In this document: positions 1-64,000 of the stretch, piece after piece
How the letters are laid out: each line of letters starts with the position of its first letter
Position numbering within the stretch: the first letter of the stretch is position 1
Assembly: GCA_029204225.1 (NCBI GenBank)
Contig: CM055102.1
Span: 45,635,484 to 45,699,483, forward strand
Reading direction: 5' to 3'
DNA: 64,000 bases
From: Diphasiastrum complanatum
Lineage: Eukaryota; Streptophyta; Lycopodiopsida; Lycopodiales; Lycopodiaceae
Translations under genes and position numbers: made by a program
The notes under the pieces: generated by a model
Databases searched by the model: none
The model's input: only the letters and a program-made list of their open reading frames with translations
What the model was told of the DNA's origin: nothing

Positions 1-1
1 C

Positions 2-650
2 CGATCGTTGGGATTATTCTGGAGGACTAGACGTGCTTTACGTTTAGGTTACGAAAAAGAGCTGCAAAAATGCATAACAGAGTTGGATGACTTTACTTAC
101 AAGGTCATACAACAGCGAAAAAAAGTCATCGAAGAAGCCAACAAGAACAATGAGGAAAATGTAATCCTGCACTAGTCTCAAGCGCCTTAGCTTCAGCCTC
201 CAATGCCTTTTTGTCTAACAGGAACAGTCTGCAATTTTCGTTGTAGATAGACAATCTGTCTCCTAAAACACAATTTTATATGTATGTGGCAGACTAGGGA
301 AGATCTACTGTCCAGATTTATGAATTTCAAAGGGCAGGATGGCGAAGATACGTACAAAGACAAAGACCTCCGGGATTCTATTCTCAACTTTGTCATTGCA
401 GGACGCGATACAACCGCCATAACGCTCTCATGGCTGGTCTATCTGCTTTGCAATAATCCACATGTAGCAGACAAAATCAGTGCGGAGTTGAAGAGTGTTC
501 TGGGTGATACAAAGGATGTGAGCATCAGGGAGTTTTGTGAGCTTTTGACACCAGAATGTGTGAATGAGTTGCACTATTTGCATGCATCCGTGAATGAGTG
601 TCTCCGTCTCTACCCTCCCGTTCCACGGGTAAGTAAAGCTGTTCAATGAA

Positions 651-703
<53 letters not shown>

Positions 704-1403
704 TTTACCGAGGTCTTCCTTAATGTGGCCCTCAGGACGGGAAAGTGGCACTCAAGGATGATGTACTTCTTGATGGGACAAAGGTGAAAGCCGGTGACAG
801 GCTTGTATATGTACCATACTCAATGGGTAGAATGGAGTTCTTGTGGGGTAAAGACGCACTTATGTTCAAGCCAGAGCGATGGTTTAAAGATAACAAGTTT
901 CAGTCAGAATCACCATACAAATTCACGGCTTTTCAGGTGTGTATTTGTGGATGGCTGTAGTTTTAATGATTTTGCATTATTGATTAGCATATTGCATTGC
1001 AAAAATCAAACCCACATGTCTAAACCTTCCAGAACATTAAATTTGCAGCCAAGATCATACCTATGATCGTGATTGTATGTAATCAACAAGCTGATGACAC
1101 GGGATAAACAAACTGAGCTCTGAAATCTACATACAAAACATGATCATGTTGTTGATGTGGTCTATATATTTCGTGCAGGCTGGACCTCATGCAGATCATG
1201 TTGTTTGATGTGGTTTATTCGTGCAGGCTGGACCTCGTACATGCTTGGGAAAAGACTCAGCATACCTGCAAATCAAAACTACTGCAGCTGTACTCATCAG
1301 ATTTTTCCAATTCAGACTATTACCCAACCATAGAGTTTACTATCGTCTGGGAATGGTTCTGCAGATGATCAATGGTATAAAAGTTTTTGTATCTAGATGT
1401 TGA
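2..1403 (+). CDS. Cytochrome P450, CYP704-like, last four exons (5' end outside window)
   Basis: A haem-thiolate monooxygenase of the plant CYP86 clan. CYP704 members usually hydroxylate long-chain fatty acids for sporopollenin or cutin at the endoplasmic reticulum. I read exons at 2-160, 293-628, 736-936 and 1227-1403, all joined in phase 0 with GT donors and AG acceptors, giving about 290 residues of the C-terminal half. Visible landmarks are the helix-I oxygen-binding motif AGRDTT, the K-helix ExxR as ECLR, the KPERW meander motif, and a haem loop split by the last intron, FQ then AGPRTCLG, with the cysteine ligand present. The frame ends at TGA 1401-1403. The motifs LSRF, PYSMGRME and GKDSAYLQ favour CYP704 over CYP86 or CYP94. 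The second intron contains a TG/AG microsatellite and the third a duplicated acceptor. No disabling mutation is visible, so the gene may be functional. The subfamily assignment is from memory of the family. Confidence 0.85.
651..699. repeat. Compound (TG)n(AG)n microsatellite in a P450 intron
   Basis: Ten TG units (651-670) are followed by about fourteen AG units (671-699) inside the 107-nt intron between P450 exons at 628 and 736. The repeat occupies nearly half the intron and lies well upstream of the acceptor at 734-735, so length change here should be tolerated. Confidence 0.95.
1140..1245 (+). repeat. Tandem duplication spanning the last 3' splice site of the P450
   Basis: A block of about 50 bp is present twice in a row. 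It carries a branch-side region, a GTGCAG acceptor and the first codons of the last exon. Copy 1 has its acceptor at 1177-1178 and copy 2 at 1225-1226. Only copy 2 leads into the complete haem-binding exon. Splicing to copy 1 would read A-G-P-H-A-D-H-V-V and then stop, losing the haem cysteine. Confidence 0.8.
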
Positions 1404-1597
1404 TTACTACCTGCAACTTCACTAATTAACGCTGGCTAAGAGTCTTGGTGGTGAAAATCAGTTAATTGCATCACTTGCTTCCTCATGTGAAATTCTGTAT
1501 TGAGTCTCAGATTCTGGGTATCTTCAGATTTCAGACCTTTCTGTGGCACTTCCATTCTACCCAATCTTCTCAAAATCTCATGAATTTGCAAAGCAAA

Positions 1598-1974
1598 GAA
1601 TTGTTGTCCATTTGTGTATGGTGGAATATGGTGGAAGGACGAGTCCATGAATTGTTGTGCACTTGTGTATGGTGGAAGGACGAGTCCATGAATTGCTCTC
1701 TACTTGTGTATGGTGCAATATGGTGGCAGGACTAGTCCAGGACCTCGAGCGCCGGACCTTCCGTACTATGGAAGGCCCGGGCACAGGCCATTCTGCCCCG
1801 TAAGTATTTCCAGAATTTTTTAGGTGAATGGCGGAAGGACGGGTCCATGAATTGTTGTCCACTTGTGTATGGTGGAAGGACTAGTCCAGGACCTAGAGCC
1901 CCGGACCTTCCGTACTATGGAAGGGCCCGGGCATAGGCCATTCTGCCCTGTAAAAATTTCTAGAATTTTTTAGG
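1598..1974. repeat. Minisatellite and two long direct repeats downstream of the P450
   Basis: A unit of roughly 40-50 bp beginning GAATTGTTGTCCACTTG recurs near 1598, 1650, 1691 and 1849. A longer unit, about 1691-1824 and 1849-1974, adds a GGACCTTCCGTACTATGG palindrome-like segment and a segment ending AGAATTTTTTAGG. The two longer copies are nearly identical apart from small changes. Confidence 0.8.
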
Positions 1975-2049
1975 CTCGTCCAATTTTTTTTGGAAATCCT
2001 TACGGGGCAAAATGGCCTGTGCCCTCCGGCACCTTCCATTGCATAATGG
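1753..2049. mobile_element. Foldback/MITE-like element with inverted ends
   Basis: The segment 1753-1812 (CCGGACCTTCCGTACTATGG through GTAAGTATTTCC) and its second copy at about 1901-1969 are matched in inverted orientation by 1992-2049 (GGAAATCCTTACGGGGCAAA through CATAATGG). Inverted termini of about 55 bp around a short core, with no reading frame, suggest a miniature inverted-repeat element. No target duplication was found, and one end has been copied by the local tandem duplication. Confidence 0.5.
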
Positions 2050-2965
2050 ATACTTTGACTTTTTCTTACATGTATATTTTGGAACGTAATGAGCAGTTTG
2101 ACTTTTTTGACTAGTTTGACATAGCCATGTGGCAGCTTGTGCCTGACAGGGACGCGCCGATTGAAAAGCGCACCAATTTATTTATTTTTCTAAAAATAGA
2201 TGCCTATTATGCTTTTTAATATGTTCAAAAAGTGAGCAGAATCGTGACAAATTATCTATTATTTGCATGGAAGGCCCTCCTTGCTCAAGGGCAGGGTCTT
2301 GACTTGCAAGAAGGACCGAGGTCCATGGGCCTTCCACGGCGTAATGCACAGTGAAAAGGTGGAGAGAAATTGCACATTCCGTAGAGAAAAAACGCACATT
2401 CTGGAGAGAGAACGCTCATTTCGAAGAGAAAACTCACATTTTGTAGAAAAGAATGCACATTTTAGAGAGGGAATGACATGTTCTGGAGGAAAGAAAAAGG
2501 TGAATGCATATTCCACTCCTGGAAGTGCTTTCAAAATACAAAGCAAACCCTCACTTGGCATTACATGGCACGTAATTTTTGTGGGGAAGTCCCCATGAAA
2601 GGGCCTTCATTGAGCAGGGCGGAATGCCCGAGGGCAAGGGCCTTCCTGTGCTTAATGACACATGTCAAGAAGTTTTTTTTTCTTCAAGTTTTTTTTTTTT
2701 GTGAGAATTTTTTTCCCATCTTTCTTTAATCTTTTTTATGCTAAATCTTTTTCTTTTTTTTCGAATTTTTTTAAAGTTGTTTTCTTTTGGCTGAATTCAT
2801 TCTCCACATGTTTTTGAAACATATATATATATTTTGCATTTTTTTTTCTTGTCGACTTTCTTTTTTTTGTATAAGTTTTTTATTTTGAGCCCATTTTGAG
2901 CGAATTTTATTTTTTGACTTTTGCCATTTTAAGATTTAGATAAGGGTGGTTTCATTCTACATTGC
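2050..2965. other. Non-coding, very T-rich intergenic stretch
   Basis: It contains a minisatellite at 2370-2490 (separate entry), two imperfect GGCCTTCC-bearing segments near 2265-2345 and 2597-2660 that recall the foldback element upstream, and long T runs from 2668 to 2920. No gene recognised. Confidence 0.7.
2360..2487 (+). repeat. 21-bp minisatellite, about six units
   Basis: Units of about 21 bp (consensus near GAGAAAACGCACATTTTGGA) repeat about six times. Because the period is a multiple of three, the plus-strand frame at 2263-2598 reads as a seven-residue repeat (CTFRREK, THILERE, RSFRREN, SHFVEKN and so on). That frame has no homology I recognise and is probably fortuitous. Confidence 0.7.
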
Positions 2966-3176
2966 CTAGTTAAGCACAATTGCAAGAACCATGCAATGTA
3001 GGTGCCTCGTTACAATAATGGTAATTAGGTGGTGGTCCATGCAGAGGAGAGTTGGATTTGTAAGCTCATCGCACCAAAAATCACTGCTTTGGTTGAAGAT
3101 TTGAGTGAAAACAAAGAATTTTTGGCAAGTAGACGTAGTTTTGGAGGTTGCAAGAAAGTCTATGATATGGCCGAAC

Positions 3177-5040
3177 TTATAAAGCAAATCTCGTGCATAT
3201 TTGCTGTGTAAGAAAGACCATGTCTTCCTTTTGCCATACTTCAATGCCAAGACAATAGTGCATCAATCCTAGATCACTCATGTCAAAAGCATTGGAAAGA
3301 TCTGATTTTATTTCATCAATTAAGCTCTCATTACTTTCTGTAATAATTAAATTATCTACATACAACACAATGAACACTATATCTGAATCTTGCCTTAGAA
3401 TGTAAAGATTAGGATCAACATCACTCTTTATCATTCCCCTTCGCTTGAAGTGTTCATCAATGCAAGAGTACCACGCCCGTGGTGCTTGCTTCAATCCATA
3501 AATGGCTTTGTCGAGCTTACAAACGAGATGCTCTCTCCCTGGCTCAACAAATCCTTGAGGTTGAAGTACATCTCTTCATCCAACATTCCATTAAGAAAAG
3601 TAGATTTAACGTCCATTTGATGGATCTTCCAACCATAGAAAGCAGAAATAGCAATGATAGAACGTATAGTTACTATCTTAGCTACGGGTGCGAAGGTTTT
3701 TTCAAAATCAATACCTTCCTGCTGCTCAAATCCTCTTGCAACCAACCGTGCTTTGTATTGTTGAGTTGCCCATCAGCTCTGTATTTGATTTTGTATATCC
3801 ATTTACAAGTGATAGGCGTCTTACCATCAAGTAGCTCAACCAAGTTCCACGTCCTATTTTTCGATACAGCTTTCATTTTTGTTTCCATAGCTTCACGCCA
3901 CTCCTTGTGCTCCTTTGCTTTATCAAAAGTTTTTGGTTCTTGAGCCTTGAGCACAGAACCCATTAGGGCTAGATTCACCACTATCAATGTACCAGGTATC
4001 CTTGGCTTCATTACTTGCCATTAATGCTATAATGAACAATTTTGAACTCTCACCTGTATCATCTTCATATTGATCATCATCGTATTGATGTTGATCAGTA
4101 TAATTATTTTCATAATAATAGTCATCAAACTGATGTAGATCAGCATAATTTTCCGCTTGCCATTTGTCTTTTCTTTGTTCCATCTCCTGCTGTTTCTTGA
4201 AGCATTCACGCTCTTAGTGGCCAAGTTTGTTGCAGTACCTACAATTGCCAGGTTTATTTTGTCTTGAATAGCCACATCCTTGACCTCGGCCTTGATTCCA
4301 ATTGCCTCGATTTGGACTATCATTGACTTGCTCATGAAATTGTTGAAATGGTCTCCGACTTAAGTTTCCTCCTCTCGATTGATACCTTCCACGGTCAAAT
4401 CTTCCACCTTGTTCTCTAAAACTGCAAGAGCCTGATCATAGCTCATGTTACGATGATTCAAGTTCTCTTGACGTTGCTCTTCTTGCAAAAGCAATCCACC
4501 TAGTTCTTCATAGGTTGGAAGATTTTCTCTTGTGGCTATACTCGTCACAAACATTTAATGTGACTCACTCAGACTATTCAATGTCAATTGCACGATCTCA
4601 CGGTCTTGTACTTGCTCTCCAACTGTTGCTAATTGGTCACGGATCTCTTTGATCTTTAGTATGTGATCAACAATAGTTGCACCATCATCCATCTGTAATG
4701 TATGCAACTTCGTCTTCAAAAATAGTATTCGAGATGTATTTGTCATTTCAAACAATGCCTTCAATGTATCCCACGCTTCTTTTGGTCCTTCTGAATCTGA
4801 AATTTAGGGAATAATTGCATCTCTAACTGATAGGTTGATGACATTCTGGGCTTTCCATTTTCTCCTATCAAATGTCCGCTGATCTTCTTCAATCATTGGT
4901 CTTGTCTCTTCACCTGTCACGATCTCTCATAGCTCCTTTTCTATCAAAATGTTCTTCAATTTGAATTTTCAAACTGCATAGTTGCCGACACCTTCCAATT
5001 TGCTTGACTCATTAAGGACACTCTCGCTTAGAGTTGCCAT
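3177..5040 (-). pseudogene. Ty1/copia retrotransposon relic, gag joined to RT by an internal deletion
   Basis: Read on the minus strand, gag starts at the ATG at 5040-5038 and has a UBN2-type gag domain (4555-4764) and a CX2CX4HX4C zinc knuckle near 4200-4245 interrupted by a TAA. Protease begins as TWYIDSGE at about 3985 and then breaks off. The next residues belong to the reverse transcriptase (EWREAMETKMKAVSKNRTWN), so most of protease and all of integrase are missing. RT continues in three frames through 3923-3177 and carries YVDN where the catalytic motif is YVDD. Beyond about 3180 the RT similarity fades. Many stops and frameshifts make it non-functional. No LTRs were assigned. Confidence 0.85.
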
Positions 5041-5130
5041 TACTGGATAGATGAGTCTAGATCACAAAATTTATCACACCACAGAACTGTAATTTTTTTT
5101 TTTTTGGTTGGACACCTGATATCAGTATTG

Positions 5131-5819
5131 TGAAAAGTACAGTACTAAGTACCATAAATGGATCTTTGAATGATCCACAAGATGATTGTATGCTTGTTAA
5201 ACAATCTATCAGAAACTAGTCATCAGAAAACAAGATCTAGTTTAGCAGCTTGATAGGAAACAAGTAGAGACAATCAAAGCATTGATCAATTAGTATAATC
5301 CAACTCCACACGTGTGGAAATAAGGCTGTAGTACGGCCTGTAGACAGTGTTTATAAAGTGCCAAAGCTGGGTTTCATTGGAAATCAAGAGTAATCACCAT
5401 ACAATGAGAGAAAACTCGAGTTTCTCCTTGAGGCTCCAAAAAGTTTCTATCTTCTCACTATGGAGAATGGGAATACATAGTAAAACACACTTCCTTTGCA
5501 AATTTAGGTGAAAATCCAGCATGTAATAAGGAAGTAGACTCCACTTTCTTGCCCTAATGTGAAAACCCTGGCCTAGATCCAAGAGTCATGCTTGGTAGGT
5601 GCATGGTGGGTACAAATCTCATCATAAATCATGGTCTAGATCTTACAAAGTAGGAATCACTACCAAATGGAAACAACCACTCCTCTTGACTCGTGGTAAC
5701 CTACTTTAGGTGTGTATGTACAAGTGGCACTTTGGCCATTCAAGTAACCAACAAACAATATTGACAAAATGTACAATATTCTACATGGCTAGATTTGCCA
5801 ATGTAGGCAATTTTTCACA
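5131..5819 (-). mobile_element. LTR (3', full length) of the copia element at 5.8-9.8 kb
   Basis: On the minus strand the LTR starts TGTGAAAAATTG at 5819, directly after a polypurine tract GAGGAGGAG, and ends ...TTTTCA at 5131, giving 689 bp with TG...CA ends. Its 422-bp distal part (5133-5554) recurs at 10375-10796 without indels and with about nine substitutions by eye. A TATA-like box lies near 5347 (minus). The motif CACACGTGTG occurs near 5309. The end of the RNase H frame runs into the LTR. Confidence 0.75.
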
Positions 5820-6644
5820 CTCCTCCTCAAATCTAGCCTTGGAGATCACAATGCTTTTATCAATAACTCCAATTGAAGACCTAAGCTTGACAAATGAATC
5901 TTTAGTTAAAGGTTTAGTAAACAAATCAGCCAAGCAACTTGATGATGGCACGTGTTGGAGCTTGGTCTCTTTAGCTTGCACTTTTCCTCTCACGAAATGA
6001 TGAGCAATTTCGATGTGTTTGCTCCTTGCATGAAATGTAGGATTAGTTGCAAGTGATTGGGCTGATTGATTGTCACAATAGATGATAGGGATCTCCTCCT
6101 CCATGACATGAAGCTCCACCAATAGCCTTTTGAGCCACAAGACCTCCTTGCATGTTGATGTCAAGGCCTTGTATTCGGATTCTGTGGAAGATAAGGAGAT
6201 AGTATCTTGCTTTTTGGAAAGCCATGATACTACTCCATCACATAGAAAGGTGGCAAAGGCACTTGTTGATCTTCTATCCACTTTGTCACCTGCAAAATCC
6301 GAGTCACTATAGGCTCTTAAGCCAAGATTAGTTCCTCTATACAAAATGCCAAAATTCTTAGTGGATGAAATGTATCTAAGAACTCTTTTGGCCATCTTCC
6401 AATGTGAAACTAGAGGACTTTGCATGAATTGACTTAACTTTCCAACACTATAACTAAGATCAGGTCTAGTTATAGTTAAAAAGATCAAGGAGCCAATAAG
6501 CCTTCTATATAATGTGATGTCCTCAAAGGATGCTTCATCACAACCAATAGATGCTTTTACATGTTGCTCCATTGGTGTCTCAATGCCTTTACAATTCTTC
6601 ATTCCAAATCTATCTAGGATGGATGTAGCATATTTCGATGACAA
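5781..6644 (-). pseudogene. Copia pol: connection and RNase H domain
   Basis: The 287-codon frame begins in the end of the RT domain (KYATSILDRFGMKNC). It carries the copia motifs GSLIFLTITRPDLSY and the RNase H core with YSDSDFAGD, SLSSTESEY and CDNQSA, then the conserved tail HVPSSSCLADLFTKPL. The acidic residues of RNase H are visible. It is out of frame with the RT upstream by one shift near 6640. Its last codons overlap the start of the LTR. It degrades the RNA strand of the RNA-DNA hybrid during reverse transcription in the cytoplasmic particle. Confidence 0.9.
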
Positions 6645-7387
6645 ATGAAGCTAAAATCACATCCTCTAATAACCTCTATTCCAAGAATGAAGCTCAATAG
6701 GCCGAGATCTACCATCTTAAACTCTTTTGCTAAAGCAATTTTTACATCTCTAATTCCATCTAGATCATTACCACTCAAGATAATATCATCTACATACAAA
6801 ACATGAATAATGATCATGCCATCATGAAAACTTATATACAATGATGGATCATAGGCACTCATTACAAAATTGATGGAAATGAGAAAAGAGTTTAGCCTAG
6901 AGTACCATGCTCTAGGTGCTTGCTTGAGCCCATAAAGGCTCTTCTTCAAAAAACACACCTTTCCTTCATGCTTTGCCTTGATGAAGCCCTCGGGTTGCCT
7001 CATGTAGATCTCTTCCTCCAAATAACCATTGAGGAATGCATTTGTGAAGTCAAGTTGGAATAGCTCCCAATTGAAGGTTGTAGCAAGACTAATGATCAAC
7101 TTGATAGTAACAAGCTTAGCCATAGGAGCAAAAGTCTCATCATAATCAATGCCTTTGGTTTGTAAAAAACCTTTGGCAACAAGCCTAGCTTTATGCTTGC
7201 TTATTGATCCATCTTGATTATACTTCAATCTAAATACCCACTTACAATCAAGAGGTTTCTTCCCTTGAGGAAGATCCACAAGATCCCAAGTATGAATCTC
7301 AATAAGAACATCATACTCTACTTGCATAGCATCCATCCAACTTTTAGACTTACGAGCATCTTCATAGCATGTTGGCTCATCTAACAT
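6614..7387 (-). pseudogene. Copia pol: reverse transcriptase domain
   Basis: A 257-residue frame with the standard copia RT order: CKWVFRLKYNQDG, KGFLQTKGIDYDETFAP, the QLDFTNAFLNGYLEEEIYM block, [11 protein letters not shown], and an intact catalytic YVDD within HVLYVDDIIL. It overlaps both neighbours out of frame (shifts near 7385 and 6640), so the polyprotein is broken, but the catalytic core itself is undamaged. Compared with other relics in the window this is one of the best preserved RT domains. Confidence 0.9.
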
Positions 7388-8932
7388 TGAAGTAAGAAAG
7401 GTGTAAGATGTGAAAGATGATGAGCCTTCCCTTTGATCACCTTGACCATCATAGGTGGCTTGGATCTTGCCCTTGTAGATCTTCTTGGAATTGCATCTTG
7501 AGGTGGATCCTCAAGTTCTTTTTCACTTGGAAGCTCCTCCTCCCTCCTAGCATGATCCTTGGCATCAAGATCATTAGTAGCATTATCATCCAAATCACAA
7601 GCATGTCCTTCATAAAAAATAACATCCCTACTCACTATCACCTTGCTAGTGATGGGATTGAAGACTCTACAACCTTTGCTATTCTCACCATATCCCACAA
7701 AGATGCCTTTGATGGATGTTGCATCATCCTTCCTTCTCTTATCCAAGGATTGGTGTACATAGCAAGTGGATCCAAAAACTTTGAGATCCTTGAGATTGGG
7801 CTTCTCTCCAAATAGAGCTTCAAATGGTGTGATTCCTCCAATGGCTTGGTTTGGCAATCTATTGCACAAATAGTTAGCACAAGTTATTGCTTCACCCCAA
7901 AATGGTTTGGATAGAGAAGCATCTAGCCTTAAGGCCTTGGCACACTCACAAAGAGATCTATTTCTTCTCTCACTCACTCCATTTTGTTGAGGGGTGTATG
8001 GACATGACAACTCCCTCTTTATGCCATTAGAACTACAAAAGTCAATCAACTTATTGGAGATATATTCACCTCCATTATCACTCCTTAATACCTTAATCTT
8101 GGTACTAAGTTGATTTTCTACCAAAGTCTTGAACTTTACAAAAGAATCAAACACCACTGATTTGCTAGACAAGAGGTACATCCAACAAAATCTAGAATAG
8201 TCATCAATGAAGATTACATAGTACTTGGCACCACCATTAGACTCATGTGAAAAGCTATGAACATCCGAATGGATGAGTTCAAGAGGAGAGTTTGATCTTG
8301 ATGTAGATCTTGAGAAGGGTAGTTTGTAAGCCTTTGAGAGGCTGCATGCTTCACATCTCTTCCCACACTTTGACAAATGCTTGGGGAGTCCAACTGCAAG
8401 CTCCTTTGCAACCATAGATTCCATGGCTTTGTAGTTGGGGTGGCCCAACCTTTTGTGCCACAGTTCCACCTTTGATAACTCCACCTTTGCCAAGTTAACA
8501 CTCTCCACTGCAACATTAGCATCAATCTTAAACAATCTATCTTGCTTAAAGCCTTTGGCTATACATTCATTTTTTCTAAGGATGGAACAAACTCCATGCT
8601 TAAATTGTACATCTAGGCCATTATCCATTAACTGGCCAACACTAAGCAAATTCTTGGTTAACTTAGGAACATAAAGAACATTATCAAGATTCATCCTTTT
8701 GGATGATCCCACATACAAGGGAATTGTTCCTATTCCACTTATCTTACATTCTTGACTACTTGCAGTATAGATTAATCTATGTAAATCATTGTAAGAAAGT
8801 AAAGTGGAGCATCTGTCCTTTTGATATGTCATGTGGGAACTAGCCCCACTATCAATCCACCAAGAACCATTGGTGTTGCTCTTGGATGATGGTGGTTTGT
8901 TGGAAACCATCAAGGATGACTCTTCATCCTCC
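7381..8932 (-). pseudogene. Copia pol: protease, GAG-pre-integrase and integrase
   Basis: The open frame of 510 codons starts at 8913, though a readable frame extends upstream to a TAG at 8932. Protease shows WWIDSGASSHM, with the catalytic Asp-Ser-Gly intact. The GAG-pre-integrase region has LWHKRLGHPNYKAM and the CX2C pair CEAC. The integrase core has HSDVHS, LRSDNGGEY and PQQNGVSERRNRS, giving the D, D and E of the catalytic triad. The C-terminal part has the usual FGSTCYVH and KGIFVGYGENSKG motifs. It ends in a frameshift before RT. Integrase inserts the cDNA into nuclear DNA. Confidence 0.92.
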
Positions 8933-9778
8933 TACTCCTCCTCCTCCTGATGTGCAATGTCGCTTTGTTTGCTCTCTTGTGCCTTCTTCTTCTTGAGACA
9001 TTCTGATGCAAAATGTCCTTTCTTTCCACAGAAAAAAACATTTGTACTTGAACTTGTCTTTGATCTTGCCCTTTGAGCTTGAAGCCTCATCCTCCTCCTT
9101 GGTCTCCTTGAAGTGCTTCTTCTTGCCATTGGTCTTCTTCTTGCTTTTGAATGAGAAATTACCTTTATGATCACCATCCTGCAGAGAAATAGCATTCATT
9201 CTTGCATTGGTATGCAACATCCTACACTCTTCAGCTACTAATACATTGTGTAGCTTTTCTATAGTAGGCAAAGTGTCTTGGATTGCAAAGCTTTGGACCA
9301 AATTTGTAAAGCCACTCCCTAGACCATTGAGGACAATCTGAACAAGCTCACTATCTTGAATCTTCTCTCCAATGGAAGTTAAATCCCTATTGAGAGACTT
9401 GATTCTTAGCACATAATCTTGTGCACTCTCATCACTCCTCTTCATGCTTTGTAGAATCTGATTCCTAAGCATGAGAGCCCTCGAAGTGTTACTAGACTCA
9501 TAGATAGATTTTAAAGATTCCCAAGCCTCTTTAGCACTCTTACATGATGATACTTCGCTTAAAAGATCATTGCTTACATTCATCTTAATACAGTGAAGTG
9601 CAAGCCAAGACCTCTTCTTGTATCTCACTAATTCCTATGCACCTAGAGGTTCATCTTCATCATCTATTAGAAACTTATAAAGATCTTGGAGCACCATTAG
9701 TGACTCCATCCTCACTTTCCAAATAGCATAATTGGTAGAATTTAACCTCTCACTAGCTTCTAGAAGGTAGGCTCTCAT
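8933..9778 (-). pseudogene. Copia gag (UBN2-type) with zinc knuckle
   Basis: A readable gag starts at the ATG near 9778 (MRAYLLEASERLNSTNYAIW) and is interrupted by one stop near 9635. It continues as a 234-codon frame with the gag UBN2 core (ALHCIKMNVSNDLL, AKEAWESLKSIYESSN). A zinc knuckle, in which the CX2CX4HX4C pattern needs a one-base frame correction, lies near 9010-9050. The shift sits in a run of seven T on the coding strand, which suggests slippage. A TAG at 8932 separates gag from protease. Gag forms the particle that packages the element RNA. Confidence 0.85.
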
Positions 9779-10374
9779 ACTAGCAAGATTCTACACACAA
9801 GATATAGATTTGTTTGGACCTGAAACTCACAAAGGTTTCTAACTTGCAGTGTTTCACTCAAATGTTGACTTCTAATCCAACAGATGGATTTGTAATCACA
9901 GTTCTATCACTCCCTCACAAAGCTGGAATGAAGATAAGATGAGATGAAAACTACTCTCAAGCAAATCTTGCCAATCTTGGCTATTCTTGGACAAAAACTG
10001 ACTCTATCTCTCTCATTCACTTTGATGTACTTTCAAGACCTGGTTTTCACTTTAAGAAGGTCTGAAATCAGCCTAGATTAATTAGTTTTCATGAAACAAA
10101 CTCAAAACTAATCAATGGCAAGTGATCTTGGTAGCTTATTCTAGGATTTGCACCAAAAATTACATCAAACTGACACCAGATGAATTTTCTATGATCCAAT
10201 GAATATGGGTTAATAAATGCTGGTTCATAGATGCCCACATGTGTGAACAGTACGGATTTTGATCCTAAAAAAATTTGGGATCAAATCCCCTCACCAAAAC
10301 CTGGATAGCAGCTCGCCCTTCCAATACTAGCTTTTTGCACCAAAATCTGCTAAAACTGGATTAGATTCAAACAC
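9779..10374 (-). other. 5' leader between the truncated LTR and gag of the copia element
   Basis: About 600 bp without reading frames. It includes a CACATGTGTG palindrome near 10231. I could not find the expected primer-binding site matching TGGTATCAGAGC beside the LTR edge at 10375, so the junction may have been rearranged. Confidence 0.5.
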
Positions 10375-10796
10375 AAAAGTACAGTACTAAGGACCATAAA
10401 TGGATCTTTGAATGATCCACAAGGTGATTGTATGCTTGTTAAACAATCTATCAGAAACTAGTCATCAGAAAACAAGATCTAGTTTAGCAGCTTGATAGGA
10501 AACAAGTAGAGACAATCAAAGCATTGATCAATTAGTATAATCCAACTCCACACGTGTGGAAATAAGGCTGTAGTACGGCCTGTAGACAGTGTTTACAAAG
10601 TGCCAAAGTTGGGTTTCATTGGAAATCAAGAGTAATCACCATACAATGAGAGGAAACTCGAGTTTCTCCTTGAGGCTCCAAAAAGTTTCTATCGTCTCAC
10701 TATAGAGAATGGGAATACATAGTAAAACACACTTCCTTTGCAAAGTTAGGTGAAAATCTAGCATGTAATAAGGAAGTAGACTCCACTTTCTTGCCC
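10375..10796 (-). mobile_element. LTR copy (truncated 5' LTR) of the same copia element
   Basis: This 422-bp block is about 98 percent identical, without gaps, to 5133-5554 of the left LTR. The remaining ~265 bp of the LTR (its start on the minus strand) are missing, and unrelated sequence follows from 10797. It includes CACACGTGTG near 10551. Confidence 0.8.
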
Positions 10797-12211
10797 CATC
10801 CTCATCAGTAAAATCTAGAATGTTCAAAACATAAGATCTCTTGACAAAAATGATCTTATTTGTTTCAACAAATTTATGTCCTCCTATATAATAAGATAAA
10901 GCTTAACTGCCATTATAAGAGTCTCCCCAACTAGGTTGAACTTCGAATGAGCAATACAGATCTCATTCTCTAGAAAATGTCTCAGATGGTGGCCAAGTCC
11001 ACTATCCCTCTAGAACGAGGAAGCATGTTGTTTGTAAAAACTCGTCTCGCAGCAAAGTCATCAATTATGAGTGCATCCTGCAATAGAAAATAAGAGTTAA
11101 GAAAAAAACAATTCACATTCAAGAGATAACAACATTCTTAGGCAATGAAGTAAAAAAAACTTATACATAAGTTCATCATCAGCAGCAACCAAATCTGGAT
11201 GATCAATATTATGGCAACCTACTGATGAAGAATCATCTGTGAAATGCATTAAGGATGGACAAGGAAAGCCCAACTGGGATTGACATGTCATGAATTCTTC
11301 ATCAGATGGCATACTTCATCCATGCTCAACAAAATTTGACAAAGCTTTCATCAGACATTCTCATCATCATAATCAATTCCAGGCACCATGTCTTTGGTTT
11401 CAAAATCTACAATGTCAGAGAATTCAAAAATTGTGCCAGATAATAAACAAAGCACCTCATCCTCACAAGAGGACCTATGGAGATAACAGGTACACTGACT
11501 ATATCCCTAAATCTAACATAGTACTCAAAAATTACTTCAGAAGTGGGTTGTGCAGTCTTGAAAACATGTAGATATGGGCAAAACAGGTGTGAAAGCAGTG
11601 TAAGTTCTTAGTAATTCCAAGAAATGCACTTAGGGTGCTCTATCGGTCTCAAGTAGATATCACGTTTGTGCACAAACACAAAAAAAAAGATTGTAAAGAA
11701 CGCACACATGAGTGATATGTACAAAAAATGTCATTGAAATATCGCACTTGTGCACATGTAGAAGACTAGCAACAATAGATAATACAAATAGCGCACACAA
11801 GAGTGATGTACCGCGAAAATCAAGAAAACCCAACATGTTTTGCCTCCCTAAAGGTCCATACGACTACACACGTGTGACCTGACAGCTAGACACAAGTCAC
11901 GATGTCATTGCCTAGAAAGGCGACATGTGGCACAATCTTATGAACTAATAGTCCGCACGTGCGATAAGACATGCGTTTTCACGTGCGAGCCGTGTGATAA
12001 AAGTCCTCGTCCCTAATGCATTTTTTTTCACTTTTTTTTTAGCTTCGCCTTCCTGCATATTGCTCTTGTGCGACGCTAGTTTATGTTCTTTTCTATCTAT
12101 TACCTTTCATGCGCACAGATCCGATATACCATACCTCCGCATATCGCGTTTTTGTGACCCTCTTCTATCTACTTTCATACTTGTTATACTAGTTGCGCAC
12201 AAAACCTATAA
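10797..12211. other. Intergenic sequence with a possible decayed exon
   Basis: Mostly AT-rich and not recognised. On the minus strand 11312-11160 (MPSDEEFMTCQSQLGFPCPS) and, in another frame, 11470-11350 (FETKDMVPGIDYDDENV) look codon-like and acidic and might be a decayed host exon, but I cannot name a family. Between 11640 and 12130 there are many CACATGTG, CACACGTGTG and CACGTGCG words. Confidence 0.4.
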
Positions 12212-12388
12212 TCAGAGTATATTGTAGTCTCGCAAACTACAAAGGAAGCAGTATGGTTGAGAAACTTACTTTTAGATATCAATCTAAGTTAATATGCTCC
12301 GACAATTCTATTTTGTGATAATCAAAGTAATGCTATTTCTTTGTCAGCCAACCCTAGATTTCATTTTAGAAGTAAGCATAATGAAATC
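12212..12388 (+). pseudogene. Copia RNase H fragment, plus strand
   Basis: Plus-strand translation gives SEYIVVSQTTKEAVWLRNLL, then after one TAA, FCDNQSNAISLSANPRF and the HFRSKHNEI block. This is the RNase H core of a copia element. It is about 59 codons long, in opposite orientation to the element to its right, and abuts that element's LTR remnant at about 12389. The closest relative in the window is the minus-strand RNase H at about 61.2 kb. Confidence 0.8.
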
Positions 12389-12524
12389 CCTACTATTTTG
12401 TGACTAGATTTAATGTATCTACTACTCAAATTGAATCCCTCCAAAACTCGTGTTTTATAATTTCCCACACTTTCCAAAAGTGTTTATTCAAATGCTTTAG
12501 CAAAACTAGTTGAAATCTTTCACA
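12389..12524 (-). mobile_element. LTR fragment of a copia element (same family as LTR 48242-48683)
   Basis: On the minus strand it starts TGTGAAAGATTTCAAC at 12524, right after the polypurine tract GAAGAGGGAG (12525-12534). It matches the first third of the plus-strand LTR at 48242 (shared words include AATAAACACTTTT, GAAAGTGTGG and AATAGTAGGG). It is cut off at about 12389 by the RNase H fragment. Confidence 0.75.
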
Positions 12525-12573
12525 CTCCCTCTTCAACTAGTTAAAGCATAGACTTTGAAAGCACTCCTATACT

Positions 12574-13918
12574 TCATGAACAAGTCCTTTCCAATGCTTT
12601 GGTGAAGATATCAGCTACACATTCTCTTGAGGACACATGTTGAAGCTCCACCCTCTTTGCCATGACTTGCTCCCTCACAAAGTGATATGCCAGCTCAATA
12701 TGCTTGCGCCTAGCATGAAAGATAGGATTAGTTGCCAACCTTTGGGCTAATAGATTGTCCCAAAAGATGATTGGGCTCTTTGAAAAATCCAGCAAGTGAA
12801 GATCCTTGATCATCCTTTTACCATACCATCTCCTTTGTGCAATGTGTAAGAGCTTTGTACTTGGCCTCACTAATACAATGAGCTCTTATGGATTTCCTAT
12901 CCATTATATCTCCAGCATAGTCCGAATCTAAAAATTCAAACAAGTTAGGTGATGATCCCTCATACAATATGCCAAAATCTCGAGTTCCAATGATGTACCT
13001 CAAAACTCATTTCCCTAGCTTCCAATGTTCCTCACTAGGGTCTTGCATGAATTGACTCAATATTCCAACACAATAGCTTAGATCAAAGCTTTTAATGGCT
13101 AGATAGATGAGTGAACCAACTAGCTTCTTATAGAGAGTAATGTCTTCGAAGGATCTTTCATTGCCTCTTAGAGTTAGCTTTACATTTGACTCCATATGTG
13201 TATCACAAGCTTTTGCATCTACCATATGAAATCTTTCTAGAATAGAATTAGCCACAAATATACCTTTCCTTGAAGATGGATCCTCCTTGGTCCTATCATT
13301 AAGAGTAATGTTGACATAACATGTGCATCCAAAAGCTCTAAGAAAGTTGACACTTGGCCTCCTCTTGAATAGCATGTCAAAAGGTGTCCTTCCATCCAAA
13401 ATAGCACTCGGCCACCTATTGCACAAAAAATTAGCACACAACAAAGCTTGATCCCAAAATGGCTTATCAAGGCTAGCACTTAGCCTCATGGATTTGGCAC
13501 TTTCACATAAAGTCCTATTCTTCCTCTCGGCCACTCCATTTTGTTGTGGGGTCCTTGGTGTTGTATACTCCGAATTGATCCCATGCTCATCACAAAAAGC
13601 CTTGAACTTGGTAGATATGTACTCCCCACCATTGTCACTCCTTAAGCGCTTGATAGTTGTGGAAAATTGGTTCTCCCTTGCATTCTTGAACTTAACAAAG
13701 ACATCATACACTTCAACTTTGCTCTTTAGTAGATAGATGCAACAAAATCTACTAAAATCATTAATGAAAGTTACATACATCTTAGCTCCACTATTGCTAA
13801 TTGTAGTAATTCTATGAATATCCAAAATATACACCGCATTGTGAGTAGATCTAGGATTTACTTCCAATAGGAGATGACAAGAGGGTGATTCACAAGACCA
13901 ATGATGGTGATTGTACAA
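12574..13918 (-). pseudogene. Copia relic: integrase fused in frame to the RT end and RNase H
   Basis: Minus strand. The long frame 13918-13007 holds the integrase core (LRSDNGGEYIS, PQQNGVAERKNRT, FLCNRWPSAI, FGCTCYVN and RKGIFV). It then passes without a break into the end of RT and the connection region (ANSILERFHMVDAKACDTHM, GSLIYLAIKSFDLSYC, LSQFMQDPSEEHW). The RT catalytic core is missing, yet the frame is kept. RNase H follows in other frames at 13003-12818 (FLDSDYAGDIMDRKS) and 12870-12574 (FWDNLLAQRLATNPIFHARR, HVSSRECVADIFTKAL). The 3' end leads to a polypurine tract and LTR at 12525. It is non-functional. Confidence 0.88.
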
Positions 13919-14384
13919 TCAAAGTATTGGCACAATTCCTATTTCTCTCTCTACAAATAGGAATGTTCATTTGAAGGATGTTTTGTTCATTCCATCTATT
14001 ACCAAGAATTTACTTAGTGTGAGTCAGTTGCTAAGTAAAGGCCTCAAAGTTGAGTTTGATGGAGATGCTTGTATGATCAAAAAGAAGGATATCTTGATTG
14101 CAAAAGTTAAAAGGCAAGGGAACTTGTTCAAACTAGATACTTGTGTTATTTCTAACCAAGTTGGATGTGTTGCAAGAGAGCAAATACCTATTCAAGAGGT
14201 CTGTCATAAAAGGATGGGGCACTTGAACTTCAAGTCATTGGAAGTAATGTTTAGAAAGCAAGTTGTGATTGGTCTTCCAAGCTCCTTAAAAAGTATCAAT
14301 CATGTTTGTGATCTTATGCTTTGTCAAAGTCACATAGACTACCTTATATTAGATCCACAAAGCCTTTTCAAGTTGTATAGATAA
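13911..14384 (+). pseudogene. Copia protease end and GAG-pre-integrase, inverted segment
   Basis: A 157-codon plus-strand frame reads VLFIPSITKNLLSVSQLLSK, a KVEFDGDACMIKKK block and CHKRMGHLNFKSLEV, which together are the end of protease and the GAG-pre-integrase domain. It meets the minus-strand integrase frame head to head at about 13911-13918. If flipped, it would supply the domain expected just upstream of that integrase, so this looks like an inversion within one element. Its C-terminal residues are not integrase-like. Confidence 0.8.
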
Positions 14385-14399
14385 TCGTCCGCTTTTTAA

Positions 14400-15604
14400 G
14401 TTTCTACCAAGAAATGTGGAATTAAGAATAATGATATTCAAACAAATTCTCATCTTCCCATTCTTCTTAGGAATGATGACAATTGGTGAAACCCATTCAG
14501 TGTGCTCAATCTTGTAGATGAAATCGATTTCAAGTAATCTCTGTAGCTCTTTCTTGATGAGGTCAGTAACATTTGGATTACAACGATAGAATCTTGTGAC
14601 TTTGGAACTGCATCAGGCATCAAGGGTATTGTATGCTCAATAACCGATGTAGGAATCCCTTTTAGATCTTTGTAAATCCAAGCAAAACAGTCTTGATACT
14701 TGATCAATAACTTTCTTGATTCTTGAAATTGTTCGGGAGTAAGTTGCAGTCGAACTTGCACAATTTTCTCTGGTTCTTCTGGTTCAACAAGATTCATTGG
14801 CTGAGTCCTAGCTGGTCCATTGCAAACATCCTTTGTTTCTAGTACTTACTCCTCTAGTTCACGATGAGATTTTGGTAACATAATGACAACATCATCCAAA
14901 GTATAGAGTTTGAAATGCTCGAGCATATTATGCTGTACTATATCTGATTGTTCTTCTTCAAAAAGATTGATCTTGGCTCTTCATTTGGCTTTCTTGGCAG
15001 GAATAGATTGTGGAGGTGATGACTTTCTAAAAGATGTGCTCTTTTCTGAAGATGATTTCTTGCGAGAACTCTGACTTGAAGAATCATCCTTGATTTTTTC
15101 TTTACCTTTATCCAATAAAGGTGGTACAACTTTAGCAACCGGTTTTTTCGATAAATTTTCCCATAATAGGACCGTATTGTAATGTTGCTTTGCTTGCTTC
15201 TTTGTCATTGGTCCTGCAATATTTCCTTCCTTCAATATAACTACTTTTGGCAGTTTTATTGTCGATTCATCTAGAATATCTTGGATTCCAAACCTCGTAG
15301 GATCCATATGATTGAGAATCTGCTCATCTGTAAGCTCTACATTTTCATCGTAAGTCAAGGCGTGATTGACATGGATGAATTCATCTTCAATCGGATCTAG
15401 TATTGAATCTGTTGATATCCAAGCTATATTCATCATGTTCACTAAAAAAGTGATTGGCATATCCAAAGTTCGATTTGCTAAAGGAATCTTGCGCAATTCA
15501 AATTGATTATCTCGTTGACACATATAGGCTGTTATACAATCTACTATTGCAAGAGCTTGGTTCCAATTGACAATATCAGTTTGAGAGTCATAATGAACTC
15601 CCAA
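14400..15604 (-). pseudogene. Ty3/gypsy pol fragment: linker and N-terminal RT
   Basis: The minus-strand frame 15604-14981 (207 codons) is a lysine/serine-rich linker as found between protease and RT in plant gypsy elements. It is not otherwise recognisable. From 14797 comes the pre-RT region (LTPEQFQESRKLLIKYQDCF, AWIYKDLKGIP, EHTIPLMPDAVP). After a frameshift near 14610 follows the RT start (CNPNVTDLIKKELQRLLEID, WVSPIVIIPKKNGKMRIC). The frame stops at about 14400, before the catalytic YMDD-type motif, where an inverted copia segment begins. Confidence 0.8.
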
Positions 15605-15615
15605 ATTCTTTACAT

Positions 15616-15938
15616 GTTGATCACAGTATGATCTGTTGTTGATGAATCATCTGTTAGATTAAGTAAGCCCGAGTTTCTCTCACAGTTAATGACTTTCCGT
15701 GTTTAGCAGTGATTTCGAGCCTTTTACTGCCTTTGTGATAGTATGCATGTGTGCCAGTTTGACGGTACATGTAGTGTAAGTTGGGACACGCGTCCCATGA
15801 TGGGGACCGAACTGCCATGCAACGGTACCCCACAAAAATTAGATTGTGTATATGTACCTTTCAGTCTGATTGATGTTAGATTGCTTGCAAATTAGCTAAC
15901 TATACTACCAGTAAGATCCTTGACATGGTATTAGAGCT
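15616..15938 (+). mobile_element. Probable LTR end plus primer-binding site, plus strand
   Basis: TGGTATTAGAGCT at 15926-15938 matches the initiator-methionine tRNA primer-binding site with one change and directly follows ...CTTGACA (15925), as expected for the 3' edge of an LTR. The LTR start may be the TGTTGATCACAG at about 15616. Only about 150 bp of leader follow before unrelated minus-strand copia sequence, so the body of this element is lost. The left boundary is uncertain. Confidence 0.5.
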
Positions 15939-16095
15939 TGGGAGTGGAGCAGTTCGAGGTTAGCTGGAAGCCGAATTTTGGGAAAATTTGAAGAACCGTT
16001 TACGGTTTGTCAAGCAAGCAATTGTTTGCAGGAGCAGTAGAATTTAAGTTTCAGCATAAAGTTGTGGCTTAATCGGAGAGAAAAATTAAAAATTG

Positions 16096-17476
16096 TTAAT
16101 TTTGAGCCCCCTCTGGATCATAACATCTATATTCCTTGGTTTGTCCATCATATCCTGTAAAAATGCACTTCAAGGCCTTTATCTGCATTTTGGTTCTCTC
16201 GCTCTTAGGTATGTGAACATACACTCGGCATCCAAATACTTGCAACCCATCCATCTTAGGCTTCTTACCAGTGAATGCCTCCTCGGGTGTGCGATTATGT
16301 ATAGCAACTGTAGGGCTTCTATTTTGCAAGAACACAGTAGTTTTGACAGCTTCACCACTAAAGAATCAGTAACTCCCACATGCGTCATCATTGCCCTAGC
16401 TGCTTCAACAATGGTACGATTCTTCCTTTCAGCTATCCTATTTTGTTGAGGTGTATCAACCTGTGCAAACTCCTGTTTAATGCCATGCTCCTTGCAAAAA
16501 TCAATAAAATCTATGGAACGATGCTCACCACCACAATCTGCCTTGAGTACCTTGATCTTAGCACTTGATTGATTTTCAACCAATGCTTTGAAGCTTTTGA
16601 ACCATCCAAATGTGTCAGACTTTTGCTTAACGATGTAGATCCAGGTCTTTCGTGAGTAATCATCAATGAAGGTTAGCAAATAAAATATTTTACCAATAGA
16701 CATTACCTTCATTGACCCACATAGGTTAGAGTGTATCAACTCAAGCACTCGTTTTGCCCTCGTTGCTCCTTCTTTGTTGAACTTCTTCCTGTGTAACTTG
16801 CCTAGCACGCACTCTTTGCAAATGGACTCTTCCTTGTCATCCAAACTAGGTAGACCTGTTACCATCTTGAGCTTACAAAGTAGCCTCAAGCTCTTGAACT
16901 TCAAATGCCCCATACGTCTATGCCATATATCACTTTGTGATATAGATGTAGATGCTAACACATTGCACTACGTAACAACAGCGTTTAACTTGTACAAACC
17001 ACAAGTTTTATCTCTAAAGCCATCAGCAATCACCTTGAACCCCGTTTCACATCCTTGATCTGGCATTTCTTGTCGTTGAACTCCACCTTCAACTTATGAT
17101 CTGTCATTGTACCAGCAGATAAAAGACTCTTCTGAAGGCCAGGAACATACAACACATTTTCAATTACCTTCACATGTCCATCAGGAAATTGAATAGGCAC
17201 GGCACCAACTCCATGAATTCGGCACTTGTCGTCGTTCGCCTGCGCAACTCTATTTCCTTCATCAGTAAGCTCCAAGTTTTTAAACCATGATTTGTTGCCA
17301 GTCATGTGTCTTGTTGCTCCTGAGTCCACATACCAATGTGTATGATCAATGGAATGTTGCGATGCTAATGCTGTCGCAAATGTCGTGCCTTGATCTTTAT
17401 TATCGCTATCATTATCTTCTTCGACAAAAAAACAGAGAAAAGGGCTAAAAGATAAGGGCCTTTGAAGAAAATACAC
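16096..17476 (-). pseudogene. Copia relic: protease and integrase, no RT
   Basis: Minus strand. 17476-17030 contains protease with HWYVDSGATRHMTGN and LYVPGLQKSLLSAG. 16961-16179 contains the GAG-pre-integrase (IWHRRMGHLKFKSL, ICKECVLGK) and the integrase core with HSNLCGSM, KADCGGEH and TPQQNRIAERKNRT. The first catalytic aspartate of the D-D-E triad is replaced by asparagine (codon 16725-16727), while the second D and the E remain. 16335-16096 carries the C-terminal FGCRVYVH and CIFTGYDGQTKEYRC motifs in another frame. Gag is truncated at about 17476, and RT and LTRs are absent. It is a different copia lineage from the element at 5.8-9.8 kb. Confidence 0.88.
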
Positions 17477-18440
17477 TATTTTTTCACCTTGAAGTAAAAC
17501 TTTTCTTCAAATGAATTTGACCTTCAGGGTCCCTTTCAGCTTGAAAACATTTTATGAAGTTGAAGGCCGTTCTGTCCTTCAGACCCCTTCACATGAAATG
17601 TGAGATTTGAATTTTGACAATCCAATGGATATCCACGGTTCTAGATCATTCCCTGGGAAATCAATCATAGCCGTTGACAAGATCCGATGATCTGCAAGCG
17701 ATGTGGGCACTATAACACTCTCCCGTGGCCGCTAGACTCTTCCATACACTAACAGTTTCTCTCCTCTGGGTGCGCATGACCTGTCCATTGCAACCCTCTC
17801 TCTGTACTATGCTTTACGACGACCAATTTGTTCAGTTTAGTACTTTTCTGTTGGCAGAAATGTATGGATAGACCTGTTTGCATGCTTGGATGCATGTTGC
17901 ATGGATGTTCAGTAAATTGATCAGAGAGAATTTCATGCATGAGGCTGTTTTTGGCAATTCTAGTTCAAAAAGCTGATTTTCCAGTTACTAGGCAATTTAC
18001 GTAAAAAATTGATTTTTTAAGAAATCACTGCATGTCATGTCTGATGCATGCTGGATGTTTTGGAATCCTTTTGGAATGTGATGGTAATTGTGAAACTACC
18101 AAGTTGATGCTTTAGATCGATTTTCACAGTTTAGGTCCATATCAAACAGAATTTAAAAATCCCAATTTTTTCAAAGTTTTGGAAGAGCCATCAATTGTCA
18201 GGTGGGTGACCATAGCTACTATAGAGAAGGAAGCTTGAAAAACAGAGGAGAGAGAACAAGACCATGTCACCCTTCCACCTAGGCTTCACATGTGTGAGTA
18301 GTAAATGATCCAAATTCAGGTAGGGGGCGCACTTTTCCAACGAGGTAGCTTCAAAAATCCATCTCCAGCCCAATATGCATCCAATCAGAGGTCACAAGAA
18401 CTCTTAAAAGCTTCATTAGAGAGGCATAGAGGCTTCCATC
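17477..18440. other. Non-coding sequence, no gene recognised
   Basis: AT-rich and without reading frames of note. 17515-17600 (TTCAGGGTCCC, GTCCTTCAGACC) is distantly similar, inverted, to a repeated segment in the LARD interior near 37775-37870. Confidence 0.5.
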
Positions 18441-18620
18441 ATGTTAAGGGTAGGTGCCTTTGGATAAGGGCAGGCAAGTGACTATACCTTGGTCAGAGGT
18501 ATGGAATCAAGTTACCCTTGGATAAGGGGTACCCTTAGGATTAAGGGTATGTGCCTTTAGATAAAGGTACCGGTGTCCTTGGATAAGGGCAGGTGGGTGT
18601 CTATGCCTTGGTTGGAGGTA
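18441..18620. repeat. Tandem repeat built on CCTTGGATAAGGG
   Basis: Words such as GGTGCCTTTGGATAAGGGCA recur about five times, grouped into two imperfect units of about 90-120 bp, each ending in TATGCCTTGGTTGGAGGTATGG or its variant ATACCTTGGTCAGAGGTATG. It probably lies in the U3 part of the LTR that ends at 19382. Confidence 0.7.
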
Positions 18621-19397
18621 TGGAACCTAGTGAGGTGTTAGAAAGTCATTACCATGAGTGTTTTGGCTATTTTTCTAAACCTTGGGCCTCCACCTTGAAC
18701 CATATCACTCTATTGGTCTTAAACCAAAATATACAAGCACAACTTGGGCAATGGGACCTAGTAGGAGGGCACACTTCCAAGGTGTCCATTGAGTTCTCAA
18801 CTCCCAAAAGAAAGGCATTAGGTTATGGAAGAAGTCTCTTGAACTTCTGTTGCGTACCCATAAGGGCACGCAACAGGAAACTTGAGGTAACGGTCTCAAT
18901 TATGGGATGGAACGCTGATCTAGAGCTATAGTTCTTGTGGGTTGTGTCAATGTCTTATTGGTGCGCGATGACTCGTTGTTATGGACCCGCGTTAGTGTGC
19001 ACAACTACCGCATGTCGTTGGTCATGCGTGACTCCTATGGATGGAGATGACCTGCCTGGACTATGTATATAGAGGTGGATCTCCATGAGCTTGGCATTCA
19101 TTCTCTCCTGGAGAATGAAGAGGTCTTCCACTGGTGGTCAGGTTAGGACGAGTATCTAGGCCTCAGGATGTAGATAGGCGAGGATCGAGGGTAAGGCATG
19201 GTGGTATGGGACACCATTGCTTACATGAGATCTGAGCTTGCTTGATGGTGGTCTGTAGCTCCAGTGCATGGGGGTGAGGTGGCAATACCTCTATGGTTGA
19301 CCTCTATGGCTGGGTGGTAATGTAGCATTCGTCACATGTTTGTGCTTTAGCAAAGACCGGCACAACGATGGGGTTTCCAACAGTTGGTATCAGAGCC
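18621..19397 (+). mobile_element. LTR 3' part with primer-binding site, plus strand
   Basis: A perfect primer-binding site, TGGTATCAGAGCC (19385-19397), follows ...TTTCCAACA (19382) by two bases. A TATA-like CTATGTATATAGAGG lies at about 19060, where a promoter is expected. The LTR start is not fixed and may lie near 18440. No gag or pol follows (19398-20441), so this is a stranded LTR or a non-coding element. Confidence 0.6.
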
Positions 19398-20441
19398 ACC
19401 GATCATTGTGAATAAGGTGCATTCGTTGGTTTGAGCTTTTAGTTGATGTTTTTGAAGGCTTAGTTGATTTTGTTGAATCGAAGTGAAAACTTTGCTTTTT
19501 GGTTCGTCTCAATCCGAGGTCGTTTTGATTGAAAACGAACCACCTTTGCTAGCTATAAGAAAGTTATCAGTTTTTTAAATTTTTGCGGTTTTTAAAAACT
19601 TCAAAAGCCGATTTGGTTTTCTGGCCTTATTTTGGGACTTCGAAGTCAAAAAAATTTTTGCTTCTAGGTTTTTTTTCCTTATACAAAAAGAATTTGAAAA
19701 AAAAATGCTGTTGAGCTCTTGTGCGCCTACATGCACGGCCGTACGACACCTTGACAGAATTTTTTTTCTGATGCGGATAGGAGCCACAGCCTGAGCCTGT
19801 AGGAAAACTCTACTGAGGGCTTTCAAACCTTTTCTTGAAAAGACTATCAATTATCTTCTTGACTGATGTGATAGCAACTTCAAATTTTGTAAACTTTGTT
19901 TATTATTAAACAAAGATTTGACCCTTGTACTTCAAAAGTACATCTCAAATTTTAATCATAAAGTTAACAAAGTATTTGTTAACTTTCTAAACTCCAGACC
20001 TGGTTGGTGAACTTAAGAGTTGAAGCCTTGTTTGCTAAATATATTTTAAAATTACTTTGTACTTTAAAAGTACGATATAAACTTTGCAACCAAGTTTTAA
20101 TACTTGCAAAGTTTGATTCCTAAGTCTTTATTCATAAGTTATAAAGTTTCTTAACTTATGTTTAAAAATTTGCTTTTGAAGCTATGAAATATAGCTTACA
20201 AACCTCATCAACTTTGTAAGTTATATTTCTAAGGCAATTTTAAACCAAACTTTGGCTTCATAAGATATGTAAGAAAGGGGGAAAGTAAAAGAAAAGTATA
20301 CAACTGTACTTGAAGACTGTACTTGCTGCAAGTATAGACCTTTGTGCCCTTCTTCCTATCTTTCTCAGCCTCTATCTTGGGCTTAATCCACTCCTTGTAA
20401 ACTACCACCTGTACACAAAAAAAAAATTTTTGCAAATCCTC
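19398..20441. other. AT-rich leader-like DNA without genes
   Basis: It follows a primer-binding site and ends at the next LTR. It contains poly-A and poly-T runs and repeated words such as AAAGTAC and AACTTTG. Nothing coding is seen on either strand. Confidence 0.6.
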
Positions 20442-20970
20442 TGTTACGGCCCTAATGGGAGTTTGTACCATTGGGGGGTTGGCTTAGACGTAGGGGCCAT
20501 GCCTAATTTGGATAATAGCTAAGTAGGACCTTAGGCTATGCCTGCATGTAGTATAGGCATGTGTGTTGCATCCTAGTATGGGATAGGATGTACATGCACT
20601 GTGTCTATGCATGGGTCTTTGCTATTGTGAGTTAGGGGTGCCTACATGCAGTGGACATGCATGGGAGTTAGGCATGAGTTGATAACATGTTACATGTGGA
20701 CTCAGTGCATGGACATGCAGGGTGGGTGCTACTCTCTATATATACCCTCTCTTGTGTCCATTAGGATCATTGAGAGTCTGCAGCTATTATGTTGTCGGAT
20801 TGGTAAGCGCTTACTATCATAGAGATTTGCCATACTCCCCTAGTGCTCGGGGCTAGATCAGACGGTCTAGGAATGGTTGGGACAGTTTCATCCACTGCAC
20901 TCCCTTATTGTGTTCTTGGCGCTCAATCCTGATTGGAGGTCTTGGGGGACGTTTTATTGGTATTAGAGCC
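20442..20970 (+). mobile_element. 5' LTR and primer-binding site of a gypsy element
   Basis: An LTR-like block begins TGTTACGGCCC at 20442 and ends near 20957, followed at once by TGGTATTAGAGCC (20958-20970), a tRNA-Met primer-binding site with one change. A good TATA box, CTATATATACC, lies at 20735-20746. It is correctly placed and oriented for the gag at 21117. The decayed 3' edge (ACGTTTTAT) no longer shows the expected CA. No matching 3' LTR was found in the window. Confidence 0.65.
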
Positions 20971-21116
20971 CATGGCAACGAAAATTGGGGTTTTTGTTGG
21001 TTTTTTTGCAGTGCATGGTTTAGTTCAATAAGGTTTGTTTGTCCCACCGAATATGGGTATTTTTTTTGCTTTGTTAGCATTACCGACATATTCAGTGTTG
21101 TGGGGACAAGAAGTTT

Positions 21117-21770
21117 ATGCAGCCGGCAGCAGTGGAGTCATGGATTAATAGGTGGAATAGCTATTTTGGTCTACATGGAGTATTTGGGGAGAAGCGAATT
21201 TCTTCGGTACTGATTTTCTTGGAAGGAAAAGCCATGTCGTGGTGGCGGGACCTTGATCCTAAGCCAATCACTTGGGATGCTTTTCGGGATGTATTCTTGA
21301 AAGCATTTATGACTGTGGATGAAAGGGATTCGTATCGACATTTTGTAGAGCTTAAAATGGGGTCGTGTGACTTGGACACTTATGTCCAAGAGTTCATGGA
21401 CCTTTTGACTAAAGTGCTACATTTTCCAAAAAAGTACGTAGAGTGGCAATTTGTGAATGGGTTGCCAGCAGACTTTCAGAATGAATGCAAGCGCAATTCT
21501 TTGAACTCGTCGGAGGATGCCATTCGGATCGCATGTGTGTATGATCAGACGGTGGTAGCTTCTAGGAAACGGGGGCAAGAAAAAAGCTCAACAAATTTTC
21601 GACCGCAAAAATAGTCAAAAAAGTTTTTTGATGAACTTGACAGTATGGCTTATCAGAACCCAACTCAGTGAAGAAATCAAAGAAAAAGTCTAAGTCGTCA
21701 ATCAGAGATGCCTTCAAACAGGGGCCATATGGCTAAGGAGTGCCCGTTAAAGAACAAGTCCTCATCCAAT
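21117..21770 (+). pseudogene. Ty3/gypsy gag with zinc-knuckle remnant
   Basis: A 165-codon frame (21117-21614) shows the retrotransposon gag domain (VFLEGKAMSWWRDL-type block, WDAFRDVFLKAF, FMDLLTKVLHFP, WQFVNGLPADF). After a stop at 21612-21614 a zinc-knuckle remnant, GHMAKECPLK, appears near 21722-21755. The start is chosen at the first ATG, and similarity upstream is not obvious. It forms the particle shell of the element. Confidence 0.82.
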
Positions 21771-21971
21771 CTTACGATAGTGGATTTGCCAACAGATGAA
21801 TGGAAATTGATGTTACTAATAGTACTTTAATGTGTTGCGAGGGCATGGCATCCTGCGCGTATAAGCTTATGGCCCAATGAGCACGAAAGTTGAGCATAAA
21901 TAGAAATAATAGAGTTGGGCCCTTTTGTAACTAAAATAAAACTTGAGGCCCAAAGTCAAGTTTAGAACTTA

Positions 21972-22205
21972 GTGTTAAACTTTTTTAAGTTGGATCCAAT
22001 TCAGTACATTGTCTTTTGGTCCTCACAGTTTGTTTCGAGTAAGGGGCAAGTTGTTTGGAAAAGATGTGAATGTATTGATTTAGGCGGTACTCATAATTTT
22101 ATTGATCTCAACTTGTGCAGAGACTCCAGGTACCTACCAAGCCAAGTGGCCATCGTTATGTGGTTACGCTTGCGTCAGGTGCAGATACTGAAGTTTTTGA
22201 AGTAA
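21972..22205 (+). pseudogene. Gypsy protease remnant
   Basis: A short frame with CIDLGGTHNFIDLNLC around 22070-22110. This matches the gypsy retropepsin active-site context (usually I-D-S-G-x-T-H-N-F-I), but the catalytic serine is leucine, codon TTA at 22080-22082, one C-to-T change from TCA. The frame stops soon afterwards. It is non-functional. Confidence 0.7.
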
Positions 22206-22326
22206 TGGTTCCGGATTTGGAGCTGGATCTTCAAGGCCGTATTAAGAAGATTAATTCCATGTTCTAAACCTGGGCCAATCGGACATAATTTTAGGCTATG
22301 AGTGGTTCTTTAGTAAATTTGATAGC

Positions 22327-23385
22327 TTGCAAATTGATTTTAAAAAGCATGAATTACAATTTATAAATTCTAGTGGTAAAGTGGTATCCATTTTTGGTGA
22401 TGATACTGGAACTCATTTTCCGATGGTTGCATTGGCGGAATTAATAAAGGAAGCTCACAATTTTGATTGTTACTATCTTGTTTTAAAATCTTGCTTAAGT
22501 GGAGTTGTTTCTGAGTCTTCAGATGAGAATGATAGTACTAAATCAATTATTGATGATAATTTCAATGTGAATGATGAAAGTCAGTATGGTAATTTAGATC
22601 ATGATCATGAAGAGAAACAGTTGTTAGCAGATTTAAAGCAAGAATTTAGTGACGTTTTTCCTAGTAAACTTCTGCATGGTCTACCTCCGTCTAGGTCAGT
22701 AGATTATAAGATAGAATTAATTCCGGGTAGTCAACCTATCTTCCGACAACCATATCGGTTTAGTCTAAAGGAAGAGGAGGAAGTGACTCGACAAATTGAG
22801 GAGTATCTTCAAATGGGTCACATTCGACCTAGTAAGTCACCATACAGAGCGTCAGTCCTTCTTAAGGATAAGAAAGACGGTACTTTTTGGATGTGCATAG
22901 ATTACGAGGGGTTGAAAAAAGTTACCATTAAGAATAAGTATCCTCTACCTAGGATGGACGATCTGGTTGATCGTTTGGGTGGAGCTAGATATTTTACTGA
23001 AATTGACTTGCGAAAAAAGTTCTTTAAGAAAGAACTGTTATATCTTGCTCATGTCATATCCTGGAAGGGAATTATGATTGATCGGGAAAAGATTAAAATG
23101 GTTCTGGATTGGCCAATTCCTAAAACAGTAAGAGAACCTAAATTTTTTTTGGGGTTTACAATTTTCTTCTGTAGATTCATTTTGGATTATTCAATGACTG
23201 CTGCACCTCTCAATAGTGTGTTGAAGGGGATAATTACTCGAAAGGGTAGGCCCTCATGTGGGATGAGACATTGGATGCAAGTTTTAACAAACGTAAGGAA
23301 CTCATTGTCTCAGCACCAGTTTTGATCATAGCAGATCTGGACAAACATTTTTTGGTTAAAGTGGATGCTAGTGATGTATCATAGT
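22327..23385 (+). pseudogene. Gypsy reverse transcriptase with catalytic core deleted
   Basis: The 332-codon frame contains an acidic linker and the RT entry (QPIFRQPYRFSLKEEEEVTR, MGHIRPSKSPYRASVLLK, KKDGTFWMCIDYEGL, KYPLPRMDDLVDRLGGARYF and TEIDLR). It then jumps directly to the post-catalytic part (KKFFKKELLYLAHVISWKGI, the VLDWPIPKTV block). The segment holding the YxDD motif is missing while the frame is retained. A shift near 23270 leads to the start of RNase H (VLIIADLDKHFLVKVDASDV) ending at about 23385, where the element is cut. Integrase and 3' LTR are absent. Confidence 0.85.
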
Positions 23386-25655
23386 ACATTTCAAAATACA
23401 ATTTTTTTTTATATGTGTATTGATTAGTAGCCTGTATAAATTTGCATGTTTTTTGAGACTCTATTGATTTTATATTGTGATGAATTTGCACTCTTTTGTA
23501 TAATCATTGAAAATTTTGTAAAATGCATAATATTGGCAAGAAAAAGAGCCTTTCACATTTTTGTTTTTTAGTTTTAGATACAATTATACATATGCTTTAT
23601 TTGATCGTGGGTAAGACTCATAAGCAAACCATTCTTCTTTGAATTTTTGAAATGTGTTTAAGTTTTTGAACATTAATAAAATATGGAAAACACTGTCTAA
23701 TTTTCATTTTCCTAGAGGTATTGTCAAGCTATCAAAAGGAGGCATCTAAAAAGCTATGGTAATATCCAAATTGAAATGACATACATGGAGATATTAAAAA
23801 GTATTGTTACCTCCGATGTACACTTGAATATAAGAGTCCATATCAAGTCAACTTGTATGAAGTTTGCTTCATTCATATTTTTGGATGCTTTGACAAAATA
23901 AGTTACCATTGTCATCCTTTGGTTCATTTGTTAATGACCAGGCCCAAGTACCTTCTAGATTGCTCCAAGCATTCTTTTAGTGCGTTGCAAGCATTTGTTA
24001 TTCGCTTGTCTATTCTCTCCTATGTACTTGGATAACTTTTGCATCATCCTCTAAGAAAACAACATTTTGGAAGATAATGGAAAAAGTAACATTTTTTGAT
24101 TCTTTCTCTCAGAATGTGGTACTAGATTGTTAACCTGTTTAGCATAGTCTAGCTTTTTTTTGTTTTTTGCTTGAGGTGCTACTTACAATTATTCACAAAG
24201 GGAACGTACCGATTCTTGATTTCTTTGAAATATTCACCAAACCAAAGTTCTTTTTCATATTTTAAAGAAATAGAACTTCATCGCACAACATTCTTCATCA
24301 ACAAAAATTCTCCAAACATTAGAAAAAAATATTTGTTATTTTGTGTACCTTCCAAGAAGGTGAATATAATGAATCCTATAATAATTTTGCATGCATGATA
24401 ACAAAGTGCATTAACCATGTATTCACATTCAAAAAACCTAGACCTTGTGAACTCGCATCCTTTTGTAATCTCACACATGCGATCAAGTCTAAAATTTTCA
24501 ATTGCATGAATGATTTTGAATGCTATGTAATGAGCATTTTCAACACAAGCCTCACATTGAACACATGTAATGAATTCCCATTCTTTGTGCCACTATTTCA
24601 ATTCAATACAAACATGCAAAATTGTAGTTACTGTATGCCATGTTTCTTGTCTTTCCAATCTCTATTTTTGGAATTCAAGCTAGGATATGATTACAACATA
24701 ATGAATTTTCTTTTTGAATACATTTTATAGGCATTGAAGTTGGTTATCTTTCATCTCTTTGAAAGGAAAAAAGGTTTAGGAAGGACATGGGCGCATGCAA
24801 ACTCCAAGCTTTATCATTGACATCTATGGGGTATCATTTATAGTGAGACTAGATATGGGATGTAATCAATGTCTAGAATGCATCAAGGGAGCAATGAGGT
24901 ACATGCATGCATTGGCTACTTTCCATAGATGGTTGCTCTATGCAAGCTACCAAGCATATTTGACCGTGGTGGAGGCTTGAGCGGGGAATAATTAATTGGT
25001 AGGTCATTATATTCTTGAGTAAGTTATTATATTCGCTCTCTTCTTAGAGAGGTATGCAGGCACCAATTGCAAGTAGCAAGCTATGGCTAGTCATCATGAT
25101 CAACATGAAGCTGACTGGAAAATGCCACATAGGCAAACAACCCCCAAAAATCAATCTCAAAAGTGCAAAAATTGGGTGACTTGATTATATGATGAGATTC
25201 TATCCAGAACAATGAAGTGACAAATGAGAAAGCCAATCTTGTAATTAGTGCAAGTCTTGCAAGCGAGAAATTCATTTCCTTGATTATGACAAAGTTCCTT
25301 GAATTTTGAGAATACTTTAATATTTTTTTGCTCAACCTTGGGTTCCAAAACTTTGACTTCGCCTCTTGGGGAAAGGCCTTGAAGTTGGACTGAATCTCTC
25401 CTCAATTTTAGTGTCCAACATGTGTTTTTAGGCATATCCTAGTACAATGAATGCTATTGACATCATCTTGCAATCTCGAGTATTTTCATAGCTTTTTTGG
25501 AAGCCTCTACCAATGGTAGATTGCTCATCAAAATGTTTCAAACCAACCTTATAAAAACCCACAATATTTTTTATGGAGTACACAAAAGGCTAGAATAAGA
25601 CCTCAAAAACCTACAAATAGAAAAAAAATGAAGTGATAAAATTTACTATGTATAT
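23386..25655. other. AT-rich intergenic DNA, no gene recognised
   Basis: Both strands were read. The longest frame, 24341-24730, is cysteine- and phenylalanine-rich, lacks recognisable motifs and is probably chance. No repeats above about 30 bp were noticed. Confidence 0.6.
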
Positions 25656-25755
25656 GTATCGTTCATGAGGAGGTGCGCTAGAGCCTGTAGCAACATGAGC
25701 CCCAGGGCGGAGAATCTAGCAACAAGGCTGTAGCGCACCGTCGGATGAACGATAC
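25656..25755. repeat. 100-nt GC-rich hairpin in AT-rich DNA
   Basis: GTATCGTTCAT (25656-25666) pairs perfectly with ATGAACGATAC (25745-25755), GGTGCGCTA (25672-25680) with TAGCGCACC (25731-25739), and AGCCT (25682-25686) with AGGCT (25725-25729). This gives 25 base pairs broken by one 5x5 internal loop and one mismatch, with a 38-nt loop. Base composition differs sharply from the flanks. It could be a small foldback element, a small-RNA precursor or a decayed structured RNA, and I cannot say which. Confidence 0.65.
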
Positions 25756-26359
25756 ACGGCATAGCATTTGGAGATGGACTGTCCACATGAAATTTGGTTG
25801 CAAGCATGTACTATGGCTCAGAATCTGCCTCTTCTTAACCAATCCAATGATGCATGTGTTCTATATCAATGCTCACAAATGCTAGGTGAATTTCAAGTGG
25901 CCTGGTTGAAGATTTTACAATCAATGGTATGATACATTATTTTATTGATACTTTTGTCTCCCTGGTAAACTAGAACTGCAAGCTATACTTCAGGAATATG
26001 ATGGCCCTTCGTGATCCTCTACGTGGGTCATGATTCGTCACCCTATGACAGCACAGATCTAATGAGATGAACAAATAACTGGGTCTTTGGTGCATGCATC
26101 AGTCAGCCGCAAATCGTTCTAATCACGTCTGCACAGAAATGCTTCACTTTGCTAGCCATACAGAAAATGTACCCAAAATTAAATGTCTTCTGTAGCTCAG
26201 GTTAGTTCTAATTGCTCCCATCAGATGGAAGCTTGGAGTTGCTTGACCCAGGAAGGTTTGATCATACTGTTACAAAATCGAGAAGGAAACCAGAACAAAT
26301 CATTAACGAGACTCAAAGATGAGATATTAATTATTGTTTTGAGCTGCAAATACATTGCT

Positions 26360-26760
26360 GGGAACGTCAAAAACCAGTTTCACAGTGAGACTTTCTCTTG
26401 ACTAGCTGTGGCTGCTGCAATTGCTAATCTGAATCACCTTTCTCATGGTTCTCTGTTGAGCTCTCACATCGAGTTGCTTGTCCGAGGCAACTCTTCTCCG
26501 GTACTTTTACAAAGATTAGAAAAGATCAATACAATAAAAAACATATAAGAGATCCGAAACAAGTCACTGAAAAGACTCCAATTCTTACGACTAGCTGTGG
26601 TTCCGACTCAGAAACTACTTTCTGATGCTTCTCGGTTGAGAACTCGCATGGTATGGCTAGTTGTACATACAAGGCTGTAAACATCAGAAAGCAGTGCCAC
26701 AGTGAGATATTCTAGCTGTGGCTGATGCTACAACTGCTACTCTGATGCTTCCAGCTGTGG
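26360..26760. repeat. Diverged repeats of CTAGCTGTGGCTG segments
   Basis: Three imperfect segments near 26365-26460, 26588-26650 and 26690-26755 share CCACAGTGAGA, CTAGCTGTGG and TCTGATGCTTC words. They lie just past the stop of the minus-strand permease, that is, in its presumed 3' untranslated or downstream region. 25756-26360 holds nothing recognised. Confidence 0.5.
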
Positions 26761-26786
26761 ATCATCTTTCACAGAACTCATACTTA

Positions 26787-27317
26787 CTAGTGGGTGCATG
26801 CCGCCTGGTCTGTTCTCCTGTTCTCAATGTCAGCAGGCCGTGGGGACTCATCAACAGTACGTTTTGGCCCATGAAAAGTATACTTTCCGGAAGTGTACCA
26901 GTAAATGGCTCCCGCCACCATGCAGCCCACCAAGCTGGGAGCTGCGTAGTTGAAGTTGCCGCCTGTGATGGGGAAGGCTGGTGGCAGACAGAAGAGAAGG
27001 GACATGAGAAGCCCCCATGCTGAGCCTATGCCTCCCACCCAGACAGCCCACCTGCCTAGTGAAAATGGCCCCGGCTTGAAATCATTGTCGAATATGTGAC
27101 GGCATAGCAGCACTGCAGTGTAGGGGCCGTATGCTGTAATGGTGGACATGGCCGTGATGGCCGTGAAGGCAACAATGCTGCCCATGGCTGGGAGCGTGCA
27201 GGCAAACGAGCCGACCACTGTTACTATGGTTGCTACAAAGGGAATGCGCTCTTTACTAGTCAGCTTTACCAAGTATTTGTAGCCTGGCAATCCCTGATCT
27301 CTAGCCATTGCATAAGC
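26787..27317 (-). CDS. APC-family amino-acid permease (BAT1/GABA-permease type), last exon
   Basis: A membrane transporter that exchanges or imports amino acids; plant BAT1 homologues sit in plasma or mitochondrial membranes. The exon opens after an AG acceptor (27318-27319) with AYAMARDQGLPGYKYL, the conserved APC loop after a transmembrane helix (A-R-D-x-G-x-P). The rest has about four hydrophobic helices, the GPFSLGRW motif typical of BAT1 homologues and the NFNYA motif near the end. It ends at the stop at 26787 after a polar tail. No stops or shifts are seen across 176 codons, so the exon is under constraint or young. Upstream exons are not visible except a possible remnant ending at 27534. 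They may lie beyond the retrotransposons at 29-34 kb if introns are long, or be lost. Confidence 0.8.
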   Translation of the reverse strand, partial: AYAMARDQGLPGYKYLVKLTSKERIPFVATIVTVVGSFACTLPAMGSIVAFTAITAMSTITAYGPYTAVLLCRHIFDNDFKPGPFSLGRWAVWVGGIGSAWGLLMSLLFCLPPAFPITGGNFNYAAPSLVGCMVAGAIYWYTSGKYTFHGPKRTVDESPRPADIENRRTDQAACTH

Positions 27318-27533
27318 CTGGAGACGGCAACAGCAACAAGAAAAATGGGTTTAAATGAGCGTTTGGAAAGTTACACAATGCGATTCCTTACTTTGTGCGT
27401 TGGTCAGATTAAGCGAGATCAGTATAACAAGTAACAACCATGTATATGTTGTAGTCTGTATATGACTATACGATTGCATCAGTAAGCTCTGGATCTGGAT
27501 CAGTTTGATCCAGATTTGCCAGGCTTTACTCAC

Positions 27534-27566
27534 CATTCTTGCTGTGAGTGTGACATTTTTTGTCAA
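27534..27566 (-). pseudogene. Possible remnant of the preceding permease exon
   Basis: Minus-strand codons reading NVTLTARM end exactly at a GTGAGT donor (27533-27528) in the same phase as the next exon. The join TLTARM-AYAMARDQG fits the APC consensus at this position. The intron would be 216 nt. Upstream of about 27560 the similarity disappears, so the exon is truncated or decayed. Confidence 0.45.
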
Positions 27567-29060
27567 AAATCATTTGTTTGCCCTTGATTAGCTCTAATTA
27601 TAGTGTATGCAACCTTATCATACTTTTTAAATTTTCATATTCTTGAGGACTAATAATGAGCAAGGGTAAACTGTATATTTTCTCAATCTAGTATATTTAA
27701 TGATCATAATTTCAATACCTCCTTTATTCATAACCCATTGTTTTCCTCACATTTCTTAGCCTAGCTCATAGTTTTATTTTCCTAATATTCAATCTTCATT
27801 TTTTTTTATTAGCTTTGGTATTTTCTTGAACGTCATTGGATTTGACCAAAGAAATTGAATTCCATTTCACTTTCACATGGTCAATTTCCTTGTAGTAAAA
27901 GCCTTGCCCAATAAAATTTGGAATCGACTCATTGACTCTTAGGGTTTGCCAATGAACATTGGTGATTAGTTGGCTATATGCACTTGGTGTTACGAACATT
28001 GTCTTTTAGCTCTTGGAAGAATAATAAGTTAATCAAACATTTGGTTTAAACTATATATTGAACAAATTTAAGAGAGTTCAATTATTTTGATAATGTGGCA
28101 ATTGCTCACTTTCATTTATATCTTGCAATCCTTGGAGTGCTTTCGTGTTCATCATGCTCTACATTCACGCATACATCACAACTTCAACCAAAGCCAACTA
28201 TTGCATAGTTTACTAATAATCAACATTGCTATATTATGCACAAATTGTTAATCTACATTATAAAGATTCATATACTACGTCTCCCCCTCAAGTCACAAGT
28301 TGGACAAGAGTTGAAATTATGCCCATGTTGGTGTAGGCTTGAATCTCGAATATCACACAAGAAGAGATCTGGAGCCTTGTGCTTGTTTTTGGCTTGGCCA
28401 TACTTTGTCATGTAAAGCATATATACTATACATTTGAAGCTAATTATGCTAGCTAATGCTAGCCAAAACAAAAGACAATACGGGCACAATGTGGTGGGAG
28501 GTTAAACATTCAAATTAGATAAAGCACAATTTGAACATGTCATTTTTCTTCATTTTTTTTTTTTCATGTGGTATTAATTCTTGCATTGCCCACATCTATA
28601 TAGTACTAATTCATTTCAAATTCCCCAAGCTAATAAAAAGCATTTATCTTCATCTGTGTGTTATTGTGCAAAAGTACTAGAAGCCAATAAGTTTCTATAT
28701 AAGACCTACAACTATATAAGGTTCAAGGAGAAGCATGGAGAGGGTCATGGATGTACACCAACAACAATCAATGTAAAGGTAATAATAGTATGTAGACAAA
28801 GTTTAATAGATAGTTAACTATGTTCCTGAACGTATATAGTAATGGACATTTCATAATAACAAAAAGCAACCTTATGCATTCTTCTTTTCAAGAACTCACC
28901 CTGTAGAGCCCACTTGAAACACACAACAATCCCATTTCGTCTCAACAAGCTCCACCATTCTATTTATGCTTTGAGCTGTTGGTGATTACAATCACTGCTA
29001 TTAGAAACAAGGATGTTGTTGTTGATCCAAACTATCTCGGAGCGGAGCCCTGCTTTGGGG
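27567..29060. other. AT-rich intergenic or intronic DNA
   Basis: No coding similarity on either strand. It lies between the permease exon and a young LTR element, so it could be intron of that gene. Confidence 0.5.
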
Positions 29061-29065
29061 ATATC

Positions 29066-29985
29066 TGTTGCGCCGGCGCCTCAAAGGGCGCTGGGACTTG
29101 AGCGGTTTCCCCAACACGCGCTTAAGTCTAACATTCATCCATCATGCACTTACGTAAAAGCCAACTCAGAATTGTAACAAGCTTAACCATTCAGACTTAA
29201 GAAAACTGGAATCCCAACCAACCCGAAAGCCAACTCAGAATCCGTCCCCAAAAGGTAACCAAAGGCAAAGACAAGCCACACATGAAACCCAAGGCATAGT
29301 GGTCGCCAAACTGACCAATTGGCATAGCGGCAAGCCCCATGTCGGTGACAGGGACCCTTAGGCGCCAGCGACGCAAAAAGGTTGTAGTAAGGGTCCTTCC
29401 ACTTGGACCAGTCCCGGAGGCGAAACCGAAATGGTAATCATCCCCAAGGATCAACTTTATTAGATTTGGAAGAGGTTACATTCATACATAGACTGACCGG
29501 TCTCGGGGCCACCAACACGTGCTGGGCATTGTGCCTGGCTCGTGCTGGTAGAGGGAGCTGAGACCTGGCGACTGGATTCCTGGCGCTGGTTGAGCTGCCC
29601 AAGTTTCTGTCTGCCGGACTCCCCCTATAGTTCTGCTGTGATTCGGCGCACCCCCTCTGGTTTGAAACATAGTGCTTTCTGGTAAAGCACGCTTTTTAGG
29701 ACTTAGTTTTTATTTTGCTGATTAAGCCTGACAAGCCTGGCAGAATCAGTCTGGCTCCCGGACATGGGTCCCGGGAGCCGTCCCGGCGGCCGAATCAACC
29801 TGCTTTCCTGACTAGGCCATGACTCGAGCTCCAGAGCTAGCTCATGACTTTGTGACTACTTGACTGGCTCACCACAGGTCGGAGGCTCAGTCCTTGACAT
29901 TCTAACTTGCTCTGGGACCTTAGGGAGTGTCACCCCTTTGAGTCTTACAGGGCACGCTGGGTGCACCCAAGTCAGCTTTACAACA
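29066..29985 (-). repeat. 3' LTR of the gag-protease element
   Basis: 920 bp, offset by exactly 4321 from the other LTR without indels. TG...CA ends. It contains two matching open frames (29197-29454 and 29482-29670, minus) that also appear in the other copy. These are LTR sequence, not genes. Confidence 0.95.
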
Positions 29986-30352
29986 TCCTCCCCTCGTTTG
30001 AGAAAGCTGATGTCCTCATCAGGGCCAAACTAGAACCTAAGACTCATGGCACGGGCTTAATTCACTGGCCAGACTTTAGTCACATATACAAGGGCACGGG
30101 CTTGATTCACCGGCCAAAGGAAACCAACTGTAAAGCAGAGTAATGATATTGTGTTTTACACCCAGCACAGGAAAAGTGTGGATCTAGTTCACTTACGTAA
30201 AACCTGTGTGAAGCTGCTGCACTTAGACATCAAACTGAAGCTCACTCCTCAATGAGAAATGCGGCTTACTTTATTAGCATGAAAGAAAAAGGTACTCACG
30301 GCTCCCTTAAGCCTCAGATATGTCGTTGTCGTCGCACATCTGGATGAGTCCC

Positions 30353-31156
30353 CTAGGACTCTAGATATTTCGTTTGGTCGTCCATGTTGAGCTCCTTGAG
30401 CTCTGCATCGGCACTTAGATTCACCTTTGACGTAGAAACTGCAGGCAATGTTGGCTCCTTTTGACCTCGCGTCAACTGGTTTGTCACTGTTGGATGTCTT
30501 TCATTAAAAAGATGAGTTTTCGCTTGGTCACACAAGGTGAGCTCCTTGAGCTCTGCATCGGCACTTGAATTCACCTTTGATGTAGAGACTATAGGCAATT
30601 TTGGCTCCATTTGTTCCCGTGCCAGCTGGTCTGTCACTGTTGGTTGTCCTTCGTTAAATAGGTGAATGAGATTGGGAGGAATGGTTGGCTCAGGTTCATT
30701 TGTGTCATTCTTTTCTAGTTGGTCCCCTGGCACAGCTCTGACGACACAAGGTCTCCTGCCATTATATAATAACACAAGGTTAACCCCTTTTGCCAAGAAG
30801 GCCACCACATGTTCGTTAAACCAACTTAATCCCAAAATAGCGTCGAAGGCATCCATCTTCAAGATTGTGAACGTTAGTCGATTCTTCCAGGCTCCCAGAG
30901 AGATTGGTAAGTTGGTTGCCAATCTACAAGTGGTCATTGTACCTTTCGCGGTCTCCACACAAATAGGAGTCACATTTTCTTCACATTGGATGTCCAATTC
31001 TCCTGTCAGTTTTTCTGACAAGTAGTTATGAGACGCCCCCAGGTCTACCATGAAGTAAATGATCCTGCCTTGAATACAGCCTTTCAGGTACAATAACTTG
31101 GATCCTCTCGCAGGAGTCGCCATAAGATGTTCACGATAAGCCGCAAGTGCCCCTAT
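30353..31156 (-). pseudogene. Retropepsin-like protease with repeated C-terminal extension
   Basis: In the same frame as gag but separated from it by a TAG (31157-31159). The start could be the ATG at 31123 if expressed separately. It contains the gypsy protease fold signals FMVDLGASHNYLS and FDAILGLSWFNEH. The catalytic triplet reads Asp-Leu-Gly (31037-31045) instead of Asp-Ser/Thr-Gly, which should impair cleavage. The last ~100 residues are two copies of a 50-residue unit (HLFNE..PTVT.QL), encoded by a 150-bp direct repeat at about 30380-30680. The frame stops at 30353 and is not followed by RT. The region 29997-30352 is non-coding. Confidence 0.8.
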
Positions 31157-32553
31157 CTATTGCAAGGCATTCAGGTCAGACTCCGTCAAATCCGTTTCTG
31201 GGTCCTCTTCATCATCTTGTTCACCATCTTCTTGATCAAATGCCTCTCTCTCCATCCTATCAAATCCTTCAATGGCAGCCATGATTTGCTTATTCAATGG
31301 TTTGGGGCATGATCTCCAAGAGTGACCTTGCTGATGACAGTTGAAGCAACGCATGGAACTGCCCACTGTTGGTGAGCTGTTGCTGTGACTAGTCGAAGAT
31401 CCAACATTGTTTCTTCTCTGGAACATGTTCCCTCCATTGTTGCCTTGGTTGCCAAACCCTGTTTTTGTTGGGAATTTATTCACGCTACTCGAGGCTTGGT
31501 TGCCATTTGGAGCTGAGTCCCCTCTTGAAAAGAAGCTCGGACTCGGTCTGGATCCACTAAATACTCTTGTTGAGGTTGCGGGAGCAGCTGGTGCCAATGT
31601 GCTCTCATAATCACAAACCATTTCAGCCGCTCGAATAGTTGAATTGAAATCATGGGGCATGTAGCTGTCTATCGCACGTCGGGTCCAGGATTGCATTCCA
31701 GACAATAGGTAATGAGTTTTGTCCGCCTCGGACATATCTTCAATAACCCATACACTCTGTCTGAATCTATTGAGGTACTCTCGCAATGACCCTTTCTATT
31801 TGAGCCCCGATAATTCTGTCCTCAATCTCATGTGTGAATCCTTCGGTATGAACTCCTCTCGTAACGCGGCTTTGAATGCGTCCCATGTTTGAAAATGCAT
31901 TCCTGCCATCCGGTACCAATTTGTAGTGTAGCCCTCAAAATATGCTAATGCCAAGTCAGTTCTTTCTTCCTCAGGAGTGTTCATTAGACGGAAGTAATGG
32001 TCCATGTGAAACAACCAATCTTCCACAACTCGAATATCACGCTCTCCTTTGAAAGTAGGTGGTGCTTTCACTTTGGCAGTCTTTCTTGGGCCCTCCATGG
32101 TTCTCTTGGTATCTGTGGAGGAGGCGCCACTGCATTCTCCCTAGTTGCTTCCAACTCTTCAAACCTGGCTTCGAGCTGTGTTAGCCCGTCTTTCATTTCT
32201 CTAGCAAGGTTAATTTGGGTAAGATTCATGGCTCGCAAGGATGTTTGCCATTCTTTCCTTTTGGTTTTTCTGTCCTTCTTCACCTCGCTAAGCATAGCCG
32301 TCATTGCGCTTGATAAGTATTGCCGCATCTTCACTTCAAAGAGGTCCTGTTGTGCCTCTGGCAAGGGTTCATCTCTTGGTGTAGGTTCAGAAGGGCCACC
32401 CATCTCTTCATGGAGGGGCGCCACTGTGGAGTGCATACGCTCTTTCTTTCTCGACTTGGACCTGGTGCCATCTCGATGCATGCGAGAGCTGTATTCTCGA
32501 GTCAGCTCTTCTCCGTCCGTCAGTGCTCGTAACTCTTCAAGATGGTCCTCCAT
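31157..32553 (-). pseudogene. Gypsy-type gag of the non-autonomous element
   Basis: Minus strand. The N-terminal part (32553-32068) is charged with a coiled-coil-like stretch (DGLTQLEARFEELEATREN). After a frameshift near 32095 comes the retrotransposon gag domain (PPTFKGERDIRVVEDWLFHM, LALAYFEGYTTNWYRM, TWDAFKAALREEFIP). One TAG at 31796-31798 interrupts it before YLNRFRQSVW. The C-terminal part is glycine/asparagine-rich and ends with a zinc knuckle, CFNCHQQGHSWRSC (CX2CX4HX4C), and an acidic tail. It should form particles that could be completed in trans by the enzymes of a related autonomous gypsy element. The frame ends at TAG 31157, after which the protease frame continues. Confidence 0.85.
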
Positions 32554-33371
32554 TATAGTCAGAGGTGTACTTCCAACAGATTATCGCCTCAATCCTTTTT
32601 ATATTTGAAGCTCTCCCTTCTGTCAGCCGGGCCCCACAGCTCTCTTTTCTTCTTTATTAAATCAGCTTCAATGAAAATATCCCTTCCTCAAACTTAGCAC
32701 GCCCACATCACCTGAGAGCCAAGTAGGAACCAGGTCATTTGTGTCCAAGCAAGCACACGACAAACGGAACATACCAACCAAAGCAAACATAGAGGATCCC
32801 TCTCAAGCCACAAAACCCCCCTGAGACCGGACGTAGGACCTTTGCCTAGCCGCGCCCACACAAATCTATCACAGAATTAGCCCACGGGGAAACATCCATC
32901 CAACCATCCGTGCTTTCACCATTAAGCAGCACATTGCCTCAGTCACGCCCCACCACTTTTTGGTCGATAGCCCTTATAGCTAAACGATCGGCAGCTATCC
33001 CGCACCGGCAGCTAACCACCTGTGCTTTACACCCGAATTCGAGCAGCATCTCTGTATCAATGGTTAACCCGTACAGTTCGAATATGTCGCCCCGCACCCC
33101 ACAAGGTACAGACCGTGCTTTCACCTACCTAGGCAGCACTTTGCCTCATCCGTCCTACGTGCAGACAGCGCCAGGCCCGAACCGCGAGAATTGACCGTGC
33201 TTACACCTCGAGGGCAGCACTTTGACTCATCAAGTCCCCCGTTCTGCCGACCACCCCGACCGTGGACGCACCCGTGCTTACACTGTGGGCAGCACCTTGC
33301 GCAACGGTTGTCCTGACAAATCCCAAAAACGTGGCCATCCCTGTGAGACTTGCGTAGCTGACCGGCTAGTC

Positions 33372-33384
33372 GGCTCTGATACCA
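33372..33384 (-). promoter_or_regulatory. Primer-binding site of the gag-protease element
   Basis: GGCTCTGATACCA on the plus strand is the exact complement of TGGTATCAGAGCC, the initiator-methionine tRNA primer site. It lies two bases inside the 5' LTR (right-hand LTR, minus orientation). Confidence 0.95.
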
Positions 33385-33386
33385 CA

Positions 33387-34306
33387 TGTTGCGCCGGCGC
33401 CTCAAAGGGCGCTGGGACTTGAGCGGTTTTCCCAACACGCGCTTAAGTCTAACATTCATCCATCATGCACTTACGTAAAAGCCAACTCAGAATCGTAACA
33501 AGCTTAACCATTCAGACTTAAGAAAACTGGAATCCCAACCAACCCGAAAGCCAACTCAGAATCCGTCCCCAAAAGGTAACCAAAGGCAAAGACAAGCCAC
33601 ACATGAAACCCAAGGCATAGTGGTCGCCAAACTGACCAATTGGCATAGCGGCAAGCCCCATGTCGGTGACAGGGACCCTTAGGCGCCAGCGACGCAAAAA
33701 GGTTGTAGTAAGGGTCCTTCCACTTGGACCAGTCCCGGAGGCGAAACCGAAATGGTAATCATCCCCAAGGATCAACTTTATTAGATTTGGAAGAGGTTAC
33801 ATTCATACATAGACTGACCGGTCTCGGGGCCACCAACACGTGCTGGGCATTGTGCCTGGCTCGTGCTGGTAGAGGGAGCTGAGACCTGGCGACTGGATTC
33901 CTGGCGCTGGTTGAGCTGCCCAAGTTTCTGTCTGCCGGACTCCCCCTATAGTTCTGCTGTGATTCGGCGCACCCCCTCTGGTTTGAAACATAGTGCTTTC
34001 TGGTAAAGCACGCTTTTTAGGACTTAGTTTTTATTTTGCTGATTAAGCCTGACAAGCCTGGCAGAATCAGTCTGGCTCCCGGACATGGGTCCCGGGAGCC
34101 GTCCCGGCGGCCGAATCAACCTGCTTTCCTGACTAGGCCATGACTCGAGCTCCAGAGCTAGCTCATGACTTTGTGACTACTTGACTGGCTCACCACAGGT
34201 CGGAGGCTCAGTCCTTGACATTCTAACTTGCTCTGGGACCTTAGGGAGTGTCACCCCTTTGAGTCTTACAGGACACGCTGGGTGCACCCAAGTCAGCTTT
34301 ACAACA
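33387..34306 (-). repeat. 5' LTR of the gag-protease element
   Basis: 920 bp, TGTTGCGCC...TTACAACA, nearly identical to 29066-29985, followed by the target duplication ATATC. Between gag and this LTR (32554-33371) is leader sequence containing three to four imperfect repeats of GTGCTTTCACC...GGCAGCAC-type words (about 32905, 33113, 33203 and 33270). Confidence 0.95.
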
Positions 34307-34311
34307 ATATC

Positions 34312-36060
34312 CTTGCAAGTTGTGAAAGCAATTGGGTACGCTAGATGAAGCTTGATCCTGGAGATACAATCTCATAAGATGACATTCCCAAAGTTTTGTA
34401 TATGAGGTCAAAGGAAGCATGGATCTCTACAATGAAGCTACTTTTAGGAATTTTGTTTTTTTAGCACTCCTTCGGGATCTCAACCATCAATCTGTCATTC
34501 AAAATATCATTGCTCTCTCGTTTCTTGCACTAGTCAATATTAATCTAAGTATATTTTACTAATTCTTAGAAAAGACATCTCTCTTATGAGTAGTCCTATT
34601 GTCCTCTCACCCAAGAATTTATTAATCATGATATCACTAGCCTCTCACTCTTACAATATCAGTCAATAGTTGATTTACTCTGCATTATTGATTGTTGATG
34701 TGAATTCTCTTCATCTATCATTACTAAAGCCATGTTTGAAGTCTTTGTCTTAGCTAAAAATATGTTTGACTGGGTCTCCTCTTTGTGCCTTACAATCATC
34801 TATAGAAATCAATACGTCATATTTTTGAGGTATCCCTTTGGTCTTAGAATATCTCTAAGATAAGATGTGTACGTATATTTCCATTTTTAAAAATAAGCTA
34901 TCTAAGTGAGACCAACCACATGTCCTTCACTCATAAGGTGATGGTCATGAAACACATCATTGCCTCCTAACCTAATCTATTCATGTTAGCCCTTCTTTTT
35001 ACTAGAAATATGACGAAAGTCATTGGCCAAATTATCATGTTTTCTTTTGAAATGAAAAGAACTGCCTTATCTCATTAAAAATTTGCACCCTTTCCAGCAA
35101 AATAGTTGGCCTAGAAATTTGGATTAAAAGAGAATCAGCTATCTTAGAAAATATGGTCTCATTTAAAGAAAACAACCAACTCTAGACAACGTCTTACATG
35201 CTGCATTGCTTATCAAAGTCCATGACTCCCTCACCATGAACCCATTTTGTCGCATTTATTACTTCTTATGCAAGAGAATGAACATCTAAATGAATCAAAT
35301 TGGGAGGCCCTTTGGATCTTGATGTAAATCTTGAATATGATTGCTTAGACAATGCACATGTTTGAAAAATCCTTGCATATTAGAAAAACTAGAAGATAAA
35401 CTAACAACAATAAACTTTTCAAACAAAGCATCCATGCACTATATGACCCAACTGTTGGGGACCGTTTGGCTCTACGAGATGAGCCTTTCCCCTCGATGCA
35501 TGAACTACGCCTATCAGATTCGAATTAGACTAATATGTCGAATGACTTGAATGATTCTACTTAATCCTAACCTTGAAGTCATCAGAATTGATGAGATTGA
35601 TTACGTAGACAAACACAAAGTTGTTAGATTGTTAATTGCTAGAGCATTAGGTAGTTCAAACAATTCTATACGAGAGCAGTATCAAATAAAAACGGTTAAT
35701 TAGAGAAGCATACATTCATACTGACATAAATCTGAATGCAATAAGACAATGGATTGATTTAGCAAGTAATAGGTACATGTCAGTTGAAATAAGAAGCACA
35801 AAATAGTTACAATGATAATCACATACTTAAAAGTAACTTTGGTTCTATGGCAACTTCGATGATTCTAAGATCATTCGATAGCTTACTAACTCTCTGTCAA
35901 TTTAATCGACGTAATAACATCTATAATATATGCTTCAAATCAATTCACAATACTTGATCGATTGACTTGCTTGATTGATGCTTATTGGATTTGCATATCT
36001 TGATAAGCTGTACATTTGTTTAGATATATACAACTATAGACATGTCACTTACACAACAAG
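34312..36060. other. Intergenic DNA with a faint copia integrase trace
   Basis: Mostly AT-rich and unrecognised. At about 35279-35365 the minus strand resembles the pre-integrase/integrase junction of the copia element at 8.3 kb (shared words GAACATCTAAATGAATCAAA-like and GATCTTGATGTAAATCTTGA). A sequence TGTTGGGGACCG at about 35454 resembles an LTR start but has no partner. Confidence 0.45.
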
Positions 36061-36066
36061 GATTTA

Positions 36067-36276
36067 AACTTAGGTGACCAGGTGCTTCTTTATACATCAA
36101 AGAAGCACCTCAAAAAATTGAAATTCCAAAGTGAGGGACCGTATGTTATCAATAGAATCTTTCCTAATGGTGTAGTCAAGCTGCAAACACTTGACAGAAT
36201 ACTCCTAGACATTGTCGTCAACGGTGGTTGTCTACGGTGGTATTACGAGGAGTTGTTTTTTGTTGACCCAACTTAA
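36067..36276 (+). pseudogene. Gypsy integrase C-terminal fragment
   Basis: The plus frame reads LGDQVLLYTSKKHLKKLKFQ, then EGPYVINRIFPNGVVKLQTL and VVNGGCLRWYYEE, the C-terminal DNA-binding part of a Ty3/gypsy integrase without chromodomain. It ends at TAA 36274-36276, about 20 bp before an unrelated LTR. No polypurine tract intervenes, so it belongs to an older element that was interrupted. Confidence 0.75.
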
Positions 36277-36296
36277 TCCTCATTCCCTGGTATATA

Positions 36297-36772
36297 AGTT
36301 AGAAATCAGAGTTAATCTGATATACATTTTATGTAAGCTCTAAATGTGATATTGTAATCAGTGTACAGTTAATTAGATTTGCTGTATTCAGTTGTGTTTG
36401 GGACGTGACTTGTTAGGATATATTGATCCGGCACTGATCCCGTAGCCGGCTACTTGGATTAGCCGAGTAGCCACACGTAGGAAGAAATTAGCCTGTACAG
36501 TGATTTTGAGTTCATTATGCTATATTCAGGGGCATGTCTTGGGTTTGTTAGTATATGTGGCCATATTGGGCCTAACTCTAGTTTGGCAGGTGGTAGGCCA
36601 GTTTAGTGACACCTGTTGAGCCCATGCAGTTTGGGGCTTTGCTATATGTACAATGTTTCTTCATAATAGATTGGACTTTTGTTGTGCCATCTTTGAGAGC
36701 TTGTGAGATGTGGCTATGGTGATTGTGTGATGTGATCTGCATATTGCACTAGATTCTATCATAATTTCAACT
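36297..36772 (+). repeat. Left LTR of the outer LARD-like element
   Basis: Ends AGTTAGAAAT and AATTTCAACT form an imperfect inverted repeat. It contains a conserved GGATATATTGATC...CCGTAGCCGGCTACTTGG segment with a nested palindrome (TAGCCGGCTA), shared by all four LTRs of this family. Confidence 0.9.
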
Positions 36773-38983
36773 TGGTATCAGAGCGTCAGGGTGTTGCAGG
36801 TATGCACAATCCGGTGGAGCTATGGGATAGCATCTTTCACCAGGACAAAGCACTCAGAGCGTCTCAGGAGAGAGGACTCCATACAGGGGCAGTCCGGATG
36901 GCAGGAGACAACAAAGTTCCTTCGATCGGAGCTTCGAGGAAGATCAGAACGATTGTTGTAAGTGGATTCCGGGGAGAATTCACGGAGAAACTTGCAATTT
37001 CGGTGATTTCAGGGAAATCATTGATGATGGCTAATTAATTGACTGTGTAGGCAGCCGGTTGAAGCAATTGGATTTGTAAGAGAGCTGTAAAGAACAGTGT
37101 TACACAGCCAGGGCAGTTTATAGGGTGTAATCTGGTGGAAATCGGTGGAAATTTCATTTCGATTTCGTGGGGTGTTGACGGTTTGGTGAGAAAATCAGCC
37201 TAATTGGAGTCAATACTGAACCAATTTCAGAGCCATAAATTGCTTCGAAAAGGCAGAGGTAGGGTGACCTCTATGAGGCAGGTAGCTGCAAGAAGAATCT
37301 CAGAGTGAGATTCACAAAAGCCCAAGAAATCTCTCTCAGTTTTGAAGCTAGGGTTTTATAGCATAAAAGCCTGGATCTTTCACCAAAGGCTGCTGTTTTT
37401 GGATCTGTGAAGCAGCATAGAAGGGCGTCCTGATGAGGAGAGAGAGCTAGAAAATGGCCGTGGGCGGCCGCGTGCTGGAGAAAGCGCTGGAACAGTTCTT
37501 TGGGACAGCTAAAAACCCTCATAAACCATAGCTATGGAGGAGAGAGAGCAAAGAAAGAAGGAGGACCTCGCGGGTCTGCTCGCGTGCTCCCAAGTAGAAG
37601 GTGCATTTAGTGCATGGAAGTGTGTTGCGGCTGGAGGGACACGGGTCAGCACACGGATATCCTGAGAACCATTCGATCTTGAAGACCAAAGGTCAACGGT
37701 ACAATTTAAATCTCAGGGAGCTATGTAAGCAATTGGATGGAGGCAGTCCATTGGATGGGCTTGAAAGAGGGCCCTGAAGGGTGAAGGGTAAAAGTGTCCT
37801 TCACTTCATTAAAAATTTTCAGCATGAAATGGGTTGAAGGGACCCGAAGGGCAGAAATGCCATTTCCTCATTAAAAATCTTCAAAATGAAGATACAGTTC
37901 AAATTTGCAAGGCAAATTGGTTTTGGGGCTATCTTTAGCTAGAGGGCACCTATTTTGGCCATCCTTGGGCCAAAATGACTCTTGAAACTGGCTGTCAGAG
38001 CCAACGGACAGAGCGACGTCATAGAGCAGGGAGAAAGGTGGTTTGGGGTGTTTTCATCACCATTCTATCAAGCGAAGTGTGGGTGACCTAGTGATGGGCT
38101 ACATTCACTATTTGGGTACCGTAGGGCCAAATTTGGGGGCAATTTTTGCCTGGTGAAACCTGATAGAAGGCGGTACAATGAGGCATTATTGCTTCGAAAT
38201 CATTATTACTTACTCCTGACAGGTAACAGGGTGTTTGGAAGTGGTAAATGCGGTATGAGAGCGAATGGTAGCGGAATTGTGTGGAGAAAGCTACTATTGG
38301 CGACGAAAGTGCAGTTGGCTCCTTACTACTCATCATTGGCGACAATTTTGAGGGGGCAAGCAATCACAAGTGAGAGCATGGTTTGCCAGTTATGGGTTAA
38401 AAATTCTCGTGATCAGGCTCAAATTTTGGGGTTCGAACCAACCAACATCAAGTGGCATTTTGGGGGAACGCTCTCACATGCATAATCGGCAATGACATTG
38501 TCGAGTCAGGTGATAGCTGCATTGACACACACATCTGTAGCTTGGAAATTTCTCGTTCGGAGGGGAATATGGGCTAGCTTGGAGGTACACACATTTTGGC
38601 GGTCACGGGTGATGAAAGTGCAAGGTGGTGCCAGTTGGAAGCCATTGGAAAGATAGCGGACTTACATTGGACGAGCTGTGTGTGGGACACGTAGAGGATG
38701 AAGAACGGGTCAATAATCACACTTTGGATGCTCTTGGTGAGTGGTGAGTGTGATGATTTTGTGGTTTTGCAGTCACTAAGTCAATTTTGATCAAGCCATT
38801 GTAGCTGTGGAGCAGTGTATCAGGTTTGTCATCGAGGAGATACACCTCAACTGCCAGTTTGGATAAGTCAAGTCAATTTGCCATATCAGTATTGCATCAG
38901 GGATGTAGATTCCAGTGATGACAGGGTGCAGATCGTTTGGTTTGGGCCATGGAAGATCTCATAGGGTCAGTTGGAGGGATATT

Positions 38984-39436
38984 AGTAGAAATCAGCTTGT
39001 GATCTGATTCATTAGTATAAGCTCTAAATGTGATGATGTAATTAGTGTAAGTTTATTTGGTTTACTGTGGACGTGACCCGTTAGGATATATTGATCGGAC
39101 ATTGATCCCGTAGCCGGCTACTTGGGTTAGCCGAGTAGCCACACATAGGAAGAATTAGCCCGTACATAGTTATTTATAGTACTTGCTATACTTGGGGGCA
39201 TGTCCCAAGTCTGTTGGTCGAATTTGGCCATATTGGGCCCGAACTTAGTTTGACAGGTGATAGGCCAATTTTAGGACACCTACCTTTTCATGCAGTTTGT
39301 GAATACTCTATTGTACAATGTTTCTTTGTAATCTATTAACTTTTGTTGTGCCATCTTTGAGAGCTTGTGAGGAGTGGCTATGGTGATTGTGTGATGTGAT
39401 CTGCATACTGCACTAGATCCTAACAGAATTTCAACT
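38984..39436 (+). repeat. Left LTR of the inner LARD-like element
   Basis: Starts AGTAGAAATC (one T lost relative to the other copies) and ends AATTTCAACT, next to the primer-binding site. Confidence 0.9.
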
Positions 39437-42400
39437 TGGTATCAAAGCCTCAGGGTGATGCAGGTATGCACGATCCGGTGGGGCTATGGGATAGCGTCTT
39501 TCACCAGGAAAAATAGCACTCAGAGTGTCTCAGGAGAGAGGACTCCATATGGGGTATCGGCAATCCGGATGGCTAGAGACAGCAAAGTTCCTTCGATCGG
39601 AGCCTCGAGGAAGATCAAAATGATCGTCGTAGGTGGATTCCAGGGATAATTCATGGAAAATCTTGCAGCTTCAATGGTTTCAGAAAAATCATCGATGGTG
39701 GCTTCATAATTTCACTGTGTGGACAGCCGTTTGGTGCAATGGGGCTTGCAAGGGATTTTCAAAGAGCAGTGATGGAGAGCCATGGCAATTTACAGGACCA
39801 AATTTGGTTCAAAATGGAGAAAATTTCGAAAATTTCCAGTTTTGTGGGGTGTTGACGGATTTCGTGGAAAATCAGCTTGTTTGCAGTCAATATCGCATCA
39901 ATTGAAGAACTGTAAATTGGATCAGATTACTAGAGGATGAGCTGCAAGAAGAACCACTGAAAAATGTGGAAAAATGCCCAAGATATCTTCTTCTTTCTTG
40001 ACAGCTAGGGTATACAGTCTTAAAGCGCTAAATCTTTGGCTATAAGGAACGTTTTTGTGAGCTGTAAATGCATGTATGAGGGCACCCTGGTGAGGAATGG
40101 TAAATTCCAGAAGGCCGTGGGCGGCCGTGTGCCAGAGAGTGTGCAAGATCAGTTTCTTGTGTGTAGCCAAAGACCCTGGCAACCATAGCTTGAAAGCTTG
40201 AGAAAGCGAGAAGAGAGGAGGAGAGGTCGTGGGCTGCCTCACGTGCGCCCAAAAGGAATGAAGCCATAGTGCTTCGAAGTGGTTAGCGACCGGTGGAGTC
40301 ATGATCAGCACGCGAATGGGCCAACAGCCGTAGGATCAAAGTGACTGAAGATCAGTGGATCAGATAGCGTGTTGGAGGATGAGGCAGGGCCGTTGGATGG
40401 GAAGAAGCCATTGGATTGGCTTGAAGAGGGACCATGAAGGCTTGAAGGCCATTACTAAAAATTCTTCATTAAAAATTTTCAATAGAAATGGTTGAAGGGA
40501 CTCGAAGGGCAAGAAATGCTCTTTCTTCATTAAAAATTTTCAGAATGAAAATTCAGTTCATTTTTGCAAGGCAAATTGTTTTGGGCCTAGCTTTAGTGAG
40601 AGGGCACCTTTTTTGGCCATCCTTGGGCCAAAATGACCCTTGAAACTGGCTGCTTAGAGCCAATGGACAGACGACGTCACAGAGTAGGGATAAACGCATT
40701 TCGGGGAGTTTTCATCACCATTCTATCGAGCGGAGTGTGGGTGACCTAGTGATGGGCTACATTTGCTATTTGGGTACCGTAGGGCCAAATTTGGGGCAAT
40801 TTTCGGCTGGTGAAACCTGCTACAGGGCAGTACAATGAGGCATTATTACTTCAGAATCATTATTACTTACTCCTGACAGGGTAATAGGGTGTTTAGAAGC
40901 GGTAAATGCAGTATGGGGGCAAATGGTAGCAGAATTGTGTGGAGAAAGCTAGTATTGGCGACGGAAGTGTAGTTTGGCATCGTGACTACTCATCATTGGC
41001 GACAATTTTGAGAGGGCAAGCAATCACAGGTGAGAGGTAGGCATGGTATGCCGGTTACAGGTGAAAAATGCTTGTGATCAGGTTCAACTTTTGGAGTTAG
41101 AACCAACCAACGTCAAGTGGCATTTTGGGGAAATGCTCTCACAGGCATGATCAGCACTGACATTGTCGAGTCAGGTGATAGCTGCATTGACAAATGCATC
41201 TATAGCTTGGAAATTTCTCGTTCGGAGGGGAATATGGGCTAGCTTGGAGCTAAACACATTTTGGCAGTCACGGGTGATGAAAGTGCAAGGTGGTGCCAGT
41301 TGGAAGCCATTGGGAAGATAGCGGACTTGCATTGGACGAGCTGTGTGTGGGACACGCAGAGGATGAAGAACGGGTCAATAATCACACTTTGGATGCTCTT
41401 GGTGAGTGGTGAGTGTGATGATTTTGCGGTTTTGCAGTCAGTAAGTCAATTTTGATCAAGCCATTGTAGTTGTAAAGCAGTGTATGACAAGGTGCAGATC
41501 GTTTGGTTTGGGCCATGGAAGATCTCACAGGGTCAGTTGGAGGGATATTGGCATGCACAGTCATGTGAGAGACTTGATGGTGGCTTTGGAGTTCACATAT
41601 GAATGTATTCTCAGGGAGTGGTTTGGAACCATTCACAAGAGCATCTTGGAGCTAGCTTGGGGAAATACAGGTGGGCACTACAGGGTAGATGCTCAGATCT
41701 TTGTCATCAGGGATGGCATTGAAATACTTGGTAGGTATAGCACTGCAGGATGACATGGGATGATCATCAAGGGGCAGCTATTTCATATTGGACTTGAGTC
41801 TTTGGATTGGACAGGATTTAAAGGGGTGATTCATGATGAAATCAGGATACTGCAAACGCAAATGGGCAAAGCGTGAAGCTTTGAGAGCCAGCTCTATGTT
41901 GGAGAGCTGATGGAGATCGCACGGGGTGTGATCAAAGGGCAAACACTATGATGGGTGTTTTGCTAGCGATCTACTGCAGGGGACATTGATGGTGAGGACT
42001 TCATGGTCTGCTCATTTGGGAGTACAGGTTGGCATTACAGTAGGGAGTTAGTCATTGGCATTGGCATCGATGGGGAGGCATCTACCATCATGGGCGTGGA
42101 TAAGCTAACTATAGCTTTCATGCATTTGGCTATATTTGTAGTAGTCTAGGCTTGGCACAAGTGTTGGAATTTCCATGGTGCAGATTCTCAGGTGGTGAGA
42201 TCATGGGGAAGCCTCTCAGAGCCATATACCTCAATACGATCAGGGAGACAGTAGTCTCGGGATCCCGTGAGCGACAACTCATGGATAAGCTTGCGTTGGC
42301 ATGATGTCGGGTGGCACATAGCCAGGGAGAGTGAGCAGATGCTAGGAGCCAGGTGAAACAAGTGATGCTTTGGAGTCGGCTTATCTAGCAGGATGGTGAC

Positions 42401-44120
42401 CAGGATCGAAGACATCAGGTGAGCATAGTATGTGGATGACTAGTCCATTGGGGTGGCACTCAGAGAGATGCTACAGTTGCTCAGGTATGGATGATGTTCT
42501 TCAGCTAGTGCATCATGTGGTGATCTAGGGACGGGTCATGCCTACTTGGAGGTAGGTGGCATGGAGTGTACCTATGGTGGTACATATTCTGAGGGCATGG
42601 AGAGCATTACGGGGTGATGTGGATCCAGCATGCCCATGGTTGTGAGCCAACAGAGATGGAGATGGTTGCTCAGGGAGTGACAGTTGATACTTTGGCGAGT
42701 GTTCAGGTGAGTTGCATGGTTATATGTAGTCTCCAGGTTGGCGTCACATGTTGTGTCTATCCATCATTATTTGGTAAGCAGGATACAGCTTTTGGTTAGA
42801 TCCAGTTGGAGTCTAGTTGCACTACAGGTGGACAGATTCTTGGGGAGCTATCAGTGGATAATGGATACTTGGTGATCAGATGGGTATAGGGTTCTGGAGC
42901 TATCCTACCTGATATGCTATGGATCGTGGGTGAGTTACTCATCATGATAGTGTATCTAGTTTGAATTTGCTTCGGCTTGGATGCTATGATGGATACAGTG
43001 TTGGTGAGATAGGCTCCTTGGTGGGAGGCCTATGTACTGATCAAATCAGAGTTGGCAACGTCAAGCATGGAAAGTTGAACCTACATGGGATGTAGGACAA
43101 GCTGATCATCATCAGTATCTCTGGGAGGTGGGCGAACTACTCAAGTATAGCCTATGGTGAGGTTTGTGTACATTCATTTATTGAGTCCTTGGTAGACTCT
43201 TGTGCTTGGAGCATGGGGAATGGATGGGGATTAGCTTTCAGGAATTATTGGACAGGATGTCAGGGCAAAGCGGCTTGGAGCATAGCTTTGTTTGGGAGAT
43301 ACATCAGGGATGAGGCTTGGAGCGCTCATTGGTTCGAGATGGTTGATCTTGGATGATGTATGAGGACATCTATGTGATATGCTTGGACGTGAGAGCATCT
43401 TGGTTATAGGTGTAGGCCATGGTTGAGGACCTGATTTGGTGACCAGTGGTGTAGCAATGGATCTACAGGTGGCACAAGTGTTGGTACGACAGGATACCAC
43501 TTATGGACATGCCTTGGTCATGTATTTGAGGCTTTATCATTCGTGTTGGTCTGCATGAGTGTGTGTGGGCTTGCATGTTGCCTTGTCACGAGAGTTTAGA
43601 TCTGAGTCAGAGTTGTATGTGGTTGTGCATTTGCTACGTCAGGAACAAAGTAGTCATTTTATGCTCATTGACTTGTCATTGTCTACTAGTTGTTTATTTG
43701 GTGAGGGTGCAATCTAATGGTGGTAGTAAGATTTCCTCAGGTTGAGCCTCAATCGCTCATGTATGTCAGCTTTACAGGTCTGTGCTTGTAAGTGTCTGAT
43801 AGGATGTCAGCCTAGCTAGATGGAGGATGTAAGTCTCATGGTGGCAGTGGGATTTCCTCAGTTTGAGCCATGTTGCTCATGTGGTCCACTTGTGGTCAAG
43901 TTGGATTGGGAACGAGTCAGTTGGTCAAGAGTGTGATAGACTCTCTATATGAGCATTGTGTTTACTAATACTTTGTGAGTCAAACCTAGTGGTTTGTTGG
44001 TGTGCTTGAGTGTGAGTCAAGTACATAGTAGTTGTGGTATCCATAACATCTTTTGGACACTCCAGACGCTGCTACAATATATTGTTTTTCACTCTTATCA
44101 CATTTGAGCTTAAGGGAGAG

Positions 44121-44573
44121 AGTTAGAAATCAGCTTGTGATCTGATTCATTAGTATAGGCTCTAAATGTGATGATGTGATTAGTGTACAGTTTATTTAGT
44201 TCACTGTATATGGTTGTGTTCGGGACATGACCCGTTAGGATATATTGATTGGGCACTGATCTCGTAGTCGACTACTTGGGTTAGCCGAGTAGCCACACAT
44301 AGGAAGAATTAGCCTGTACATGCTATACTTGGGGGCATGTCCCAAGTTTGTCGTCGAATTTGGCCATATTGGGCCCGACCTTATTTTGACAGGTGGTAGG
44401 CCAATTTTAGGACACCTACCTTTTCATGCAGTTTGTGAATACTCTATATGTACAGTGTTTCTTTGTAATCTATTAACTTTTGTTGTGCCATCTTTGAGAG
44501 CTTGTGAGGAGTGGCTATGGTGATTGTGTGATGTGATCTGCATACTGCACTAGATCCTAACATAATTTCAACT
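44121..44573 (+). repeat. Right LTR of the inner LARD-like element
   Basis: Starts AGTTAGAAATC directly after the polypurine tract and ends AATTTCAACT directly before the ATATT target duplication. It retains a GTTGTGTTCGGGACATG segment that the left copy has lost in a short deletion. Confidence 0.92.
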
Positions 44574-46479
44574 ATATTGGCATGCACAGTCATGTGGGGG
44601 ACTTGATGGTGGCTTTGGAGTTCACATCTCAGTGTATTCTCAGGGAGTGGTTTGGAACCATTCACAGGAGCAGCTTTGAGCTAGTTTGGGGGAATACAGG
44701 TGGGCATTACAGGGTAGATGCTCAGATCTTTGTGATCTAGAATGGCATTGAAATTCCTGGTAGGGATAGCATTGCAGGATGACATGGGATGATCATCAGG
44801 GGGGCGGCTATTTCAGATTGGACTTGAGTCATTTGATGGATAGGACTTACAGGTGCGATTCATAATAGGATGCTGCAAATGCAAATGGGCAAAGCCTGAA
44901 GCTTTGAGAGCCAGCTCTAGATTGGAAAGCTGATGGAGATCGCACTATGGTGAGTGTTTTGCTAGCGATCTACTGTAGGAGACACTGATGGAGAGGATTT
45001 CATGGTGTGCTCATTTGGGAGTACAAGTTGGCTTTACAACAGGGAGCCAATTATTGGCATTGGCATCGATGGAGAGGCATCTACCATCATGGGCGTGGAT
45101 AAGCTAACTATAGCTTTCATGCATTTGGCTGTATTTGCAGGAGTCTAGGCTTGGCACAGGTGTTGGAGTTTCCATAGTGCAGATTCTCAGGTAGTGAGAT
45201 CAGGGATAAGCCTAAAGGAAGTCACTCAAAGCCATATATCTCAGTACGATCAAGGAGACAGTAGTCTCGGGATCCCGTGAGCGGCGACTCAGGGATATGC
45301 TTGCATTGGCATGGTGTCGGGTGGCCAAGGAGAGCAAGCAGATGCTGGGAGCGCCAGGTGGAGCAGGTGATGCTTTGGAGTTTGGCTTGTCTAACACGAT
45401 GGTGACCAGGATCGGAGACATCAAGTGAGCATAGTATGTGGATGACGAGTCCATTGGGGTGGCACTCATGGAGATGCTACAACTGCTCAGGTATGATATG
45501 TCATTTGATGTATGGATGATGATCTTCACCTGGTGCATCATGTGGTGATCTAGGGACAGGTCATGCCTACTTGGAGGTAGGTGGCATGGAGTGTACCTAT
45601 GGTGGTACATATCCTGAGGGCATGGAGAGCATTACGGGGTGATGTGGATCCAGCATGCCCATGGTTGTGAGCCGACAGGGATGGAGATGGTTGCTCAGGG
45701 AGTGACAGTTGATACTTTGGCAAGTGATCAGGTGAGCTGCATGGTCATATGCACAGTGGTCTCCAAGTTGGCATCACATGTTGTTTCTATCCATCATTAT
45801 TTGGTAAGCAAAATGCAGTTATTTGGTTAGATCCAGTTGGAGTCTAGTTGCACTAGAGATTCTTGGAGAGCTATCAGTGGGTAATGGATATTTGGTGATC
45901 ATATGGTACAGGGTACAGGGTTTTGGAGCTATCCTACATGATATGCTATGGATCGTGGGTGAGTTGTTCATCACGATAGTGGATCTAGTTTGCATTTGCT
46001 TTGGCTTGGATGCTATGATGGATACAATTGTGGTGAGATAGACTCCTTGGTGGGAGGCCTATACACTGGTCAAATCAGAGTTGGCAATGTCAAGTATGGG
46101 AGGTTGAGCCTGCATGAGATGTAGGAGAGGCAAATCATCATCAGTATCTCTAGAAGATAGGCGAGCTACTCAAGTATAGCCTATGGTGAGATTTGTGTAC
46201 ATTCATTCATTGAGTCCTTGGTAGACTCTTGTGCTTAGAGCATGGGGAATGGATGGGGATCAGCTTTCAGGACTTATTGGACATGATGTTAGGGCAAAGC
46301 GGCTTGGAGCATAGCTTTGTTTGGGAGATACATCAAGGATGAGGCTTGGAGCGCTCATTGGTTCGAGATGGTTGGATGATGTATGAGGACATCTATGTGA
46401 TATGCTTCCTTTGGACACTCCAGACGCTGCTGCAATATATTGTTTTTTTACCCCTATCACATTTGAGCTTAAGGGAGAG

Positions 46480-46874
46480 AGTTAGAAATCAGAGTTAATT
46501 TGATATACATTTTATGTAAGCTCTAAATGTGATATTGTAATCAGTGTACAGTTAATTAGATTTGCTGTATTCAGTGGTGTTTGGGACGTGACATGTTAGG
46601 ATATATTGATCGGGAACTGATCCCGTAGCCGGCTACTTGGGTTAGCCGAGTAGCCACACGTAGGAAGAAATTAGCCTGTACAGTGATTTTGATTTCATTA
46701 TGCTATACTCAGGGGCATTTCCTGGGTTGTCAGTATATGTGGCCATATTGGGCCTAACTCTAGTTTGGCAGGTGGTAGGCCAATCTAGTGACACCTGTTG
46801 AGCCCATGTAGTTTGGGGCTTTGCTATATGTACAGTGTTTCTTCATGATAGACTGAACTTTTGTTGTGCCATCT
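46480..46874 (+). repeat. Right LTR of the outer LARD-like element, 3' truncated
   Basis: Matches 36297-36691, ending at GTTGTGCCATCT. The remaining end including AACT is missing and a copia fragment follows at once. Confidence 0.9.
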
Positions 46875-48241
46875 CACATCTCTTCATCAACTCAAAGGAT
46901 TCTATGATTGTGAATTGATCACTCATGATCGAGATGGCAAAAGGTTGGTTGGAGAAGACTACATGGAGCAAATCGAGAGGCAATTTCTTCAAGGCAAGGG
47001 AAATCTCATTGGTGAGCTTATTGAGGTTTGTTATGGACTCAAGAAGGCTGGATTTATTAGGTTTGATACTCATCTTCACTTACTCTACTTCATGTTGGAT
47101 GGAAAGTTTGGAATCTATCTTTTGATTTATGATGGTGACATTGGTGACATTGTTTTCACTAACTTTTATGGAAGATCGAGATCAAGCATTGATGAGAACT
47201 TGTTAAATCTAGATCATATGTTTGAGAGGGAGTATTTCCAGAGGTTCAGGTTTGAAGATATTCATTTCTTTGATATCTTTGATGATCAAGAGAAAGGTAA
47301 GCAAGTGGAAGTGACTCACTTTGCTTTACTCACATGTTTTGGAGAATTTTCTTGTGTAGATGATGCTATGAAAGTGGATACTGGTTCTCATGGTTTTCAT
47401 ACTGGAAAAGTGAGTAATGAATCTGAAAAACAGATTTTGTTCAATGACTTTGATGGTCAAGAGGAAGATCAAGAGGTTGGTCTCAAAGGGCTTCAACAAC
47501 ACAAAAGGAAAGGTGGCAATTTGGAGCTAGTCAAGAGCATCAAAGGAAAGTTATTTGGCAAAGATGTTTTGGTTCTGTTGTTGTAGCTTATTGAGGACTC
47601 AATTAAGGTCAAAGGAGCAGCAAGTAAGTGTTATTCAAGTTTACTTTACTTGTTCTGTCTCATGTTTGAGCTATTTCATGTGGATGTGTGCAAATTGTCA
47701 AGATATGGACAAACTAGCTACATTGTCTTGCAATATCTTATTGTTGGAGTTGTACTAGCATTCTTGGCTGGTTTTGCTGATGGAAATGAAGCTAATGGAG
47801 GTTCATTATGTCACTCATTCATGGCCAAGTCATCAAGTGTTGATGATATCTTGTGGCAAGATGGAGATGGAGGCTCATTCATGGAGTTTTATGGTGGAAA
47901 CATATCAAGAAAGGACAAAGTTGGAGGAGACAAGCAAGCAAATGGTCATCACTCACATTTATTGTTTGGTTGCTGTAATTTTTTAGAGAGTTCAAAGTTT
48001 TAAGCATGGAGGAATCATTTCATTCACATTCTAGTTGGTTCTTCATGTTCTAGTTATATCTTGATGTGTAAAATTGATGAAAGGAATAGTGAAGCATCCG
48101 ATTTGGACACTATTCTCTATATCAATTATGAAAGATACTTTAGAGCCTTAGAAAGGAGATCTATACTTAGGATGGAGATCATTTTAAATTTGGATCAAAG
48201 TTCTATTGTCAAAACTCTGCCAAAACTAGTTGAAGAGGGAG
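46875..48241 (+). pseudogene. Strongly diverged copia RT/RNase H remnant with a long open frame
   Basis: A 241-codon open frame (46861-47586) reads like a copia RT in outline: EDYMEQIERQFLQGKGNLIG, CYGLKKAGFIRFDTHLHLLY, FGIYLLIYDGD, then SIDENLLNLDHMFE and FALLTCFGEF. These correspond to [21 protein letters not shown], the I-DG-D block and YALD-L-RFG of normal copia. The catalytic YVDD site is replaced by FTNFYG, so the product cannot be an active RT. Further decayed frames continue to 48241, and the last reads SIVKTLPKLVEEG, the usual tail before the polypurine tract GAAGAGGGAG. It is the 3' end of the element whose LTR follows. The first ~5 codons of the open frame lie in the LARD LTR. Confidence 0.6.
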
Positions 48242-48683
48242 TGTGAGAGATTTCAACTAGTTTAGTCTAGTTTAGCCATATTATGGTAAATTGTCAATAA
48301 GAGGCCAAAGCTCATTTTAGACTTAGAGATAAACTTTTTGAAGGTATATTAGTTTAAAATACATTCAATAAACACTTTTTGAAAGTGTGGAAAAGTTGGT
48401 AGTTGAGTTTGAGAGGGATTCAAATTTGAACTTGGGTACATTGAATCTAGACCCAAAAATAGTAGGGTTTACATTTTGGAGGGAAAGCCAAGTGGCCAAA
48501 TAGGGTTTGGACACTCTATAAAAGGATGTAACTCATGGAGAGACATATCTTCTCTCTTCTCTCTCTCAGTTCATCATTATACATGGTTCTCTTTGGGTTC
48601 TACTATCCATTGGTGCACTATCTTGATGTTATCTTGCAATCTTGTGTGTAGAATGCTCATTTATTGTTATTTTCAGTTTCACA
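48242..48683 (+). mobile_element. 3' LTR of the diverged copia element
   Basis: 442 bp. It starts TGTGAGAGATTTCAAC directly after the polypurine tract and ends CAGTTTCACA, so its termini TGTGA/TCACA are a perfect inverted repeat. A TATA box, CTCTATAAAAGG, lies at 48513-48524. It is the same family as the fragment at 12389-12524. At its right edge the sequence continues CGTGTGAA, making a CACACGTGTG palindrome across the boundary. Confidence 0.8.
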
Positions 48684-48720
48684 CGTGTGAATAGGGCTTC
48701 CACCCAAAAGGAAAAACACC

Positions 48721-51293
48721 AGTATTATTCCACTGGTACACAAGCCACAAAGACCAGATCCACAAGCAGCAGCATCATCGGGAGCTCAACAGGCCGACAC
48801 CTCTGAGGCTCAGTTGCCAGACACAAGGTAACAACGCATCTGCAGAAAGCTTGAGGCCAGGAGAAAATCACCAATCGGCACAGAATCTGAAGATTTAGAT
48901 TCTAATGATGGGAACTCATCCTCCCAAGCAGCCTCTCAACAACACTCATCACCCTCACACATCATCGACGGGGGTGATGGAGCAGCTACATCATCGGCAA
49001 TAGCAGACACAGGCACAACCCAAGTCGTACCACCAGACCAAGTCACCGTCTCACCCTTGTTGATCACCACACTGCCGCCGCCAGCTTCACCAACAACACA
49101 TTCTTTGGGGGAAGGGGGAGTGGGGAGTCCCATTCCCCAAGACACGGAAGCAGCCTAGCAATCACAAGACCAACATCCACAGGCCCAGCAAGTCCATACC
49201 TTGGACACATCACAATATTTTGATTCTACGGACCTGATGGAGATCAGTGATGATGAACCGAAAAAATCGGATCAGTCAAGAGGAAGTCTGACCCCTCCAC
49301 TAACCACCACCACCACCACCACAACAACCACCATTTCTACTAATATTGTTTCTCCACTCCCTCCACCTCCATCTTCATTTCCTCCACAACGTTTATTTTT
49401 TAGATTAGCTTCACCATCTCACACCCCTGATCAGTACCCAACCATCACTAACCCTGAGAAGCTCTCTGAAGCAGCTAAGCGCTTGATGATCGGCCTATCT
49501 GAAGCAAACTACCACATACATTGGTTAATAAGCCAGCACCAAGTGCTCGAGAACAAGGTCCAGTACCAGGGCCAAGAGATCACACGACAATAGAAGTTGG
49601 CCAAAGAAAAAGAAAAATAGACAGATGAAATCGAATCTGTGATGTCCGGGCATAAGATCACATTGGAAGAGATCCAGCAATAACTGAAGCACCAGATGGC
49701 CCAGATTGACCAAGCACGAGATAGATCATCGGGTGCAAGGACAATTGGTGCCCCTCTAATTAAGCCCGAGGACATACAGTTCTAGGCCCCAGAGGCCACA
49801 ACCATTTGGATGGAAAAATATGTGCGGCTGATCCAGGAACGAGAAGTTGAGAAGATGAATTTTGAAAATATTGTGGCCAAGAAGGAAAAGATCATTTTTT
49901 AGTCCCAGAAGCAGCTAGAAGATACGAAAAAGGCCCTGCAGAACAAGGTGAACCACACGGCGTGCAAAGACCAAGCAGGTATTTCCACAAAGAAACCACA
50001 GGACGATGATGGAGATGACGGAGCAGACAATAAGGACGGGCAAACCCGACCATCAGATGGTAGCTCGAGATCGGGTAGCCAGAGAGCCGAAGTTGCTTTC
50101 AGAGCTTTCCCCCTCCTCCCTCAGACTTTTAACTCCTCTTCTTATTCTAATTTTAATTTTTCTGAAACATTTATTCCTACTTACCCTGTTTCTTCACCTT
50201 CCTCCTCTCTACCACCTCCTAGCAAATTATTGGGCCCATCTTAAGGTCCAGCTGACACGTACAAAACCCGACGGGATGAGTTCCAACAACAACTTTGCTC
50301 CCCCGATGCGGCGTACAATTTGTTAAACCCACCCCCTCCTAAACCTGTCATCCCTGCACCTCTCTCTCCAGATCACTCCATCCCTGACCCCCTATAAATT
50401 AACACCGACATCGGGGTGATGACGACTTCCTGGCAGATCCATCGGAAACCAGAAGATTCTCACCCAGGCAAGACACGGGTGTATCTGAGCCATCTATGAG
50501 CGAGCGGACAAAGGAAAAGGATACGGACACTAAGGCCTTGAACGACTACTTGGCAAGGCCACCACAACGACATAGGGCAGCTTCTCCTACCAGGCCAAGG
50601 GGCAAGATGGCCGATACCAAAGAGTCGGAAAAATTTGAAAGAAAGTATCCTCCCAACATGAGGGGAGGTAGAGAGGAGATCGATCAAAGCCAATACTCCA
50701 CCAGGGCTGAGATCATTGCGGCATTGCAACCGCAATCGGAATGGCGGAACAAGGTCTTAAAAGATAGTAGGCGGCTGCAAGAGTATCTGAGGGCACCAGC
50801 ATGGAAACGAATTGATCCATTCTACATGCCGCTCAAACGAAGAAATCCATGGGCCGTAGAGAAACCACGGGTGGAATTGGTAAACTGGCCAGTGATTCCA
50901 GGAATTTCAGACAAAATCTCCCTGGATGACTTGAGGCTATAGTTGCTGGATTTTGGACACAAATACAAGACTAGTGTCGATCTGTGCGTGCAAGAAAACA
51001 CCGAGTATTGTCGATCAATGGCCTATCTAATGAAGCAAGAATGTTTTTGGGATCGTGGTTTGGATCCAATATGGATCAATCCCAACGTAGCTCTCCAGTC
51101 AGAGGAAGACCGTGAGATGATGGCCCAGCTTTACTATAGAGCAGCCTTCATGTCATCACGATATGTCACTATGATAGAAGACTGGTAGGAAATGGGCTTC
51201 ATCGAAAAGATACGAGAGTACCTGGAGTGGATCTATTATACCATCAATCAAGCTTGGGCTAGTTTGATAGGGACAAGACTAGAAGCTTCTTAG
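48721..51293 (+). pseudogene. Unidentified long reading frame decayed by in-frame TAG/TAA codons
   Basis: One plus frame is readable from 48721 to about 50400 and, after a single shift near 50400, another to TAG 51291-51293: about 850 codons in all. The N-terminal part is rich in Q, S, P and T with an acidic patch (MEISDDEPKKSD), a T run and proline runs. The middle (49480-49940) is Q/E/K-rich and probably coiled coil (HQVLENKVQYQGQEITRQ). Then comes a proline/serine-rich segment, then a basic part (DYLARPPQRHRAASPTRPRG) and a more globular end (RLQEYLRAPAWKRIDPFYMP, LVNWPVIPGISDKISLDDLR, VDLCVQENTEYCRSMAYLMK). Eleven internal stops are all TAG or TAA, none TGA. I recognise no domain. It sits between a copia LTR and another copia gag and may be an accessory or gag-like frame of an unidentified element. 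Confidence 0.55.
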
Positions 51294-51364
51294 TGAACTA
51301 AAGTCTATCTTAGATCATTCATATTCAAAGATCTTTGTGCATTTCAAAGAGCAAACCATTCATA

Positions 51365-52165
51365 ATGTCTTCCATGGGTGGATTTTTGTTAGAATCTTGT
51401 GAGAGACTAACATCCACAAATTATTCCATATGAAAACTGAGAATGGAATCACTATTTGTGATCCATGACCTCTATGATATTGCTCTTGGAATTCAGGAAG
51501 AACCTCAAGGAGCTCAAGAACAATTGAAATACAAGAAGAAGGCTAGATTAGCCTTGCATTGCTTAAAGATGAATGTAAGCAATGACCTTTTGAAAGAGGT
51601 AGCTTCTTGTGCCTCATCCAAAGAGGTTTGGGATTCACTAAAGAATATTTATTAATCCAACAACACCTCTAGAGTACTCATGCTAAGGAATCAAGCACTC
51701 CAAAGCATGAAGGAAAATGGAGAAAGTGGACAAGAATATTTCCTAAGAATCAAATTTTTAAAAAAAGAACTGGGCTCAATTGGAGACAAAATCCAAGATA
51801 AAGAACTAGTACAAGTCATATTGAATGGACTTGGTGATGAGTTCACCAATCCTGTTCAAACATTTTCCATCCAAGACCAACTTCCAAACATTGACAAGTT
51901 ACATAATGTACTTGTGGCTGAGGAGAGTAGGATTCTACACCTCAAAGCTAGGATGGGGTCTATGTCACTAGAAGGTGGTGATGAAAACGCAAATTTCACT
52001 TCCAAAGGCAAAAAGAAGTCCCAACCATTCAAGAAGCACCGAGGCAAGGAGCCAAGGTCAAGGATGGTGGATCTACCTCCAAAGGGAAGAACAAGAACAA
52101 AGCCAAGCTAAAGTGTTTCATTTGTGGAAAGAAAGGACACTTTGCTTTCGAATGCTTTAAAAAAA
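51365..52165 (+). pseudogene. Copia gag (UBN2-type) with zinc knuckle
   Basis: It starts at ATG 51365-51367 (MSSMGGFLLESCERLTSTNY), then a TGA where tryptophan is expected (SIW), then the gag core (ALHCLKMNVSNDLLKEV, SSKEVWDSLKNIY). After one stop comes LRNQALQSMKENGESGQEYF, and after a frameshift the zinc knuckle CFICGKKGHFAFEC near 52108-52155. It is close kin to the gag at 8.9-9.8 kb and belongs to the same copia lineage. No 5' LTR precedes it; the unidentified frame ends only about 70 bp upstream. Confidence 0.88.
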
Positions 52166-52175
52166 AAATGCACAA

Positions 52176-52857
52176 GTGAATGAAGATCAAGGCAACCTTG
52201 CACAAGAGGAGGAGGAAGAGGATGGTTCCAACACATCCTTGATGGTAGCATCAAATCCAACATCAACCAAAGAGACATGGTGGATTGATAGTGGGGCTAG
52301 TTCTCACATGTCATTTAACAAGCATTTTTTCTCTACTTTACTTTCTTGTAATGATTCTAAGAAATCTATCTACATTGCTAGTGATCAAGAATGTAAAATA
52401 GATGGTATTGGAACTATCCCATTATGCTTAGGATCATCTAAAATGATAGATCTAGATAACGTCTTGTATGTTGCATCCATTACTAAAAATTTGCTTACTG
52501 TTGGACAATTGTGGACAATTGATGGATAATGGACTAGATGTACATTTCAAAAATGGAGTGTGTTCCATCTTGAAAAGTGATAAGTGCATAGCTAGTGGCA
52601 TTAATCAAGGAAGACTTTTTAAGTTGGATTCTAATGTGGCCATTGAAAGTGTGAACATGGTTAGGGAGGAGATGACACAAGTGGAGCTATGGCATAAAAG
52701 ATTAGGCCATCCTAATCTTCAAGCAATGGAATCTATGGCCTCCAAGGAGCTTGCTCTTGGACTCCCCAAATCATTCTTAAGATGTGGCAAAGTGTGTGAG
52801 GCTTGCGTTTTCAAGATGCTAGTAAATCACATGTTTGGAGAGATGCAATGCAAGTAG
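52176..52857 (+). pseudogene. Copia protease and GAG-pre-integrase; integrase core deleted
   Basis: Protease has WWIDSGASSHMSF with the catalytic Asp-Ser-Gly intact. After a short tandem duplication (GGACAATTGTGGACAATTGATG near 52503-52524) and a frameshift comes the GAG-pre-integrase with LWHKRLGHPNLQAM and the CX2C pair RCGKVCEAC. The frame then joins directly to the pre-RT segment (HMFGEMQCK, that is VWRDAMQVEFDAL in the other frame), so the entire catalytic integrase is missing. Confidence 0.88.
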
Positions 52858-54308
52858 AGTTTGATGCTTTAGTAGATAATCAAACTTGGAATCTTGTATA
52901 CCTTCCACATGGGAAGAAGCCACTTGCATGCAAGTGAATTTTTTGATTAAAGTACAATTAAGATGGATCTATAAATAAGTACAAAGCTAGACTTATTGCT
53001 AAATGTTTTCTTCAAACTAAAGGCATAGATTATGAAGAAACATTTGCACTTGTAGCAAAGCTTGTAGCTATTAGATTGGTCATCTGTATTGCTACTTTGT
53101 TCAAATGGGATCTCTTTCAAATGGATGTGACCAATGCATTTCTTATTGGCTACTTGGAGGAGGAGATATACATTTTGCAACTCGAGGGCTTCATCAAGGA
53201 TGGAGAGGAAGACAAGGTTTGCCACTTGAAGAAGAGCCTATATGGCCTTAAGCAAGCACCTAGAGCTTGGTACTCTAGGTTGCATAACTATCTCTACTCT
53301 CTTGGCTTTGTGATTAGTTCTTATGAACCTTCTTTGTACATCAAGTGTAATGATGGAAATATCATCATATTGGTTCTTTATGTTGATGATATCATATTGA
53401 CAGAAAATGATGGTGAAGGCATAAGAAAAGTTAAAGTTGCATTGTCTAGTGAATTCAAGATGGTAGATCTAGGACTTCTTAAGTTCATACTTGAAGTTTT
53501 TAGAGATAGTGATTTCACTTTTATAAGTCAATTAAAGTATGCTACTTCCATTCTTGAAAAGTTTGGCTTGAAAGATTGTAAAGGGATTGACACCCCTATG
53601 GAGCATGATGGTGATGAAGCATCCCTTGAGGACATCACACTCTTTAGAAAGCTTATAGGCTCCTTAATCTTTGACAATCACTAGTTATTGTGTAATCAAG
53701 TTAAGTCAACACATGCAAGTTTCTTTGATAGATCATTGGAAAAGTGCCAAAAGAGTACTTAGATATATCTCTTCTACTAGATTTTTCGACATTCTCTATC
53801 AAGGATCTAACTTGCACTTGAGGGCATACTCGGATTCGGATTTGCAGGTGACAAGATGGATAGGAAATCCATAAGTGCATTTGGTACTTTCATTTGTGGA
53901 GGAGTGATATCTTGGCTTTCCAAAAATCAAGATACTATCTCACTTTCCTCTTGTGAAGCCAAGTACAAGGCCTTGACTTCAACAACAAAAGAACTCCTTT
54001 GGCTAAGAAGACTTTTGGAGGAGCTTCAAGTGATGAAGGTCGAGGAGATCCCTTTCATCTATTGTGATAATCAAGCATATCAATACATTGCTACAAATCC
54101 TATCTTCCATGCTAGAACAAATCATATTGAGATAGCTCATCACTTTGTGAAGGAGAAGGTGCAATCCAAGGAGGTACAACTTCATCATGTGCCTTCATCC
54201 GAGTACATAGCTAATATCTTAACCAAGCCTTTGCCTAAAGATCCATTTTTCAAGTTAAGATTTGATCTTGGAATTGTAGATAGATGTACATTGGAGTTAC
54301 CAAGTTAG
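52815..54308 (+). pseudogene. Copia reverse transcriptase and RNase H
   Basis: RT begins near 52815 with several stops (CK*IF*LKYN*DG). From 53076 it is open, with [38 protein letters not shown] and the intact catalytic YVDD in VLYVDDIILTEND. The connection region ends at 53684. RNase H follows in two further frames, 53671-53874 (LRAYSDSDLQ) and 53856-54308 (MDRKSISAFGTF, SLSSCEAKYKALTS, CDNQAYQYIATNPIFHARTN, HVPSSEYIANILTKPLPKD). Frame shifts and stops rule out a functional polyprotein. Confidence 0.9.
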
Positions 54309-54321
54309 AATTGAGGAGGAG

Positions 54322-55005
54322 TGTTGAAATTGTCACTTCTAACTTGGTTGATGTAATATGTTAATCTTAAGATCTAGGTTCATATTGAGATCTCACACGT
54401 GTGGAGCCTGTTCCCACATGTGAAAGGAAGTAGAAAATGTACTTGTATATAGTTAGATTCATTTTAGATAAATCGACACAAGTGTGAACTTGACTATTGA
54501 CTAGAATCTAAGAAAAAGTCATTTTGGTCAATTTCCTTGTAATTAGCTTGCACTTCCATGTGAATGAGTAAATGCTCCCACATGTCAAGATATTGTTCAC
54601 ACTTGTGGATCTGGATTTACTTGATAAGATGTACATATTCTCCTAGATCCTATTTTATAGGGAAGATTCCTATTCTTGTGGAAACTAGCATTTGTATTCT
54701 ACCTAGTAGGATAAGTCAACTTTGATTTATGGGCCTATCTTGCTCCTATTGGTGGATCTACATGATGTGGCACTCCCCACATGTGTGAAGACCTATTGGA
54801 CCATTATACAGGTCATCCTTGTACTTGATCTATAAAGAGATCACCAATTCTAATGAGAAGTTGACGAGACATTTCCATTCAATGCGATTCGCTTGAGATT
54901 GCCACATTAGAATTGTGATTTTTTGCTTGGAATGCTATCATAAGTTATTGTACTTTGCTCCCTGGTCACAGTCTGTACAATGACTGTTTTCCACACTTGT
55001 GAGGC
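54322..55005 (+). mobile_element. 3' LTR of the copia element, rich in CACAYGTGTG palindromes
   Basis: It starts TGTTGAAATTGTC at 54322, directly after the polypurine tract GAGGAGGAG. A TATA-like TCTATAAAGAG lies at 54829-54839. The right boundary is uncertain, probably near 55005 or further. Palindromes or near-palindromes of the type CACACGTGTG occur at 54394, 54415, 54477, 54597, 54777 and 54992, with a half-site near 54578. Confidence 0.65.
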
Positions 55006-56344
55006 CGCCCTTGATAGATTTTTGCTATTACATTCATTGATCTTGCTAAATAGTTAGTGATTTGCTTCTAGATCAAGATCTAGTCAATAGAACTTGATGA
55101 ATCTTTTGATTTGGAAATCAATACCTCTTGTAGATTGATTAGTACAATCAATCATTGTCCTAAGTTTAGAAAATCAACAAGGTAGAGGTTTCTCTTTAAA
55201 ATAAGCGAGTTAAACTAACAAAGGACTTGATTGATGGACACCAATCTGATTCATCGAAGCTTGTTGCACAAAAAATCCTAGACCATTGGATTCCATGTCT
55301 CAAGATTGCCCAGTGAAAAGGCACTTGCAACACCTAAATCCTCGAGTTTGAGAAGTGCAAGCTAAGATTCGACAAGATGCCATTGAAGAGCCTAAATGCC
55401 AATATATAGCCAGTTCATGAAGAAACAACCAAAAAACTTGTCTTTTGTCAAAATCAATGGTTTTTTACATGTTCTAATGCTTTTCTATGATATACAATGA
55501 CATAATCATATTTACTATACAAATTCGACCTCATTACAACAATTTTAACACTGATCTACCTTCCAATCAATATCTAACATTGAATTGTAGCCAAAAATTG
55601 CACTTTTCTAGCTAATGATGTTTTCTATTCAAGTATGGTCATAAACTGGCATGCATGTCAACAATCACTAAATGGCAATTGAAATATGTGTGAGGGATAC
55701 TAAGTGGCAAGAGCTTTGAGGGATACTAAGTGGCAATTGCTTTGAGAAGCAATGTTTTTTGCAAAACCGACAAGCGTCCAAAAATATAAGACATTGGAAG
55801 AAAACTCCATGGAGCTTTGCACTCTAGAAAAAACAACATGCTTTTCTTGCCTCCAAAAACCCCACCAAAGAAAGTACAGTAGGTGAAAACAACAAATGTG
55901 TCAACCAAAAGGCTAAATTTATGGCATTGAACATAAGTCTTTCAAGCCTATTGCCTAAAGCAAATCAGCAACTAAGACAGACTGCTAATAGGTAAGCAAG
56001 TAGCTCTGAGGTTGCTGAACCCGCAACCACAACATGTTGAAAGATAATAGTTGATTGTGAACTTTTTAGAGCTATTAATACCCATTGACAAAAAAATGAT
56101 AAAATGAACATTCTTATGAGTTTTATGTTAAATTTAGAAAAATGTTCGTAACGAGCATAGAGACTATTTATTGAATATCACTCATGGAGATTGTAGTGAT
56201 GCTCGATAATGTCCAATCAAAATTACAATCAAGATTCACAAGTTCACAACCTACAGTATTGCTTGAGGAAATCAGCAAACTTTAAGTATAAAAATGAAAT
56301 CAACATCATGGTAGCAAAAATCATAAAAAATTTGATGATTTTTT
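55006..56344. other. AT-rich intergenic DNA
   Basis: No gene or element recognised on either strand. Confidence 0.55.
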
Positions 56345-56402
56345 ACGTATTATGGAAGGGGCTGGGCAAAGGCCATTTTTCCCGGTAAGATGTTTAGAAA
56401 TG
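56345..56402. repeat. Relic terminus related to the foldback element at 1.75 kb
   Basis: CGTATTATGGAAGGGGCTGG followed by GGCAAAGGCCATTTTTCCCG and GTAAGATGTTTAGAAATG follows the order of the repeat end at 1762-1812 with moderate divergence. Only one end was found here. Confidence 0.5.
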
Positions 56403-60943
<4,541 letters not shown>

Positions 60944-60953
60944 CACCCGCCTT

Positions 60954-61966
60954 AATCTGGATCCGTGAATGCCTCGATCTTTAGACTAAGAAATGCACAA
61001 ACTTTATTTTGTGCGTCAATGCTCAAAGCCTTGGTAAACACATTTGCAATCATGTTTTGCGTCCTGACAGTACGAAGCTTATCTCTTTGTCAAGAATCTT
61101 ACTCCTTACATAGTAATATCAGATCTCGATGTGCTTACTCATAGAATGACATCTAGGGTTGGCCGATAAGGCAATGGCACTCTAATTATCACAAAACATA
61201 ATTGTAGGAGTGTACTAATTCATATTAATATCTGACAGTAAATTCTCAACCAAATTGTCTCTTTATAGTTTGAGAAGTAGCAATGTATCCTGCTTTTGTG
61301 GATGAGAGAGCAATAGAGGTTTGCTTACGACTGTTTTAGTAGATCGGACTGCCATTGAAGAAGAATGTAAATCCATATGTGGATTTATGAGTATCTACAT
61401 CTCCTCCCCATCTTGCATCTGAATATCCACTTAGTTGATGAAGATTGTCGTTGTTGACTTCTCCATAGTAGATGCACAGTCCGCTCAGATGTATCTCATG
61501 AATCTGATAAGAGCCTTCCAATGTATGATTCCAAGATTGGCCATGAATTGGCTTAATGATCTAACTGCAAAAGTGATGTCAGGTCTTGTATAGACCATTG
61601 CATATATGAGAGCACCGAGTATCTATTGATACACGTACTCTCTCATTTGCTCCTTTTCCTACTTTGTCTGAGGACATTGGTCCTTCGGTAGTTGCAGGCC
61701 TAGATCTATTGATGAGTGAGCTTCTTTGCAATTAATCGGATTATATCTGATAAAATTGTCATAAAGATAACTTTGCTAAGTAATATAGATCAGTCGTCTC
61801 TTTATGTCTCGATGGATTAGAATTCTAAGACAGTAATGAGCCTCACCCAAATCGGTCATGTGAATTCAGAAGACAACATCTGTTTTTCATCCTTCACCTG
61901 ATCAAAACTGTTGCTAAAAAGTAATGTATCATTGACATACAAGGTGTCGATAATGCAGGAATGTTG
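60954..61966 (-). pseudogene. Copia RT end and RNase H, interrupted by another copia element
   Basis: Minus strand, from 61966 downward: IIDTLYVNDTLLFSNSFDQV, KDEKQMLSSEFT (RT, with YVND in place of YVDD). After shifts follow NCKEAHSSIDLGLQLPKDQ and LGALIYAMVYTRPDITFAV (connection). RNase H has LSGYSDARWGGDVDTHKSTY near 61430. The tail TVRTQNMIANVFTKAL near 61060 is typical of copia. There are many stops. The RT is cut exactly where a plus-strand LTR begins at 61967. Confidence 0.82.
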
Positions 61967-62736
61967 TGTTGGATTATTCTTTTGATGATCGACTAATTGT
62001 TTTTAATCTCCATCCACTACATTACCCAACTATGTAGTTTTATGCATGTTTCTACACAGACTGTAAAAGTACACGGAAATCACTCATAAATGGATTCCAC
62101 AAGTAAATTTCCAAGAAGTACTAACTGGACGAATGCCAGCCCACTATGGCCAACTGGCCATTATGATCTATGACCTAATCAACTATCCTACTGGATGCCC
62201 GTTATCTACTTAATATAAATAGCTGATCATACTTCTACATTTCAATTCAAGCAAATCATTCATGCAATGCATTGAAGTAGAATTTAGCAGCTCTCTCAAG
62301 CTTTCAGGCTTGAAAACTATTGAGCATTCTAGCTCAGTTCTTAAGAGTTCACTTAGAGTTTTTCTATTAGCGCTTACTGCTTATCAGTTGCAAATCAGAC
62401 AAAGTTTTCAGAGATAGCTTAGAGTATGTGGTTTCTATCCACAATTCACAAGAAGCTTTATGGGTCCACTGGTGGAAGCTCACATTGGGGTAGAGTAGAC
62501 GGATCTACTATTCAATTCAATTCCTCATTGTTTGGCTACGTAATCACTTTAGCTCTGGTGATTTCAAAGTTGCTAAAAGATTGAACGTGACTCTTGTCAT
62601 TATGTTTTGTTCAATATTGATAGGCGTAGTCATGCATTAGGAAAGTAGGCTCATTCCGCTGCACTCAATAAGTCGTTCACAAGCTTCGACTTGATGTTAT
62701 TGCATTATCACCTCTTTCCAACATGGTATCAGAGCT
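61967..62736 (+). mobile_element. 5' LTR and primer-binding site of the copia element running off the window
   Basis: The LTR is 61967-62723 (757 bp), starting TGTTGGA and ending TCCAACA, a perfect 7-bp inverted terminus. The primer-binding site TGGTATCAGAGCT (62724-62736) follows at once. A TATA-like TAATATAAAT lies at 62211-62220. This element inserted into the RT of the minus-strand copia relic. Confidence 0.85.
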
Positions 62737-62915
62737 CTAATATATAATATCAGAGCGAATGGTTATACCAAGGCTCTAATACTTGATATCTTTCACGATA
62801 TCAAATCGATATCATATTTTTCAATTTGTGGTATCGAATTTCAGTATCAAATAGTTGGTTTCCAATTGTAGTACAACATGATATCTCTCTCGTTATTGAC
62901 AGAGTAAAGTTCTAG

Positions 62916-63720
62916 ATGGATTCTCAGAGTAAAGCCGGTCTTATCGCAGACAAGATGAATGGATCCAATTACTACTTGTGGAAATCTAAGATGAAGACCT
63001 TGCTAATCGCCAATGAGTTGTGGGATGTTGTCACAGGTACGAAAGAAAAGCCTGAAGACGACACAACTGACTCAAAGTGCAAATTGAAGGATAGTAAAGT
63101 TTTCGCGCTTATTATTCTCAATATATCAGACACTCAGATTGGCCACATATTTGAAGCTCAAACTTCAAAAGAAGTATGGGACATCCTGAGCTCACTATAT
63201 GATGTGAGGGATGTAACTTCGAAGTTACATCTATGAAGAAAATCCTTCACACTAAAGATGTCGAACGGTGATTCACTTCAAAACCACATTAACTAGTTTA
63301 AGAATATCTTTCAAAAATGATCAAGACACAATCATGACATTTCTTTCAAGCTTGCCCTCTACATATGAAAACTGGGTGATGATCATATCGACACACTCAA
63401 ATTTGAATCTTACCAAAGTTATCACTATGTTGCTGCAAGAAATATCGAAGAAGTCAAGAGCTTCGTTGACTTCATCATCTCAAGATCTATATGTCAACAA
63501 AGGCTCAAAACAACAGAAGCAAAAAAGTTTTAAACATTTCACAGCAAATCAAAAACTGACGCATAGTCAAGAACAATTAGCAAATCCACAATCGAAGAAG
63601 AAGATGTTTTGTAAGTATTGCAAACTCACTAATCATGAGATCTAGGATTGTAGGGTATTAAAAGAAAAGAACACCAACAAGCAACCAGATCAACAGGCGA
63701 ATGCAGTTACAGCATCTCCT
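62916..63720 (+). pseudogene. Copia gag with zinc knuckle
   Basis: It starts MDSQSKAGLIADKMNGSNYY at 62916, about 180 bp after the primer-binding site. The gag core includes LWDVVTGTKEKPEDD and TSKEVWDILSSLYD. A stop near 63234 and a frameshift near 63300 break it. It continues with DTIMTFLSSLPSTYENWVMI and a CX2CX4HX4C knuckle, CKYCKLTNHEI*DC, with one TAG inside it. It is a different copia lineage from the gags at 9 and 51 kb. Confidence 0.85.
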
Positions 63721-63729
63721 GAACTCGAC

Positions 63730-64000
63730 ATGGACAAAGGAGCATTTATGGTCAAAGACCAAAAAGCACTAATGGATAATTCTTGGTTTCTGGATTTTGG
63801 AGCTACTCAACATATGACCAATCATCGTGAGCATTTTCACTCCTATACGCTTGACAGTAGAATAAGATACGTTCATCTTGGCGACAGTAGCACTCACACT
63901 ATCGAAGGTGAAGGTACTGTGAGATTGAAATTCTAGCACGATCAATTTAAACTACTATTACATGTTTTGTATGTTCCTAATTTTTCCACAAATTTGTTAT
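63730..64000 (+). pseudogene. Copia protease start, truncated by the window
   Basis: It reads NSWFLDFGATQHMTNHREHF, the usual copia protease active-site context, but with Asp-Phe-Gly (63793-63801) where Asp-Ser-Gly is expected; TTT is one C-to-T change from TCT. After a TAG near 63934 the frame continues HDQFKLLLHVLYVPNFSTNL to the window edge. The rest of pol lies outside. Confidence 0.8.

Follow-up and report, generated by a model that had tools for sequence, protein, structure and literature searches.

An LTR retrotransposon family of Diphasiastrum complanatum with AG…CT ends and a two-state, largely coupled outermost base pair

In Diphasiastrum complanatum, a family of LTR retrotransposons has AG…CT ends, and within this family the outermost base pair occurs in two states, AG…CT and TG…CA, that change in a largely coupled manner at the two ends. 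The terminal CA is usually regarded as a fixed part of the LTR end. We consider it fairly probable that the elements described here are nested non-autonomous AGTT…AACT elements, that an integrase of the type found in a second family (family C, below) acted on them in trans, and that the focal family changed its helper by a change at both ends.

The nested elements and their edges

The window, i.e., the whole 64,000-nt stretch of D. complanatum DNA analyzed, contains two nested LTR elements that are apparently non-coding; all coordinates are positions in this window (Table 1). No Pfam match was found in the five longest of the 23 ORF pieces of at least 75 codons. Both elements have the structure of LTR retrotransposons, with LTRs in direct orientation and with a primer-binding site (PBS) and a polypurine tract (PPT) at their inner edges. 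Their ends are AGTT…AACT and not the canonical TG…CA. The PBS is presumably of the initiator tRNA-Met type. The two inner LTRs are 95.6% identical over aligned bases, with 19 mismatches and 38 gap columns, when the two leading bases of the 5′ LTR are left out; for the outer pair, the identity is 95.4%, again over aligned bases. Since the right end of the outer 3′ LTR is lost, the target-site duplication (TSD) of the outer element is not readable.

Table 1. Features of the nested LTR elements in the window
Feature	Position	Strand	Remarks
Outer 5′ LTR	36297..36772	+	AGTTAGAAATC..AATTTCAACT
Outer PBS	36773..36784	+	TGGTATCAGAGC; flush with LTR, gap 0
Outer internal region, left part	36785..38978	+	two ORF pieces scanned: 36736-37035, 38087-38482
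TSD of inner element, left copy	38979..38983	+	ATATT
Inner 5′ LTR	38984..39436	+	AGTAGAAATC (one T short)..AATTTCAACT
Inner PBS	39437..39448	+	TGGTATCAAAGC; adjoins 5′ LTR
Inner internal region	39449..44109	+	ORF pieces scanned: 39925-40335 (minus), 41445-41750 (plus)
Inner PPT	44110..44120	+	TTAAGGGAGAG; adjoins 3′ LTR
Inner 3′ LTR	44121..44573	+	AGTTAGAAATC..AATTTCAACT
TSD of inner element, right copy	44574..44578	+	ATATT
Outer internal region, right part	44579..46468	+	ORF piece scanned: 45215-45631 (minus)
Outer PPT	46469..46479	+	TTAAGGGAGAG; adjoins outer 3′ LTR
Outer 3′ LTR	46480..46874	+	starts AGTTAGAAATC; right end missing

A sequence-only reading of this DNA had proposed that four LTRs start with AGT(T)AG and that the three complete ones end in AATTTCAACT, which the coordinates confirm. 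It had further fixed the boundaries of the inner element by an exact 5-bp duplication, by a PBS touching the left LTR, by a PPT touching the right LTR and by an uninterrupted paralogue of the insertion site at about 41543. The duplication is present, both contacts hold for the outer element as well, and the paralogue, GGGATATTGGCATGCAC, lies inside the inner internal region with ATATT at 41545-41549. More broadly, the right part of the outer internal region is paralogous to parts of 41545-44109. The inner edges cannot slide, because neither the nucleotide that follows the right TSD nor the one that precedes the left TSD matches the LTR ends. With the PBS and PPT flush, the ends coincide exactly with those that reverse transcription would produce.

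Two states of the outermost base pair

Genome-wide, the primer-site motif is found in 81,101 copies, compared with 39 for its reversed control. The base between AAC and the PBS was A in 9845, T in 4402, and G or C in 155 of 14,402 cases. Since G and C are nearly absent at this position, AACT represents a second stable state, and its origin as decayed AACA is ruled out. On the U3 side, the PPT followed by any base (N) and GTTAGAAATC occurs 648 times; among the 100 occurrences listed, 84 LTRs open with A and 16 with T, none with G or C. The focal family includes a TG…CA form beside the AG…CT form.

To the extent that the copies could be read at both edges, the two ends vary together. Sixteen T-start copies were fetched, of which nine were readable (two being duplicates of each other), one was unclear and six were not readable; all eight distinct readable copies end in A, with the right edge placed by homology alone. 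Of the A-start copies, 24 were fetched, among them the first 20 plus-strand places listed that had not already been drawn (the place of copy L013 itself being skipped). Seventeen were readable, and 16 of these have T as their last base; the corresponding Fisher p of 8e-6, or 3e-5 when L013 (end CAACA) is included and the count becomes 16 of 18, overstates independence because copies within subfamilies are related. Some variation surrounds this pattern: of 19 focal LTR starts, two read AATTAG and one reads ACTTAG, and the end of two A-start copies is AATT. We infer that altered end recognition by an integrase is likely, the more so because the two ends are coupled.

It is unlikely that the terminal base is instead nearly neutral, with reverse transcription setting the ends, no trimming, and a permissive integrase joining any base. 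That reverse transcription alone sets the ends would follow from the contact of PBS and PPT with the LTR, and the PBS is indeed flush in both end types, as is the PPT in the focal context; the coexistence of both end types in one family and the occurrence of mixed ends, in the A-start copy L186 with its AACA end and possibly in L013, also agree with neutrality. However, G and C ends would then be expected, and they amount to the 155 cases given above on the U5 side; on the U3 side, they are absent from the 100 sites listed for the focal family and from the 100 listed for family C. The covariation of the two ends argues against neutrality as well.

Target-site duplications and families sharing the ends

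If the AG…CT edges are correct, TSDs of other copies should adjoin them, and in a genome sample they do adjoin AGT…ACT. In the focal family, exact 5-bp TSDs, a length within the 4-6 bp typical of LTR retrotransposons, were found in seven of eight distinct testable insertions (ATATT, CTCAA, CAAAA, CGTAT, CCTTC, CATTT and GGCGG), and in family C, in five of seven (ATTAT, CATTC, GTAAG, GACTG and AGCCT). A solo LTR of family D, with TSD AGTGG, and family D2, with TSD ACCAT, agree with the same ends. Taken together, 14 of 18 distinct testable insertions in the four families are flanked by the same 5-mer without mismatch, which exceeds the chance expectation of 1/1024 per insertion. The four misses are L013, for which either AG…CA ends with a 5-bp TSD or a 6-bp TSD can be read, C5a (four of five letters), C5b and L059. 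Duplicates with the same flanks were counted once (L009 = window, L079 = L064, C12+ = C12-, C15b = C15a, C5:52580814 = C3265 and L146 = L145), and a near-identical place 306 kb away was regarded as duplicating the copy in the window and excluded as evidence. A single-locus artefact is ruled out, as the 14 distinct insertions are spread over many contigs.

The autonomous relative with the same ends that the sequence-only reading had suggested looking for was found in the form of family C, an autonomous-type coding Copia family (gag, integrase and RT) whose LTR sequence is unrelated to that of the focal family. In the one copy read, the domains follow the Copia order (Retrotran_gag_2, gag_pre-integrs, rve, SH3_retrovirus, RVT_2), with an rve score of 31.5, just below the Pfam cut-off of 32.6. 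The coding sequence of this copy is split over several frames; the first of the acidic positions of its integrase, which we take to be catalytic, holds a non-acidic residue. In the PPT context of family C, 98 LTRs start with A and two with T among the 100 occurrences listed of 818, none with G or C. For the two T-start copies of family C, 5′ partners were absent at the guessed places; in one 3′ stretch of such a copy, TTAACA is at most a putative LTR end. The focal internal region has no significant similarity to family C except at the LTR-end/PBS junction (one other 25-base match has an E of 0.4), as expected of a trans-mobilized element. L059, considered as the autonomous partner, was rejected because it has a short interior and no TSD. 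The left edge of L046 and L047 is unclear, and the long frame of L045 is a run of N.

Alternatively, a single historical double change, made by the copying of a 3′ LTR mutation to both LTRs during reverse transcription, could have been tolerated and inherited, the coupling then reflecting subfamily history with no switch of helper. The accessible part of PMC3701649 gives such a mechanism for a U3 change in the tomato element TARE1, and related copies here do have a common state. Nevertheless, these ends are common to the focal family and families C, D and D2, mostly as AGTTA…CAACT in the first two and as AGTTA…TAACT in the others, and since the focal LTRs have no detectable similarity to those of family C, several families carry them. 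Moreover, the A-start copies L171 and L183 have the TTTTAAC background of some T-start copies, yet end in T. We thus regard a single inherited change as improbable. A misplacement of the edges, with a TG…CA pair further in, might be suspected from the CA three bases in from the U5 end (TTTCA-ACT), but it is already refuted, since the TSDs adjoin …ACT and not CA in 14 of 14 exact cases and AGTTAG has no TG at the matching place.

Under the favored explanation, with a family-C-type integrase acting in trans, both reactive 3′ strands would end in …AAC-T where ordinary elements have …AAC-A, and an integrase of the family C kind would recognize the AAC-T form. The non-coding families, which share these ends, PBS and PPT, may be carried in trans by such an integrase, and the focal family may have moved between TG…CA and AG…CT helpers by altering both ends. 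More tentatively, TG…CA and AG…CT integrase codes might coexist in this genome, the non-coding family having switched between them by changing both outermost base pairs; if so, the family would document in nature how non-autonomous elements pass from one helper to another. In this one genome, 4402 exact AACT-PBS junctions coexist with 9845 AACA-PBS junctions. Because both forms occur at both ends within one family, end recognition is open to study by comparison of natural copies, and the coupled two-state family provides a natural test of how integrase recognizes DNA ends. In practical terms, AG…CT-ended elements would probably go missing from some annotations.

Comparison with known systems

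The Dasheng type comprises non-coding LTR derivatives mobilized in trans. The focal elements resemble it in having two LTRs, a retained PBS and PPT, no matched coding sequence and an interior that does not resemble the candidate helper's; they differ in that the common ends are AG…CT. Dasheng receives a one-line mention in the accessible text of PMC3701649. According to the same text, the Copia-like TARE1 has TA…CA ends and Tos17 of rice has TG…GA ends; its authors proposed that a 3′ LTR mutation of TARE1 was copied to both LTRs by reverse transcription, and they found no TG…CA copy. Like the family described here, these are plant LTR elements with an altered terminal base; as far as that text goes, one end is altered in each; the present family, by contrast, contains both states side by side. 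In Rosaceae, the portion of PMC5659011 available describes TGTT and AACA subfamilies with TG…TT and AA…CA ends, respectively, the AACA duplications being 6 bp. These likewise include non-TGCA Copia-like elements and short non-coding families with TSDs, but, as described there, they keep one canonical end, unlike the AG…CT elements.

Among the literature matches listed, with subscription literature mostly outside the scope, no title or abstract opening named an AG…CT family of plants or of Copia type. AGTTA…TAACT ends as such are already published for insect errantiviruses: in the accessible part of PMC3601003, the Zam clade (Ty3/gypsy) has the LTR end motifs AGTTAYRK…TAAYT, most of its LTRs being AGTTA…TAATT or AGTTA…TAACT. 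Together with the AA…CA ends of Rosaceae, these ends, so far as given in PMC3601003 and PMC5659011, contradict the initial view that a leading T is retained in the known non-canonical classes. The Zam ends, as reported there, are matched by families D and D2. Nevertheless, the Zam elements are of the insect gypsy type, with RT before integrase, whereas family C has the Copia order and Pfam Copia gag and RT domains.

Target duplications and the nested elements

The sequence-only reading had placed four LTRs of the focal family (apparently non-coding elements with AGTT…AACT ends) in the window, and all four were found there. Its proposed ATATT target-site duplication (TSD) was recovered with one copy on each side of the inner element within the outer element, and the uninterrupted insertion site that it described is present inside the inner element's own interior. 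The primer-binding site (PBS) and polypurine tract (PPT) adjoin the window LTRs with a gap of 0, again as first described. At aligned bases, the LTR pairs diverge by 4.4% in the inner element and 4.6% in the outer one. Of 23 open reading frame pieces of at least 75 codons listed within these elements, the five longest were scanned and gave no Pfam match. A second copy of the region, nested insertion included, lies 306 kb onward on the same contig (99.8% identity, 9,479 bases) and is either a large segment duplicated recently or a duplicate created in the assembly.

In the assembly (G000; 5,176 contigs, 1,744,706,496 bases), where the window occupies C11:45635484-45699483, an exact 5-bp TSD adjoins AGT…ACT in seven of the eight distinct focal insertions testable at both edges, counting the places C3265 and C5, which have identical flanks, as one insertion. 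The eighth, L013, can be read as AG…CA with GGAAT or, alternatively, as having a 6-bp duplication. In a first set of 20 fetched stretches, those not among these insertions had no second LTR or a partial one only. In a second set of 20 focal LTRs, two distinct solo LTRs account for three places, and 16 others have a PPT or PBS at one edge; one stretch (L074) misses the LTR start, and the 19 visible starts are AGTTAG (16), AATTAG (2) and ACTTAG (1), with AACT at all 20 ends.

Locations and target duplications of the features
Feature	Place	Strand	TSD	Remark
Inner focal element	window 38984-44573		ATATT	
Uninterrupted insertion site	window 41540-41560			
Second copy of window 35997-45475	G000:C11:45978024-45987500			
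Focal copy	L014		CTCAA	
Focal copy	L016		CAAAA	
Focal copy	L026		CGTAT	
Focal solo LTRs	L064/L079		CCTTC	
Focal solo LTR	L077		CATTT	
Focal copy	C3265/C5		GGCGG	right LTR end TACT
Copia integrase frame, 510 aa	window 7384-8913	minus		gag_pre-integrs, rve, SH3; other element
Retroviral-type aspartyl protease frame (RVP_2)	window 30356-31123	minus		probably Gypsy-type
Chromo-domain match in family D interior	L059:2944-3699			20 bits, cut-off 25.1
Family D LTR common to two elements	G000:C18:48723820-48724196			PPT before, PBS after

The target duplications show that AGTT…AACT ends are joined untrimmed at integration; thus, both joined 3′ strands end in …AAC-T. In ordinary elements, these strands end in …AAC-A. 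A flush PBS and PPT would yield a linear cDNA ending exactly in AGTT…AACT; relative to ordinary elements, the inner GTT/AAC is unchanged and the outermost base differs.

Other families with the same ends

We counted 772 instances of the junction CAACT-TGGTATCAGAGC in G000 and none of its reversed control. Among 30 of these loci, we found families with other LTRs, one of which is the autonomous family C (L029, L037, L038 and L052, with L056 more distant), whose 253-bp LTR reads AGTTAAAATAG…TCTCAACT. Its copy L080 has Pfam matches to Retrotran_gag_2, gag_pre-integrs, rve, SH3_retrovirus and RVT_2 in Copia order, matched as separate pieces and with rve just below its cut-off. The nine family C pairs fetched correspond to seven distinct insertions, five with an exact 5-bp TSD, one matching at 4/5 letters and one without; three single LTRs fetched alongside are halves of elements. 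The first LTR base is A at 98 and T at 2 of the 100 sites listed among 818, so the A-start state is nearly fixed in this family. A neighbouring Copia, with a 5′ LTR ending in TTTGACA, has an integrase that shares 42% identity with the family C piece. Among solved structures, the only relative of this piece at E 0.1 is an integrase chain of PDB 7z0h (E 1.9e-5), from yeast Ty1. Outside the LTR-end/primer-site junction, no significant match links the focal interior to family C.

Family D, with LTR AGTTATGGAC…GTAACT, includes one solo LTR with TSD AGTGG among 10 fetched; the other testable copy, L059, has no target duplication. A further family, D2 (L022, about 1.4 kb in total), has TSD ACCAT. Pooling all four families, an exact TSD is present in 14 of 18 distinct testable insertions. 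Because of the weak Chromo-domain match in the interior of L059, an AGTTA…TAACT copy, family D may be Gypsy-derived; if it is, this genome would have AG…CT ends in Copia and Gypsy elements alike.

Copia elements are very abundant in G000, and some may be young; the genome-wide search for the Copia reverse transcriptase family gave 119,352 first-look candidates, of which 150 were scored, and several lie within frames of more than 1,200 aa without stops.

Two end states and their recognition

G000 contains 81,101 matches to the primer-site motif, and the base between AAC and this motif is A in 9845 cases, T in 4402 and G or C in 155. The first 20 places listed comprise nine ACA, five ACT and six others; thus, ordinary flush-primer-site junctions coexist with ACT junctions. 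The focal family itself has both states. Its exact PPT context followed by N-GTTAGAAATC occurs at 648 places; among the 100 listed, 84 have A at N, 16 have T and none has C or G, counted as places and not as distinct insertions. We fetched the expected right (U5) LTR end for all 16 listed copies starting with T and for 24 starting with A. The readable T-start copies, with their edge set by homology, occupy nine places (eight distinct) and all have A as the last base (AACA, CACA or AGCA); one other was unclear and six had no end in the fetched stretch. Among 17 readable A-start copies, 14 end in CT, two in TT and one (L186) in CA, and seven more were not readable.

The last base is therefore A in 8/8 T-start versus 1/17 A-start copies (Fisher p 8e-6), or 2/18 when L013, left out when the A-start sample was drawn, is added (p 3e-5); including copies found by similarity, p is 7e-5, and all three values overstate the coupling because the copies are related. 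L186 and L013 may combine an A start with an AACA end, and mixed-end copies of this kind would show that such ends can integrate.

An integrase indifferent to the terminal base is one explanation of the two states. Since G and C are almost absent at this position, where A or T stands, and since the two ends go together, the data favour recognition over indifference. We infer that a family-C-like integrase would recognise the AG…CT form and may carry the non-coding families in trans.

Comparison with known ends

The literature searched, from which subscription titles were mostly absent, yielded no Copia family with AG…CT ends, no genome with several AG…CT families and no family with both end forms; this absence is weak evidence of novelty. 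The non-canonical ends reported for plants are TA…CA, TG…GA, TG…TA, TG…TT and AA…CA (PMC3701649, PMC5659011). The AG…CT end letters are not new, since the insect Zam clade has AGTTA…TAATT/TAACT ends, according to Benachenhou et al. (PMC3601003).
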